A stretch of 64,000 nt of DNA from Spiroplasma endosymbiont of Cantharis nigra (GTDB lineage: Bacteria > Bacillota_I > Bacilli_A > Mycoplasmatales > Mycoplasmataceae): the NCBI RefSeq assembly GCF_964019925.1, contig NZ_OZ026470.1, positions 496,001 through 560,000 of the forward strand, written 5' to 3'. The position numbers and the translations under genes were made by a program. The stretch's first letter is position 1, and every line of letters starts with the position of its first letter. Positions 1 to 64,000 of this stretch are shown one piece after another. Below the pieces are notes generated by a model. That model saw only the letters and a program-made list of their open reading frames with translations. It had not been told where the DNA came from and ran no database searches.

Positions 1-273
1 CTCTAATTCAGTTTTATAAAAGTAGTGATATCTTTGCAAAATTAAAGTTAGCATCAAACTTAGTTCGATTGGTTCATTATTAATGTTTTTTTCAAAAAAA
101 TTATTAATTCCTTCAAATAAAGTTTTACATTCATCTGTTTGACCTAAAAAAATTAGTTCATTTTTTTGTTCTTTATTTAAATTAAATTCTTTCTTATTTA
201 AAAGACCATATAAATCCTTTTTATATAAACTAAAAATAATACTTTTTAAATTTATCTTTTCACTTAATTTCAT
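1..273 (-). CDS. Hypothetical protein, N-terminal part (runs off window)
   Basis: The first 91 codons are visible and stay open to the window edge, so the C terminus is missing. The ATG at 271-273 follows an AGGAGGG ribosome binding site about 10 bases upstream. The visible protein begins MKLSEKINLKSIIFSLYKK and is lysine- and leucine-rich, probably helical and soluble, with no signal peptide. I do not recognise the family. It is transcribed divergently from plsY. Confidence 0.7.
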   Translation of the reverse strand, partial: MKLSEKINLKSIIFSLYKKDLYGLLNKKEFNLNKEQKNELIFLGQTDECKTLFEGINNFFEKNINNEPIELSLMLTLILQRYHYFYKTELE

Positions 274-346
274 TCTTAATAAACCCTCCTATTTTAGGAA
301 ATAATTTGTAGGACTATTTTATTATTCTAAACTATTTTATTGCATA

Positions 347-366
347 TTACTATAAGTTTATAGTAA
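347..366. promoter_or_regulatory. Perfect inverted repeat in a divergent promoter region
   Basis: TTACTATAA and TTATAGTAA form a 9-bp palindrome with a 2-base spacer, between the divergent gene at 273 and plsY at 409. Each arm contains a -10-like TACTAT/TATAAG string. It could be an operator or back-to-back -10 elements. No regulator is encoded nearby, so the function is inferred only from position. Confidence 0.35.
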
Positions 367-408
367 GATAACTTATGATTATTAGATATTTTACAAGGAG
401 CGTAGAAC

Positions 409-1284
409 ATGACTTTAGGAATTATTTTAGGAACTTTTATAACTTCTATTCTCGCATATCTCTTAGGAAGTTTTTCTTTTTCAATTGCTATTGTAAAATG
501 AAAAACCAATAAGGATGTTAGAGAGCAAGGAAGTAAAAATGCTGGTGCAACTAACGCAAGTCGTATGATTGGTAAAAAATGAGGAGTTGTAATTATGTTA
601 TTAGACTCCTTTAAAATATTTTTAGCGGTACTTCTTGCATTTTTAATTAGTTTAATACCAACTGGCTCAACTGAAATTTTTAAAAATACAATTTTAATTA
701 TTCCAGGTTTCTTTGCTTTAGTTGGTCATTGTTGACCAGTTTACTACAAATTCAAAGGTGGTAAAGCTGTAAGTTGTTTTTTAGGTTTAATGTTAGTTGC
801 TAACTTTCTTGTAGGTTTAATATTCTTTACAATATGATTAATTTTAGTATTAGTTTCAAAAAAAGTAAGTATTGGTTCTATTTTTGCAACAATTTTAGCT
901 GCAGCATTAATGTGAATTCCTCAACTTTCTGGATTAAGTAATTTTTCAATTAATGGTAATGACTTTGAAAATGCCTTCCCATTTGTTTGATATAATAAAT
1001 TTCACTTAGTTAATGGTTCACCAATGGATAGTTTTTTAGTAATAAACTTAGTTGTAACTTTTGCAGCACTTATTTTATTGGCAAGACATTATCAAAATAT
1101 TATTAGACTAATTAAAGGTACTGAACCTGCATTTTTGGGAAAAGGGAAAATTAAGTCAAATGAAGATGATATTGAAGTAAATGAATTGGATAAAAAGAAT
1201 AAAAATGCAAAAAAAATTATTATAAATGAATCTAATTCAAAGGAAAAAAACGGCTTAAAAATAAAAAATAAAAAAAGTACTTAA
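409..1284 (+). CDS. plsY: Acyl-phosphate:glycerol-3-phosphate acyltransferase PlsY
   Basis: Membrane enzyme that acylates glycerol-3-phosphate from acyl-phosphate, the first step of phospholipid synthesis. Reading TGA as Trp gives 291 residues with several hydrophobic segments. The family motifs are clear: GSKNAGATN in the first loop and GHxxPVYYKFKGGKAV in the second. The ATG follows AAGGAG with good spacing. The last 50 or so residues are a lysine/asparagine/glutamate-rich cytoplasmic tail beyond the usual enzyme (about 200 residues). Its stop codon lies within the target duplication of the downstream IS element, so the insertion left the protein whole but split its terminator. Confidence 0.96.
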
Positions 1285-1293
1285 TTATAATTA
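1280..1293 (+). repeat. Left target-site duplication of the IS3 element
   Basis: CTTAATTATAATTA occurs here and again at 2647-2660, directly abutting the two IS ends. This 14-bp direct repeat is longer than the 3-5 bp usual for IS3. The target was palindromic, so the true duplication may be shorter than the visible repeat. Confidence 0.75.
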
Positions 1294-1327
1294 TGAATAT
1301 ACTTTGTCAAGTATACAAAATGTTTTT

Positions 1328-2272
1328 TTATAAAGTAATTGCATTTAATGCAATTACTTTTATTTTGTTTCAATTATTAAAGTATTCATAAGATGGAGGG
1401 TTAGAAGTTTTAACTCGTATTCTTTCATAATTATAGAAGTGAATATATTTACTAATAGAGCTTTCCAATTTTTCAAAAGAGTTTACTTTTAACTCTTTTT
1501 TTCATTCCTCTTTTAATGAAGAAAAAAATGTTTCACACATTGCATTATCTATTGAATTTCCAGGTCTTGATAAAGAAATAATTATATTATTCTTTTTTGA
1601 ATAGTTTTTTGCAAAAAATGATGTATATTGAGAACCATTATCAGAGTGAATTATAAGCGATTTACTTATGTCATTTCTATATTTTGTTGAATTAATAAGA
1701 GTATCTCTATAAATTTTTATATCATTTATTTTAGACAATTTATAACCAACTATAAATCCTGTCTTAACATCCTTTAAAATACTAAGATAAGCAAATTTAT
1801 TATTTAATGGTAAATAAGTAATGTCAGTCACTCAGCATTCATTCTTCTCATAAATTTCTCATTTTCTATTAACAATATTGGGTCCATGAGTAATACTTTT
1901 CTTTTCCTTAGGTTTTCTAATCATCTTTTTAACTCTAATTACTGAATACATCTTATATATTCTCATTATTCTTGCTACTTTATTTTGACTAATCTTTATT
2001 CCCTTATTTTTTAAACATATTGTTATTCTTGGACTACCATAAATACCTTTATATTTAAAAAAGTGAAACTTTATTTCTTTTGCAATATTAATGTCTATTT
2101 TTATAATATAATCCTTTTTACCATTGCTAACTCACCTATAGTAACTTGATCTAGTAATTTTTAAAAGCTTACATAAATCCGAAATACGATATTTGTATTT
2201 AAATTCTTCTATGATTTTATAAATATAATTTATTTTTTCTTTTGATTTTCCATCATTTCATTGAACTTTTTT
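1328..2272 (-). CDS. IS3 transposase OrfB part (integrase core), made by -1 frameshift
   Basis: The catalytic half of the transposase cuts and joins the IS ends. It has no ATG of its own in a sensible position; coordinates run from the slippery AAAAAAG at 2266-2272, where a -1 shift from orfA would join the two into OrfAB. About 300 residues follow, with an IS3-type HTH_21 region (YGSPRI) and then the DDE core: Asp in WVTDITYLPL, Asp in IHSDNGSQYTS, Glu in DNAMCETFFSSLKEE. Six internal TGA codons are read as Trp. A hairpin at 1332-1360 lies inside its last codons and may act as the terminator. Confidence 0.9.
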
Positions 2273-2577
2273 ATAACTTCATTTTCCATTTCTAATCATT
2301 TAATTTTCTTTTTAAGAATTGCTAGTTCCTTATCTTTTGGGTCTAAAGAATTTGGTCTAACACTAGAATGCTTGTTGTGCTTTCCTGTTTTTGAAATTAA
2401 ACATTCAGCTCCATATATTTTATAATTTATGCAAAGGTTTCTTGCTGTTGAATAAGATACACCATATTCAATTGAAAGCTCTCTAAAAGTTCTATTTTCA
2501 TTATAGTGTCTATTTACTAACTCTTGCTTTTGTTTGATACTTAAAATATTTGATTTATTACCTGTAACATTTGACAT
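2230..2577 (-). CDS. IS3 transposase OrfA (helix-turn-helix)
   Basis: A 115-residue DNA-binding half of the IS3 transposase. It contains a helix-turn-helix (ELSIEYGVSYSTARNLC) and a C-terminal charged, leucine-zipper-like helix typical of OrfA. The start MSNVTG is chosen because AAGGAGA lies 9 bases upstream; a longer start would place the RBS inside the gene. It overlaps orfB, and the AAAAAAG heptamer near its end marks programmed -1 frameshifting. Confidence 0.88.
2266..2272 (-). other. Slippery heptamer for programmed -1 frameshift
   Basis: A AAA AAG on the minus strand lies in the overlap of orfA and orfB, in the register needed to move ribosomes from orfA into orfB. This is the standard IS3-family arrangement. 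Use is inferred. Confidence 0.7.
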
Positions 2578-2646
2578 ATAAAAAATTCTCCTTGTATACA
2601 TTCTATGTTTTTTTTAACATTATGTATACTTAGAGAATTATATTCA

Positions 2647-2660
2647 CTTAATTATAATTA
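2647..2660 (+). repeat. Right target-site duplication of the IS3 element
   Basis: Second copy of CTTAATTATAATTA, immediately after the IS end. Joined to the left flank, it recreates a terminator-like palindrome, AGTACTTAATTA/TAATTAAGTACT followed by T7. Confidence 0.75.
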
Positions 2661-2683
2661 AGTACTTTTTTTATTAATAAAAA

Positions 2684-3361
2684 CTATTTTGATATATATT
2701 TTCTTAAAAGTTTAGCATCTTTATCTTCTAAAATATTATTTATTTTAAAACCATAATCATAATGACCAGTAAAAACTTTAAAATCTTTATTAAAATTACT
2801 TATTAATCAGTTAAAAGTCTCTAAAATTAACTTTTCATTTTCATTATTTAGTTGCAACAATCCATCAACTAAATAAGTTTCATCTTTAAGAATGAAATCA
2901 CCTGTAAATAAGAATTTTTCTTGTGGTACTGAAATGATTAAAGAACCTTCTGTATGACAATTCTTTTTAAATATTTCAATATCATATCCATTTAAATTTA
3001 CTTTTCCATCTTGTGATATTACTTTTAAATTTTTTATAGGTTCTAATATACATTTATTAACACCTTCAAAATAATTACTCATATTTTTTATTGGATCAAA
3101 AAGATTTAATAAATCCTCTTTTCCAATAAAAACATTAGGATTATTTTGACTTTTTGAAATTTCATTTATTCCATAAAAATGTGGAAAATGACCATGTGTT
3201 ATAAAAATATCTGTTATTTGAATATTATTGCTCTCCACAAATTTTATTATATCTTTATAAGATTCATATGCTGTATCAAATAATACACCCTTTTTTTCTT
3301 CATTGTGTAATAAAAATGCATTTACCCTTTTAAATTTTTTACAAGTAAAAACTTGTATCAT
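2684..3361 (-). CDS. MBL-fold metallo-hydrolase with altered metal motif
   Basis: A 225-residue metallo-beta-lactamase-fold protein of the glyoxalase II-like type. The usual HxHxDH metal motif reads THGHFPHFYG, so the Asp that normally binds the second metal is Pro. Later ligands look intact: His in NCHTEGS, Asp in FTGDFIL and His in FTGHYDYG. The protein may be mononuclear, or it may have lost hydrolase activity. One in-frame TGA (Trp) splits it in the standard code. It starts after GGTGG and lies alone between the IS element and a terminator. Substrate unknown. Confidence 0.85.
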
Positions 3362-3451
3362 TTTTTGTCCACCGTTCTAATATTTTATAATTGATATTCT
3401 GTACTTCATACGGAATTAAATTCCTAATTAATTATATAATATTTTTTTAGT

Positions 3452-3489
3452 AAAAAAAAAAAAAAAATGTTTTTTAATAAAACATTTTT
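3452..3489 (-). terminator. Intrinsic terminator with a 16-A/T tract
   Basis: AAAAATGTTTT and AAAACATTTTT form an 11-bp stem; on the minus strand it is followed by a run of 16 T. It ends the UPF0154/tkt unit. Confidence 0.85.
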
Positions 3490-3499
3490 AATAAATTTT

Positions 3500-3724
3500 T
3501 TACTTTCCTCTTTTAACAGCATTCATAGTTTTTTTAATATCACTTTCAGTTGGTTTTCTTCCCATACTTCTGTACATAGCTCTAATTTGATTTTCATTAA
3601 TTGGTGGATTTTCTCTTAATTGTTTTTGAATAACTTTTCTTGTTATTATAAAACCAATTATTCCCCCAACAATAGCAGTAGCTATTGCTATTAATAATGC
3701 CCCTCATCATACTATAGTTCCCAT
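3500..3724 (-). CDS. UPF0154 family membrane protein
   Basis: A 74-residue protein with one N-terminal membrane helix (about residues 8-28) and a basic cytoplasmic tail. The tail has the family signature NENQIRAMYRSMGRKPTESD, which marks UPF0154 (YneF-like), a short single-pass family of Firmicutes and Mollicutes with no established function. Two adjacent TGA codons near the start are read as Trp. The ATG follows AAGGAGG. It lies just downstream of tkt in the same direction and is probably co-transcribed with it. Confidence 0.9.
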
Positions 3725-3780
3725 TATATTTAAATCCTCCTTGATTAATAATTCTTTTTTAATATTAACATAATTTTTAA

Positions 3781-5748
3781 TTATTTTAAGATAGTTAATA
3801 TGTCTTTTGCTATATCTTCGCTAGTAAATCTAATTTCTTTAATAACATCATTGAATGGTGCAGAATAACCAAATGTATCAATTCCATAAGCTTTACCATT
3901 ATCACCTAAAAATTTATGTCAACCAAAAGTTGTTGAAAGTTCAATTGAAAATCTTTGAGTACTTCTATTAATAATAGTATCTTGGTATTTTTTTGATTGT
4001 TTAATAAACTCATTCATATTTGGCATTGATACAACATTTACTTTATGACCCTTAGTTTCTAAAATTGATTTTACTTCCATTGCTAAAGCAACTTCACTTC
4101 CTGATGCAATTAAAGTAACATTTGCATTTTTTGTTTCGCTTAAAATATAAGCACCTTTTTTTACATCTTCAATAATATTTTTATTATGATCTAATTCTTT
4201 TAAATTTTGTCTTGTTGCAACAATCACACTTGGAATATTTTTATTATTCAAAGCAATATAATAACTTGCGATAGTTTCTGCCATATCACATGGTCTATAT
4301 AAACTTATATTAGGAATACTTCTTAACATTGCCAATTGTTCAATTGGTTGATGTGTTGGACCATCTTCTCCAACTGCCACAGAGTCATGAGTGAAAATAC
4401 TTAAAGTTTGAACTTTCATAATTGCACTCATTCTTAAAGCAGGTTTTAAATAATCTGCAAAAACAAAAAACCCTGAAGCTACTGGCAATAGACCACCATG
4501 AAGTGCAATACCATTATTAATTGCACACATTGCAAATTCTCTTACTCCATACATAATATTTCTTGCACTTAGATTATTAAAATCATAATTTCCATCAGCA
4601 CCTTTTATTTTAGTTGATTCACATAAATCAGCACTTCCCCCAATAATTGAGCTAATATTTTTGCTTAAATAGTTAAATACTTCTCCAGAACTTACTCTTG
4701 TTGCTTGTTCTACATTTCTATTTAATGCTTGCAACTCTTTTAAATCAATATTTCACTCTTTATTAATTGAGTTAATAAGTTCTTGTGCTAATTTTGGGTT
4801 TTTTGCTTGATATTTTGCAAATTTTGAATTCCACTCTTGTTCACTTTTAACTCCCCTACTTAAAACATTTTCTTTTCAAAAGTTATAAACTTCTTGGGGG
4901 ATGTTAAATTCTTCTTCTTTTCAATTGAAATAGTTTTTAACTGTTTCAATATCGCTTCCCAATGGTGCTCCATGAACCTTAGTAGTTCCTTGATTGGTTG
5001 CTCCAATTCCAATAATTGTTTTAACTTCAATATATGTTGGTTTATCACTTTTTTGTGCTATTAAAATAGCCTTTTCAATTTCTTTTAGATCCTCACCATT
5101 TTTAATATGTAACGTATTTCATCCAGCTGCTTTAAATTTAAGAGTAATATCTTCACTTTGAGCTAATTCAACTGGAGCATCTAATTGAATGTCATTTGAA
5201 TCATGTAAAACAATTAACTTATTTAATTTATATCTTCCTGCAAAACTTATTGCTTCATGACACACACCTTCTTGTAAATCACCATCACCACATAAAACAT
5301 AAGTAAAATGATTAACAATATCAAAATCTTTTGTATTATATTTTCCTGCTAAATGACTCTCTGCTAATGCCATTCCCACTCCCATAGCAAAACCTTGCCC
5401 TAATGGTCCAGTTGTTGCTTCAACTCCTTGAGTATGACCAAATTCAGGGTGACCTGGTGTTTTTGAATTCAATTGACGGAATTTTTTCATATCCTCTATT
5501 GATAAATCAAATCCTGATAAATGTAGTGCACTGTAAAGTAATGCGCTCCCATGACCTGCGCTTAAAACAAATCGATCTCTATTAAATCAAGATGGATTTT
5601 TAGGATTTAAATTCATAAGTTTTGTAAACAAAGTAAATACTATTGGACTTGCTCCTAAAACTATTCCAGGATGCCCTGAATTTGCTTTATTAACAGCTTC
5701 TATGCCTAAAATTCTTAGAGCATTTAGATTTTTATTGTCTTTATTCAT
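3781..5748 (-). CDS. tkt: Transketolase
   Basis: Thiamine-diphosphate enzyme that moves two-carbon units between sugar phosphates in the non-oxidative pentose phosphate pathway, supplying ribose-5-phosphate. The length of 655 residues is normal. Visible motifs are SGHPG near the N terminus, [25 protein letters not shown], the ThDP motif [31 protein letters not shown] in the pyrimidine domain and LIASGSEV in the C-terminal domain. Four or more Trp codons are TGA. The ATG is preceded by a weak GAGGTT. UPF0154 lies downstream. Confidence 0.98.
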
Positions 5749-5842
5749 ATTTCTTTTGAACCTCACTTTTATTCAAAATAATTATATCTCTAAAATTAAA
5801 AAAAATTTAATTTGTATCAAGATATGTTTTAAATTTTTGATT

Positions 5843-5876
5843 AAAAAAAAAAAAAAAATCCAATAAATGGATTTTT
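5843..5876 (-). terminator. Intrinsic terminator with a 16-A/T tract
   Basis: AAAAATCCA and TGGATTTTT form a stem with loop ATAAA, followed on the minus strand by T16. It lies about 70 bases after the spiralin-like gene. Confidence 0.85.
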
Positions 5877-5945
5877 AAATAATTTTGTGGATAAATTATT
5901 TTTTACAATATGTTTAAATTTTCTTGTATTTTTTCTAATTATAAA

Positions 5946-6566
5946 TTATTCTGCAGCAACTACAGTAATTTCTTTTGAACCAGTTAATAATGTTGATGCT
6001 TCAACTGCTTCAACTTTAAATGTATCTCCAGCAGTTAATGCCTCAGCATATGTTCCACCTTTTGCAGTATAAGTAATTTTGTAATCTGTAGTTTCTTTAG
6101 CATCTTTAGATAATTTTACTATTGCAGCTTTAATTGCATTATCAGCAGTGTCTTTATCCATATCTGCTGTAATTTTAATGTCTAAAGTATCTAAATTAAC
6201 TTTTGTTGCTGCTTTTTCAGCAATTTTAATAGTTTTTGTACCAGTTAATAATTTTGAATCTTTTGTTGCTGCAACTGTTATTTCAGTTCCATCAGCTAAA
6301 GCTTCTTCAGTTTCATCTTCATCAGCTCTTGTTGGTGCTTTTACAGAAATTGTATAATCTGTAGTTACCTTAGCATCTTTTACTTTAGCAGTAATTTGTT
6401 TTGCAATTGATTCTTTTGCTTCTGTTTCTGTTAATCCTGATTCAACACTTAATTCCATTTTTGCTAAATCAGTTTTATCATCAACTTTATCTCCACATGC
6501 AACAACAGTTGCACTTGTTGTAGCAACTAAACCAGCTGCTCCTAATAATCCTAATAATTTTTTCAT
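5946..6566 (-). CDS. Spiralin-like surface lipoprotein
   Basis: A 206-residue lipoprotein. The signal peptide MKKLLGLLGAAGLVATTSAT ends in lipobox VVAC with the lipidated Cys at residue 24. The mature part has two tandem domains of about 70 residues. Each contains a TTDY-x-I strand and ends with LLTGTKTI or LLTGSKEI. It has no Trp and no further Cys and is rich in Ala, Thr, Lys and Glu. This resembles spiralin, the abundant Spiroplasma surface lipoprotein; I infer homology from composition and layout. The start is set by AAAGGGAAA before ATG. A TATAAT-like -10 lies at 6603-6608 and a long-T terminator follows, so it is probably a single, strongly expressed gene. Confidence 0.85.
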   Translation of the reverse strand: MKKLLGLLGAAGLVATTSATVVACGDKVDDKTDLAKMELSVESGLTETEAKESIAKQITAKVKDAKVTTDYTISVKAPTRADEDETEEALADGTEITVAATKDSKLLTGTKTIKIAEKAATKVNLDTLDIKITADMDKDTADNAIKAAIVKLSKDAKETTDYKITYTAKGGTYAEALTAGDTFKVEAVEASTLLTGSKEITVVAAE

Positions 6567-6602
6567 TTTTTTCCCTTTCGTAGCCAATTAAGGCTTAACT
6601 AT

Positions 6603-6608
6603 ATTATA
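6603..6608 (-). promoter_or_regulatory. Candidate -10 element of the spiralin-like gene
   Basis: TATAAT on the minus strand, about 37 bases before the start codon. No convincing -35 is present; the upstream DNA is nearly pure A/T. Confidence 0.4.
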
Positions 6609-6647
6609 TAAAAATATTTTAAAATATAAAAATATTTTTACAAATTT

Positions 6648-6677
6648 TTACACTTAATAAGGATTTATTAAGTGTAA
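6648..6677. other. 13-bp stem-loop between UPF0291 and the spiralin-like gene
   Basis: TTACACTTAATAA and TTATTAAGTGTAA form a perfect stem with loop GGAT. Neither side has an immediate T run, so it is a poor classical terminator. It may end or attenuate the ROK/UPF0291 transcript, or it may stabilise a 3' end. Confidence 0.5.
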
Positions 6678-6735
6678 AACAACCCTTATTTGCTTATAAA
6701 AGAGCTTTAAAAGGCAAAAAAAGTTACTTTTGGTA

Positions 6736-6948
6736 TTAACTACTATGGTTACCTTTTTTCTTTACTATAGCGCCATTTTCATCAATAATTGTTACATTTT
6801 CTAGTTGTTGTTCAAGTCCCTTTCGAAAAATAGCAATATATTTTTTTCTTAACTGATCACGTTCTTTTAATTCTTCATTTGTTAATTCTCTTTCTTTTGC
6901 AATTTTAGCAAGTTCATTAATTCGTTTTAACAGACTTTCCATTTCCAT
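6736..6948 (-). CDS. UPF0291 (DUF896) family protein
   Basis: A 70-residue cytoplasmic protein matching DUF896/YnzC: the N-terminal helical hairpin RINELAKIAKERELTNEEL is followed by RDQLRKKYIAIFRK and LENVTIIDENG. The B. subtilis relatives are small SOS-linked or uncharacterised proteins. The start is taken at MEMESLL, because GGAGG sits 8-9 bases upstream; a longer open frame upstream would read through that RBS. It follows the ROK kinase by 44 bases and probably shares its transcript. Confidence 0.85.
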   Translation of the reverse strand: MEMESLLKRINELAKIAKERELTNEELKERDQLRKKYIAIFRKGLEQQLENVTIIDENGAIVKKKGNHSS

Positions 6949-6992
6949 AAAAAAAACCTCCATAAAAAAATGATTGAAAATTAGAATATTTT

Positions 6993-7943
6993 TCAATCAT
7001 TTAATGCATAATAAGCGCTTCCAATCATTGCAGAATCATTTCCTAATTGTGCATTCTCAATTGTTAATTCTTCGGCAAACATTTCAATAATATACTTTTT
7101 AATATTTTTCTTAATAATTTTTATTATATGATCATCTAATTGAGTTAGACCACCTGCCAAGATAATAGCTTCTGGATCTAATGCATTTATCATTGCTGCC
7201 ATATGCATAACAAGTGGTTCAACAGCTTCTTGTAAAAGTAAGATCACTTCAATTGGATCTTCATTATTTTCAAAAACCTCAACAATTTCTTTAAAAGTGA
7301 TTGTTTCAATATTATTGAAATAACTTGATGCTGGATGATTTCTCTTTGATTTTAAACTTGTTTTAAAATGATTAACAATTCCTGATGTTGAAGACATTGG
7401 TTCAATACATCCTTTTAAACCACAAACACAGTCATACTTAGTTTGAAAGATTCCTCCACCATGACCAAATTCTCCTGCAAAACCTCTAGAACCAGGTGAC
7501 AACTTTCCTTCTGTTATCACAGCTCCACCAATTCCACTATCAATATAGTAAAAAATGATTGAATCATATTGTTTTGCAACACCTGTTCAAAATTCTCCTA
7601 AGGCACTTGCATTAGCGTCATTTATTACAAAAATTTGTTTTTTAAATAAATCTTCTGCTTCTTCTTTTATATTATAATTTGTCAACTCAAGATTTGCTGA
7701 ATATCTAATTATTCCAAGCATATGATCAACATAACCTGGAATTGCAATCCCTACTTTATCAATATCATCATCATAACTAATACCAATAGTTTCTAAACCA
7801 TCAATAATCTTTTCATATAAATTGGGAATAATTCTATCTTTTTCATGATCAACTGAAAATTGTGCTTGTAAATCACCATATTGATTAACCAAACCTACTT
7901 TTGATGCTGAAATTCCAACTTCAATAACTAAAATTAATTTCAT
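6993..7943 (-). CDS. ROK-family sugar kinase (glucokinase or GlcNAc/ManNAc kinase)
   Basis: A 316-residue ATP-dependent sugar kinase of the ROK family. The N-terminal phosphate-binding loop is EVGISASKVG where most members have DIGGTKI. The catalytic Asp is in NDANASALGEF. The ROK zinc site is complete: EFGHGGG, then CVCGLKGCIE. The nucleotide-binding AGGLTQ motif follows. The start is set by GGGGAGG. It lies downstream of a GH85 glycosidase lipoprotein and an ABC transporter in the same direction, so N-acetylhexosamine is a plausible substrate. That is inference from context; glucose is equally possible. Confidence 0.88.
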
Positions 7944-8023
7944 TATTTTTGTGGCCTCCCCAAACTTATTTAATATAAATATATCATTTTTTTACTTGAT
8001 TAATAACATATTTTACAAAAATG

Positions 8024-8875
8024 TTATTTTTTATTATTTCAGTTAAATGAGAAATATGCTCCAGTTAATAAAGCTGAAGTATACAATAATCCAGTTAAAC
8101 TTACTAAAGTCAAATTATAATTAAAACTAACTATTTTTCTATCACTATTTTCAATTATTCAACTTAGATTTTTAGCAGATGAACTTATTAAACCTACCCA
8201 TACTGAATGTTTTTGAGGAAATAAATAACTAAAAATAACAACGCCTTTATTTATAGACATTAAATCAATTGGTAATAAATTATCTGAAAAAACAATGCAT
8301 AAAATAATAATAATTATTGTTAAACTTTGTGATAATGCAATACTTTTAATCAGACCACTTATTATTGTTCCAATGGCAATTGATATTAAAATATTTAAAC
8401 TAATTGCATATAAAATTCCTAATCACTCGCTAAAACTAATTAATGCAAAAGAAGTGGCTATACTTTCATCTATTGGTTTTACGTATAAAAGTCCTAATAT
8501 CTCAATGGTAAAAAAACCAACCAAAAATGCTATAATTCCTGCTAAGAAATTAAAGGCTCAAATACTTAATAAAAACTCCATTTTAGATACTCCAGCACTA
8601 TGTACTCTTTTTAAAAAAACTGAATTTTTTCACTCCGAAATAGAAATGTTTACTAAAAATACAATTGAATATGTTGGAATCATCATAAATAAGAATAATT
8701 TTGTTGGTTTATAATTAGCATTCATACCACCAGTAAATCATGTAAAAACGCATAAAAAGAATATTGGTATAAAGAATAAATAAACATAAGTTCTAAAATT
8801 TTTTAAAATTGAACTTGAAACTAAAAGAAAATTGTTAAAAAAGTTTTTGTTAAATTTAATAAATTTATTATTCAT
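8024..8875 (-). CDS. ABC-2 type transporter permease
   Basis: A 283-residue integral membrane protein with about six hydrophobic segments, in the ABC-2 fold style. It overlaps the 3' end of the upstream ATPase gene by 8 bases (ATGAATAA), which implies translational coupling. Several Trp codons are TGA. It is the membrane half of an exporter-like ABC system. The substrate is unknown; it shares a unit with the GH85 lipoprotein gene, an unusual pairing for an exporter. Confidence 0.85.
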
Positions 8876-9569
8876 TTTTTTCAAACTCACTTTCATAATA
8901 TTCAATTAACATTTTTCTTATACTTCCATGTTTTTTGATAATATTTTCAGTTATATCATCTAAATAAACTTCACCATTTTTTAAAATTATTACTCGATCG
9001 CACATTTCTTCAACTTCTTCAGGATTATGAGATATTAGCACAATTGTTTTGCCCTCACTTTTTAATTTTTTAAAAAAAGAAATTAATTTCAATTGCATTT
9101 TTAAATCCAAACCAGAAATCATTTCATCTAAAAAAATGAAGTGTGGATTGTTTATAACCGCTAAAAAGGCATTAACTCTTTGTTTTTGTCCTCCGCTTAA
9201 ATTATTTAAATCTTTTTTTAAAATTTTTTCTATTTCAAAAATTTTAATTAACTCTTTTGTGTTTTCATCTATTTCTTTAAATCAATTTTGTTTAAAAAAC
9301 TTAACTAATATTTTGGAATTGACTCCCATTGGTCACATTCCCTCTTGAAATTGAATCCCAACTTTTTTATAAATATTTTTCTCTCCGTCAATAAGTATCT
9401 CACCACTACTTGGCTTTATTTGACCAACTATCAGTTCCATTAATGTAGTTTTTCCCGCTCCATTTGAACCTAAAATTCCAAGACATTCTCCATTTTTTAT
9501 TTCTAGATTTATATTTTTAAGAACCTTATATTTTCCAAAGTTCTTAGATAAATTTTTTATTTCTAACAT
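8868..9569 (-). CDS. ABC transporter ATP-binding protein
   Basis: A 233-residue ATPase. Motifs in order: Walker A GSNGAGKTT (about residue 35), Q-loop FQEGMW, signature LSGGQKQR, Walker B FIFLDE and switch LISHNPEE. This is the CcmA/ABC-2 subfamily type that pairs with the permease encoded next. Its ATG lies 2 bases after the stop of the GH85 gene (TAATAATG), so all three genes are probably translated from one transcript. A second, similar ATPase/permease pair is found at 27.7-29.1 kb. Confidence 0.95.
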
Positions 9570-9571
9570 TA

Positions 9572-12163
9572 TTACCTCTCCATTTTTAATTTAATTCATT
9601 TAACTTCTTTTGTAGCATTATTTTGAACTTTTATATAAAGTTCATTGGTACTATTTGGAATATCTTTTACAAAATAATTGTTAGAGTTAGTTTCACCAAC
9701 TCTAACTAGTTTATTTTCTTGTTTAAAATAGACTTCATAATAAGAATAGATATCTTTATCTTTTAATAAATTTTCAAAATTAAGTCTAATATTTTGAAAA
9801 TTATTTCCTCTATCAATTAACAATTCTGATTGAGCTTTTAACTGTAAATTATCTTCTAAATTTTGAGTAATTTTTTCATAATTTACTGCTAATTGTCCTA
9901 TATTAATTTTATTTTTTTCCTTTGAAGATTTAAATTGTAAACCAATTTTACCTATTATCCCTCCAGATGGTGTTATAGTAGTTTTTATTTCTTTTCAACC
10001 ATCATCTAAATTCTTAACATCTATATTTGAAATAGACTTTATATTTGAATTATTTGATTTTATTTCTTCATATACTACACTTTCATTCGAAACTCCATTA
10101 TTTGATTTATATACAATTGAAACTGTTAAAGGTTTATTATCTGTATAATTACTTCCCATAATCATTCAACTATAATTTTTGCTTGTATCAAATGTGGCCT
10201 CTTCAATTTCTCCATCATTTTTAATTGCATTTTGTTTTTTCGAACCTAGTGCAATTGAATTACCTTTCAAATAAGGATTAAGATAATCATAATAACCAGT
10301 AATATCTGCAAGTTTTTCAATTTGTTGTTTTTGGCCAGTACCATCGTTTTGCAAAATCATTCATTTATATGTAGGTTGCACGTCAGCTATATTAGTATTA
10401 CTTCACGGATAATTTTCTTCAATAATTCTTTCTTTTTTATCATTAAATGAAACAAATTTTGACCCATTACCAGTTGAAAAATTTGTAAAGAATGATTTAT
10501 TAAAATCATTCATAACTGTTCTTTCATTTACTAAATTTCCTACTCCATAACTTAAATCATTAGGAGGCAAGAAAGTTGAATCATTATAAGAAACAGATCC
10601 CTTATCTTCATTTGATAACTGTCTATTTTTTCCAGTATAAATCATGTCATCATAATAATTTTGTAATGTCATTCCATAAAGATCAGTTTCCTGATTAGGA
10701 ATTGTATTATTAATTTTATCCATCTCTTGTTGTGCTAAATCACTTGCCGTATGTGCAGCAAAAATAGCTAAAGAATTATGAGAATTAGCTTGCTGTGCCC
10801 CTTTTTCAATATAGGTTCATTTATTATTATCTTTATCTTCTCTTTCTTTTACAACGTCACTTAATTTATATTCATTTCCATTCTCATCAAAATGTTTATA
10901 AACAAGATCTCTAAGATCTCTTTGACCTATTTTGTTTTTATCATAAAATATTTGCCCATTGATTCATCCACCCAAATTATACATATTAAAAATTTTGTGC
11001 GAATCTTTTTCAATTTTATTTTTCTTGATATAATCAAGAGATTTATTTGTAGTAATTCCAAAATCACTTAAAAAATAATCAGTATTTTTTTGAAGAGCTT
11101 CGGACTCTTGGTTTGCTGTTTTACCAGTTGAATCTAATTCCAAATTACCATTATTTTTATATGAAAATAATATTAATTTCTTAATATTTTCATCTTTTGA
11201 GTCTTTAATTTTTTGATTTCATTGTTTCATAATTTCAATAACAATTTTATAACTTAAAATATAACCATCTTCAAAATAACCATTTGGTTCATTGTTTCAA
11301 AATCATCCATCAAATCCTAAATCAACTGCCATATTAATTAAAATATCTACTATTAGATAATTTCCTTTAGTATCCTTTTTTAAAAATTTTTCTAATATAT
11401 CCTTTTTTAGACCATGATATCCATCCAAAAAAATATTTCCTAATATTTTGGTTCCATTTATATGAGCTTTTTCAACTTCATTTTTTCCTGGAGGAACAAT
11501 GATTCCTTCATCAGCTGCTCCTGCTCAACTAACCATAATATCATTGTATTGATAATTATTAAAACTTCTTGAATAAGTTCTCTTATTTCCAATAATAGTA
11601 TTTTCATTAGAAGTACTATTAATAATTGTTGTCATATTCATTTGTTGAATTTTTTCGTCTTGAGATTCAACTCATTTTGAAGCAACATTGGTTCTCTTTT
11701 GAAGTTCAATTCTTGATTTATTATACTTAGCATCTAAATCATCTTTGTAGTTTCATTCTAGTATACTATTTACCTTATCAAAAATTTCATTTCTTTTAAT
11801 TTCCATTATATCTTTTTTTCTATTACCATTTGGTAAAAATTTTGAATTTAATGGTACACCAGTTGGCGCTTGTTTTAAAACTTCTAAAGCTGTTTTAAAA
11901 CCTGTATTTAAATATTTATAATTTAAATAGCTATTTTTTTCTTTAATTTTTAGTTCTATTTCTTCATCTGACACTGATGAAGGAATATCATGTAATATCC
12001 TTTTAGTTTTATCATAGTATGGTTCCTCTTTTTTCCAGTTATAATCTGATATTTTTGAAAGATCTGTACCATAATTAACCTTATTGTTTCCACAAGAAAC
12101 TGTATATACTAAAAAAGGTATTACTACTGTTACTGATAACAATATAAATACTATTTTTTTCAT
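9572..12163 (-). CDS. GH85 endo-beta-N-acetylglucosaminidase lipoprotein
   Basis: An 863-residue surface lipoprotein with signal peptide and lipobox TVSC (Cys 24). Residues about 200-300 match the GH85 endo-beta-N-acetylglucosaminidase barrel: DIMVSWAGAADEGIIVPP, AHINGTKILGNIF, then LGFDGWFWNNEPNG. N290 and E292 correspond to the Asn-x-Glu catalytic pair. Such enzymes cut the chitobiose core of N-glycans on host glycoproteins. The C-terminal 250 residues look like beta-rich accessory domains. Many Trp codons are TGA. It is followed, with 2 bases between, by an ABC ATPase and permease, and further on by a ROK kinase. Together this suggests host-glycan use. The family call is from motifs only. 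Confidence 0.83.
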
Positions 12164-12193
12164 TTATTTTATTCCCCTTAAAATAAATTTAGC

Positions 12194-12225
12194 AAAAAAA
12201 AAAAAAAAAGTAAATAACTTTTTTT
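12194..12225 (-). terminator. Intrinsic terminator with a 16-A/T tract
   Basis: AAAAAAAGT and ACTTTTTTT pair around loop AAATA, followed on the minus strand by T16. It ends the YqeG/YqeH unit and separates it from the GH85 gene. Confidence 0.8.
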
Positions 12226-12261
12226 AATTATTATTCAATTCACTCCAATAATATACTTTTT

Positions 12262-13566
12262 TTAAATCAATGCTTCTAACTGACTTACTTTTATTCCATA
12301 TTCTGTTTTAGGTACAGTTATTTCTAATTTCATACCCTTATAAGTCTTAAAGTTTATTCAACCCAAACCTGAAATATGTAAGTCTATTTTTTTCTCGTCA
12401 TTGTATACAAAAGTATGAACTTCAAAATCACTGTCACTTGAAAGTAATCTTGGAGATAAATTATAACGATTCTTTTTAAAGTATTGTTGAGCATTTACTT
12501 TTTTTGTTCTATGTAAAGGCATTTGTTTATTGATATAAAAGTGAAAATTAGTTTTAGTTGGTTTATGATTCTTTTCATTAATTGCTTGACCTTCAACAAA
12601 ACTAAACCATGCAAGTCCTCCATAAAAAATTGACTGACCAGCATTTAACTGATAAGTAACTTGTTTAATTTCTTTTTTAAAAAAGAAGAAATCTCAATAA
12701 TTTGGTGCAGTTGCAATAGCTATATGATTGTGTTTTACAAGACCAGGTGTATCATAAACAAAATTATTTTCTGTAAAGTTAATTTTAATTTTATCTAAAG
12801 TTGTATTAACATATTTTGAAGTAACAATTGATGGAATTTGATTATTATATGTTAAACAAGCATTTATTAAACTTGATTTACCAGCATTTGAAATTCCAAC
12901 AATATATTGATCATATTCTACTGATTTTAATTCATTTACTAATGGAAAAATATAGTCAGCTTTAAGAGATGAAGTAAAGATAATTTTTGATCCAGAAATT
13001 GGTGAATCTTCAAAGAATTTTTTAACATAGTTTAAAATTTTTAATTTTTTTACTGCTTTTGGAAATAAGTCAATTTTATTAACTAAAATAACAACTTCCT
13101 TTTTTGATATTAATTTTTCTAATCAAGTTAATCTACTCCCAGGTAAATCAAACATATCAACTACATAATAATATCTAATTTTATTTTTAGTTTGATTTAT
13201 TTCATCAATAATATCAATAAAATCCTTATCATTTATTTCTTGTTCTACTAATTTATTGTAGTACTTTATTTTAAAACATCTTAAACATAAATCTTGTTTT
13301 TCAATATTTAAACTAAATCCTGGTAATCTTTTATCAAGAGTTTGCAACTCTTTTCCACAACCAATACATTTTTTAGGTCCTTGTGATTGATAGTTTGTAG
13401 TATTACCAATACCAGGTTTAGCTTCTGTTAAACTAACTTTACTTCTTTGTTTAATTTTAATTGATTCTGGTTCTTCACTATTAGCATTAATTTGTAAGGC
13501 TTTATCTTCCAAATCTGCCAATTGTTTTTCAATTTCATTTAATTTTTCATTATTAGAGAATTTCAT
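12262..13566 (-). CDS. yqeH: Circularly permuted ribosome-biogenesis GTPase YqeH
   Basis: A 434-residue GTPase needed for 30S subunit assembly. It has an N-terminal charged extension of about 70 residues, then the zinc finger CIGCGKELQ...CLRC, then the permuted G motifs: G4 NKID first, G1 GISNAGKSS, then G3 DTPG. This order is diagnostic for YqeH. The extension makes it longer than the usual 360-370 residues. It overlaps the upstream YqeG-like gene by 14 bases, an arrangement kept in many Firmicutes. Confidence 0.94.
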
Positions 13567-14137
13567 AGTTACCTCCTATTTCTCCTTCATTATAGAATCC
13601 CTCATGTAAGATATTCCTTTGTGATAATTTCTTCAAAATATGTTTTTCTAAAAACTGTACTGTTTTACTTTCTTCTTTATTTCTGCTTAAAGGTGATACT
13701 AAGATACTTTTAATATGTGCTCTATTTGCAACAAGTACATCTGTAACAAGTTGATCACCTATTATAATCATTTCTTCTTCTTTATATTTAAATAGTTTTT
13801 TAACTAATTTCATCTTACCTAAAAGTGGTTTTTTACAATCTCAAAAGTAATTTTTAATCCCTGCTTTTTTTGCAAAATTTTCAACCCTACTTCTAATATT
13901 ATTAGAAAATAAGACAAATTCCATATTATGCGAATAAACATTTTTAATAAAATTTAATACATTTGGTGAAGGAATTCTTTCATTTCACCCAATTAATGTA
14001 TTATCCATATCACACATTATTAGTTTTATTCCACTATTTTTTAGTGAGTCCAAATTTATCTTTTCATAACTTTCAAGATAGATAGAGGGTTTAAAATAAT
14101 TTAACAATAATAAATTTCTAGATTTTTTATTTGACAT
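13553..14137 (-). CDS. yqeG: YqeG family HAD-IIIA phosphatase
   Basis: A 194-residue HAD-superfamily phosphatase. Motif I is CDMDNTLIGW, motif II lies around LFSNN, and motif III/IV is IIGDQLVTDVLVAN. This set matches YqeG (TIGR01668 type). It is first in a unit with yqeH and overlaps it by 14 bases. The ATG follows GAGGTG. Substrate unknown. Confidence 0.92.
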
Positions 14138-14192
14138 TAAAAACACCTCACATTATTAACTTAATTATACCAATTTTATTGTTTTATCAATC

Positions 14193-15128
14193 TTAATCTT
14201 TTTTAATATAAGTATTTTTAGCATAAGGAACTTGTGTAAATTCATATACAAAAGATAAAAATTCCAAAACTTTTAAGACATCATTATAGCAATGGTCAAT
14301 TACTCTTTTTATGTTCTTATTCATTGCTTTAAACTCTTCATATTCCATTTTTCTATTAACTGATCTTGAAAAAAATGAGTATGCACTACAACACATAGTA
14401 TAAATATCATCTTTTTCATCTTTGAAGATATTTTGATTAATATCTTCAAATCAATCAAAGAATTTTTTAGTTCCTGTTAAAGCAATCATTTCATCACTTT
14501 GCTTTCCTGCAGGTAGATTTTCACGCTTTCAAAATTCTTCACCTAATTTATTAGTATTTGAAAATGAAAAAGTATTCTCTAAAATATCATAAATATCAAA
14601 ATAATTAGCATTTAATTCTTTACTATCTTTATTATAAAAAGCCATTTTTAGTGTTTTTCTTGCAAATAATCTTTTATTATCATTAATTCATTTATTAATG
14701 ATTTTTACATCATTGCTTGCCCCAGCACAAACAATTGTTCTTATTTCCTTATTTCGACACATATTCAAAAATGAAATAATCATTTTTGAATATTGATCAA
14801 AAAAATCATATGCTTTATCATTAAAATTTCTTTTAATTGTAATTGATTTAATTGCTTTTTTATTATCTCTATTTGAGATCTCTTTTAAAGATTTGGCAAA
14901 AGAATACTGTATGACATAAACTAAATCTTTATTATTGTCATCGTATAGTTTTTTCTCATTTTCACCATTATCATGTGAATGATTAAAAAACTCAGTATCT
15001 AAAACAATTATTGGAAACTGAATGTTTTCCAGAATCTTTTTAGAACCTTCCCTGTCAAATCTAAAGTTTTGGTTTTCATTAAGTAAAAAGAAGCCCTCAT
15101 CAATTATTTTTATTGAATTCCTTTTCAT
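14193..15128 (-). CDS. DEDDh exonuclease-like protein
   Basis: A 311-residue protein that I read as a divergent DnaQ-fold (DEDDh) 3'-5' exonuclease. Exo I is IIVLDTEFFN (Asp-x-Glu, about residue 43). An Asp in GASNDVKIINKW could be Exo II, and VIDHCYNDVLK gives the His-x4-Asp of Exo III. The spacing is reasonable, but overall similarity to named members is low, so it would usually be labelled hypothetical. One TGA Trp joins the two halves. It is a lone gene convergent with nothing; the next gene starts divergently at 15219. Confidence 0.55.
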
Positions 15129-15218
15129 TTTAATACCTACTTTAAAAAGATAATATCATATTTTTAGGTATATAATTTTGATAAATATAAGTTATTATAT
15201 TTATAAAGGTGAAAATAA

Positions 15219-16052
15219 ATGCAAAATTCAAATAATTTTAAAAAATATTTAGATGAAATTTCAGTAAAATGATTCAAAAATTTTATAATTGAAAAAATTG
15301 AAAGTTTTAGAAATGGTTTTATAGAAGAAAATGACCCAGGTTTTGGAGACTTTACTCCTGATTTAAATGTCACATCTTATATTTTAAATAATGTAAAAAC
15401 TGATATTGAAACTATTAGCAAATATAGTGATATCAAGGAGTTTATTGAAAAATATAGTTTAAATATCAAAAATAGTGAAGATCTTAAAAGTATTGGTAAT
15501 GCTGCCCAATCAGAATTATTAGAAACAATAGAAAAAAATCCTAATAATATTCAAGAAAAAATAACTGAATTGATAATGAAAATGCAAATAAACAATATAA
15601 CTAAAAATCTAGACAAATCTTTAAAAATTATTGAAACTTTACTTAATAAATTAGGTGAAGATACTTCAATTAATGAAATTGAATATGAAGATTTAGAGTA
15701 TATTCTTCAAAATAATTTAGAAAAAACATTGAAAAAATTAAAACAATGAAATCTTGAAAATCCAAAACAAAGTGACTTTTATAAAGAAGAAATGGTTATA
15801 GTTGAAAATGATCCTGACTTTCAAAAAAGAAAGGAAGCAAGTGAAATTATTGAACATTACTTTGGTAATATAATTGGTCAAGAAATTGAAGAGAACGAAA
15901 TTGAAGGACTTTCCGTTGAAAATATTAATGAAAACTCTAAGATTATTATATTTAATAAAGGAATCATGATTAGTGAAGAACTGCGTGGAAAAATTGAATT
16001 AATTAGCTGTATTTTTAATAATAGTAAAGAGTTTAAAAAAAACAATGTCTAA
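15219..16052 (+). CDS. Hypothetical acidic helical protein
   Basis: A 277-residue soluble protein with no signal peptide or membrane segment. It is rich in Glu, Asn, Ile and Lys and largely helical, with coiled-coil-like stretches in the middle (residues about 110-190). I do not recognise a family. The start follows AAAGGTGA. The stop codon sits in the loop of a terminator hairpin. It is one of few plus-strand genes here and convergent with a lipoprotein gene. Confidence 0.75.
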
Positions 16053-16066
16053 GGACATTGTTTTTT
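16041..16066. terminator. Bidirectional intrinsic terminator
   Basis: AACAATGTC and GACATTGTT pair around TAAG, with T6 on the plus side and an A8 run on the other side. It serves the convergent genes ending at 16052 and 16065. Confidence 0.85.
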
Positions 16067-16859
16067 AAATGAATTTATACCTAAATCCATCAATAATCAT
16101 AAATTCTTCTTGAGTACTACTATCTTTTTCAAAAGTTATTTTGCCTGTTAAATCTAACGATAATTTTGTTTTTGCTGATCAAGTTAGTTTAGAAATAAAT
16201 GCTTTTTTTTGATCTTCATTTAATGTACCATCAATTTCATAGTCTCAATCGCCTTTTTCATTCTTTTTTTCTAATACTTTTAATCTGAAATTAATTCCAT
16301 CAATTATTTTATTTATAAAATTAAACGTTTCACTTTTATTTAAAGGATTTGAGTTAGTTAAGGATGCTAATACTTTTCCCTGATCTTTTCATCCTTTTTT
16401 TATAGTTAAGGCTAAATCTGATTCAACTTTTGTACTATAAGCACCATCAACATTTTTAACAACTATTGAGTTTAAAAAAATATTTTCTACAATAATTGTC
16501 ATTCCTGTAAAATCATAAGAATTTTCTATTATATTTGGATTATAAATTTCTGCTAATATCTTTATAAATTCAGCTTCAGTTGGATTATCTAAATCTAATT
16601 CAACTTTATTATTTGCTATTTTATTTGAAGATAAATTTGATTCAAAACCATTGTGCTCTCATGAATCATTTATGAATTCTAAATATTCAAGATTATATAA
16701 TTTAATAGTTTCATTATCTTTAAAAAATATATTTATGTCATTTGTAAAACCCGTAAAACTTTTCGATGCAATAGAAATTAATGGATCACATGAAACACTC
16801 ATAATTGCGGAAGTTGGTATGATAAATAAACTAGATAGTATATAAATTATTTTCTTCAT
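16065..16859 (-). CDS. Lipoprotein, unknown function
   Basis: A 264-residue protein with a lipoprotein signal ending SVSCD (Cys about 24). The mature part is rich in Asn, Lys, Asp and Ile and shows no recognisable domain. Its ATG lies inside the last 29 bases of the upstream lipoprotein gene, and AAGGGGAA provides the RBS, so the two are likely co-translated. Several Trp are TGA. Confidence 0.8.
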
Positions 16860-17850
16860 TTTCTTCCCCTTTTATATTAATTTCTATAGAAATTTTATCA
16901 ATTTTTATATTATCTATATTAAAACTTTTCAAGTTAATTGATTCATATTCTTCTTGATTATTTTCTAATTCCTTTTCTTCTATTTCATTATTATTTAATT
17001 TAAACTCTAAATCTTGTTGATAATAATAAAATAAGTTTTTTACAATATTTATTTTTTCCATTTTTTTTGTCTTATCAACATCTTCAAAAGATATTTTTAA
17101 AATATTATTTATCTCTTTTTCTTCTGTATCTTTTTCAGCGATTTCTTCAGTTTCAATGTTAACTGATTCAGCTAAAAGTAAATTTTTAATAATTTCTTCA
17201 TTTAAAATAAATTCTTTATCAAAAAAATTAAATTCTGTATTAATCTTTTTATCTTTCTTTTTATCAATTATTTCTAAACTATTTTGTTTAGATAAAAGAA
17301 TTAAATTATCTTCTTTTCTATACTTTCCAAAAAAATATATATTTTTTGAATAATCTAAACTTAACTCTAGATTTGAATAATCATAGAAAATATTTTCCTT
17401 TTCATTAGGTTCTATATTAAATCATTGAGCCAAATCATCCAAGGCATATTGTGTCATTATTCTATCTTTTATATTATTATCATTTCCAACATTACCATAT
17501 TCGTCTGAACTAAGTTCATTACCAAAAAAAGTATTATCTCTATCACAAATAAATTCATCACAATTTAATTTTAATTCATTTCCATTTAAATTAAGTAGTT
17601 GTGCTTGTTTTTCAATTTTAGTTTCTGGTTCTGGAATCTCAAGTTTTTTTTCTAAATCAGGAAACATAGAAAATTCCTTTATTTTAGTGTTATTCTGATT
17701 ATTAAAAACTGTTTGAAATGCTTTATTATAGTTAGTTTCATAAAATCTATTACTATTTTCAGTGTTTCCACAAGCCACAACGGCAGCTGTTGTTGAACTT
17801 AGCAAAGTTACAACACTAAAAAAATTAATTATTTTTTTCAAATTTATCAC
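16831..17850 (-). CDS. Lipoprotein, unknown function
   Basis: A 339-residue lipoprotein with signal MINLKKIINFFSVVTLLSSTTAA and lipobox VVAC. The mature part is strongly acidic, with a Glu-rich stretch near the C terminus (KELENNQEEYESINLKSF). No domain is recognised. Its 3' end overlaps the next lipoprotein gene by 29 bases. It is the first gene of this two-gene surface-protein unit. A 655-base stretch without a gene lies upstream. Confidence 0.8.
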
Positions 17851-18086
17851 CTTTTAAAATTATAACAAATAAAAAAAGAAATTTATATTCAGTTAACTTT
17901 AATTGTCAAAGTATAAGCAAATAAATTTCCATTTATATATTTTTACGATTTTATATAAAATGTATTGTATTTTTAAAAAATTAGTTTCATTTTTTATTTT
18001 AACTCTTATACCTTCTATTAGATTAAAAATATATTAGTAAATCTTTAATAATCTAGTTTTACTACTTAAGATATTTTATAAGTTTT

Positions 18087-18150
18087 TATAATGGCGAACA
18101 TCTTCATTTCTCCAAGTCTAGACTCGCCTTGTATGTGAGTTATTTTTTAA
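18087..18150 (+). ncRNA. Candidate small RNA or attenuator with own promoter and terminator
   Basis: Within the gene-free stretch 17851-18505, a relatively GC-rich patch follows TATAAT (18087-18092). It ends in a plausible terminator: ACTCGC (18122-18127) pairs with GTGAGT (18135-18140, one G-U) and TATTTTTTAA follows. GGCGA (18093-18097) can pair instead with TCGCC (18124-18128), which would break the terminator stem. The middle carries TTTCTCC, complementary to a GGAGAAA ribosome binding site. No good -35 is seen and there is no covariation evidence. The rest of the gap is A/T-rich DNA with lipoprotein promoter signals I cannot fix. Confidence 0.33.
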
Positions 18151-18300
18151 TACACTATTTTAATTTAAAAGAATATAATGACTGTCAATAAATCACTTAA
18201 TAGTTCTTAATTTTTATTAAACCACAAATAAAATTTATATATTAGACCATACTAATAAAATAATTCATTTTAATTAAAATATTTTTATCAATATAATAAT

Positions 18301-18344
18301 TTAAAAAATTTACTTGAATAAAGATTTTGTTTTATTCAAGTAAA
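18301..18344 (-). terminator. Strong hairpin terminator
   Basis: TTTACTTGAATAAA and TTTATTCAAGTAAA form a 14-bp stem with an 8-base loop, followed on the minus strand by AATTTTTTAAA. It probably ends the transcript from 19003, with an IS relic now lying between gene and terminator. Confidence 0.6.
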
Positions 18345-18418
18345 AAACTTATTAGTTCTAACTATTTTAAATTATATTTATTATTTGTCTTTAAAATTTT
18401 AGCTCTTTACTTTTTAAT

Positions 18419-18434
18419 AAAAAAAAAAAAAAAA
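18419..18434. repeat. Run of 16 A
   Basis: Homopolymer of the same length as those at three minus-strand terminators in this window. Here no hairpin adjoins it; an IS end relic follows directly. Confidence 0.8.
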
Positions 18435-18487
18435 CTCCTTGTAAACTTTAATGATATCTATTCATTTTGTATACTTAGAGAATTAAT
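18434..18487 (-). mobile_element. Relic of an IS3-type right end
   Basis: TGTATACTTAGAGAATTA matches the right end of the intact IS at 1294-2646 over 18 bases. CTCCTTGTA, found about 40 bases before it, matches the IS leader before orfA. No transposase remains. Confidence 0.55.
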
Positions 18488-18505
18488 CTAATATATTTAC
18501 TATTA

Positions 18506-19003
18506 TTATTTTACAACACCATCTTCTCAGAAATTAATTGCTAAAATATTTTTTATATATCTTATTGATATTTCCAAATCATTTATTGGTATTTTTAAAT
18601 GACCATTTGTATTTCCAGTTGCAATATTAACTAAAATTAATTGAGGAATTTCAGGTTCAGAATTAATAAAATCAATTGGATCCATATTTTTTATTTCTTC
18701 AAAACCAGAGTTTTCGTATAATTCTCTTTTAAAAGAAAGAATTCCAGTTTCCATTCAATTTTGAATTAATCAATCTTTAATTTTATTATTTAGTTCAGCT
18801 ATATCATTTATATTTGAAGAAATAATTTCTAATGATCATTTAGGAAAAGTTCTTATTAATTCTTCTAAAGATTTAATAATTAAAATTTCTCTAAAAGTTT
18901 CACCACTATCACTTTTACCTTGAATCATACAAAATGATGTACCCTCTTGAAATGTTACTTTACCTAAGCTTGATTTTTTTAAATTATAAACTTTCTTTTC
19001 CAT
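18506..19003 (-). CDS. Hypothetical protein
   Basis: A 165-residue soluble protein beginning MEKKVYNLKKSSLGKVTFQEG, followed by segments that read like alternating strands and helices. It ends PINDLEISIRYIKNILAINFWEDGVVK. The family is not recognised. The start follows AAGGGG. One gene upstream in the same direction is a small membrane protein. The downstream region carries the IS relic. Confidence 0.75.
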
Positions 19004-19101
19004 ACTAGCCCCTTTGAAATACGATTAACAATATTATACACTAACTTTTTATTAAAATTAAATATAAAAAATTGCTAAATCAACGAGTTGATAAAATTAT
19101 T

Positions 19102-19626
19102 TTATTCTTTAATTATTTTTTTATCTTCATAATTATCAAGATAAGTTTTTGCAAATAAAATTCCAAATAATGAACCTATTAATAAAAGTGAATTACTTAA
19201 TCCCATTAATAAAAAAAATATTAAAGACAAAAGTATTGAAAGCTCATCACCATTTTTAAAAACTCCAAAAATTATTGCAGGTAAAATTGAAATTATAAGT
19301 CCTACACCACTCGCACATAAACCAAAGATGTAACCAAATCTTTGAGATATTGATTTTCTCGAATTAATAAAAATTAAAATAAAAATTAAAATAATAAATG
19401 ATATAAAAGTTACTAATAAAATTGTAATACCAATACCTTTTATTAAACTTAAGCTTGCATCTAAATTTGTTTGTAATCATTTTCCTAAATCTAAAAAATA
19501 TTTATAGCTACCTTCCATAAGAGGTTTTATTGATATTAATAAAATAGAAATAACCATTACATTTATTAATAAAGTAAGGATAAGATATATAGAAATGTTT
19601 GATAAAGTTCGTGAAAGTCTTAACAT
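19102..19626 (-). CDS. Four-TM membrane protein
   Basis: A 174-residue protein with four hydrophobic segments (about residues 12-35, 57-82, 95-118 and 122-146) and a short charged tail. The first loop, between TM1 and TM2, contains one TGA Trp. No family motif is recognised. The ATG follows GGAGTT. It lies between the RuvAB unit upstream and a hypothetical gene downstream, with no sign of coupling. Confidence 0.78.
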
Positions 19627-19707
19627 GATAACTCCTTTTAATATTAATTTAATTTTAGCATTTTAAATATCTTGTTTATATTTTTTTTAAATATTAAAAA
19701 TAAATAC

Positions 19708-20652
19708 TTAAACCAAAATTTCTTTTTCTAATCATTGAATTGCTTTTTCAGTTATTTTTCTTCCTTTAAAAGTTTTCTCAACTAAAAAGTTTCTAATTAA
19801 AATTGGTTCAATTAATTTTATAATTATTTGTTGCTGTAATCCCATTACTTATTGAATGGTTTCAATACCTAATACTGAATGTTTATATAAAAGTTTTAAA
19901 TAAGAAATTTCTTGATTGGTTAATCCAAATTTATAAATTTCCAATTTTAAAAAAATACTTTTAATAATTTTTATATCAATATTTTTAAGATCTAAAGTAA
20001 TAATATAATCATAAATTCTTTTTAAAAGATTAATTGCAACTCTTGGAGTATTTTGACAAAACCTTGAAATATAATTTATTACTTCTTTATTTAAATCTAT
20101 TTCTAACTTCTTACAATTTAATTCAATTATATCTGCAATTTCATTTTCACTATAATGTTGAAAATGAAATAATATGGGAAATCTATTTTTAAATGGTTCG
20201 GCTAATTTATTTATTTCTGTTGTTGCACCAACTAAAGTAAAGTTTGCAACTTTTATATTAACAACTTTTGAGTTATATTCTTTACCTACAATTATGTTTA
20301 ACTTATTATCTTCTAGCACTGGATATAAAATTTCAAAAACTTCTTTTGAAACAGAATGAATCTCATCAATGAATAAAATTTCATTTTCTTTTAAAGATGT
20401 CAATGGTGAAATAATATCACTTGGTTTTTGTAAACTTTGACCATTTAAAATATAAATTTTTTTATTTATTATTTTAGATACTAAATAAGCTAAACTTGTT
20501 TTACCTAAACCAGATGACCCATGAATAAGAATATGATCTAAATTTTTATTTCTTTTTTGAGCAGACCTTACAAATATATTTAAATTATTTATTATATTTG
20601 TTTGTCCAATAAATTCCTTTAAACTATTTGGTCTAAAAACATTATTTTCCAT
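19708..20652 (-). pseudogene. ruvB: Holliday junction helicase RuvB, interrupted by in-frame TAA
   Basis: RuvB is the AAA+ motor of RuvAB branch migration. Walker A GSSGLGKTS, Walker B ILFIDEIH, sensor LVGATTE and arginine finger QNTPRVA are present. After GIETIQ a TAA (19849-19851) ends the frame at 267 residues. The same frame continues for 46 more codons and encodes the normal winged-helix end: LIEPILIRNFLVEKTFKGRKIT, stop at 19708. The spacing from GIETI to IEP equals that of E. coli RuvB, so only a substitution to TAA is needed. A GTA ATG follows the stop and could allow reinitiation. The product may be a truncated RuvB or the gene may be dead. Confidence 0.88.
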
Positions 20653-21193
20653 AATTGTTTAAACTTAAAATTGTTTTAGATAAAAGAATTTCTTCACTTA
20701 AATTTAAATCAATATTTTGAATAGCTTTATAAATGTCAGATAATTTATATCCAAGTTTGTTTAAAGAATTTATTACATTCATTTGTTTTAAACTATATTT
20801 CTCATTAAATAATTTTAATCTTATTTCACTGATGACTTTTTTAGAAATACTTTCAGATAAATTACAAACTCTACTTAAGGAATTTATATCCTGCTCTTTG
20901 CAAATTTTAATGAAATCTAAATGATTTAAATTTTTAAATATTTTTTTAATAGTTGTTATTCCAATATTTTTAATATTTAGAATTAAATCTGCTAAATCTC
21001 TTATTGATTTACTTTGAAAAAATAGTAAATCATTAGAATAATCATTTTTATAATTTATAACATACAAAATAAGCATTTTGTTTAGTTGTAAATTCTCATT
21101 AAAAATTTTGTAACCTTTATAGCCAATATTATTAACTTTTAATAAAATAAAATCTTCATCTTGTTCTGTTATAGTGCCTTCCAAATAATACAT
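20642..21193 (-). CDS. ruvA: Holliday junction DNA helicase subunit RuvA (divergent)
   Basis: A 183-residue protein immediately upstream of ruvB, overlapping it by 11 bases. RuvA binds the four-way junction and loads RuvB. The N-terminal OB-like part (MYYLEGTITEQDEDFILLKVNNIGY) fits. The two helix-hairpin-helix motifs are degenerate: IKNIGITTIKKI and VCNLSESISKKVISEI replace the usual GIGxK patterns. Identification therefore leans on linkage. The start follows GGGGTGAT. Together with the broken ruvB, this suggests relaxed selection on branch migration. Confidence 0.8.
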   Translation of the reverse strand: MYYLEGTITEQDEDFILLKVNNIGYKGYKIFNENLQLNKMLILYVINYKNDYSNDLLFFQSKSIRDLADLILNIKNIGITTIKKIFKNLNHLDFIKICKEQDINSLSRVCNLSESISKKVISEIRLKLFNEKYSLKQMNVINSLNKLGYKLSDIYKAIQNIDLNLSEEILLSKTILSLNNYGK

Positions 21194-21229
21194 TAAAGTA
21201 TCACCCCTATTACATAATCGCTATAAAAT

Positions 21230-21256
21230 AAAAAAAACAAAACAAATTTTGTTTTG
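21230..21256 (-). terminator. Intrinsic terminator
   Basis: CAAAACAAA and TTTGTTTTG form the stem; a run of T follows on the minus strand. It ends the gene at 21302. Confidence 0.8.
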
Positions 21257-21301
21257 AATATAATTTTTTATAATAATTTAAATTTTATCAAGATAAGTAT
21301 A

Positions 21302-21715
21302 TTATTCTTCGTATACTATTTTTATTTTTCTTTTTTTATTTTGTTCTAATTTCTCAATATTTTCTTTAAAGAATGCAATTCTTTCTTCTTTAATTTGACT
21401 TGCTCTTTTTTTATCAATTGGTTTCTTTTCCATTGCTAATTTTATTTTTAAATCTTCAACAGTATAGTTTCTTCCATTATTTAAAATCTCATGAATTCTG
21501 GCTTTATTTTTAATTGCCTTTTTAATTTCTTCAGGTAAATCACCTAATTTAGAAGATCCCGTACTATTTGACTTTCTTAATAATTCAATTTTTGTAATTT
21601 GATTATTTACTACTGCTTCTGGTTTACCAACAGTTCTACCACTTTCAAGTTTTTCTAATGATCCAAGTGAATATAAATTGTTAATTGAATATGCCTTTTT
21701 GTCCTTCTTTTTCAT
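21302..21715 (-). CDS. Hypothetical basic protein
   Basis: A 137-residue, lysine-rich, soluble protein with no membrane segment. The N-terminal half appears disordered (GRTVGKPEAVVNNQ...NSTGSSK). The C-terminal half is helical and charged (KRASQIKEERIAFFKENIEKLEQNKKRK), so nucleic-acid binding is possible. Family not recognised. The start follows GGAGAAA, and it has its own terminator. Confidence 0.75.
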   Translation of the reverse strand: MKKKDKKAYSINNLYSLGSLEKLESGRTVGKPEAVVNNQITKIELLRKSNSTGSSKLGDLPEEIKKAIKNKARIHEILNNGRNYTVEDLKIKLAMEKKPIDKKRASQIKEERIAFFKENIEKLEQNKKRKIKIVYEE

Positions 21716-21904
21716 TTCACAATTTCTCCTTTAAAGTTTTATTATTACATTTAATTATATCTTATTTGCTTCTATTAAGGTTATAAAAAATAAAATAATT
21801 ATTATTTTAATTAACAAAATAATTTATATAGATTTATAAAATATTTTAAGAATATGATGAAATTACATATATTAGTTTAAAACCAATTTCAAAAAAATAA
21901 AAAA

Positions 21905-21925
21905 AAATTTGATTTAACCAAATTT
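21905..21925 (-). terminator. Intrinsic terminator of rpsU
   Basis: AAATTTG and CAAATTT pair around the rpsU stop codon, followed on the minus strand by a T9-rich tail. Confidence 0.75.
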
Positions 21926-22078
21926 TTTGTTTTGTTTTTGTTTGTAAATACGTTTTTCTTTTTTACTTAAATGATATTCACGTTTTCTTGCTTCTGATTT
22001 ATTTGAAGCAGCTACTTTTTGAAAACGTTTTAGTGCTTTTTCAATTGGTTCACCTTCGCGTACAACAACACTTGCCAT
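21914..22078 (-). CDS. rpsU: 30S ribosomal protein S21
   Basis: A 54-residue basic protein: MASVVVREGEPIEKALKRFQ, then KREYHLSKKEKR. This matches bS21, which sits near the anti-Shine-Dalgarno end of 16S rRNA. Length is normal. It has more GC than its neighbours, as expected for a highly expressed gene. It is transcribed divergently from coaBC, and its stop lies within its terminator hairpin. Confidence 0.97.
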   Translation of the reverse strand: MASVVVREGEPIEKALKRFQKVAASNKSEARKREYHLSKKEKRIYKQKQNKKFG

Positions 22079-22201
22079 TTTTTCAACTCCTAGTCAACAA
22101 TAATTATAGATTGTAAATTGCTTTGTGTCTATATTTTTTGCAAAAAAAGTGAAAAAAATGATAAAAAAGTAGATAATATTTAAAGAAATGGGTAAAAATT
22201 C

Positions 22202-23377
22202 ATGAAAAAACAAATAAATTTAATAGTTACAGGAGGAATTGCTGCTAGTAAAGCTCTAAAACTATATCAATTATTAACAAAAACATATGAAGTTAAGTTA
22301 ATAATAACTAAAAATTCTAAAAAGTTTGTAAATTTTGGTGATATTGACTATTTAGAGGACATATTTGATAGAGATTTCTATGACTCACATCATTATGGTG
22401 AGCATATAAAAATCGCCTTTCAAAGCACTCTAAATGTGGTTTATCCCGCTTCTTACAACTATATTGGTAAAATTGCCAATGGAATAGCTGATGATTTAGC
22501 TAGTTTAATATTTTCTGTTTCAAATTACAAAACAATTTTATTTCCAAGTATGAACTCAAATATGTATTTAAACCCTATTTTAGAGAAAAATAAGAATATT
22601 TTAGAGTCTAGTGGAAATGTTAAGTGAATTGAACCAAAATATGGTAAATTAGCAAGTGGTCATGAAGGAATTGGTAGATCATTAGAACCTGATGAAGTAA
22701 TAAAAGTTATTGATTTCGAACTAAACAGTTTTAAAAACTTATCAAATAAAACAGTTCTACTAAATTTTGGTAAAACTAGAAGTTATATTGATAAAGTTAG
22801 ATATATTACAAATGCAAGTAGTGGCAAAATGGGATCTGAATTAAAAAAAATCCTAAAAACAAATTGTAAAGATTTAAAAACTGTCTTTGGTGACACATTA
22901 GTGGCAAATATTTCAGATAATGATAATATTTACGTAAAAACAAACTTTGAAATGTTAGAACAAATGTTAAAAAACTTTGATAAAGCAGATATTGTCATTT
23001 GTTCAGCCGCTTTATATGACTTTGAAGTTGAAAATTATATTGATAAAAAAATAGAAAAAAGATCTCTTTCAAAAAAGGATTTAAATTTAACCCTAAATCC
23101 CGCAATTGATGTTTTAAAGGAACTAGGAAAAGTTAAAAAAAATCAATTCCTAGTTGGTTTTTCCTTAGCAAATGATTTTGATTTAGAGAAAGCTTGAAAA
23201 AAAGCACAAGAAAAAAGTCTTGATATGTTAGTAGTAAATTTAGCAAGCGCTATGGAATCAAATAGTAATGAGATTAAAATATTATTAACAAAAAACAAAA
23301 AAATTATTGAGTTTAATAAGGCAAAAAAAAGTGAAATTGCCTTTAATATTATAAAAACAATTAATGATAATATTTAA
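22202..23377 (+). CDS. coaBC: Bifunctional CoaBC (PPC decarboxylase / PPC synthetase)
   Basis: Makes 4'-phosphopantetheine from phosphopantothenate and cysteine in coenzyme A synthesis. The length is 391 residues. The N-terminal flavin decarboxylase half has TGGIAASKA, the catalytic His in GEHIKIA, PASYNYIGKIANGIADDLAS and FPSMNSNMYLNP. The C-terminal synthetase half has FGKTRSYIDKVRYITNASSGKMG, a divergent form of the usual GGTxExID-VRxIxNxSSGxMG. Trp codons are TGA. A bidirectional terminator overlaps its stop. Confidence 0.94.
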
Positions 23378-23402
23378 AAAAGAACTATTGAAGTTCTTTT
23401 TT
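23376..23402. terminator. Bidirectional intrinsic terminator
   Basis: AAAAAAGAACT pairs with AGTTCTTTTTT; it overlaps the ends of coaBC and the convergent PTS gene. Confidence 0.88.
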
Positions 23403-25181
23403 AAATATTTTTTTCTTATTTTTATTTGAAATAATAAAATTTAATATTTCAATCTTTTCTTTATTGTTATCAAAGATTGAAAAAATCATAGTATCTTCTT
23501 TTTTTTCAATTTTTTCAAAATGATCGAATAAGTTTATAGCATTATTACTGTTTTTAAATTTAATAGTTAAGTCTTTTTGAGTTAAGTGATAACTAAGAAT
23601 ATTTTTTATTCCTCCAAAATCTTCAATTAATTTATAAATTGAATCTCTCAATAACTTAGCATTTATAATATCATTATTTTCTTCTCTATTAAATTTCTTA
23701 AATCAAAAGAAGGCAACAATAAATATAAAGATACTTGCAATAACTCCTACTATTGGAATTATTCATATTTTTGTATTTACTCCATTTGCAGTTGGAATAA
23801 TACCACTTAATATAAAATCAAAAATACCAGTTGAAAATGATGTTCCTAGTTTAACTTTAAACAACGAGGTTAACATTGCTAAAATACCATTTAAAGGACA
23901 ATAAATAGCAAAATAAAATAAAGGCATTGAATAACAAAATAGATATTCTACAGGTTCTGTTACTCCTACAAGCATAGCTGTTAAAGCAGCTGTAATGTAA
24001 ATGCCCATTTTTGATCTTTTTTCCCCTTTTGGTGTCATTAATAACAAAGTTAGTGATAAAGTTGGCAGAACAAAAATTGAATTTATATAACCTCCTGAAA
24101 TAAATCTACTTACTCTTAAACCAACATTTCAACAGTCATCAACGGTAATATATTTATTAGTTGAAACAATATTTCAAATAATTTGATCTCCACTTGGATT
24201 TGATTGAAAAATACTTTCAGTTTCTTTAAATCAAAAATTGATTGGAGTTTCAATTAATTTAAAATCATTCTCTCCTAAATAATTTTTAAAAATAGTAGTA
24301 ATTTCTTCTTGTCCGAATCCCTTTTCTTTAATATTTAAAAGTTCAGTTACAATAGCTAGATTTTCACCATTTGATTCTCTTAAAAGATATTGAATTAATA
24401 AGTCTTGTTGATATGAATTTAAATCTCCACCTACTTGGGTATATCACATTGGAGATTGTCAAAGTAAATTTGAGCCAAATGGTATTAACATTCTTTGTAT
24501 TGTTCTAAATATAAAAGCATCTAATCCAATTGGTGATTTGGCAACAACACTTCCCATCATGGACAAAACATAACCAAATATTGGTCATACTATTATAAAA
24601 AAAGAAGCAAAAACCATTGAAAAAATAATAGTTAAAATTATTACAAATCTTTCTTTAGCAAAAAATTCTAAACCCTTTGGTAAATTTATATCTTTAAACT
24701 TCTTATAAATAAATGTAACATAGGTTCCAACAAGAATACCACCAATAACTCCAGAATTAAATGTTTCTAAACCACCAAAAAATAATTTTGAAAGATAGAG
24801 ATTTTTTTGCAAGTCCTTTCAAAATCAAATATCAAATAAGTTTTTATTGACTGAATTATCTTTAATTGAAGCTCAAATAAAAACATTAAAGACTAAATAA
24901 GATAAAATCCCACAATAAACAGCAACTCCCTTATTTGAAGTAAAACCTATAATAATTGCTAGTGCAAATCAAATACCAATATTTGAAAATAAAATATTGC
25001 CGATATTAATTAGTAGATCTACTTTTGTAGCATTTCCAATCGATAAAATAATTCCAAAAATAGGCATTAAAATAATTACAAAACCAAAACTAGTTCCTAA
25101 TTTTTTCAAGAAACTTTTTGTTTTATTTTTTGTATATCATGATATATCAAATCCTCTAAATTGAGTTTGGTAATTTTCCAT
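23385..25181 (-). CDS. PTS EIIBC sugar transporter, glucose family, EIIB cysteine missing
   Basis: A 598-residue PTS permease. The EIIC part spans about ten hydrophobic segments with the GVTEPVEYLFCYSMPLFY signature of the glucose superfamily. The C-terminal 85 residues resemble an EIIB domain (LIEDFGGIKNI), but the phosphorylated Cys of the CxTRLR motif is replaced: the aligned stretch reads YHLTQKDLTI. The B domain therefore cannot take a phosphate in the usual way; it may be vestigial, or another EIIB may serve. Sugar unknown. It lies 57 bases after the coiled-coil protein gene. Confidence 0.88.
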
Positions 25182-25238
25182 GACTTTTCCGCCTTTTATA
25201 TGGTTATTTTAGCATAAAAAAAAGATATGTTAATCAAC

Positions 25239-27392
25239 CTATCTTTTAACTAATTTATACTTACTTAAAACTATTTTAGATGAAGTATGATGATTTTTTT
25301 TCTTTTTAAGCTCTAACTCTTTTGCTTCATCTTTTGTTATTATATTTAAATTTTTTCTGCTTTCTAAATATAAAATCCTTTTTTCATCACCCTCATATTG
25401 ATTTTGATTTTTTAATTCAGTTGAAAAATTATTTTTATTTGCAAAAGATATTTTTTGATTAACAATTATTTCTTTTGAATTATTTCTTTTTGAATTAACT
25501 ATCTTACTTTGATTTTTATTTGTATTGGTTGTTGTAACTATAATCTCTTTTGTATTATTTACCAAGTTATTTGTGTTATTTTCAACACTAATTTCTGAGT
25601 TATTATTAACAGTTTGTTTTTGACTTAACATTTTATTTTCTGTTAAATTATTTACTCCACTCTTGTTTTCAACAATGTTTTCTGAATTATAATTAATAAC
25701 TTTATTTTTATTAGTTGAGTTTTTCTTATTTACTGTATTATTCTCTTTTTTATCTTTTAGTTGCTCAACATTTTTATTTTCTATGATTACTTGTAAGCTA
25801 TTGTCCGGTTCTTGTAAAAGTTTTGATTTTTCTTTAATAGAATTTACTACTCTAAAAGCTTTTTGTTTTGAATTTAAGGACCTATTAATTGTTTCTGCCC
25901 TTCATTTTCTCTCAAGAATTTGAAAAGTAGTTTCAATTTTTCTTTTTTCTTTTTTAATAGTATCTTCAAAATTTTCATTAAGTTTTCTTTTTCTATTTTC
26001 CAGTTCTCTTAATTCAGAAATTTTTCTTTCTTCTCTTAATTTAGTAAGTTCTTTATGAAGGAACTCATTTTCTCTAATTAACTTCTCAATTTGTCTATCT
26101 TTAGCTCTTGCTTTCTTTTTAATTTTTTTAATAATTTTTTCAGAATTAGCTTCAAATAATAAGATATTATTTTTTTCTCCAGCTTCAGAAAGTTCAAGAT
26201 CTTTTTGAAATTTATTACCTGTAATAAGTTCTCTATTATTTTTATTTTCAAATAAATAGCTATTAATTTCTTTAATAATTACTTTTGGTTCTGTAAGATT
26301 ATTACTTTCTTTAGAGTTTTTATTCAATTTACTTTCAGTATTTTTGTTTTCATTAAGTATAAATTCTTGTGAATCCTTATTATTTTTAATTTCTTTTTTA
26401 ACTGTTGAGTGATTTTGTTCAATACTGTTATAGATTACTTGATTATCAATATTGCTTTCAACTTTTTTCTCAACTTGATGAGTAATTTTATTATCTTTTA
26501 AACTATTTTCTAAATCTTGTGCTTTTTTTAGTTCTCTTTTCTCTGATTTATTTCTATATTCTTGTGTATATCTAGATCTGCTCATATTAATCATTTCTTC
26601 TTGATAGTCATCAAATCCAGGAACATCAAAAAATGTTTCAAGATTAATTTCTATTGTTTTTAGAATTTCAGAGTTGAATTCACTTTCATCTAAATTACAA
26701 AGCTCATGAGCCATTTCTTTATAATCAAATTCACTCTCATCATTATAAAAATTTTCCTCTATAATTTCATCAGGAATTTTATCAATAGTTTTATAAGTAG
26801 TTATAACATTTGATATTTTTTTTAATCTATTATTTGCAAATTTAGCAATATTTAATTTTAACTCTTGGGTAATTTCATCATCTTCAAACTTAGCTATTTC
26901 ATATTGTTTTTGAGCTAACTTTATTTTTTCTTGTTCTTTTTGAATAGCCATCTGAATTTTTAATTTTTTGCTAGCAATATCTTGCATTTTATTTATTTCT
27001 TCCATAGAACCAGTAAAACTATGCAAATTTTCAGAAATATTATTAATTGTTTGATATTTCTTTCTTAATGCCTCTCCATTAGTTTGCTTTTTTTGAAAAA
27101 TTTGTTGAATTATTAATAGATTAGAATGACGCTTTTGCGAATTTAAATCTTGTTTTAAGTTTGAACCACCACTTTTTTTACTATTTTGATAAATAATAAA
27201 ATCTTCTATTTCTAAAAGTTTTGTTATGTATCTGCCAATATTTTCTTTTGTTTCTTCACTTGAAGAAGAAAATTCAGTTGTAATAAGGTTTATAGTTGAA
27301 GGATTTATATTTAATTCAACTAAATCATCAATTCTCTTTCTGATTGAACTTGGTAAATTATAATCATCCATTTCAAATCCGTACTTTTTCAT
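25239..27392 (-). CDS. Large coiled-coil protein, unknown function
   Basis: A 717-residue, highly charged cytoplasmic protein with no signal or membrane segment. The N-terminal 70 residues look folded (SIRKRIDDLVELNINPSTIN). Long heptad-like helices follow around residues 110-180 and 400-510 (KLRELENRK-type). A low-complexity Asn/Lys/Glu/Ser stretch makes up the last 200 residues. Such composition suits a scaffold or cytoskeletal element in a wall-less cell, but I know of no specific match. The start follows AGGGGGG. One TGA joins the long N-terminal part to the C-terminal part. Confidence 0.78.
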
Positions 27393-27750
27393 TGATAACC
27401 CCCCTGAAATACAAATATTACCTATATTATATCAAAAAAAATGCCTTTTTATTAAAACCTTTCCTTATGACTTTATATAAATTATGACTTTTAATTAATT
27501 ATTTATAAATATCAAAAAAAAAAAAAAAAAGTTTTAATTTAAGTTAATTGATAAATAAAATTGTTATTTTTGACTAAATTAAGCTAAATTAGCCAAAATT
27601 TACCCTTTTTTAGCTATTTATTTTAAGTTTTTAGCAGTATTTAATATTATCTTAATAATTCTCTATTTAAGTTAATATGAGATAGAGTATAAATTTTTCA
27701 CCATTTATTTAATTTATTAATATACTTTCCTTTTAAATAAGTAAATTTGC
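27393..27750. other. Gene-free stretch with a 17-A tract
   Basis: About 360 bases of very A/T-rich DNA between the coiled-coil gene and the broken permease gene. A run of about 17 A lies at 27514-27530; on the minus strand it would be a T tail for the transcript from 28474, but no clear hairpin adjoins it. No RNA gene or repeat was recognised. Confidence 0.6.
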
Positions 27751-28474
27751 TTATTTTTTGAATGTTTTTGATGAAAGATGCAAAAAATAACTTAAAGTCA
27801 CTATTCAACCCAAAATTACAAATCCAGCAATTAGTAATTTTGTTGTAGATAATTCTATTGATCCAACAACATGACTGTAGAACATATATAAACATCCAAA
27901 AGGAGTTAATACTTCTATATAATAGAAATTTTGATTTTCTTCCATTAAACTTTGCAATGGAATAACTAAATCTGATAAAAACAAAAATACATAGAATAAT
28001 AGCATTGAAAAAAGGAATTATAGAGTTAATAGAAGTAACCAAAGATCCCAAAATTATAGCTATCATAAAAGCTAATGAATAAGAAATAATTGGAAATGTT
28101 AATAGCATTAAAATAGCTTTATAATTAATATTTACTTTAAAAAGCAATATTGTAATTAAAAAAATCATCAAAGAAACAAAGATAAATATAATTAAATTAA
28201 CTAAGTATAAGGCAATAGTATATCTTTTTATCGCCCCTTGAATGATTAAATAATGCTTAATTCTTTTTTCAACTTTATCTGAACAAAAATAAATACTTAT
28301 AGGAATAATTGTTCCAGTTAAAGATATTAACAATATTATTCCCATTACTCCATAATGCAAATATTCCCTTCCAAGTAATAGTCCAAAAATTATTATTAAT
28401 GCAATAGGAAAAACCACAGAAAAAATTCAATTAATTGGAGTTTTTATAACTCTTAAAAGTTCAACTTTAAACAT
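27751..28474 (-). pseudogene. ABC-2 permease, frameshifted
   Basis: A membrane protein of about 240 residues with six hydrophobic segments when repaired. From 28474 the frame is open through NAIILCIFVF. A +1 base in a T run (about 27978-27990) then shifts it. The adjacent frame continues with a convincing permease end, SDLVIPLQSLMEENQNFYYIEVLTPFG...LSYFLHLSSKTFKK, stopping at 27751. Without repair the translated tail is Cys/Trp/Arg-rich nonsense to 27698. Its start overlaps the ATPase gene by 8 bases. Sequencing error in the homopolymer cannot be excluded. Confidence 0.8.
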
Positions 28475-29135
28475 CTTCTTTAACCATCTCTTCTAATATT
28501 TTTACTCTTTCCTGGTAGTTTCCTTCTAATTTAAAGTCTCTGATAATTTTTCCCTTTTCTAAAAAAATAACTCTATTACAAATTTTTGCAACTTCCTCAG
28601 GATTATGTGAGACTAATAATAAATTAATTTCATTATTTTGATAAACATAATTATAAATAATATTAATTATTTTAATTCTTCATTTGTAATCAAGTGAAGT
28701 TGAAATTTCATCCAAGACTAAGAAATTAGGTTTATTTAATAAAGCAATTAAGAATTTAAATTTTTGTTGTTGACCTGCTGAAATTTTTTTAAACTTATTA
28801 TTCATAATTTCTTTTAATTCAAAATTATTAAAATATTTATTATGATCCAAACTAATTTTATATAATTTGCAATATAAATAAAAAATATCTTTTAAACTAA
28901 TGTCTGTATTAAAATTTGAATCTTGAAAAACGGCATTATAAATATATTTTTTATCACAATAAAAATTTCCTTTATATGAATTTTTTAGATTTAAAATTAA
29001 TTCTACAAGAGTTGTTTTACCTGCACCATTTAATCCCATAAATGCTATTCTTTCACCATCATTAATAATAAAACTTTCAATATCAAGAACTTTATTTTTT
29101 TTATAATAATACTTAAGCTTAGTTAACTTAATCAT
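28467..29135 (-). CDS. ABC transporter ATP-binding protein
   Basis: A 222-residue ATPase: Walker A GLNGAGKTT, Q-loop VFQDS, signature ISAGQQQKF (Ala for the first Gly of LSGGQ), Walker B FLVLDEIS and switch LVSHNPEEV. It pairs with the permease gene that follows and overlaps by 8 bases. The pair resembles the system at 8.0-9.6 kb in order and overlap, so the two may be old duplicates. Its partner permease is frameshifted, so the system may be inactive. Confidence 0.93.
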
Positions 29136-29260
29136 TTTCTCTCTCCTTCTCTAATGATTAGATTGTTATTGAAAATGTTTTTAGCAATTAAAAATAATGC
29201 CAATGATACATAATTTTAAAACATAAAGAAATTAAATAATTAAAACTTTATTAAAATAAA

Positions 29261-29292
29261 AAAATAAAACTTTATGTTAAAAGTTTTATTTT
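29261..29292 (-). terminator. Intrinsic terminator of the nagA-deoC operon
   Basis: AAAATAAAACTT pairs with AAGTTTTATTTT; a T-rich tail follows on the minus strand. Confidence 0.85.
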
Positions 29293-29303
29293 AATTATTA
29301 ATT

Positions 29304-29966
29304 TTAATACCCAGTCTTATGTTCTTCACCTTTAACGATTGCAACTCCACCACTTGTTCCTAAACGTGACGCACCATTTTCAATCATTTGTATAGCATCA
29401 TCATATGTTCTAACTCCACCAGCTGCTTTAACTTTTGCATTATCTTTTACAATTGACTTCATTAATGAAACATCTTTAAAAGTAGCACCTCCTGATGAAA
29501 AACCTGTTGAGGTTTTTACAAATTCTAAATTTGCTTTCAATGCTAATTCACAACATTTAATAATTTCTTCTTGTGTCAATAAACAATTTTCTAAAATTAC
29601 TTTTACACAATTATTTGGTGCTGCTTTTTTTACAGCAACCATGTCATTTAAAACCAAATCTCAATTAGCATCTTTTACTGCTCCTACATTTATTACCATA
29701 TCGATTTCACTTGCACCATTTTCAATTGCTTGTTTTGTTTCAAATGCTTTTACTTCACTTGTTGTTGCTCCTAATGGAAATCCCACAACAGTTGTTATAC
29801 CAACATTACTTCCTTTTAATAAAGATTTTGCATAAATTATATGACTTGGATTAATACAAACTGTTGCAAAGTCATATTCTTTTGCTTCAATACATAATTT
29901 TTCTATTTCAACTTTTTTAGCATCCGCTTTTAATAAAGTATGATCAATATACTTATTTAATTTCAT
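29304..29966 (-). CDS. deoC: Deoxyribose-phosphate aldolase
   Basis: Splits 2-deoxyribose-5-phosphate into glyceraldehyde-3-phosphate and acetaldehyde, feeding nucleoside sugars into glycolysis. The length is 220 residues. The Schiff-base Lys is in FVKTSTGF, with partner residues in [10 protein letters not shown] and [10 protein letters not shown]. The start [13 protein letters not shown] is chosen because AGGAGAAA lies just upstream; the ATG begins 1 base after the stop of the preceding oxidoreductase. It is the last gene of a coupled operon starting with nagA. Confidence 0.97.
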
Positions 29967-29967
29967 C

Positions 29968-30948
29968 TTAAATTTCTCCTGGTTTTTCTTGATTTTTTTC
30001 AACAAGATTTAAAACTCTTATTGTTTCACAACTAATATCTAATAAATAATCTCTTAAATTAAAATCATTTTCAGCTATCATTTTTAAGAAAACTGATATT
30101 TCATATTCAAATAAATCTTTATCATTTTCTGTCTTATGAATTACTTCGGCTTCATTTGAATTTGTTTTATAAACATTGATTTCTTCTAATTCTATAACAT
30201 TTTTAAACGTCATAGTTGCAATATCTGATAGTAACTCATTTTCAATTATTCCCCTACTTGCTTTACTACAAACTATATTTGTTAAAACATCACTATCATG
30301 TTTTAAAATAACACAATCATTCATCCCACTTCCGTTACCAAGTCTCTGACCCATTGATTTAACTTCAATAACTGGTCCAAAAAGAGCAATGCTTAATTCA
30401 ACTGGATAAATTAACATATCATAAGTTGAACCCTTTCCAAGTTTTGAATCAAAAACTGAATCATATTGCCCCATTTTAACTTGAGCCATTCTTGAAGAAT
30501 AGCGATTTAAATTTAAATTAGCAATAAATGGTTGATAGCTTTTAACAAACTTAAATAAATGAGAAATTTGCGGACAGTGAAATGTTTTATAAGCTTCCAT
30601 TAAAAAAACATTATTTCTTTTTGCAATCTCTGCTATCTCAAGTGCTTGTTCAAAAGATAGTGTCAATGGTTTTTCAAGTAAAACATGTTTTTGTTGTGTT
30701 AAAAAATATTTAGCTTGCTCATAATGCAAGCCATTTGGTGAGGCAATATAAACTGCATCAACTTCATCTAACATTTGATCAAAATTATCAACAGCTCTAG
30801 CATATAGCTTATGATCACGAATAAAATCTTTTGCTCTAGTCTTGTCTCTTGAATAACAACATACAACTTTACAATTTGGATTTTTTACAGCAGCACTTAT
30901 AAACTGTTGTGTAATTTTTGAAGTACCAATTGTTCCAAACTTAATCAT
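29968..30948 (-). CDS. Gfo/Idh/MocA family oxidoreductase
   Basis: A 326-residue NAD(P)-dependent sugar dehydrogenase-like protein. The N-terminal Rossmann fold has [13 protein letters not shown] (G-x-I-G-T in place of GxGxxG). The family EKP motif appears in [14 protein letters not shown]. The start MIKFGTIG follows AGGAGGAAG, and its ATG overlaps the stop of the upstream membrane protein gene by 8 bases. Substrate unknown; the operon partners (NagA, DeoC) suggest sugar or amino sugar scavenging. Confidence 0.9.
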
Positions 30949-31519
30949 GTTCTTCCTCCTGCATAAATGGATTAAAATCCTCATCTTCTTTTTCTATTAC
31001 TTTTGATTTTTCTTTACTAACTTTGAGTTTAATTTTATCCTCTTGTTCAAACCATAATTTATTTGCAATTACTTGTTCTGATAACCTTGAAAAGCTTTCT
31101 AGTATTGAAATAACTACTCCTAAAATTAATTGAACTATAATAAATATTATAACCATTACATAAATATTTTTTGAAACAAAGAATATAGTTAGAATATCAA
31201 TAATTGAAAGAATAAAAATAGTTAAAATAAATATTGAACATAAAAGTATTTGAATTTTTTCTCTTCTAATATAATTATAGTTTAATTTTTTGTTAACATT
31301 TCTTCTAACAAAAAAGAAAATTAATAAACTTGCAATAGCTGATAATAATAATAAAATCTGAACTGCAATATAGGTTTTGTTATCTATTAATAAATTTTGT
31401 CCATCACTTTTAAAAACATTAATAAATGATATTAATGAAATTGAATAATTAAAAATTAATCCTAAAGTTAATAAGAATTTTATCATAGTAAAACTTCTTG
31501 GATTAACTTTATTTTTCAT
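30941..31519 (-). CDS. Four-TM membrane protein in nagA operon
   Basis: A 192-residue protein with four hydrophobic segments in two pairs (about residues 12-30, 48-66, 88-108 and 115-140) and an acidic, charged C-terminal tail. I do not recognise the family. ATG 31519 is used, with AAAAGG just before it; an in-frame GTG at 31531 is an alternative. It overlaps nagA by 11 bases and the next gene by 8, so it is translated as part of the operon. Confidence 0.8.
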   Translation of the reverse strand: MKNKVNPRSFTMIKFLLTLGLIFNYSISLISFINVFKSDGQNLLIDNKTYIAVQILLLLSAIASLLIFFFVRRNVNKKLNYNYIRREKIQILLCSIFILTIFILSIIDILTIFFVSKNIYVMVIIFIIVQLILGVVISILESFSRLSEQVIANKLWFEQEDKIKLKVSKEKSKVIEKEDEDFNPFMQEEEHD

Positions 31520-32651
31520 AAACCTTTTCACCTTCTACAAATGTTTTTAAAACTTCTAAATTTTTATTTAGAACAACTAAATCAGCAAATTTATTTTTTT
31601 CAATACTTCCTCGCTCATTAAAAATTTTTAATTGCTTTGCAATATTGATTGAAGTCATTTTAATTAATTCTGTCATTTTAATTTCGGGATTAGCTTCAAG
31701 CATTACTCTAATATTAAAATCATAAGTCGCTCCTGCTCCTGCTAAAACACCAGTATCTTTTAATGAAACTCTCATTCCCTTTTTAATTACTTCTAAATTT
31801 CCTAATTTATATTCACCGTCATCTAATCCTTTAGCATTCATAGCATCTGTTATAATGCAAATATTTTCTGCTCCTTTAATCTTATAAATTAATTTTAAAG
31901 TATCTTTTTCAATATGAATTCCATCGGTAATTACTTCACATAAAATATCATCTTTATATAAACTAAAAGTTGCAAGCCCTGGTTCATATTGACTAACTCC
32001 ACTCATTCCATTAAATAAATGAGTTACATGTCTAAAACCAATTTCATAATCTTTTTCACATTGAGAAAAACTCATGTTTGTATGACCAACACTTGGTAAA
32101 ATATTATTTTCTAATAAATACTTGGTAAAACTACCATCTTGTAAGTCAGCTGCATAAGTCATAATTCTTATACTATCATTTGATGCTTTAACTAACTCTT
32201 TTAAATAGTCAATATTTGGATTTGTTAATAAAGAAACTTCATGCGCTCCCTTTTTTTCTTTTGATATGAAAGGACCTTCCATATGCAAACCCAAACATTT
32301 TGACCCTAACTTTTGATTTTCCATGAATTTACTAAATTCTTTTAAATACTTAATATTATTTTCCTTAGAATTGGTAACACTTGCTTGAACATAACTTGTA
32401 ATACCCTCTTTTGATACATTTTTTGAGAAATTTTCAAAAGCGCTTATCGTACCGTTCTCAAAGTCGTAACCATAACCACCATGAACATGACAGTCAATAA
32501 ATCCAGGTAAGAGTCAATTACCTTCAATATCAATACCTTCCAAATTAGTTTTACCCTTATTAATCGATTTAATAATTTTATTTTCTATTTCTAATCAACC
32601 ATTTTCAATTACTTCATTTTCAATTACAATTTTAGCATTCTTTATAATCAT
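31509..32651 (-). CDS. nagA: N-acetylglucosamine-6-phosphate deacetylase
   Basis: Removes acetate from GlcNAc-6-phosphate. The length is 380 residues, an amidohydrolase-fold protein. Metal and catalytic motifs: FIDCHVHGG near residue 58, LHMEGPFIS, VGHTNMSF, VTHLFNGMS, and Asp in ITDAMNAKG. The start follows AGGAGCTG. TGA Trp codons lie only in the N-terminal part. It opens a coupled four-gene operon (nagA, TM protein, oxidoreductase, deoC). No nagB is in the window. The substrate could come from a PTS, or from glycans cut by the GH85 enzyme at 9.6-12.2 kb. Confidence 0.96.
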
Positions 32652-32725
32652 ATTTCAGCTCCTAACAACTATATTTTAAGTCAAAAAGTGAAAACTTTAT
32701 TAAAGAAATTAAATAATTCAAGATT

Positions 32726-34936
32726 TTATTGCTCTTTTAATAACATAATTGCTTCTTTTAAAGTAGTTAATCTTGGTTTTGGGTTCCTATTACAAGCTTT
32801 TATAAAGAGTAACTGATCTGAAATTATAAACAAATTTTGTTTTGCTCTGGTAATAGCAGTATACAACATTTTCTTATTAAGTATAAAATTAGAGTTTCTA
32901 TTATTTCCATCTAAAATAATAATTGTATTTTTATATTCGCTTCCTTGAGTTTTATGAATTGAACAAGCATAACTCAATTTAACTTTTTGAAATGAACTTA
33001 ATCCCATTTCTATTTCTCTTTCGTTAAAAACTATCTTTGCAGTTTTTAATTTATCACCAATGAAATTTAATTCTTTAATATAACCTACATCTCCATTTGA
33101 AAGTTCATAGATTGGGTCATTTTCAATATACATAACTTTATCATTTACTCTAAACTCTAAATCATATCTTTTATAAGCTTTTGATTTTGAAGGATTAACT
33201 AAACTTTGAATAATGCTATTTAAATTATCAATACCTAAATTTTCTTTATACATTGGAGCAATAATTTGTAAATCATTTAATTGATCTTCAATATTTGTTG
33301 GATTTAAATTACTATAGGTCTCTTTTAAAATATTGACAACATGATCATAGTCCTTTGAAAAAGTGAACTTAACATTTGAAGTATTTTCAAAATTAAAATT
33401 ATTAATAGTTTCATTTTTAATTGCATCTGAAAGTTCAATAATAGAATTAATCTCTCCTTCACTATTTAATTGTCGATTATTTTTAATAAGTCTTGTTGTT
33501 TTAAAATAATTGCTAACAATTAAATCTTCATAAAGATTACCATAACTAACACTTGGTAGTTGTTCAACATCTCCTACTAATAGCATTTTTTTAATACCCT
33601 TTACTCCTCTTAAAAGCGAAGCAAATAAATGATTATCTATCATTGAACATTCATCAATAACAACTAAGTTTTTAAATATTGGTTTAGATTCATTTGCTTC
33701 AAAAATATCATTACCAGAATATTGCAATAATCTATGAATTGTTGAAGTTTTGTATCCTGAGTCATCTTTTATTTTTCCAGCTGCTCTACCAGTTGGCGCA
33801 GTTAGCGCAAAATTATTATCGTTATAGACTAGTTCATACATTTTTACAATTCCAGTAATAACTGTTGTCTTACCAGTCCCAGGTCCTCCTGTTATTATTG
33901 AAATATCATTTTCCATAAAATTTTTAATTGCTTCTACTTGTTCGTTATTATATTTAAAATTTTTAATTCCACTTCTAGTAGAAATAAAATTTTCAACTTC
34001 CTCTAATTTTTCTTCAAAGTTAAATTCTTTTTTTAAATAGTTAGTTCTATTTAACAAGTCAAATAATTCTTTTGCAATAAATTGTTCATCTTCATAACTC
34101 TCTTTAGTATATATTTTTTGATTTTTAAAATAAATAATTTTTTGATTTTTTGCATAAAGAAGTTTGTTTTTAATTTCTTCATCACTTAAATTAAAATGTG
34201 TTTTCATTTTTTTAAACAGCTGATTTATATCAGTAAAAGTATTACCCTCTTTAAAAAGAATTTCTTTTACAAACTCATTTGCAAATCAAGAAACTCTTTT
34301 TTCATCATTTTCTTCCATACCAAAAGTTGTACAGACTCTGTCAACTTCATAAAATGGTTGCATTCCTTTTTCATTTGCATAACTATAAAAATCTTCTCTT
34401 AAAATTTGTTCAATAAAATTAATATCTTCTTCTTCCTTTTGCAATAAATTTAAAAATTCTATTTTTAAATTATTTTCCACAAATATATCCAAAATTTTTG
34501 TATCACCAAATTTTGAAATGACTACATCATAAATTATTTCTGCTTTTGCTTGTGTCATATCTTTTATATTAAATAACTCAGCTTTATTATTCATTATTTT
34601 TGCAAAAACATCATCTTTAAAATATTCAACAATATTTTTTGCTAAATTTTTACCAACTGTTGGAAAAATTGGTGAACTTAGATACTTAATTAAACCATCT
34701 TGATCAAAAGTTTTGACTTGACTAAAACTTTTTATTGATAAACTTTTTTGATTTCTTTTTGTATCATCAACTTCTTCTCCACTAACTTCATAAATAATAC
34801 CAATTTTCATCATGCCAATTGGTCCTGTTATTACAATTGATTTTTTTTCATCGCTAAACAAAACAAAAATTGCTATCGCATAGCCATTATCTGATTTAAA
34901 AATAAATTTTGACACTTTACCTTTGTATTGTTTCAT
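32726..34936 (-). CDS. recD2: RecD2-type ATP-dependent helicase
   Basis: A 736-residue SF1B 5'-3' helicase of the RecD2 type, which acts without RecBC in DNA repair. The N-terminal OB-like region and helix-hairpin-helix-like segment (about residues 1-200) precede the motor. Walker A is GGPGTGKTT, motif Ia TAPTGRAA, motif II VIDECSM, motif III LVGDVEQLPSV and motif V/VI YACSIHKTQGSEY...YTAITRAK. One TGA joins the halves. It stands alone between nagA and the topoisomerase IV genes. Confidence 0.95.
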
Positions 34937-34984
34937 GTTTCTTACTTTCTAAAATAAAAATTATATTAATTTAATCATAATTAA

Positions 34985-35008
34985 AATAAAAAAACACATA
35001 AAGTGTTT
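34985..35008 (-). terminator. Intrinsic terminator of the parE-parC unit
   Basis: AAACAC pairs with GTGTTT around ATAAA, followed on the minus strand by T7. It begins directly after the parC stop. Confidence 0.8.
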
Positions 35009-38000
35009 CTAAATTAAGTCTTCTAAATCTAATTTAAGTTCACTAGTTTCTTCATCACTAATACTTACTTTTTTACTTTCATTAGATTCTCTTGATTCCT
35101 TGATCATTTCTTCTTGAAACTCTTCAGATATTATTTCTTCTTCAACTTCATCAAGAATTATTTCATCTTCAACTTCATCAAGAATTATTTCATCTTCAAC
35201 TTCATCAAGAATTATTTCATCTTCAACTTCATCAAGAATTATTTCATCTTCAACTTCATCAAGAATTATTTCATCTTCAACTTCATCAAGAATTATTTCA
35301 TCTTCAACTTCATCAAGAATTATTTCTTCTTCAACTTCATCAAAAATTACTGCATCTTCAACTTCATCAAGAACTATTTCATTTTCAACTTCATCAAGAA
35401 CTATTTCATTTTCAACTTCATCAAGAATTATTTCATCTTCAACTTCATCAAGAATTATTTCATCTTCAACTTCATCAAGAACTATTTCATTTTTAAGTTC
35501 ATTAAGGATTACTTCATCTTCAACTTTATCAAAAATTACTTCATCTTCAACTTCACTATTTAGATTTTTTGATTTTTCAATTTTATTAACCGCTGTTTTT
35601 TTAGCGGCTAACTGCTTTTTTACATTCACAACTTTCTTTGGTTCTTCATCATCTCCACCTTTTGGAGTTGGTGGTACATCATTATTATTAATAATGAATG
35701 ATTTTTCTAAAGTTGTTGTAATTATTTCAGCCATATCTAAATCTTCTGGTACATCTTCTAAGTCAGCAAATTTAAAGTTTTTAACATTTAATTGTATTAA
35801 ATTATCTTCTTCATCTAAAATATTTAAAATATCATTTGTTTGAATGTTATATAAGAATGTCGCAAATTCATCACGTTTTTTATTTCAAGGATATAATCTA
35901 ACTCCTCTTTTTGGTCTCGCCATAATTGGAACATGATCTTGCTTAATTTTTTTAACATTTCCTTTATTTGTAATGATTAAAACATCACCATTACCAAATG
36001 CTTTACCAGCAACAATATCTTCATCTTTTACTACAGTTGACTTAACTCCTTTTGCATTAGGACCTGCTGAAGGTATCTCAGCGATATCATATCTAACAGC
36101 AAAACCAGTTCTTGTTAACATTGTTGCAGATTTTGTTTTTGAAGTTACAAGTGAAGCTGATACAAGTTCATCTCCATTTTGTAATTTAATAATTCTAAAA
36201 GGTTTTGAAAACATTTTAGTTTCTAAATCTTCAACTGGTGTACGTTTTATCATTCCCTTTTTAGTTGCTAAAAGTATTTCTTGTTTTGCATTTTTAAATT
36301 GTTTAATAACAAATGCAGCAAGAATTCTTTCATTTCCAGAAATTGTTGCAACTTTATTTATATGCATTCCAATTTCTTTTCATTTACTTGGAATAATTTT
36401 ATAAACAGGAATTGAATAATATGTTCCTGCACTTGATACAAGTAAAATAAAATCTAAACTTGATGCTGGAACTTGTGAAATTCAAATATCATTTGGTTTA
36501 CGTTTGAAATCTTCCATTGAGTTTTTTCCCAATTGAGAATCTTCAATTGCTTTTAAATAACCGTCTTGTGAAATTCAAATTGTGTAGTCCTTTTGAACAA
36601 TTGTTTTTTTAATTTCAACTTCAATATTTTCAATTTCACTAACAACTTGACTTCTTCTTGGAACACCAAATTCTTTTTTAGTTGCTGTCAACTGTTCGAT
36701 TACTTTTTGATCAAGAACTTTAGCATCACCTAAAATTGCTTTATAACCATCAATTAAAGATGATAATTCTTTTTTCTCTTCTTCCAATTTAACAATATCA
36801 GTTGAAGTTAATCTATATAGTCTTAAATCAACAATTGCTATTGCTTGAGTCTCACTAAATTGATATTTTTCAATTAAGTTTAAAATCGCATCACTTCTAT
36901 TTGATGAATGTCTGATTATCTTAATAACTTCATCAAGAATTGAAATTGCTTTAATTAAACCTTCAATAATTTCTAATCTTTTTTGTGCTTTTTCTAAATC
37001 AAATTTAGTTTTTCTTGAAAAAATTTCTTTGTAATGCTTGATATAAGCAGTAATAATATCAATTATTCCTAACTGTTTTGGTTGTTTTTCAACAATAACA
37101 ACATTATTATAGTTATATGAAATTTGTAAAGGAGTATTTTTTAATAAAAATTTTCTTGTAATTTCATAATCAGCTTTAGGAGAAAGTTCAATTACAATTC
37201 TTAAACCAGTTCTATCAGTTTCATCACGAACTTCTTTTACTTCTAAATGAGGATTTGCATCAACAACATCTCCCATTTTTTTAACAAGATCTTGTTTAAT
37301 AATTTCATAAGGAATTTCATCAATAATAAGATTGTCACCTTCTCTATGAATTTTTGATTGAACAATTACTCTTCCTTTACCAGTTGCAAATGCAGAGTCA
37401 ATTCCTTCTTGACCCATAACAATTCCCCCTGTTGGAAAGTCTGGTCCTTTAACAATTTTTGAAATATCACTTAATTTTATTTTGGGGTTTTTAATAGTTG
37501 CAATAACTGCATCTATTATTTCAATACTATTATGAGGAGGCATATTTGTTGCATAACCAGCAGCAATTCCTGTAGCACCATTTACCAAGACATTTGGAAA
37601 ATATCCTGGCAAAACTGTTGGTTCTCTTTCAGAATCATCATAGTTTGGTGCAAAAAGAACTGTATTTTTTTGCAAATCAGCTAAAATAATACTTGATATT
37701 TTAGCAAGTCTTGTTTCAGTATAACGCATAGCAGCAGCACTATCTCCATCGATAGAACCATTATTACCGTGCATATCAACTAAAGGAATATTTAATTTTC
37801 ATGGTTGACTCATACGAACTAAAGCATCATAAACAGATGTATCTCCATGAGGGTGATATTTACCAATAACATCTCCAACCACACGAGCAGATTTTTTATA
37901 AGCTCTGTCATGAGTTAAATTTATTTCGTTCATTGTAAATAAAATACGTCTTTGTACTGGCTTTAAACCATCTCTTACATCAGGTAAGGCTCTTTCTTGA

Positions 38001-38092
38001 ATAATATACTTAGCATATCTTCCAAATCGATCGCCCATTAAGTCTTCAAGCGCGAAATTAATTATTCCTTTTTCTTCTTTATTATTTGACAT
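35009..38092 (-). CDS. parC: DNA topoisomerase IV subunit A with acidic repeat tail
   Basis: Breakage-rejoining subunit of topoisomerase IV, which decatenates chromosomes. The length is 1027 residues, well above the usual 800-900. The breakage domain has [26 protein letters not shown] and [11 protein letters not shown] with the active Tyr. GyrA-like C-terminal repeats follow (residues about 500-760). A linker of Pro/Lys-rich sequence leads to 17 tandem nonapeptides, mostly DEVEDEIIL, giving a very acidic tail (35099-35557). ParC is preferred over GyrA because of linkage to parE. The quinolone-pocket residue after HPHGD is Thr. Confidence 0.93.
35099..35557 (-). repeat. 17 x 27-bp tandem repeat in the parC 3' end
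   Basis: Seventeen in-frame 27-bp units encode variants of DEVEDEIIL. Six consecutive units (35153-35314) give identical peptides and nearly identical DNA; outer units are more diverged. Such an array should change length by slippage in steps of nine residues without breaking the frame. Confidence 0.95.
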
Positions 38093-38104
38093 TTTTATAT
38101 CCTC

Positions 38105-39100
38105 CTAGTTTATATCAAAGTCCATCTCACTAATATCAGTGTTAATGAAGTCGATAATATTTAAATTTTTAATTGTTTTTCTACCCTCATATGATAATTC
38201 TCAAAGTCCTGTGATAGAATTTTGAACATACAATTTTGGATTATTTTTTGATACTAAACTTCTTCCAAGATTTGCCATTATTTTACTTACTTCTTCATCT
38301 TTTCTAATTTGAATATATATTTTTTCTAATTCTTCAATTTCATTAATATTAGCTTCTAAACTAACTTCATTAACTTTATTTTTATCTTCAGCTGCTAAAC
38401 CAAAATCTATTGTGGCATAGCCATTATAATACATTATTTTATCATCTACTTCAATTGATGAAATATATCTTGGAATACCTTCTATTTTCATAATTTTTTT
38501 TGCAAGCATATTAATTGATTTTAAAGAATCATCAATTTTTACAATTACTTCTTCAAGATTGAGTCCAAAAATCTCAACTGCTCGATCCTCTTCAACTGCA
38601 ACTGAACGCAAGTTAATAAAGATATTGAAAATGTCTATTCTCGTGGAACTTATCTCTTTTAAAACTTCTTTTGATTTTAAAAGAATTGGTCCTGTTGTTG
38701 GATTTAAATAATATGAATCAGTGAATTCATCATAGACAAGAATACCCACATGTGGCTTAGATATTTCTCTGGCTTTTTGCATAACACTTTTAGATTTTTC
38801 AAGAAATTTGTTTATTGTTTTTATTAATCAGTTTACTTCTTTGTCTTTTTCTACATTTATTTCAATTCATTGTTCAGTTGCTAAAGATGTGGCTGAAAAA
38901 TCATTTTCAGCATAGTCTGTACTTTTTAATTCAAAAAAAAGGATAGGTTCTTTCAATTCATAATAAAAAGAAAATGTATTAAAAATATCTCCATATCTTT
39001 TAATTTCCTTATTTATTTTATTATATTCTTCAATTTTTTGAATAATAATCTTTGCCTTTTGTGCAAAAGAAAGTTTATTTTCCACATTTACCACATCCAT
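38105..39100 (-). CDS. Hypothetical protein between parE and parC
   Basis: A 331-residue soluble protein lying 16 bases after parE and 12 bases before parC, so very likely co-expressed with topoisomerase IV. It is mixed alpha/beta with a long helical N terminus (KLSFAQKAKIIIQKIEEY) and a Glu/Lys-rich helix at about residues 255-285. Two TGA Trp codons are present. No motif is recognised. The start codon is uncertain: the RBS-like TAGGA is very close to the ATG at 39100. Confidence 0.8.
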
Positions 39101-39116
39101 CCTAGCAACTGTTTAA

Positions 39117-41051
39117 CTAAATAAATTCCGTATTTTCTTCAAGTGTAAATTTAACATTTTCTTCAATTCATTCTTTTCTTTTTTCAGAATTATCACCCAT
39201 TAGAGTTCTAAAAGAATTTTCAGCAGCTAGTGCATCATTAATTGTTACTTGTATTAATTTTCTATGTTCTGGATCCATTGTTGTTTCTCAAAGTTGATCA
39301 GCATTCATTTCTCCTAACCCTTTGTACCTTTGAATCTCAATTTTAGCTTTAGTTTTTTTCATATGACTTGCTAATTCTTCTTCTGTTCATAGATACATAA
39401 AGTCCTTTTTATTTGAACCTGTTGTGACCTTAAACAATGGAGGCATTGCGATGTAAATGTTTTTATTGATAATCAATTCTTTCATATAGCGATAAAAGAA
39501 AGTTAGCAATAAAGTTTGAATATGAGCACCATCGGTGTCAGCATCTGTCATTAAAATTATTTTTCCATAATTGATATCACTAATATCAAAATCACTTCCA
39601 ATACCAGCACCAATTGCATTAATTATTGTTGTTATTTCTTCATTTTTAAGCAAATCAATTAATTTTGTTTTTTCAGCATTTATGACCTTACCTCTTAATG
39701 GTAAGATAGCTTGAAATTTTCTATCTCTTCCAGATTTTGCACTTCCTCCAGCTGAATCCCCTTCAACTAAATATAATTCATTTTCTTGTTTATTTTTTCC
39801 TTGTGCTGGAGTTAATTTCCCAAGCATTGTTCTTGATTTTGATTTTGATTTCTGATCTCTAACTGCTTGTCTTGCTTTTCTTGCTTCTTCTTTTGCTCTT
39901 CGAGCCAATAATGCTTTTTCAATAATTGAAATAGCAATTGTTTTATTCTCTTGCAATCAAAAACTAAAGTGCTCTTCAGTTACTTTTTCACAAGCATACT
40001 TAGCTTCACTTGTTCCTAATTTTCCCTTTGTTTGACCTTCATATTGAATTAAACTTTCTGGAATTTTTACAGTTACAATTGCTATTAAACCTTCTTTAAT
40101 ATCTGATGAATCTAATTTTTTATCTTTTTCTTTCAAAATACTTTGAGTTTTACCATATTCATTTAAGGCTTTAACCATTCCTGTTCTAAAACCAGTTAAA
40201 TGAGTTCCTCCATCACTTGTTTTAACATTGTTGGCAAATCCTAATACTGTTTCTGAAAAATCAGTTGTATAAGTTAAAGCAATTTCTACATCAATATTTT
40301 GTTCACTACCTTTTAACATAATTGGTGAGCATAAAGCTTTTTGATCACCTCTTAGTTCATTAACAAATTCTGTTAATCCATTTTCATATAGATATTCAAC
40401 ATACTTATCACTTCTATTATCTTTTAAAGTTAATTTAAGTCCAGAATTTAAAAGCGCTGATTCTTTTAATCTTTCACTAATTGTTGAAAATGAAAACTTT
40501 GTTGTTGAAAACATTGTTTCATCTGGTAAAAAGTTAACAATTGTTCCAGTTTGTTTTGAAGTTCCAGTTTGTTTTAACTGATCAACTAATTTTCCCCCAT
40601 GAGCAAACTTAATTTGTGATATAAGTCCATCTCTGTGAATAATTACTTTAAATTTAGATGATAGTGCATTAACAACTGATGAACCAACTCCGTGCAATCC
40701 TCCAGAAGTTTTATAACCATCACCACCAAATTTTCCCCCAGCATGTAATACTGAGAAAATAATTTCTGGTGTTGATTGACTTGTTCCTTTATAACTTCCT
40801 ATTGGAACCCCTCTACCATTATCTTTTACTGTCACTGAACCGTCTTTTTCAATTGAAACGTTAATTTCACTACACACTCCAGCAAGAGCCTCATCAATTG
40901 AGTTATCAACTATTTCCCAAACTAAATGATGTAAACCCCTTGAATCAGTTGAACCAATATACATACCAGGTCTTTTTCTAACTGCTTCTAAACCTTCTAA
41001 TATTTGAATACTATCTTCTGTATACGATAAATTATTATTGTTTTCAGCCAT
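39117..41051 (-). CDS. parE: DNA topoisomerase IV subunit B
   Basis: ATPase subunit of topoisomerase IV, 644 residues. GHKL motifs: [22 protein letters not shown] and [14 protein letters not shown]. Transducer region [48 protein letters not shown] and [11 protein letters not shown]; then [20 protein letters not shown]. The LGKLTPAQ stretch before the TOPRIM domain is the ParE version rather than GyrB. Two TGA Trp codons. It precedes an unknown gene and parC. Confidence 0.96.
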
Positions 41052-41200
41052 ATTTTACCTCATTGTTTCATAATAGAATTAATATATCACATTTCATTAA
41101 AAAATGTCAATTTAATCAAAAACCCTTTAAAATAGGCACTTGTCTTCGAAATAGTTAGTTTTTACGATAAAAAACACTTAATGTGAGAAAAGTTTTAATA

Positions 41201-41221
41201 AAAAAAAGAGTTTTGTAACTC
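41201..41221 (-). terminator. Intrinsic terminator of udk
   Basis: GAGTT and AACTC pair around TTGT, with a run of T on the minus strand. Confidence 0.7.
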
Positions 41222-41244
41222 CTTTCATTCAATTATCAATGATT

Positions 41245-41868
41245 TTACTTTTTCAATAAACTGCTAATTTTTGCAGCTACTAAATCAATTGCAATATTAT
41301 TACCCTCATAATAAGGAATTATTAAATCAGCATGTTCAATTGAAGGCTCTACAAAAAATTTATACATAGGTCTTACAGTATTTAAATATTGATTTGTAAT
41401 GTCATCTAGTTTTCTTCCACGTTCATTGACATCTCGCATAAGTCTTCTAATAAAGCGAATATCATCATCTGTTCTAATAAAAATTTTGATATCACCTCTT
41501 TTGCGAATTTCTTCAATATGTAATGCTAATATACCATCTAAAATAACTACATTTGAAGGTTTTACTTTAATAAACTCACCACTTTGTGAGTGAGTTTTAA
41601 AATCATAAACTGGTGTTTCAATTGCTTTAAACTGTTTTAAATCATCTAAATGTTTACAAAGCAAGTCGATGTCTAATGAACTTGGATGATCAAAATTTAC
41701 TAATTGCTTTTCTTCAAAGGTTAAATCACTAAAATCTTTATAGTAACTGTCCATTGTTAAATGCGTTACAGGCTTGTTCATAAAGATTTCATTGGCAATA
41801 GTTTGTGCTACAGTAGTTTTTCCACTAGCACTACCCCCTGCTACAATAATTATTGTGACTTTTTTCAT
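41245..41868 (-). CDS. udk: Uridine kinase
   Basis: Phosphorylates uridine and cytidine to the monophosphates (pyrimidine salvage). The length is 207 residues. P-loop GGSASGKTT at residues 11-19, LTMDSYYKD, NFDHPSSLD and PVYDFKTHSQ are typical, as is RRLMRDVNERGR. No TGA codons are needed. The RBS is weak (GAGGTACAT). It has its own terminator and lies upstream (in transcription) of nothing coupled. Confidence 0.96.
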   Translation of the reverse strand: MKKVTIIIVAGGSASGKTTVAQTIANEIFMNKPVTHLTMDSYYKDFSDLTFEEKQLVNFDHPSSLDIDLLCKHLDDLKQFKAIETPVYDFKTHSQSGEFIKVKPSNVVILDGILALHIEEIRKRGDIKIFIRTDDDIRFIRRLMRDVNERGRKLDDITNQYLNTVRPMYKFFVEPSIEHADLIIPYYEGNNIAIDLVAAKISSLLKK

Positions 41869-41972
41869 ATGTACCTCTATATAACCATTTAATATTTTAT
41901 ATTTAATTATTAAAAAAATGAAGTATTTTTGACAAATTTAACTATAAAATTAACTTGATAAAGGAGAAAATT

Positions 41973-42575
41973 ATGGCAAAAAAAATTTTAGTAATCACAG
42001 GTACAGTTAGTCCTGTTGAAAAATCATTTTCATTAGCTTTAACAAATCGTTTTGTTAAAGAATATCAAACATTAAACCCGCAAGATGAAATTATTCATTT
42101 AGATTTAAACAATGAGCAAATGGCTCATAAGACTCTTTCAAGAGAAAACTTTGGTACATATTTTAATGAGCAAGATGCTTTAAAATATATTAATCAGTTA
42201 AAAGAAGTTGATAAAGTTGTTATTTCAAGTCCAATGAATAACTTTAATGTTTCAGCTTTAATTAAAAATTACTTAGATCACATATTATTAGCAGATCAAA
42301 CATTTTCATATAAATATGTTAAACAAGGAGATGCTAAAGGTCTATTAGAACATTTAACAGTACAAATTTTAACAACTCAAGGTGCACCATTTGGATGATA
42401 TCCATGAGGAAATCACACTGAATTTTTAAAAGGAACTTGAGAGTTTGTTGGTGCAAAAGTTAATCAACCAATTCTGTTTGCAGGAACTAAAATAGCACCT
42501 GTTTCAACAACAAATCCAAATGATGCAATGAATGCAATTGCTGATAAAATTATTGAAGCTGCTAAAAAGTTTTAA
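41973..42575 (+). CDS. azoR: FMN-dependent NADH-azoreductase
   Basis: A 200-residue flavodoxin-fold quinone/azo reductase (AzoR/AcpD family). Key segments: LVITGTVSPVEKSFSLALTN for phosphate binding, SSPMNNFNVSALIKNYLDHI, and the substrate-pocket TTQGAPFGWYPWGNHTEFL. The start is set by AAGGAG; an in-frame TTG 18 bases upstream is less likely. Two TGA Trp. A terminator follows directly. It probably detoxifies quinones. Confidence 0.94.
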
Positions 42576-42600
42576 AATAACCTTAAAGGTTATTTTTTTG
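42576..42600 (+). terminator. Intrinsic terminator of azoR
   Basis: AATAACC and GGTTATT pair around a TTAAA loop, followed by T7. Confidence 0.88.
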
Positions 42601-42665
42601 TTTTAACTAATTTTCTTTTTTAAGCTTTTATTGCTATAATTTCAAAGGAATAAGGAGAAATGTAG

Positions 42666-43628
42666 ATGTACGCTTTTGACTATGAAGATATTCAACTAAT
42701 ACCAAGTATGTGTGTTGTTAAATCAAGAAATGAATGTAATACTGAAGTTAAACTTGGCAAACATACTTTTAAAATGCCTGTGATGCCTGCAAATATGGCA
42801 TCAGTAATTAATGAACAATTATGTGAGATGTTAGCCAAAAATGGTTACTTTTATGTTATGCATCGTTTCAATGTTGACTCATATGCTTTTGTTAAAAAAA
42901 TGCTTAAAGCTAATTTAATTGCATCAATTAGTGTGGGAGTTAAACAAGAAGATTATGACTTAATTGAAAAACTTGCTAAAGACAATATTATCCCTGATTA
43001 TATTACAATTGATATTGCTCACGGCCATTCAATTAGTGTTAAAAATATGATTGAACATATCAGAAAACATATGAAAAAATCAACTTTCATTATTGCTGGA
43101 AATGTTGGAACACCCTATGCTGTTAGAGATTTAGAATTTTGAGGAGCTGATGCAACTAAAGTTGGAGTTGGTCCTGGAAAAGTTTGTATTACTAAATTAA
43201 AAACAGGATTTGGAACTGGTGGATGACAGTTGGGTGCTATTAAGTGATGTAGCAAAGCTGCTCACAAACCAATTATTGCTGATGGTGGTTTGCGTGTCAA
43301 TGGTGATATTGCTAAATCAATTCGTTTTGGAGCTACAATGTGTATGATTGGAAGTTTATTTGCAGCTCATGAAGAATCACCTGGAGCTAATGTTACTGTT
43401 GAAGGTGAATTATTTAAAGAATATTATGGTAGTGCCAGTGAATATAATAAGGGTGAAAAAAGATATGTTGAAGGAAAAAAAGAATTAATTAAAGTAAGAG
43501 GAAAATTAATGGAAACTTACAAAGAAATGCAAGAAGATCTGCAATCATCAATATCATATTCTGGGGGAACTAAGCTTAATGATATTAAAAAAGTAGATTA
43601 TGTAATTTTGAAAACAAGTAACTTCTAA
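42666..43628 (+). CDS. guaC: GMP reductase
   Basis: Converts GMP to IMP with NADPH, balancing purines. The length is 320 residues, of the IMPDH/GMPR barrel. Markers: [21 protein letters not shown] at the N terminus, [17 protein letters not shown], the catalytic Cys in [11 protein letters not shown], and [20 protein letters not shown]. The CBS domains of IMP dehydrogenase are absent. The ATG follows AAGGAGAA. Trp codons are TGA. A terminator hairpin follows. Confidence 0.95.
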
Positions 43629-43644
43629 TTTGAATATTTCAAAT

Positions 43645-43668
43645 AAATGCACTAAACAGTGCATTTTT
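43645..43668 (+). terminator. Intrinsic terminator of guaC
   Basis: AAATGCACT and AGTGCATTT pair around AAAC, followed by TTATT. Confidence 0.85.
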
Positions 43669-43822
43669 ATTGACTTTTATTACATTTCAAACTCCCCTAT
43701 CGGCTAATTTCAACTCCCCTACTCACTCTTTTATAAGATATTAGGTTTTTAAATTATAAAAATATTCAATTGACTTTCTATTTTATAAATATCTAGTAAA
43801 ATTAACTTAAGGAGTGATTTAA

Positions 43823-43999
43823 ATGAAAGAAAAATGTCAAATTGTAAATTGTAATCAGGATCTAAACTTTATGGATAAAAAGAGAATTTATCAATATGAT
43901 GAAAATTTAGAAGATGAAACTGCAATTTATGTTTGTGATGAATGTTATAAAAAAAATAAAGCTGAAGAAAATAATATTGATTGAGAACATTCTTCATAA
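43823..43999 (+). CDS. Small CxxC (zinc-binding-like) protein
   Basis: A 58-residue protein with Cys at 5 and 10 and a CxxC at 38-41 (MKEKCQIVNC and YVCDECYK). This looks like a small treble-clef or ribbon zinc site, similar in layout to short Cys-rich proteins near ribosomal or stress genes. The ATG follows AAGGAG. One TGA Trp near the end. It has its own terminator. Partner unknown. Confidence 0.8.
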
Positions 44000-44001
44000 T
44001 A

Positions 44002-44031
44002 AAAAAATACTAACTTGGTTAGTATTTTTTT
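44002..44031. terminator. Bidirectional intrinsic terminator
   Basis: AATACTAAC and GTTAGTATT pair around TTG, with T on one side and A on the other; it lies between convergent genes. Confidence 0.88.
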
Positions 44032-44056
44032 ATAATTAATTTAAAATTTAAACTTC

Positions 44057-45373
44057 TTAAAAGAAATTATTGCCTTTATTAAACCCCGCAAAGAATTTCA
44101 TTTTTAAATATTCTTGACCCATATTTGGATGTTGGAATCTAAATTTATTTAAAGCGGAATACAATAATTTTTCTTGTTCATCTAATTTATCAAATCATTG
44201 TTTTTGAAATAAAATATTATCTGCCAATATCAGCGAACAATTTGAAATAAAAGCCGCTTCATTTTTTGATTTTAAATGAATAATTTTTAAATACTGTTCA
44301 AAGAAAGTATTTAAATTTTCTTTGCTTTTGTCATAAACCATTGTCACAAAAGAATTTGCTTTATCTGAAAACATGACAATCGTTGCAAAATTTTCAGAGA
44401 TAAAAAAGTTATTAATTGAGTTTACAACTTTAAAATCATCTGGTGTTATCTGTGGTTGAAAGACATCTTTAATTGTAAAATTATTTGTTTTGGGTAAACT
44501 AAATTTCACAATCCCAAAGTTCTTGTATTGCCCTTTTAAAGTTTTTACAAAGAAACTATAAGTATCTAGTAAAGAACTTACATGATTTGAAACTTTCTTT
44601 AAATTATAAATAAACATAGTTTTAACACCATCTTCTTCAATTGAATTAAAGTAGTTTCTAAATTCCTCTTTTAAAGCTTCAAGTTGAACTCTAGAGATGA
44701 ATAATTTATTTACAATTGCTGGAAAGTTAAATAATAGGATTTCTTCATCACTACTATTTTTATTAATTTTAATGTCTGCAATTTGATTCATATGATCTTG
44801 ACAAAAACCAAAATACTTAAATTGATTTGGCTCAACTTCCTTGAAAAAAGATTCACCCATTTTATAGTTATTATCAAACACATTTCTTTTATTTGATGTT
44901 AAATAGTTTATATGATCTAATTCCTTAAAATCATACAAACTATTTTCAACAGCTTTTTGTTCACAATTAACAAAATTACAATTTTCAGTCTCACTCATTT
45001 TTTTGTATTTATTTTCAAATAATTGCGAAGAAAATTTTAAGTAATCTTCATACTTATCATTGGCAATAATTGCCTTAATAAAGGGCGTATAACTTGAATT
45101 TTTTGTTTCTATTAAGTGTTTTTTGCAACATGCTAAAAATTGCTCTCCACTAAGGCAAAAACATAGTTCTTGGTCCTTAAAAGTAAAAAAATTATAGCCA
45201 TTTTTAACTAAAAAATTAATATTGTCATTATCTAGAAAATAATTACTAAAAATTGATTCAATAAATCTTCGTGTGTCCTCATTTGATAACTTTATATTTT
45301 TAGCTGCCTTATATAAATCTTGTTTACTAACAAGATTTTTTAATAATTCATTTTGTAGTATTTTTTCACCCAT
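44057..45373 (-). CDS. SEC-C motif protein, unknown function
   Basis: A 438-residue soluble protein. Residues about 70-85 read ELCFCLSGEQFLACCKKH, a variant of the SEC-C zinc motif (CxCxSGxxxxxCC), which is found in SecA tails and in many nucleic-acid-related proteins. The rest is helical, with a second Cys/His cluster (CNFVNC...FGFCQDH). The start follows GGAGGG. I cannot assign a function. It starts 57 bases from the end of the next gene upstream. Confidence 0.75.
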
Positions 45374-45429
45374 AGTAAACCCTCCAATAAAAATAGTTTT
45401 TTACATTAACTTTATACATTTCATTAATT

Positions 45430-46530
45430 CTATTTTCTTTTTTTATTTCATGCAAACTTTGGTTCCACATATTTTGGTTCTACAGCATCCTTTTCAAAGA
45501 TTTTATTATATTTAAGCTCATTTGTAAAAACCAAAGTTGGATCAGCTTTAGCATTAAATTTGCTAACTCCTGAATAATAATTAAAGTTCTTCTTATTTAA
45601 AACCAATTTTGTATTAAAAAATTCTATTAAGTCTCTTGAATAAACTGCATTTTCACAATGATTTTCATAGGCAATTTTTCTTATTTCAACAATATCATTT
45701 GCTGTTTTTACAGAATAAATTCACTTTAAATCTACTAAATAAACATCAAATAATAAATTAGCAAAATCCTCACGATATTTTTTATTTTCTCTTAATAATG
45801 GAATTGTATTTAAAAAATTGTCAAAGTGATTATTTCTTAAGAAAAATTCAATTTCATCAGCATAATTGATAATATCACCATCATCAATGCTATAAATTGC
45901 TTGACCCAATTTTTTAATAAACTCTTCATCATATCTAAAAGTTGTTTTTAAAACTTCTAGATATCTTTTATACTCTTCTTTTTCTTCTTCTTTAATTTTG
46001 ACATCTTTATATTCAAAATACTTTTCTCTTAACTGAGCCACAGCATTAATTCCCATAGTAGTTAAAATATCTCTTTTACTTAAGTTAGCTTTAAAAAACT
46101 TTTCATAGTGACTTCCAATACCAATTACTTTATCTGTTTTGAACTCTGCTGGCACTAAACTTACAATTGGGAAAATATAAGGATAAATACACTTAATTGA
46201 ATAATAAAATATTCTAGATTTTCATGCTTTGATAACTCCAAGAGATTTTAAAATTTTATTTAATTGTACTAATTCCTCTTCTTCAATAAAAAATAAGGCA
46301 TCAATTTGGAGATTCATTTCTTTATTTGCTAACTTTTTTGCAAATTTTGGATAATACTTTTCAAAACTCATATTTGATTCTAATCAAGAACCATTAAATA
46401 TCTTGTTTAGCTCTAAGATATCGTTTGCATCACTATATATACCTTGTTTTAAAATATGATCTTCACTTAATGTAAAAGTTTGTTTTCCTGGCTGAATAAA
46501 ATTCTTAGCTATAATTTTTTGTAATTTCAT
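45430..46530 (-). CDS. Hypothetical protein
   Basis: A 366-residue soluble, lysine- and phenylalanine-rich helical protein with no signal peptide. Family not recognised. The start MKLQKIIAKNF follows GGGAGAAAG. About 100 bases upstream lies a 20-bp palindrome-containing repeat that recurs upstream of the DUF4238 gene at 54721, suggesting shared control. It forms the left shoulder of the accessory island. Confidence 0.75.
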
Positions 46531-46631
46531 GTTTCTTTCTCCCATTAAGTTAGTTTCTTCTATTATATCAAATTTTAATAGGTTTTTAAAGGGGTTATTA
46601 ATAAGGAATATATAAAGTTTTAGAGCTGTAC

Positions 46632-46651
46632 TGTTCTTTTTTTCGAACACC
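46632..46651. promoter_or_regulatory. 20-bp repeat with palindromic core, copy 1
   Basis: TGTTCTTTTTTTCGAACACC; TGTTC and GAACA are complementary. On the minus strand it sits just after a TATAAAAATATA -10-like string, about 100 bases before the gene at 46530. An identical copy is at 54801-54820. It may be an operator, or a recombination (att-like) direct repeat. Confidence 0.6.
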
Positions 46652-46818
46652 TATATTTTTATAATTAGAGAATTAATTATAGCTGCTATTTGGATTTAAT
46701 TTTCTATATATAGATTACATTAAAAATTATTTGTTATAAATTATGCATAGAGGATTATATAAAACTTATTTAATTTTATTTCTTTAATTGAATTTTTACT
46801 TACATATTTTAAATTAGA

Positions 46819-47634
46819 TTAGAATAGTATTATTTTCGATTCAGGTAAAAAATCTTCCAGATATTCAAAAATATCATATAAATTATCTACACAATAAATA
46901 TTACTATTATTATCTATTTTTATTTTTATTTTAAATAATAGAAAGTTATTATCAATTAAAAATAGTTCATCTATTCATTCATCATAACTATCAATCTTTT
47001 TCCTTATTTGATTGAAATATGCTGGATAATAATTCCTTATTTCATTATTTAAATTAAATTTAAATATTTTTTTATCTCTAATTATATTTACAAAAATACT
47101 AAAAAGTAAAAAGTTTTCTTTATTTTTAGAATATTTATTTTTTAAAGAAAATGAACCTGATAATCTATTAATTTCAAATATGGAATTCTCAATTTTTAAT
47201 TTTAAACATAAAAGAAAATTGAGGATTTTAGAAAAATAACTTTCAAGCATATTTTGAAATAGTTTTAGGTTATTAAAAACTAATTTTAAATCTTCATAGA
47301 TTGATTGCACACTTTGACTAAAAGTATCATAAAAAATCTGTATTATACCTGATTTCAATAAATTAAGATTTTGATAACTTTCAAAAAAAATACAAATTAA
47401 GTCTAATATATATCTTGAATTTTTATTGTAATTTTGAAAGTATTTAATAACATCGAATTGTTTAACATTTTTTTGTAATTTCCTATATTTAAAATCAGAA
47501 AATCCTTTAAAATAAATATTTTTAATATTCTTTATTAAATTAATTTCCTTAAAAGCATTATTTATTTTTTTTAAATAACTATTAATATTCTCATTAGAAT
47601 AATTAAAATATTTAATATCTATTGAATTCTTCAT
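46819..47634 (-). CDS. Partner protein of the OLD nuclease, unknown
   Basis: A 271-residue helical, Asn/Lys/Phe-rich protein. Its ATG lies 23 bases inside the 3' end of the OLD-family gene, so it is translationally coupled and likely a functional partner. No signal or TM segment is certain. One TGA Trp near residue 220. It does not look like the UvrD-type helicase (GajB) of Gabija, nor any other OLD partner I know. Confidence 0.75.
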
Positions 47635-49456
47635 TAATATACTCCAATATTTTTGTAAAATTTTTTTTTGTTTTAATATTTCATGGGTATTCTTTTAAAT
47701 TAAAATCTTTGTTAATGAACTTAAGCAGCTGCTCCTTTTTCATTTTATTTTCAAAGAAAAGATCCTCAATTTCTTTTTTATTATTTTGCTTATAAAAATT
47801 TAATAAATTCATCCTTTTATAGTTTTTTTTAAATACAATATCGCCTGCATCATCATTGTCCAAAAGACAAATTACATTTTTATTAATTATTTTAATAATA
47901 TCATTAAAATATGGAACTTTAGAAGCACCCGCAGAATAAATAATATCAAATTCTAAATTAATGTTTAGAATCTCAGAAAAATAATGAAGGTATAAAAAAT
48001 CACTTTGACCCTCAACTATTAATATATTTTTCTTAAAGTTATATGTAGATATGCAAGCTCCCATACCTTTAATAATTGCTGGAATTGTAGACTCTAATTT
48101 TGAATTAGTATCTTTTACCGAATTTGATAACTCAATTTTACTACCTTCTTTATCTTTTTTTATTATATTGATTGAGAATAAACATTTAAAATCAAGCATA
48201 AAAACACTATGAGTAGAATAAATTATAGTTATGTTATTCCTTTTTAAAGTTAACTTAAAAAATTCATCCAATAGTTTTTTTTGTCTATCAATATGTAGAA
48301 AAGAATCGGGTTCATCAAGAATTATATAGCAATTTTGCTTATCTGATATATTTTCAACTTTATTTAATAATAACCTATAAAAAAAATTTTTTAATGTTCC
48401 TAAACTTTGATAAGAAAGCATATTCATATTATTCTTTGCAACAATTATACCAACTTTTAAATCATACTTATTTTCATTTTTTGATAAATATAAACATCAA
48501 TAATTATTATCGATATCTTCTGTATTTAATTTAATTTGTTCAGATAAAAATCTATTTATATTCTCTAGACTTTCATTAAAATTTATTTCCTGAATAACTT
48601 TTTCAATATTATTGGAATATGCTATTTCATTAATTAAATCAAAATTTGCTCCCTTTTCAATTTCCCTATTTTCATTTATTTTAGCTACCAAATTAGATAC
48701 TTTTTGATTATCAAATAAACTTGATATGTAATAGAATTTTGGAAAATTCAGTATTTTTTTGTACTCTAAAAAAAAATTCTCTATTAACTCAGTAAACTCA
48801 GTAAAACTTTCTTCAAAAGTTATTAAATTATCTTTATCTAAAAAAACATAGTTTGATATATTTTCTTTAACTTTATATACAGCAGTTTTAAGTGAATTAA
48901 CTAGATTTTTTTGTTCAATTAGAGTTTTATATTCTAAAGAATTTTTTTCTGAACTATTTTTTAAATTAATTGCACTTATTATTTGTTTTAAAGAAACATA
49001 TAAATTAGATTTTCCATATAAATCTATTTTATTAAATATATGATTAATTTTATTATCCATTTTTTTTGAAAATTTTAAAATAAATTTTAAGCTTTCATAT
49101 AAATTTAATAAATAAACTTTACTATTCTTAACTTTTATAATTACTGTATGAACTTCTATATTAGGTTTTTTTATTTTAAAATAAAAATCCACATCATAAT
49201 CTAAATCTAAAATATTTTCATTAAAATAAAAACTTTTATTTTTAATAAGGTGTTCAATTTGATCTTCATTTCTTTCATTTATATATTGAAAGTCTCTACT
49301 ATTCATTACCTTATTCAATAAATTTATGCACTCTAATAAATTTGTTTTACCAGCATTATTTTCTCCTACTATAGGAATTAACTTATTCTTTTTAATCAAA
49401 AAGTTTTGATTAAAAATTGATTTATATTTATTTATTTTAATCATGTCTAAGTCCAT
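47612..49456 (-). CDS. OLD-family ATPase/TOPRIM nuclease
   Basis: A 614-residue overcoming-lysogenization-defect (OLD) family protein: an SMC-like ABC ATPase with a C-terminal TOPRIM nuclease. Walker A is VGENNAGKTNLLE near residue 31, Walker B CYIILDEPDSFLH, and the His switch STHSVF. The TOPRIM Glu is in ILIVEGQSD (about 482) and the DxD in ICLLDNDDAGD. Such proteins act in phage defence (for example GajA). The start follows AAGGGAG; an internal Met 4 codons in is possible. It is coupled to the gene at 46819-47634. Confidence 0.87.
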
Positions 49457-49922
49457 TTTAATAAGCTCCCTTATATTATATTTTTATTATAACTATAATA
49501 TACTCTATTTTAATATATAAAATATTTTATGAATAGGTTTTAAAAAGTTGTTAAGATAAATTTTTTTATATTTAATTAGCCTAAATGGATCTAAATAAAA
49601 AATATATCATACTTTACCAAGACTTTTTTTCTTTAGCTTCTCTAACTAAATTTTGTATCTTTTTTTAAATCTTTAAATCAATTAATAATATTATAATTAT
49701 AATATGAACTATAATTATAAACATTAACCGAGTAATAATTTTAATTTATTAAAATACCGAAAATTGATTAAATATGAAAACAAATAACTAATATTTTTTT
49801 AATATAAAAGAAAAGATACAATCTCTATTTATTAGATAAATCTTGTATTTTCAGACATAATCACTTATTATCTACAAATTTTAATTTCATTTAATGTATT
49901 AAATATAGATAAAATAGCTTTT
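49457..49922. other. Gene-free A/T-rich stretch
   Basis: About 465 bases between the AAA_13 gene and the OLD gene. It should hold the OLD promoter, but -10-like strings are too common here to choose one. No RNA, hairpin terminator or recognisable relic was found. Confidence 0.5.
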
Positions 49923-52154
49923 TTAATAATCTCTTTGAGTATAAAGTGAAGTTAATGATGACGTGATTTGGTTTTTTGGATGCAAAATATAATTTTTCAA
50001 TTGGATTTTATTAGTCTTTTTAGCTTCAAATATAATTTTATAACCCTCATATAAAATAGTAAAGTCAAAATCCTTTGGTATCATTTTTTCAAAAGTTAGA
50101 GTATTGTCTTTCATATTAAATTCTGAGAATACTTTTTCTATTTCATCTTCACTTAATTTTATAGGTAGATTCAATAAATTTGAGAATTCAATCAATTCTT
50201 CTAAGTTTTTCTTGACTATTTCTACTTTTACGACTTTTTTATAACTTCAATTATTTATTGATGAGTTTATTTCAAGAGCTCTATTTTTATTTATTTCATC
50301 TTCTGAAAAAATAATTTGTATATCACAATTAGGATCTTTATGACTGTTTAAGGCAATTAAAGATGTTTTTATATTTAATAATGTTCTATAAATTTTTAAT
50401 ATAATTCATCTTCATATTGATAAATCATTTAAATCTTTTATTTCTTTAAATGACTTTATAAACAATAATAAATCATCATGTGATATATTATTTAGATTAA
50501 GTTTAATACATTCATTTGGATGTAAATATAATAATGTTGTTTGGTCTCTTTCATCTTTATTTTCATGAAGATTAGATATCATTAGCATAAGATAATTAAA
50601 ATTATGTGTTAAAATTATTATATTTTCATAGTAATCTCCTAATTTATTAAATAGAAAATCTCTGATTGAATGCTGTGTACTAATATCTAAAGTTGAAACT
50701 GGATCATCTAAAATTAAGTATTTCAATTGGTTTTGTAGAGAATAAAATTCAGTAACTTTTAGAAAAAATATTGCTAAGGCTAGCTTATGTTTTTGCCCCT
50801 CGCTTAATGTATTTAGTTTGCTACTATCAGATATTTTTAAACTTATCTTCCTTTGAGATGATTTTTTATCTGTTACTATTTGCATTTCCCTATCATAACC
50901 AAAAGTAATTAAGATTGAGTTTAATTTAGTTTGTAAGTCTTCGTTATATATTTCATATTCTTGATCTAACTCCCTTTCTCAATTTTTTTTAAGTGAATCC
51001 AATTTTTCCTGAATTATAATTGGACCATAATATTCCTTTAAATTCTTATTTAGAATATAATTCTTAACCTCATTAAGTTGACTTTGATCAGACTCTAAAA
51101 AGGAATCTTTTTTTATTTCCATATATGAATATTGAACTATTTCATTTTTTAAAATTTTATTTTTGAAATCTAAAAAATAATTCCTAATTTTTTCCAAACT
51201 TTCTTTAATTAATGGTAAATACTGAGTATAAATTTCTGACTTTATAAACTCATTACAGTTGCTAATTATTTCTTTTGATATTACAATTAAATATTTTTTA
51301 ACTTCAAGTATATCTGAACTTAAATTTTCTTTTCATATTTCCTTTTTCTTGCTAATATTTTCATTTTCACAAAAAAGACAATCATCAATATTTTCATGCA
51401 AATTTAAACCATCAGAAATTCATTTTTTATATTCTTCAATATATTCACTTTTAGAGAAACAATTTTCAGCATCTCTCATTCTATTTAAATTTTCTAAATA
51501 TAAACTAGTTTTTTCTTCAATTATTTTATTAATTGAAATATCAACATTTACAATATCATTCAAAATTTCATTTTCTTTAATAAAAATAAGAGTTTTTTGT
51601 ATATTTTCTTTTTCATTAATACTAATAATAGCAGCTTTTAATTGTTCATCATTCTTTATATCAGTTTTTAAATACTGAGTAATTTCTAAACCTAACATAT
51701 TATCGTCATATTTTTTTTCATAGTTATAATTGAAATTATAATTACTACTAATATCCAAATATAATAAATCTGAATTTTGTAAGCAATTATTCTCATTAAA
51801 AACTTGAGTTAATTTATTTTTTACTTGGCCCATTTTTTCTTTATTTTCTTTTAAGTTTTCTTCCAATTTTATCAATTTCTTTTTTAATTCAATTTCTTTT
51901 TCATCAATAAGTATTCTTGTTAAACCATCTTTTGTACTTGAGTCATCTTTAATGCCATCTTTATCTACAATAAATAAATTTTTATTTATAAAATCAACAT
52001 TAAATACGAATGATTCCTTCAATTCTGTTTTAGCCACTCTTGAAAGTGTAGTTTTTCCAACACCATTTCCACCATATATATATGTATTTTTTTTACTAAT
52101 ATCTATAGAATGTTCAACTTGATTTTTTTTATTTATAAATTTCAGTTTTTTCAT
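49923..52154 (-). CDS. AAA_13 (RloC/PrrC-like) ATPase with CxxC hook
   Basis: A 743-residue ABC-type ATPase of the AAA_13 class. Walker A is YGGNGVGKTTLS at residue 28, then a long coiled coil with CLFC (Cys 259 and 262) at its apex, like the zinc hook of RloC. The second coil is followed by signature LSEGQKHKLA, Walker B LILDDPVSTLD and LTHNFNYL. The last 200 residues would be the effector; I cannot find a clear Arg-Glu-His anticodon nuclease triad. RloC and PrrC cut tRNA during phage infection. Two TGA Trp join the parts. The ATPase class is secure, the anticodon nuclease role is not. Confidence 0.78.
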
Positions 52155-52172
52155 ATATACCTTATTTCTATT

Positions 52173-52300
52173 TTATTTAATTCTTTTTTCAAGTAAAATT
52201 AAAAATCGAGAATCTTGTTTATTAAATAAAAATCATTCTCCTTGCAATGCATCAAAATTTTCACAATCATTTGCTATATAACTTCTATTTTGGTATTAGA
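52173..52300 (-). pseudogene. Small C-terminal gene fragment, unrecognised
   Basis: An open stretch of about 40 codons (YIANDCENFDALQGEWFLFNK, ending LLEKRIK) ends 18 bases before the AAA_13 start and is preceded by a stop, with no start codon. It reads like the tail of a lost gene upstream of the ATPase. Family unknown. Confidence 0.3.
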
Positions 52301-52429
52301 ATATTTGAAAACCAAGAGAATTCAACAGACAAGTATCTTTGAGAATTAATTTTAACAAAAAAACCCTCCTACACAAAATAAATTGTAAAATATGGAGAAG
52401 TATATGAAACTGAGATCTCAAATCAAAGG

Positions 52430-52715
52430 TGAATTAATAACAAAACAAGCAATCTGTATGTTGCAATTGATAAAACTAGTAAAAGGATTTTGGCAGGTTA
52501 TTTAGTAAACATGAAACTACTGAAAGCTATTATAATATCTATAAAAAAATCCTTAAACATTAAGGTTTACCAAAATTAAATTTTAGTGATAATCATAATG
52601 TTTTTACTATTAAAAATAAGTGCGACCATTTTGATGATAGTGTTTTAAATACACAATTACAACTTGTTTTCCACTCTTTAGGAGTAAATATCATAAGAAC
52701 TTACCTCGTATAAAA
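52430..52715 (+). pseudogene. Decayed DDE transposase fragment
   Basis: Pieces in two frames read LYVAIDKTSKRILAGY, then (one base shifted) SKHETTESYYNIYKKILKH, a stop, and GLPKLNFSDNHNVF...LQLVFHSLGVNII. This is the integrase-core pattern of a transposase of the kind that contains ILAGYF, YGxPxxxxxD and LGVxI. No intact frame exists. It lies between the AAA_13 gene and the HNH gene. Confidence 0.65.
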
Positions 52716-53015
52716 GACAAAAATAATGATCAATACAATAGCACTAATAATACAGTTAATCAAAAAAACAAATAGTAGTAAATAATTTTATTTAGTAACT
52801 TTGGGTAAAAAGATCATTTAATTATTTAATATTTCCTTTAAATGTATCGAACTTATAATAATAGATAATGAAATCAAAATATTTATAATTTTTTTCGCTT
52901 AATAAAAAAATATATGGAATAATATATTCTCATTTACACTAAATATAAAAAATATTTTTTTAGTTTTCTTTTGTTATAATGTTCAATTAAGAAATATATA
53001 AATAAATATTTTTTA

Positions 53016-53303
53016 TTAGTATGTTCATTTTTGCCCCTTCATTGACTTATATTTTTGTGTAAAATCTTTTGTTCCTTTTTCTCTATTACAATCATAATGA
53101 GTAGCAACTCAATTACTACGAACTCCATTTGACTTATTGCCATCTAAATGGTCAACATTTCATCCATTTTTTGGATTCATATCCGAATTTCATTTAGTGC
53201 CATGATTCATTTTTTCTTTACATAGATAACACATTCTATATTGCTTTGAATTTAAATTATCAAATGCAATTGCATTTTCTCAAGCATAATAAAATTTATT
53301 CAT
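53016..53303 (-). CDS. Small HNH endonuclease
   Basis: A 95-residue HNH nuclease. The motif residues are visible: CYLCKEKM, then NVDHLDGNKSNGVRSN and THYDCNREKGTK, that is, two Cys pairs around DHxxG...N...H..CN. The ATG follows AAGGAAGG. Several Trp are TGA. Such short free-standing HNH proteins occur in phages and mobile islands. It lies between a transposase wreck and the DUF4238 gene. Confidence 0.85.
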
Positions 53304-53539
53304 GTTTTTTCCTTCCTTATTTTATTTATAACTTTTAACTCTATAGTATAAAAACTATTTAACTTTTTCAATATTTTACTTTGGTAAAAAATCCACTTTA
53401 TTATTTTTAATATTTTCTTTTTTTGTTTTTTCAATTATTTTAATGCTAGCAAATATTCTTTTTTTTAATAGGAATATACCATTTGAAAAATAAATATAGA
53501 ATTTTGATTTTGTTTATATAATTAAATAAAAATAAAACT

Positions 53540-54721
53540 TTATAAACCTAAATTTTCAATTCTATAAATATTATTTTCCTTCATTGTTTTTCTTGCCTTT
53601 TTAAAATCCTCTTTATTCTCAAAAATTAAATATCTTGATGTCTGAGAAAGATTCATTGCATTAATTAAATTAACTTGATTTGAATTTTCTAATTTGTATA
53701 CTTCAAATTCATATTTATCATTATTTGAATAAAAAGTATCATAGATTTCCAGAAATGAGGCGTTTGGGTTTTTTTTAATATGTATCTGAATATCATCATT
53801 TATTTTTTTACCATATTCATATTCAACTTTATTATTTTTTAAAAATAAGTTTGGAAATACTTTAATTCAAAATGAATTATAGACATGATTTGTTACTTTT
53901 ACATGATCAAATAAATCCAAAGGCATATAAGCTAAAGCGAGTTTTGGATTAATTATTTTTATCATTAATATAGGTAATCTAAATTTTTTACTATTATTAT
54001 CACCAAAATATTCTACAAGCATTGCATCTGTTAATAGAAATCTCTCGTTTATAGCATCAGGGATAGATATGAATTTTGTATTAGCTTTATATATATCCAA
54101 AATATTTGTTGCTATTCTATCTTTTAAATCTTCATTATAAGGTTGTTTAAAAATTTCATCAAAATCATTTTTTTCTTCTATATATTTTTGGATTTTATTA
54201 ATTTTATTTTCAATTCTTAAAATCATTTCCTCATTAAACATACTTATATTATTTTTACTATAATTATAAATATTAGTAACTAAATAATTTAACTCACTTA
54301 AATACTCCTCTTTTATTTGCTCAAAAGTTTTATTTTTATAATAATTATTATATTGAATACCTCCTTCTAAATTTAATGCTCTTTCAAGAGCTGCATTTGA
54401 TCTGTAAATATCAATTAAAGTATACAGTCTTAAAAATTTTGTTTGATATCTGTTTAAAGAAATAATCTGCTTATTTTCAATAAGTTTTAAAATATTTTGA
54501 TATTCCACCTCAATTTTAGTTAATTTATTTTCTATTTCATTTATTTTCATTTTTCTAGATTCATAAAAATTTTTAATATGAAATGGATCATTATTATAAT
54601 TTCTAATGTTATATTGCTTATAAATATTGTTTTCCAAATCATAAGTTGTATAGAAATCTTTATCAGATCATTTCTTTAAGATAAACCTAGGTATAAAATG
54701 TTGTCTGTATTTTATTTTCAT
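53540..54721 (-). CDS. DUF4238 family protein
   Basis: A 393-residue protein. The N terminus MKIKYRQHFIPRFILKKWSD matches the DUF4238 opening (HHYVPxFxLRxF). The remaining helical body and a beta-rich C terminus (LDLFDHVKVTNHVYNSF and onward) are typical of that uncharacterised family. The start at 54721 follows AAGGGGAAAA; a downstream Met would drop the HFIPRF motif. Two TGA Trp. The 20-bp palindromic repeat lies 80 bases upstream. Confidence 0.82.
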
Positions 54722-54800
54722 ATTTTCCCCTTAGTATAATTAAATAGTATCAATTTTTTTATAGTTTGTGTATATAAATAATAAGTAATTATATTTATAA

Positions 54801-54820
54801 TGTTCTTTTTTTCGAACACC
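54801..54820. promoter_or_regulatory. 20-bp repeat with palindromic core, copy 2
   Basis: Exact copy of the site at 46632-46651. On the minus strand it follows TTATAAGATATT, close to TATAAAAATATA at copy 1, so similarity extends upstream into a -10-like element. It lies 80 bases before the DUF4238 start. Confidence 0.6.
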
Positions 54821-54821
54821 A

Positions 54822-55520
54822 ATATCTTATAACTATCTATATATTATTATAAAAAAATTGATACATTTTCAAGTTATAAATATATTTAAAATATTATTTT
54901 TATAGCCTACCTTGTTTGTATATTTTTTAAAAGTACCTCAAAATCTTCAATATATTAATTATCTGTTACTTTGCCACTATGGGCATATTTAAACTAAAAG
55001 CAAATTACATTGTAGTTAGGAGATATTGAGAACTCTTAAATTCTTAACGATTATTATAATAAGTAATTTAGTTTTGTTTAAAACTTATCATATTCAAATT
55101 CTTTATTTTTTATGAAAATAAAGAATTTCTTCCAAAGTTTCCACTATTTTTTTATACTATAAAAATTTTTAATAATAAGAAAATATTTATATTAAAAAAC
55201 TTCTTACAATTTATTTAAAATAAAAACAGAATAAAAGTAACTGAATACTCCTCAAAAATTAAAAGCTTTGATAAAATTAATAGTAGCTTAATTTAAAATT
55301 ATTTACTCTTGACAATTTGATTTTAATACTTATTATTTAATAAAAAACCAATAATAATCATATAAAATAACTTACTAATTTTAGTTTACAAATAATTTTT
55401 CAATAATAAAAATATAATTAAGCATTAAATTACTATAATAGTCTATATAATTTATTGTACTATATTTTTGTTGAAAATGTAATCCAAAAATAGTTGAATT
55501 TAAGTAGAAGCTATAAGATT
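54822..55520. other. Gene-free stretch with one strong hairpin
   Basis: About 700 bases without an open gene. A 14-bp perfect stem, AAATTCTTTATTTT with AAAATAAAGAATTT (55095-55127, 5-base loop), could be a terminator for a minus transcript. A TTGACA lies at 55313, without a good -10. The rest looks like decayed A/T-rich DNA. Confidence 0.5.
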
Positions 55521-56246
55521 TTAATTTTTTCTTTTAGAATGTTTAGAATACTTAATTAAATCTTCTATTAAACATAAATTAATAGTATTTACAATTTCAG
55601 TTTCCTTTGGAGACTTATAACTGAATATTATTTCATTTTTAAATCATTTAAAAATATTATTTATCTCAAATATTTATATTTTTCTATTAGTAAAAATTTT
55701 TTGAGTTAATTGAAGATGTTTAAGTTCTTTATCTAAAGTTATTTCATAAAAATTAATTTTAATCATATCTTTATTTTTAATTACTGTTACATAATTATTT
55801 ATAATTAATTTTTCAAATTAATGGTCTAATAAAAATTTCTTAAATGAATTGCAATCAATATATTGTCTTTTCAATTCGATATTAATTATATTAAAATTAT
55901 TTTGATTGAATAATTTTAATAAACTAATTCTATCTATTTTTTTCAAATTTGATATTTCTTTTTTAATTCTATTTTCTTTAATTTTTTTAAAAAAAGAAAT
56001 AAAATAACTAAAAATAAGAGCAATTACAAAAAATGTAGGTAATATTAAAATCTCTCCAAGTAATAAAAATAATTCGTTTTTAGTTGATAAAGAAATAAAA
56101 AAACCAATGATAAAATTATTATATAAATGCCAATTAAAATAATTAAAAATCAGTATTTATTAATATTTTCTTGATCTATCTTCTCAATATTTTTGAATAT
56201 ATTATTCTTATCTAACTCATGTTTAATATTTATAGTTCGTTTTATT
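55521..56246 (-). pseudogene. Decayed two-TM membrane protein
   Basis: Reading from 56246, codons encode IKRTINIKHELDKNN and a hydrophobic helix (WFLIILIGIYIIILSLVFLFL). A frameshift leads into a second helix (LFLLLGEILILPTFFVIALIF) and a charged body ending SKHSKRKN at 55521. The body has two in-frame stop codons, and no start codon is left. The layout (two helices near the N terminus, then a cytoplasmic domain) resembles the intact gene at 57623-58510, so it may be a dead relative. Confidence 0.6.
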
Positions 56247-56293
56247 CTCCCTTTTTTATTAAATAACTAAGATACAATAAAATATATAATTTT

Positions 56294-57004
56294 TTATTTT
56301 ATTTTAATGAAATAAGTTTTACCTGTTAATTTAAGATTAAAATATTTTTCTAAATCATTTTGAAAAAATTTAGAAGTTTTGCTATTCTTTGAACCATAAT
56401 TTTTTGGATTAAAATCTCTTATTTCCTTATACAGACTTTCAATTACTTGAGAAAAACGAACATAACCATCTTCTTCATTTAAATCATTTATTATAGACTT
56501 AACAGTTTCAACTAAATCATGTATTGGTTCTTTATCTTGATAGTTCTTACTTTCATTTTGAGCTTCATAAATTTTATCCACACTAATAAATCTATCGCAC
56601 AATTTTTTATAATTATCATTTGTATTAAAATTTCCTGCTCCAATTACTAATTTATTTTTCTCCTTTAGTTTTTTAAGAATTGGAGCAAAATCTAGATCAT
56701 TTGTTGCTAAGCAGAAGCAGTTAATATAATCTTTATTTGCAATATCCATTACTTCTAACGCAATTCTTATATCTACTGCATTTTTTGCTTCAGAAAATGA
56801 AGGCTCCATAATAATTGATGTAAATCCATACTTTAAACTTTTTTCATTTAACTTTAAATCATTAAAGTTTGAGTAAAATAATGAATTATTTAAAATATTA
56901 CCATATTCTTTAAGCTCATTAAAAAGTATTTTCAAATACTTATCTTGATTAAAATTATCAAAGTCAATTATTAAAGCTATTTTATTTTGATTACCTATAT
57001 CCAT
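56294..57004 (-). CDS. NYN-domain ribonuclease with C-terminal LOTUS/OST-HTH-like domain
   Basis: A 236-residue protein. Residues 8-150 form a NYN (PIN-like, LabA/DUF88) domain: acidic site in ALIIDFDNFN, then NAVDIRIALEVMDIA and CLATNDLDFAPIL. Residues about 155-236 look like a LOTUS/OST-HTH RNA-binding domain (EEDGYVRFSQV, FNPKNYGSKNSKTSKFF, YFNLKLTGKTYFIKI). The pair is known in bacteria and in animal RNA silencers such as MARF1. An RNase role is likely; the target is unknown. The start is set by AAGGGAAAA. No TGA codons are needed. It is downstream of the two-TM and viperin genes. Confidence 0.8.
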   Translation of the reverse strand: MDIGNQNKIALIIDFDNFNQDKYLKILFNELKEYGNILNNSLFYSNFNDLKLNEKSLKYGFTSIIMEPSFSEAKNAVDIRIALEVMDIANKDYINCFCLATNDLDFAPILKKLKEKNKLVIGAGNFNTNDNYKKLCDRFISVDKIYEAQNESKNYQDKEPIHDLVETVKSIINDLNEEDGYVRFSQVIESLYKEIRDFNPKNYGSKNSKTSKFFQNDLEKYFNLKLTGKTYFIKIK

Positions 57005-57622
57005 AATTTATTTTCCCTTTATAATCTAATTATAGCAAAAAAACTTATAAGTAAGCTTATTCATTATTATATTGATGTTCTCTATAGTAGTTTACTTTAA
57101 ATATAATTTAAAAATCAGTACTTTATTAGTCTTTTAAAACCATAAATTTTAATTTAATTTTTATAGACATCATTAATTTTTAAAAGTTGATTCAATTAAT
57201 AATTTTTTACCTTTTTTAATTTCTAATTTAATAAATGAAGCATTATAAATTGCTTCTTTTTAATTTTATTGCATGTTTAAATTAAATATTTATATGTATT
57301 TTTAAAATCCAAGGTTTTAATATTAAACATATTCTTTAGAAATTAAATCATAGGATTTTTAAGGAGTTTTAAATTACTCTATTCAATGTTCATCATGAAT
57401 TTTCATTTAGTCTTTCAGTCTTTTTTACTTAATTATTTTAAAAAGTGTACAAGAAAATATTTCACATTATATTAATAATAATCTGATTATTACATAATTT
57501 ATAATAAATAAATTGATTATTTATTATAAAAGAATATATTAAACATTATGAAATAAAAGAAAATTAAAATAATTAAAAATTCTTTATAAGAAAAAAAGCC
57601 TAGTAATTAATTAAAAGAATAT
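57005..57622. other. Gene-free stretch
   Basis: About 615 bases between the NYN gene and the two-TM gene. A short minus-strand string (KKDWKTKWKFMMNIE near 57370-57425) could be the tail of a lost gene. No RNA gene or repeat was recognised. Confidence 0.5.
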
Positions 57623-58510
57623 CTAAAAAATATCTAAAAAGTTAAAAGTTTTTAAATTTAAACAATCTTTTTTTACAATATCTATCATTTTTTTATTAAA
57701 ATTTTTATTATTCATTTTTCTCATACTAAAAAGACCTGGAATTACTGATATTGTATTTATTAATCTATTTTCACTAGTATGAAATTCATCTAAATTATCT
57801 AGATCATTATATCTATCAATTTTTTTATAGAAAGTAATAATAGTATCATTTTTTGAATTTTCTAATTTATATTTCCTTTTAGTATTTAGAAATTCTGATA
57901 AATCATTAAATACAACATTTTCATGCTTATTATTAAAAAATTTAACCTTTACTTTACAATAAATTTTATTAGTCTTCTCTTCTAAAAATAATTCCATATA
58001 TGAGATTTCTATTTCTTGCTTTAAAACTCTAAACTTTATAGTATTATTTACTTTTAAATTTTTTTGAAAATACTCTTCATTAATCATTTCATCAATAATA
58101 TTTAAATTGTCACTAAAAATCAAATCATTTTTTACAAATAAATTTTTTATGGGAATGAAGAAAGCATTAATATTTACATTTAATATCTCTATGCCTTTTA
58201 TTGAATTTTTTTTATAAAAATCAGTTCAATTGAATAACAATAATTTTTGATAATTTTTCTGATAATTTATTTTTCTAAAATTTTTAAGTATTTCTTTATT
58301 AATAAAAAATGACATTACAAATAAGATTAGAAATAAAAATAATCCAAGTAAATAAATAATATTAAAGTTAAGAAAAGTAAATGTTATAAAAAAAATAATT
58401 AAAACAAGTAATGAAAAAACACCAGATATAATTAAAATTAAAATCATATCATTTTCGTGATTGAGTTTAAAGTCTTTATAATTAATTTCATTAGATTCAT
58501 TTTTAATCAT
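57623..58510 (-). CDS. Two-TM protein with cytoplasmic domain
   Basis: A 295-residue protein with two adjacent membrane helices (about residues 24-47 and 52-70) and a 225-residue, lysine-rich, mixed alpha/beta cytoplasmic part. No family is recognised. The start follows GGGGGAAAG. One TGA Trp at residue 95. It follows the viperin gene by 249 bases and precedes NYN-LOTUS. Two-helix membrane proteins are frequent effectors in antiviral loci; applying that here is conjecture. Confidence 0.72.
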
Positions 58511-58759
58511 TATAATCTTTCCCCCTTAAAATTCTATCAATAATAATGTTATTTAATTTAAAATTGTTTCTGCTGTATTAGGTAAAGTTTATTTAAAAAT
58601 GACTTATATTATAAAAAAATTATAAGTTAATATTTTTTATCTTCTATATTTTAGTATAAATATATGTATCAAGTGAAAAAATGAAAGTCTTTAAAAGAAT
58701 ATATTATTTTATTACTAAAATTAGTTATTATAGAAATAAAATATTTTAATTTTACCTTA

Positions 58760-59629
58760 TTATTTTTCATTTTTATAACGTTCTATTTGTGATAGGATAT
58801 TGAAATCACATTTATTAAATTCGTCTATAGGAACAACTTTCTCTTCTAATAAACTTTTAATATTTTTCTTATCATAAATTTGATCTGAATTATAAAAGTA
58901 TCCTTCACCATCTATCATTACATAACTTGATTTAATAGTTTCTTCATCTTCAATAGATTTTATAAAGTTAGTTTTTTCAAATAATTTATTAATTTTTAAA
59001 AAATTATCAAACTCTTTTTTTGTAATAATAAAATTCTTATGTGATTCCTGCCCAACTGAGCTTACTTGCATAATTTTTCATTTACTTGGCTTTACTTTAT
59101 TTATAAAGTCAATCATTTTTGATTCCTTATTTAATGAGTGCACAACTGAGTTTATTTTTAAGCTACATCCTGCTTTTTTTATTTTCTTTGCAATTTCTAA
59201 ATATTCCTTTTCAGAAAGTGAATTTCTATTGTTAATTGCCCTTCCAGATTCTTGATTGATATTGTCACTTATAGAGTCCATACTTATACCAACACTATCA
59301 AAATATTGAAGCAAATCATTTACATCATCTTGTGATTTTTTTAAAATTATACTTCCATTAGTAATTAGTGTAACATCTAAATTTATTTTTTTTGATAACT
59401 TTGCCATTTCCTTTAATTGATCTCAAAAAAGAGTTGGTTCACCACCAGCAAAATTTATAGCTTTAAAAAAATCTACTTTATTTATAATTCTTAATCAATT
59501 TTCTAAATTATTTTTATAATTTGCTTTTGCAATTAGAGGCGCATAAAAGCAAAATTTACATCTCATATTACAAAACATACTAAAATGAAAATTCAGTTTT
59601 ATATTTTGCAAGTCACTAATTTTATACAT
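58760..59629 (-). CDS. Prokaryotic viperin (radical SAM, ddhNTP synthase)
   Basis: A 289-residue radical SAM protein. The N terminus NIKLNFHFSMFCNMRCKFCF carries the CX3CX2C cluster motif (Cys 20, 24, 27); NFAGGEP at 59-65 binds SAM. Beyond this it follows the viperin pattern rather than MoaA: ISMDSISDNINQESGR, LKINSVVHSLNKE, KPSKWKIMQVSSVGQES, ITKKEFDNFL and SSYVMIDGEGYF. Prokaryotic viperins turn NTPs into 3'-deoxy-3',4'-didehydro-NTPs that stop phage RNA polymerase. The start follows AAGGGGA. Trp codons include TGA. A position within a probable defence island supports the call. The nucleotide made is not predictable. Confidence 0.87.
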
Positions 59630-59904
59630 ATATTAAAATTCCCCTTAAATTTTTAATATTTTATCACATTTAATTAGTACATTTTTATTAAGTTTTTATA
59701 TTCAGAAAATTTAAATCCTAATAAATTTAAATAAAAATTTTGGATAAGCGGTAGTTTTTAACAATTCTATTAAAATAAATTATTAAAAATAAATTAAAAT
59801 ATACAGTATTTAAAAGAAATTAATATAAATTATTAATTATTTATAAAAATTAATTTTATAAAAGAGATAAGACAATAGAATTAATAATGTGCAATAAAAT
59901 AGTA

Positions 59905-60210
59905 CTATTTATTGCATTTCTTATGCACTGCTTTAAGATTTTCCTTTTGATTTGTACCACCTTGTGCTTTGGGATTTAAATGCTTGACATTTCAGCAATT
60001 TTAATTATTAGGTTGTCATCCTTGATATGCACCATATTCCATTTGTTCCTTACATCTACTAAAGCATTTTTTATGACCTCTATCGCTAGTATCTTGTTGT
60101 GCTCCGCAATTGCATTTTGGTACATTCTCTCAGGAATGTCTTGCAGTTATTGGTAAATCTTTTTTTGCCTTTTCTTTATTTCATTGTTCTACAATATTAT
60201 TATATAAAAA
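59905..60210 (-). pseudogene. Broken HNH endonuclease fragment
   Basis: The frame reads NNIVEQWNKEKAKKDLPITA, then PKCNCGAQQ, GHKKCFSRCKEQMEYGAYQGWQPNN, an in-frame TAA, then NCWNVKHLNPKAQGG and NLKAVHKKCNK. The second half is an HNH core (WNVxHLxPxxxGG...N...VHxxCN) with Lys where Asp is usual. There is no start codon. It is a remnant at the right edge of the island. Confidence 0.65.
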
Positions 60211-60469
60211 AAGCAGACTTTTATAAAGATTTTACTAAATATTAAAATAATTAACTTTTGACTATCTTAGTGAAAAACTATTATTTAAGCTGAACTACTA
60301 ATAAGTTTCTTATTAGTTTCATATCAAATGATTAATATTTTTAACATTTTTTTGATAGCTTGCAATTTTAATTTACACAATGAATTATTTTTGGTATATA
60401 GATATTAAAATAAATTAAAAAAATTTATACATATAGAATTATGTATAAATTAAATTAATATTTGATTTT

Positions 60470-60961
60470 TTATTCATGGATTGCCTCTTGTTTAGCTCAT
60501 TTTTGAATTTCCAACATATACTCTTTTGTATTATTATTTAAAGTTTCTTCCTTTTGTCATCCTTCAATATATTCATCAAAGTAGTCGGTATTAACTATAG
60601 TATAAGTTTCTTCTGATATTTTTGATTCTAAAGTTTCATATTTTAATTGCAACATTTTATAAGATGTAAAAGCTCTTATAAAAGCTTCATATATTCTGCT
60701 TTTTTGTCAAGAATCACTATTTAATTGTATTAATTCTTCTTGTTCTTTATTACATTCATTACATTCATCAAGTTCTTTTTTTCAAATTTCATCCACTTGA
60801 CTTTTTTCAGAACGATATTTATCTAAAGCTTCTACAATATCATCTCCAGATTTTGGTTGATCTGGTAATTCAAGTTTTTTCTCACTTTGACATGATATAA
60901 CAGATGTTGAAGTTGAAGCAAATAAAGTTATTGCTGTAAATAAAGTTAATAATTTTCTCAT
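60470..60961 (-). CDS. Small lipoprotein, tandem family copy A
   Basis: A 163-residue lipoprotein: signal MRKLLTLFTAITLFASTSTS and lipobox VISC (Cys 24). The mature protein is acidic and helical, with a CxxC (ELDECNEC) at about residues 67-70 and a strongly conserved end (EYMLEIQKWAKQEAIHE). It is the most 3' of four tandem paralogues and the most diverged in the middle. The start follows GGAGAAA. Function unknown; a surface-variable family is likely. Confidence 0.85.
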
Positions 60962-61027
60962 AATTTCTCCTTTTAAATGAATTAATAAATATAGAATTAT
61001 GTATGAATTAAATTACTATTTTTCTTT

Positions 61028-61518
61028 TTATTCATGGATTGCCTCTTGTTTAGCTCATTTTTGAATTTCCAACATATACTCTTTTGTATTATTATTTAAA
61101 GTTTCATCCTTTTGTTTTGATGCAATAAATTCATCAAAAGTATTTGTTTGTCCTCTAAAGTAAGTCACTTTTGAAACTTTTGAGCTCAAAGATTCATAGT
61201 CTAATTGCAACATTTTATAAGATTTAAAAGCTCTTATAAATGTTTCATATACTCTACTTTTCTGTCAAGATTCACTATTTAATTGTATTAATTTTTCTTG
61301 TTCTTTACTACATTCATTACATTCATCAAGTTCTTTTGCTCAAATTGCGTTCATTTTTTCTTGTTCCAAAACATAGTTATCTAATGCATCTACAATATCA
61401 TCTCCAGATTTTGATTGATTTGGTAATTCAAATTTTTTCTCACTTTGACATGATATAACAGATGTTGAAGTTGAAGCAAATAAAGTTATTGCTGTAAATA
61501 AAGTTAATAATTTTTCAT
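61028..61518 (-). pseudogene. Small lipoprotein, copy B, frameshifted at codon 3
   Basis: Same family as its neighbours, but the A run after the ATG is one base short (ATGAAAAATTATTAA), which stops translation after four codons. The RBS is also changed, GGAGAAA to GGATAAA. The remaining 160 codons are intact (CQSEKKFELPNQSKSGDD to EAIHE), so the loss is recent or reversible by slippage in the A run. Confidence 0.85.
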
Positions 61519-61584
61519 AATTTATCCTTTTAAATGAGTTAATAAATATAGAATTATGTATAAATTAAATTACTATTTTTCTTT

Positions 61585-62076
61585 TTATTCATGGATTGCT
61601 TCTTGCTTAGCTCATTTTTGAATTTCTAACATATACTCTTTTGTATTATTATTTAAGGTTTCATCCTTTTGTCACCCTTCAATAAATATATCAAAACCTT
61701 CTGTTTCAATTCTAGAATAAGTTCCACTTGATATTTTTGAATTTAAATATTCATAATCTAATTGCAACATTTTATAAGATTCATAAGCTCTTATAAATGT
61801 TTCATATATTCAACTTTTCTGTCAAGATTCACTATTTAATTTTATTTTATTTTGTTCTTCTTTACTACATTCCTTACATTCATCAAGTTCTTTTGCTCAA
61901 ATTGCGTTCATTTTTTCTTGTTCCAAAACATAGTTATCTAAAGCCTCTACAATATCATCTCCAGATTTTGGTTGATTTGGTAATTCAAATTTTTTCTCAC
62001 TTTGACATGATATAACAGATGTTGAAGTTGAAGCAAATAAAGTTATTCCTGTAAATAAAGTTAATAATTTTTTCAT
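61585..62076 (-). CDS. Small lipoprotein, tandem family copy C
   Basis: A 163-residue lipoprotein: signal MKKLLTLFTGITLFASTSTS, lipobox VISC. It has the CxxC ELDECKEC and the conserved C-terminal helix. The middle (residues about 100-135, YESYKMLQLDYEYLNSKISSGTYSRIETEGFDIF) differs from the other copies. RBS GGAGAAA. Function unknown. Confidence 0.87.
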
Positions 62077-62142
62077 AATTTCTCCTTTTAAATGAATTAA
62101 TAAATATAGAATTATGTATAAATTAAATTACTATTTTTCTTT

Positions 62143-62634
62143 TTATTCATGGATTGCTTCTTGTTTAGCTCATTTTTGAATTTCTAACATATACTCTTTT
62201 GTATTATTATTTAAGGTTTCATCGTTTTGTCACCCTTCAATAAATATATCAAAGAAATCTGTATTTACTATAGAATATGTTCTTTCTAATATTTTTGATT
62301 CCAGAGTTTCATATTTCAATTGCAACATTTTATAAGATAAATAAGCTCTAATAAACGCTTCATATATTTTGCTTTTTTGTCAAGCATCACTATTTAATTT
62401 TATTTTATTTTGTTCTTCTTTACTACATTCCTTACATTCATCCAGCTCTTTTGCTCAAATCGTATTCACTTTCTCTTGTTCTAAAAGATACTTATCTAAT
62501 GCTTCTACAATATCATCTCCAGATTTTGGTTGATCTGGTAATTCAAATTTTTTCTCACTTTGACATGATATAACAGATGTTGAAGTTGAAGCAAATAAAG
62601 TTATTGCTGTAAATAAAGTTAATAATTTTTTCAT
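62143..62634 (-). CDS. Small lipoprotein, tandem family copy D
   Basis: A 163-residue lipoprotein and first copy in the array. Signal and lipobox are as in copy C, with ELDECKEC and the identical last 30 residues. The middle resembles copy A (KYETLESKI...TYSIVNTD), which suggests exchange between units. RBS GGAGAAA. It lies directly downstream of the large surface protein gene. Confidence 0.87.
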
Positions 62635-62654
62635 AATTTCTCCTTTTAAATTAA

Positions 62655-64000
62655 TTAATAAATATTTGACGATTCAATTTCTATAATTTTGTTTATAGTT
62701 GACATAATATCATTATCATAAATTAATAAAGGTATAGTTAAACCTAAACTTGTTTGATAATTATATAAATAAGTTTTATAAACTTGTACATTTATATTAC
62801 TATTTTGTTTAGCAGCCTTTTTAACGGCATCAAGTGCTAAATCCTGACTTTGATAATAAATAAAGTTAGAACTATCATTTACATCTCTAATTCTATACAC
62901 AGCATATCTACCATCTGAAATAATATTATCATAAGATAATTTAAAATTTGGATCTCATGTTTTTATTTCATCTCTATGTACATATTTTGCTGTTAATGAA
63001 ATATTATTATGTAATTTTCTTAATGCTGCTTCTTCACTCTCTCCAGATGATTCTACTTTTCCAAAAGCATCATAAACTATATATTTTTTTTGTAATGTTC
63101 TTTTGCTGTTTATAATTTCCTTTTCTTTGGCCTCTTCAAGAGTATTTGCCAATAGTTTACCATCTCTACTTGATAAATCTTGATCTGTTCCATATGAATA
63201 TTTTAATATAGAACTAAAAGTACCTTGCAGTGGTAAAAAATTATCTAATTGTTCTTTTGTAACATAAAAATCTTCTCTCATTTTATACATTGTTTTATTA
63301 TCAATTATATAAGGCTCTTTTAATATTCTTTCCTTTATTGGTAAAAAGTCATTATAACTTTGAATTAGTGAATATTTGAAACCTTGATTACCATTAACAT
63401 CATATAATTTATCTTTTGCAATAGATCCTTCTGTATTTAAATTTAAATTATTATTTTTAAGATCTTTAAAAGTTAATTCCTTATTTGGATTTTCAAAATT
63501 TTGCAATCCATTAAAATAATTTGAGAATCATTTACTATAAAAATTTGCTAAATTATCTTGTGTCATATCACTTGATGTATATGCATTTCCCATTTCTGGT
63601 GAGAATCATATTTCATCTCCACTTTTTTTATCTTTTGTAGTATATCCTGTAAAAGAAGTACGAGTTTCATCATAATAACTAAAATCATCTAATGTAACTT
63701 TTCTATTTTTATAACTAGAATGCATTAAATTAATGTTTCCATTACTACATGATTTTTCATTATATTTAAAATTAAAAGTCTTTGTTAAATAAGGTCTCTT
63801 ACCTTCATTTTTACTTTGTCAATTAGCTCTAAAATCTCCAAGAAAAGAAGATCAAGAATTAAATGTTTTATTATCTAACATTTCCAAATTAACATAGTCA
63901 CCAAAACCATAATCATCACTTGCTCCTTGACATTGAACTGTTATTCTATAATCTTTTTTTGGCATAAATTTTATTCTATATTTCGAGTTAGCATCCAATA
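62655..64000 (-). CDS. Large surface protein, C-terminal part (runs off window)
   Basis: The last 448 residues of a larger protein whose start lies beyond the window. The visible part is beta-rich in the first 120 residues (YRITVQCQGASDDYGFGDYVNLEMLDNKTF-like, as in carbohydrate-binding or jelly-roll modules). It then has a Lys/Asn-rich body with recurring tyrosines, and ends KIIEIESSNIY. No catalytic motif is recognised. Numerous Trp are TGA. It is followed by the lipoprotein array and may share its transcript. Confidence 0.75.

Follow-up and report, generated by a model that had tools for sequence, protein, structure and literature searches.

A predicted viperin gene in the genome of a Spiroplasma

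An open reading frame in the genome of the Spiroplasma endosymbiont of Cantharis nigra (G000) very probably encodes a genuine and functional-looking prokaryotic viperin; we put the probability of this reading at roughly 0.85. It lies on the minus strand at 58760..59629 of the 64,000-nucleotide stretch that we analysed, referred to here as the window (C1:496001-560000 of a genome of 1.24 Mb in one contig). The original prediction had also called this reading frame a viperin, and profile, phylogeny and predicted structure all agree on that, none of them favoring MoaA or QueE. The naming is no discovery in itself because automatic annotation with the NF038283 model would already name the gene. 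What is new is a member of the family in an unusual host.

That the host is a Mollicute, as predicted, is borne out by hallmarks that point to Spiroplasma, i.e. a spiralin-domain lipoprotein (5946-6587; PF05215, 1.4e-21), a set of MreB proteins (five strong matches in the genome, a sixth and weaker one probably being DnaK) and genetic code 4. Elsewhere the window encodes a ParC/GyrA-like topoisomerase subunit (35009-38092) whose long, acidic tail is built from repeats of EVEDEIILD.

The gene and its relationship to known viperins

The gene begins with ATG and encodes 289 amino acids, its coordinates agreeing with those given originally. The frame is open only under code 4, in which TGA is read as tryptophan. 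All three tryptophan codons are TGA (counted from the start codon, Trp45 at 59495..59497, Trp69 at 59423..59425 and Trp184 at 59078..59080, all on the minus strand), the last lying within SKWKIMQV and aligning with mouse W246. The tryptophan codons of the two closest relatives are likewise all TGA, and the G+C content of the gene (23.2%) equals that of the window, which together suggest a long residence in an A+T-rich genome using code 4. A Shine-Dalgarno-like AAGGGG precedes the start codon (59641..59646, minus strand). Scans for a promoter or terminator around the gene, including the upstream promoter, gave no signal exceeding that of shuffled sequences.

The protein scores 228.3 bits against NF038283 (viperin family antiviral radical SAM protein, an equivalog model with a cut-off of 180 bits; E = 9.9e-68). 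In PADLOC it matches best the pVip model that covers viperins without an associated kinase (4.7e-62), and the top nine matches in a sequence search of the PDB are all viperins. The segments singled out originally (NFHF, CNMRCKFCF, SMDS, KINSVV, WKIMQV and SYVMID) are all present. The radical SAM motif CxxxCxxC (C20, C24 and C27; 59549..59572, minus strand), the predicted ligands of the [4Fe-4S] cluster, sits in the context NxHF...CNMRCKFCF. In an alignment of 56 viperins N13, H15, C20, N21, C24, C27 and G62-G63-E64-P65 are invariant, as are N91, S116, N160, K185, E227 and Y236; every one of these is kept in the window protein, and its K158 is nearly invariant in the set.

The protein is 27% identical to mouse viperin (RSAD2) and lacks its N-terminal extension, while sharing the cluster motif and the fold (Z = 31.6 for the model against PDB 6q2p/5vsl). 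From the alignment, with the mouse numbering based on the chain offset of 5vsl, we take N13, H15, R130, K158, N160, K185 and Y236 to be the equivalents of mouse N77, H79, R194, K220, N222, K247 and Y302. The position of mouse K120 is occupied by alanine (A57), as it is in nine of the 56 viperins. Y236 (58922..58924, minus strand) corresponds to the conserved active-site tyrosine of the family, to which a role in proton and electron transfer has been ascribed (PMC9642334, PMC8124187).

An AlphaFold2 model generated with the 56-row alignment has a mean pLDDT of 94.9 and a pTM of 0.92. The first thirty matches to it in a Foldseek search of the PDB are all viperins. Structural alignment (VIA-align) gave Z scores of 25.7-32.3 for viperins, compared with 21.8 for the next fold (SuiB) and 18.8 for MoaA, so that among radical SAM folds it is the viperins that the model resembles most. 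When outgroups were included in the tree, the window protein fell within the viperins (64 rows, SH-aLRT 89, the outgroup branches being long), apart from MoaA; QueE of E. coli lies outside the viperin set on a very long branch. In a tree of viperins alone the window protein is sister to that of another Spiroplasma genome, G183 (99/83), followed by that of G182 (100/100), and the group of three is nested in a bacterial set of 21 (98/96).

These comparisons covered the possibility, raised at the outset, that the protein would group with MoaA, QueE or another radical SAM family, and no such grouping was found. It is highly improbable that the protein is an enzyme of another kind (MoaA, QueE, an NrdG-type activase or a peptide maturase) merely resembling viperin, since its matches to the moaA and QueE equivalog models (TIGR02666, 52.6 bits; TIGR03963, 27.3 bits), weak like those to all radical SAM profiles, are far below cut-offs of 284 and 260 bits while the viperin score exceeds its own. 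Although it has its fold in common with those families, structure and tree place the protein with the viperins, and its sequence has no second, C-terminal cysteine cluster like that of MoaA.

The gene thus resembles the known prokaryotic viperins (pVips; SAND; NF038283 / PADLOC PDLC02903, non-kinase type) in profile, motifs, fold, length and defence-type neighbourhood. It differs from them in its use of code 4, in its wall-less host and in being solitary, and its product is a prediction. Some viperins are linked to a nucleotide kinase, either fused (Lacinutrix, L049) or adjacent (the Anabaena plasmid pANACY.03). By contrast, the window gene shares the viperin domain with these but has no nucleotide kinase fused to it or beside it.

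Genomic setting and distribution

The gene stands at the edge of a hypervariable island of defence type, and we infer from its surroundings here and in its relatives that it behaves as mobile defence genes do. The sister genome G193 is syntenic with G000 across tens of kilobases, with protein identities mostly of 85-99%, and yet the two differ wholesale between a conserved gene (45430-46650) and an array of lipoprotein genes starting at 60470. The intervening genes described here are all on the minus strand. Directly upstream of the viperin is a decayed gene of small HNH-endonuclease type (59911..60111), with a stop in frame, that matches an HNH protein of G193 (tblastn, 6.5e-9). Downstream is a gene whose product has a hydrophobic N-terminal part (57623..58510), of which a 93% identical copy is kept beside the viperin relic of G193. 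Beyond it the variable island contains genes for an NYN-domain protein with a weak OST-HTH match (56294..57004; PF01936, 1.9e-20), a DUF4238 protein (53540..54721; PF14022, 7.4e-16) and a small HNH-type protein (53016..53303; PF13392, 0.006, which is under the cut-off). These are followed by two candidate defence genes, encoding an AAA_13 ATPase (49923..52154; PF13166, 1.4e-15; PADLOC PDC-S06, 2.7e-8) and an OLD/GajA-like ATPase with a TOPRIM domain (47612..49456; PADLOC Old 1.5e-15 and GajA 1.8e-13; PF20469), the latter overlapped by a gene with no family match (46819..47634). The lipoprotein array itself (60470-62634) consists of near-identical genes for 163-aa proteins, and is further expanded in G193.

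The other two intact viperin genes of the genus lie in different surroundings. That of G183 directly follows a stretch of defence-type genes (D12 methyltransferase, HNH nuclease, DndC, HATPase and Z1 helicase), together with a nuclease-type gene of the DUF4420 family, while that of G182 is beside a 2-hydroxycarboxylate transporter gene with a UvrD-like helicase nearby. Within about 50 kb around these two viperins, no gene other than the viperin is more than 50% identical to any gene of the G000 region compared. Small HNH-type genes recur: members of this family are found within 10 kb of the viperin in all four viperin-bearing genomes of the genus (one of them a relic) and in only 3 of the 16 without viperin (Fisher 0.007, the association having been noticed post hoc). 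The family also adjoins a viperin relic in G278, and is usually upstream of the viperin on the same strand (besides the decayed window gene at 59911-60111, L032:3132-3497, L033:17848-18219, L034:7670-7927 and L040:3688-3960).

Viperin in Mollicutes is rare, not unique. Intact copies are present in 7 of 320 genomes of the order, six over the NF038283 cut-off and that of G238 slightly under it (175 bits). Three are in the genus (G000, G183 and G182, the last two being 72% and 55% identical to the window protein) and four in another family (G229, G230, G238 and G279). More copies occur in metagenome-assembled genomes (MAGs) on the Acholeplasma and Anaeroplasma side; contig searches recovered copies with an alignment as query and gave no matches with a single protein. 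The viperins of the phylum are about 25-72% identical to that of the window, have different neighbours and do not form one clade at phylum level. In AU tests a single origin of the viperins of the order was not rejected (p = 0.06), whereas a single origin together with those of the Acholeplasma side was (7.7e-5), so viperins seem to have entered the phylum on more than one occasion. With respect to the statement in the original prediction that no description of a viperin from a wall-less, reduced-genome lineage was known, searches of the open literature likewise found no paper naming a Mollicute viperin, where absence is no proof; the window copy is, all the same, one of seven intact ones in the order.

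Phage and plasmid records contained only distant viperins, none from Mollicutes. Two viral contigs (L137 and L138) encode distant full-length viperin-like proteins of 30% identity (E = 6e-27 and 2e-24), the viral contigs otherwise giving many weak radical SAM matches. On a plasmid of Treponema saccharophilum a viperin gene (L130:2986-3801) follows genes for a cysteine desulfurase and a PEP/pyruvate-binding dikinase on the same strand. One uncultured relative has three clustered radical SAM genes that are weakly viperin-like (G281:C31:1535-5825; L233).

A possible link to a helicase and AAA+ operon

In G230, which like G238 is an uncultured relative, the viperin gene is the last of a same-strand run (L035:112-10142) that encodes an SF1 helicase, proteins of 667 and 319 aa and a ClpB-like AAA+ protein. 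The helicase is MkoA-like (4e-52), the AAA+ protein matches PDC-M37B (2e-32) and the viperin starts 45 nt after it. In G238 (L038) the viperin comes first, followed by homologs of the helicase, the 319-aa protein and the AAA+ protein, with frames that are broken in that MAG. The viperins of G230 and G238 are not sisters in the viperin tree. In G182 a decayed C-terminal stretch of an AAA+ gene (L033:9616-11295), 55% identical to the AAA+ protein of G230 across 265 aa, ends one codon ahead of the viperin start. Operons of the same kind are present in G000 (875-895 kb; L231:6938-16576, about 882-892 kb) and G183, where a gene for a 198-aa, NrdG-like member of the radical SAM enzymes comes last. 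The partners found with viperin in G230 and G238 are thus like those of the PADLOC PDC-M37 or Mokosh-like helicase operons, and they are absent around the window gene.

We note that this link is an incidental, post hoc observation. It suggests the possibility, which we hold tentatively and at well under even odds, that the Mycoplasmatales might have a five-gene system whose radical SAM component is exchangeable, being viperin in G230, in G238 and, ancestrally, in G182, and an NrdG-like protein in ordinary Spiroplasma. The window viperin would then be a detached module of it. A related and somewhat more doubtful reading is that the window gene is a leftover of such an operon whose product would normally act together with it. 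The arrangements in G230, G238 and G182 and the NrdG-like version in Spiroplasma would fit this, but neither the window viperin nor that of G183 has such neighbours, and in the 6 kb or so around some 60 further bacterial viperins no helicase or AAA+ genes of this kind were found, apart from one gene beside the Lacinutrix viperin. That gene was considered as an operon partner and dropped, being ClpV-like.

Function and maintenance in the host

By analogy with its family, the window protein would cleave SAM at the [4Fe-4S] cluster, and the resulting 5'-deoxyadenosyl radical would attack the ribose of a nucleoside triphosphate. The conserved tyrosine would then aid completion of the dehydration to give a 3'-deoxy-3',4'-didehydro-NTP (ddhNTP), which would terminate RNA chains synthesized during virus infection. 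Both formation of a ddhNTP and phage defence by the window viperin are predicted on these grounds. The enzyme would draw on the NTP pool of the host, since no nucleotide kinase is attached, and CTP is our default guess for the substrate.

The means to run this chemistry appear to be in place in G000. The genome encodes SAM synthetase (MetK), CTP synthase (PyrG) and other radical SAM enzymes (RlmN, a HemN-type protein, NrdD with an NrdG-like partner and a second NrdG-like protein), and SufB/SufD-type genes are present in all 20 genomes of the genus, so that the cell is equipped to supply SAM and CTP, to assemble clusters and to carry out radical SAM reactions. As a candidate electron donor, a classical flavodoxin was not found in G000, and was found only in G183. 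Spiroplasma viruses are not known to use a polymerase other than that of the host, which would make the target of a viperin in Spiroplasma less obvious. No single-subunit polymerase of the phage (T7) type was seen in 60 genomes of the family, in a search that gave no positive control match either. Bacterial viperins yield ddhCTP, ddhUTP or ddhGTP, and inhibition of T7 RNA polymerase is possible in E. coli (PMC9642334, PMC10732462).

The fold might alternatively have been turned to another job, acting on a different nucleotide or in regulation or metabolism instead of antiviral defence. Other substrates and metabolic roles are reported for family members (PMC9642334, PMC8124187), and the alanine at the mouse K120 position might hint at a change, but the same alanine recurs among the other viperins, as described above. 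The patchy occurrence, mobility and defence-type neighbours suit defence better than housekeeping, and we regard an altered role as unlikely.

In the sister genome G193 the viperin at the same site is broken, with the first cluster cysteine changed, a stop within GGEP, a frameshift and a deletion. The gene is therefore dispensable, and could be a recent acquisition heading for loss and already out of use in the window strain, for which the lack of a promoter signal beyond shuffles might also be taken to speak. Against this, the window gene is full length with every invariant residue kept. Since the split, moreover, the G193 branch has accumulated 14 nonsynonymous changes and a stop against 3 synonymous changes, compared with 3 of each kind on the G000 branch, which are too few to prove constraint. 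Between G000 and G183 dN/dS is about 0.15, with dS near saturation, which indicates that the intact viperins of these two genomes are under purifying selection. Impending loss is therefore a quite improbable account, and the viperin looks to be maintained in G000.

If the window gene is the viperin that it appears to be, an antiviral family of nucleotide-poisoning enzymes that humans also have extends to wall-less bacteria with reduced genomes and recoded TGA. It makes testable which ddhNTP such a cell would produce and tolerate. The link to the helicase and AAA+ operon, if true, would mean that viperin has partners beyond nucleotide kinases.
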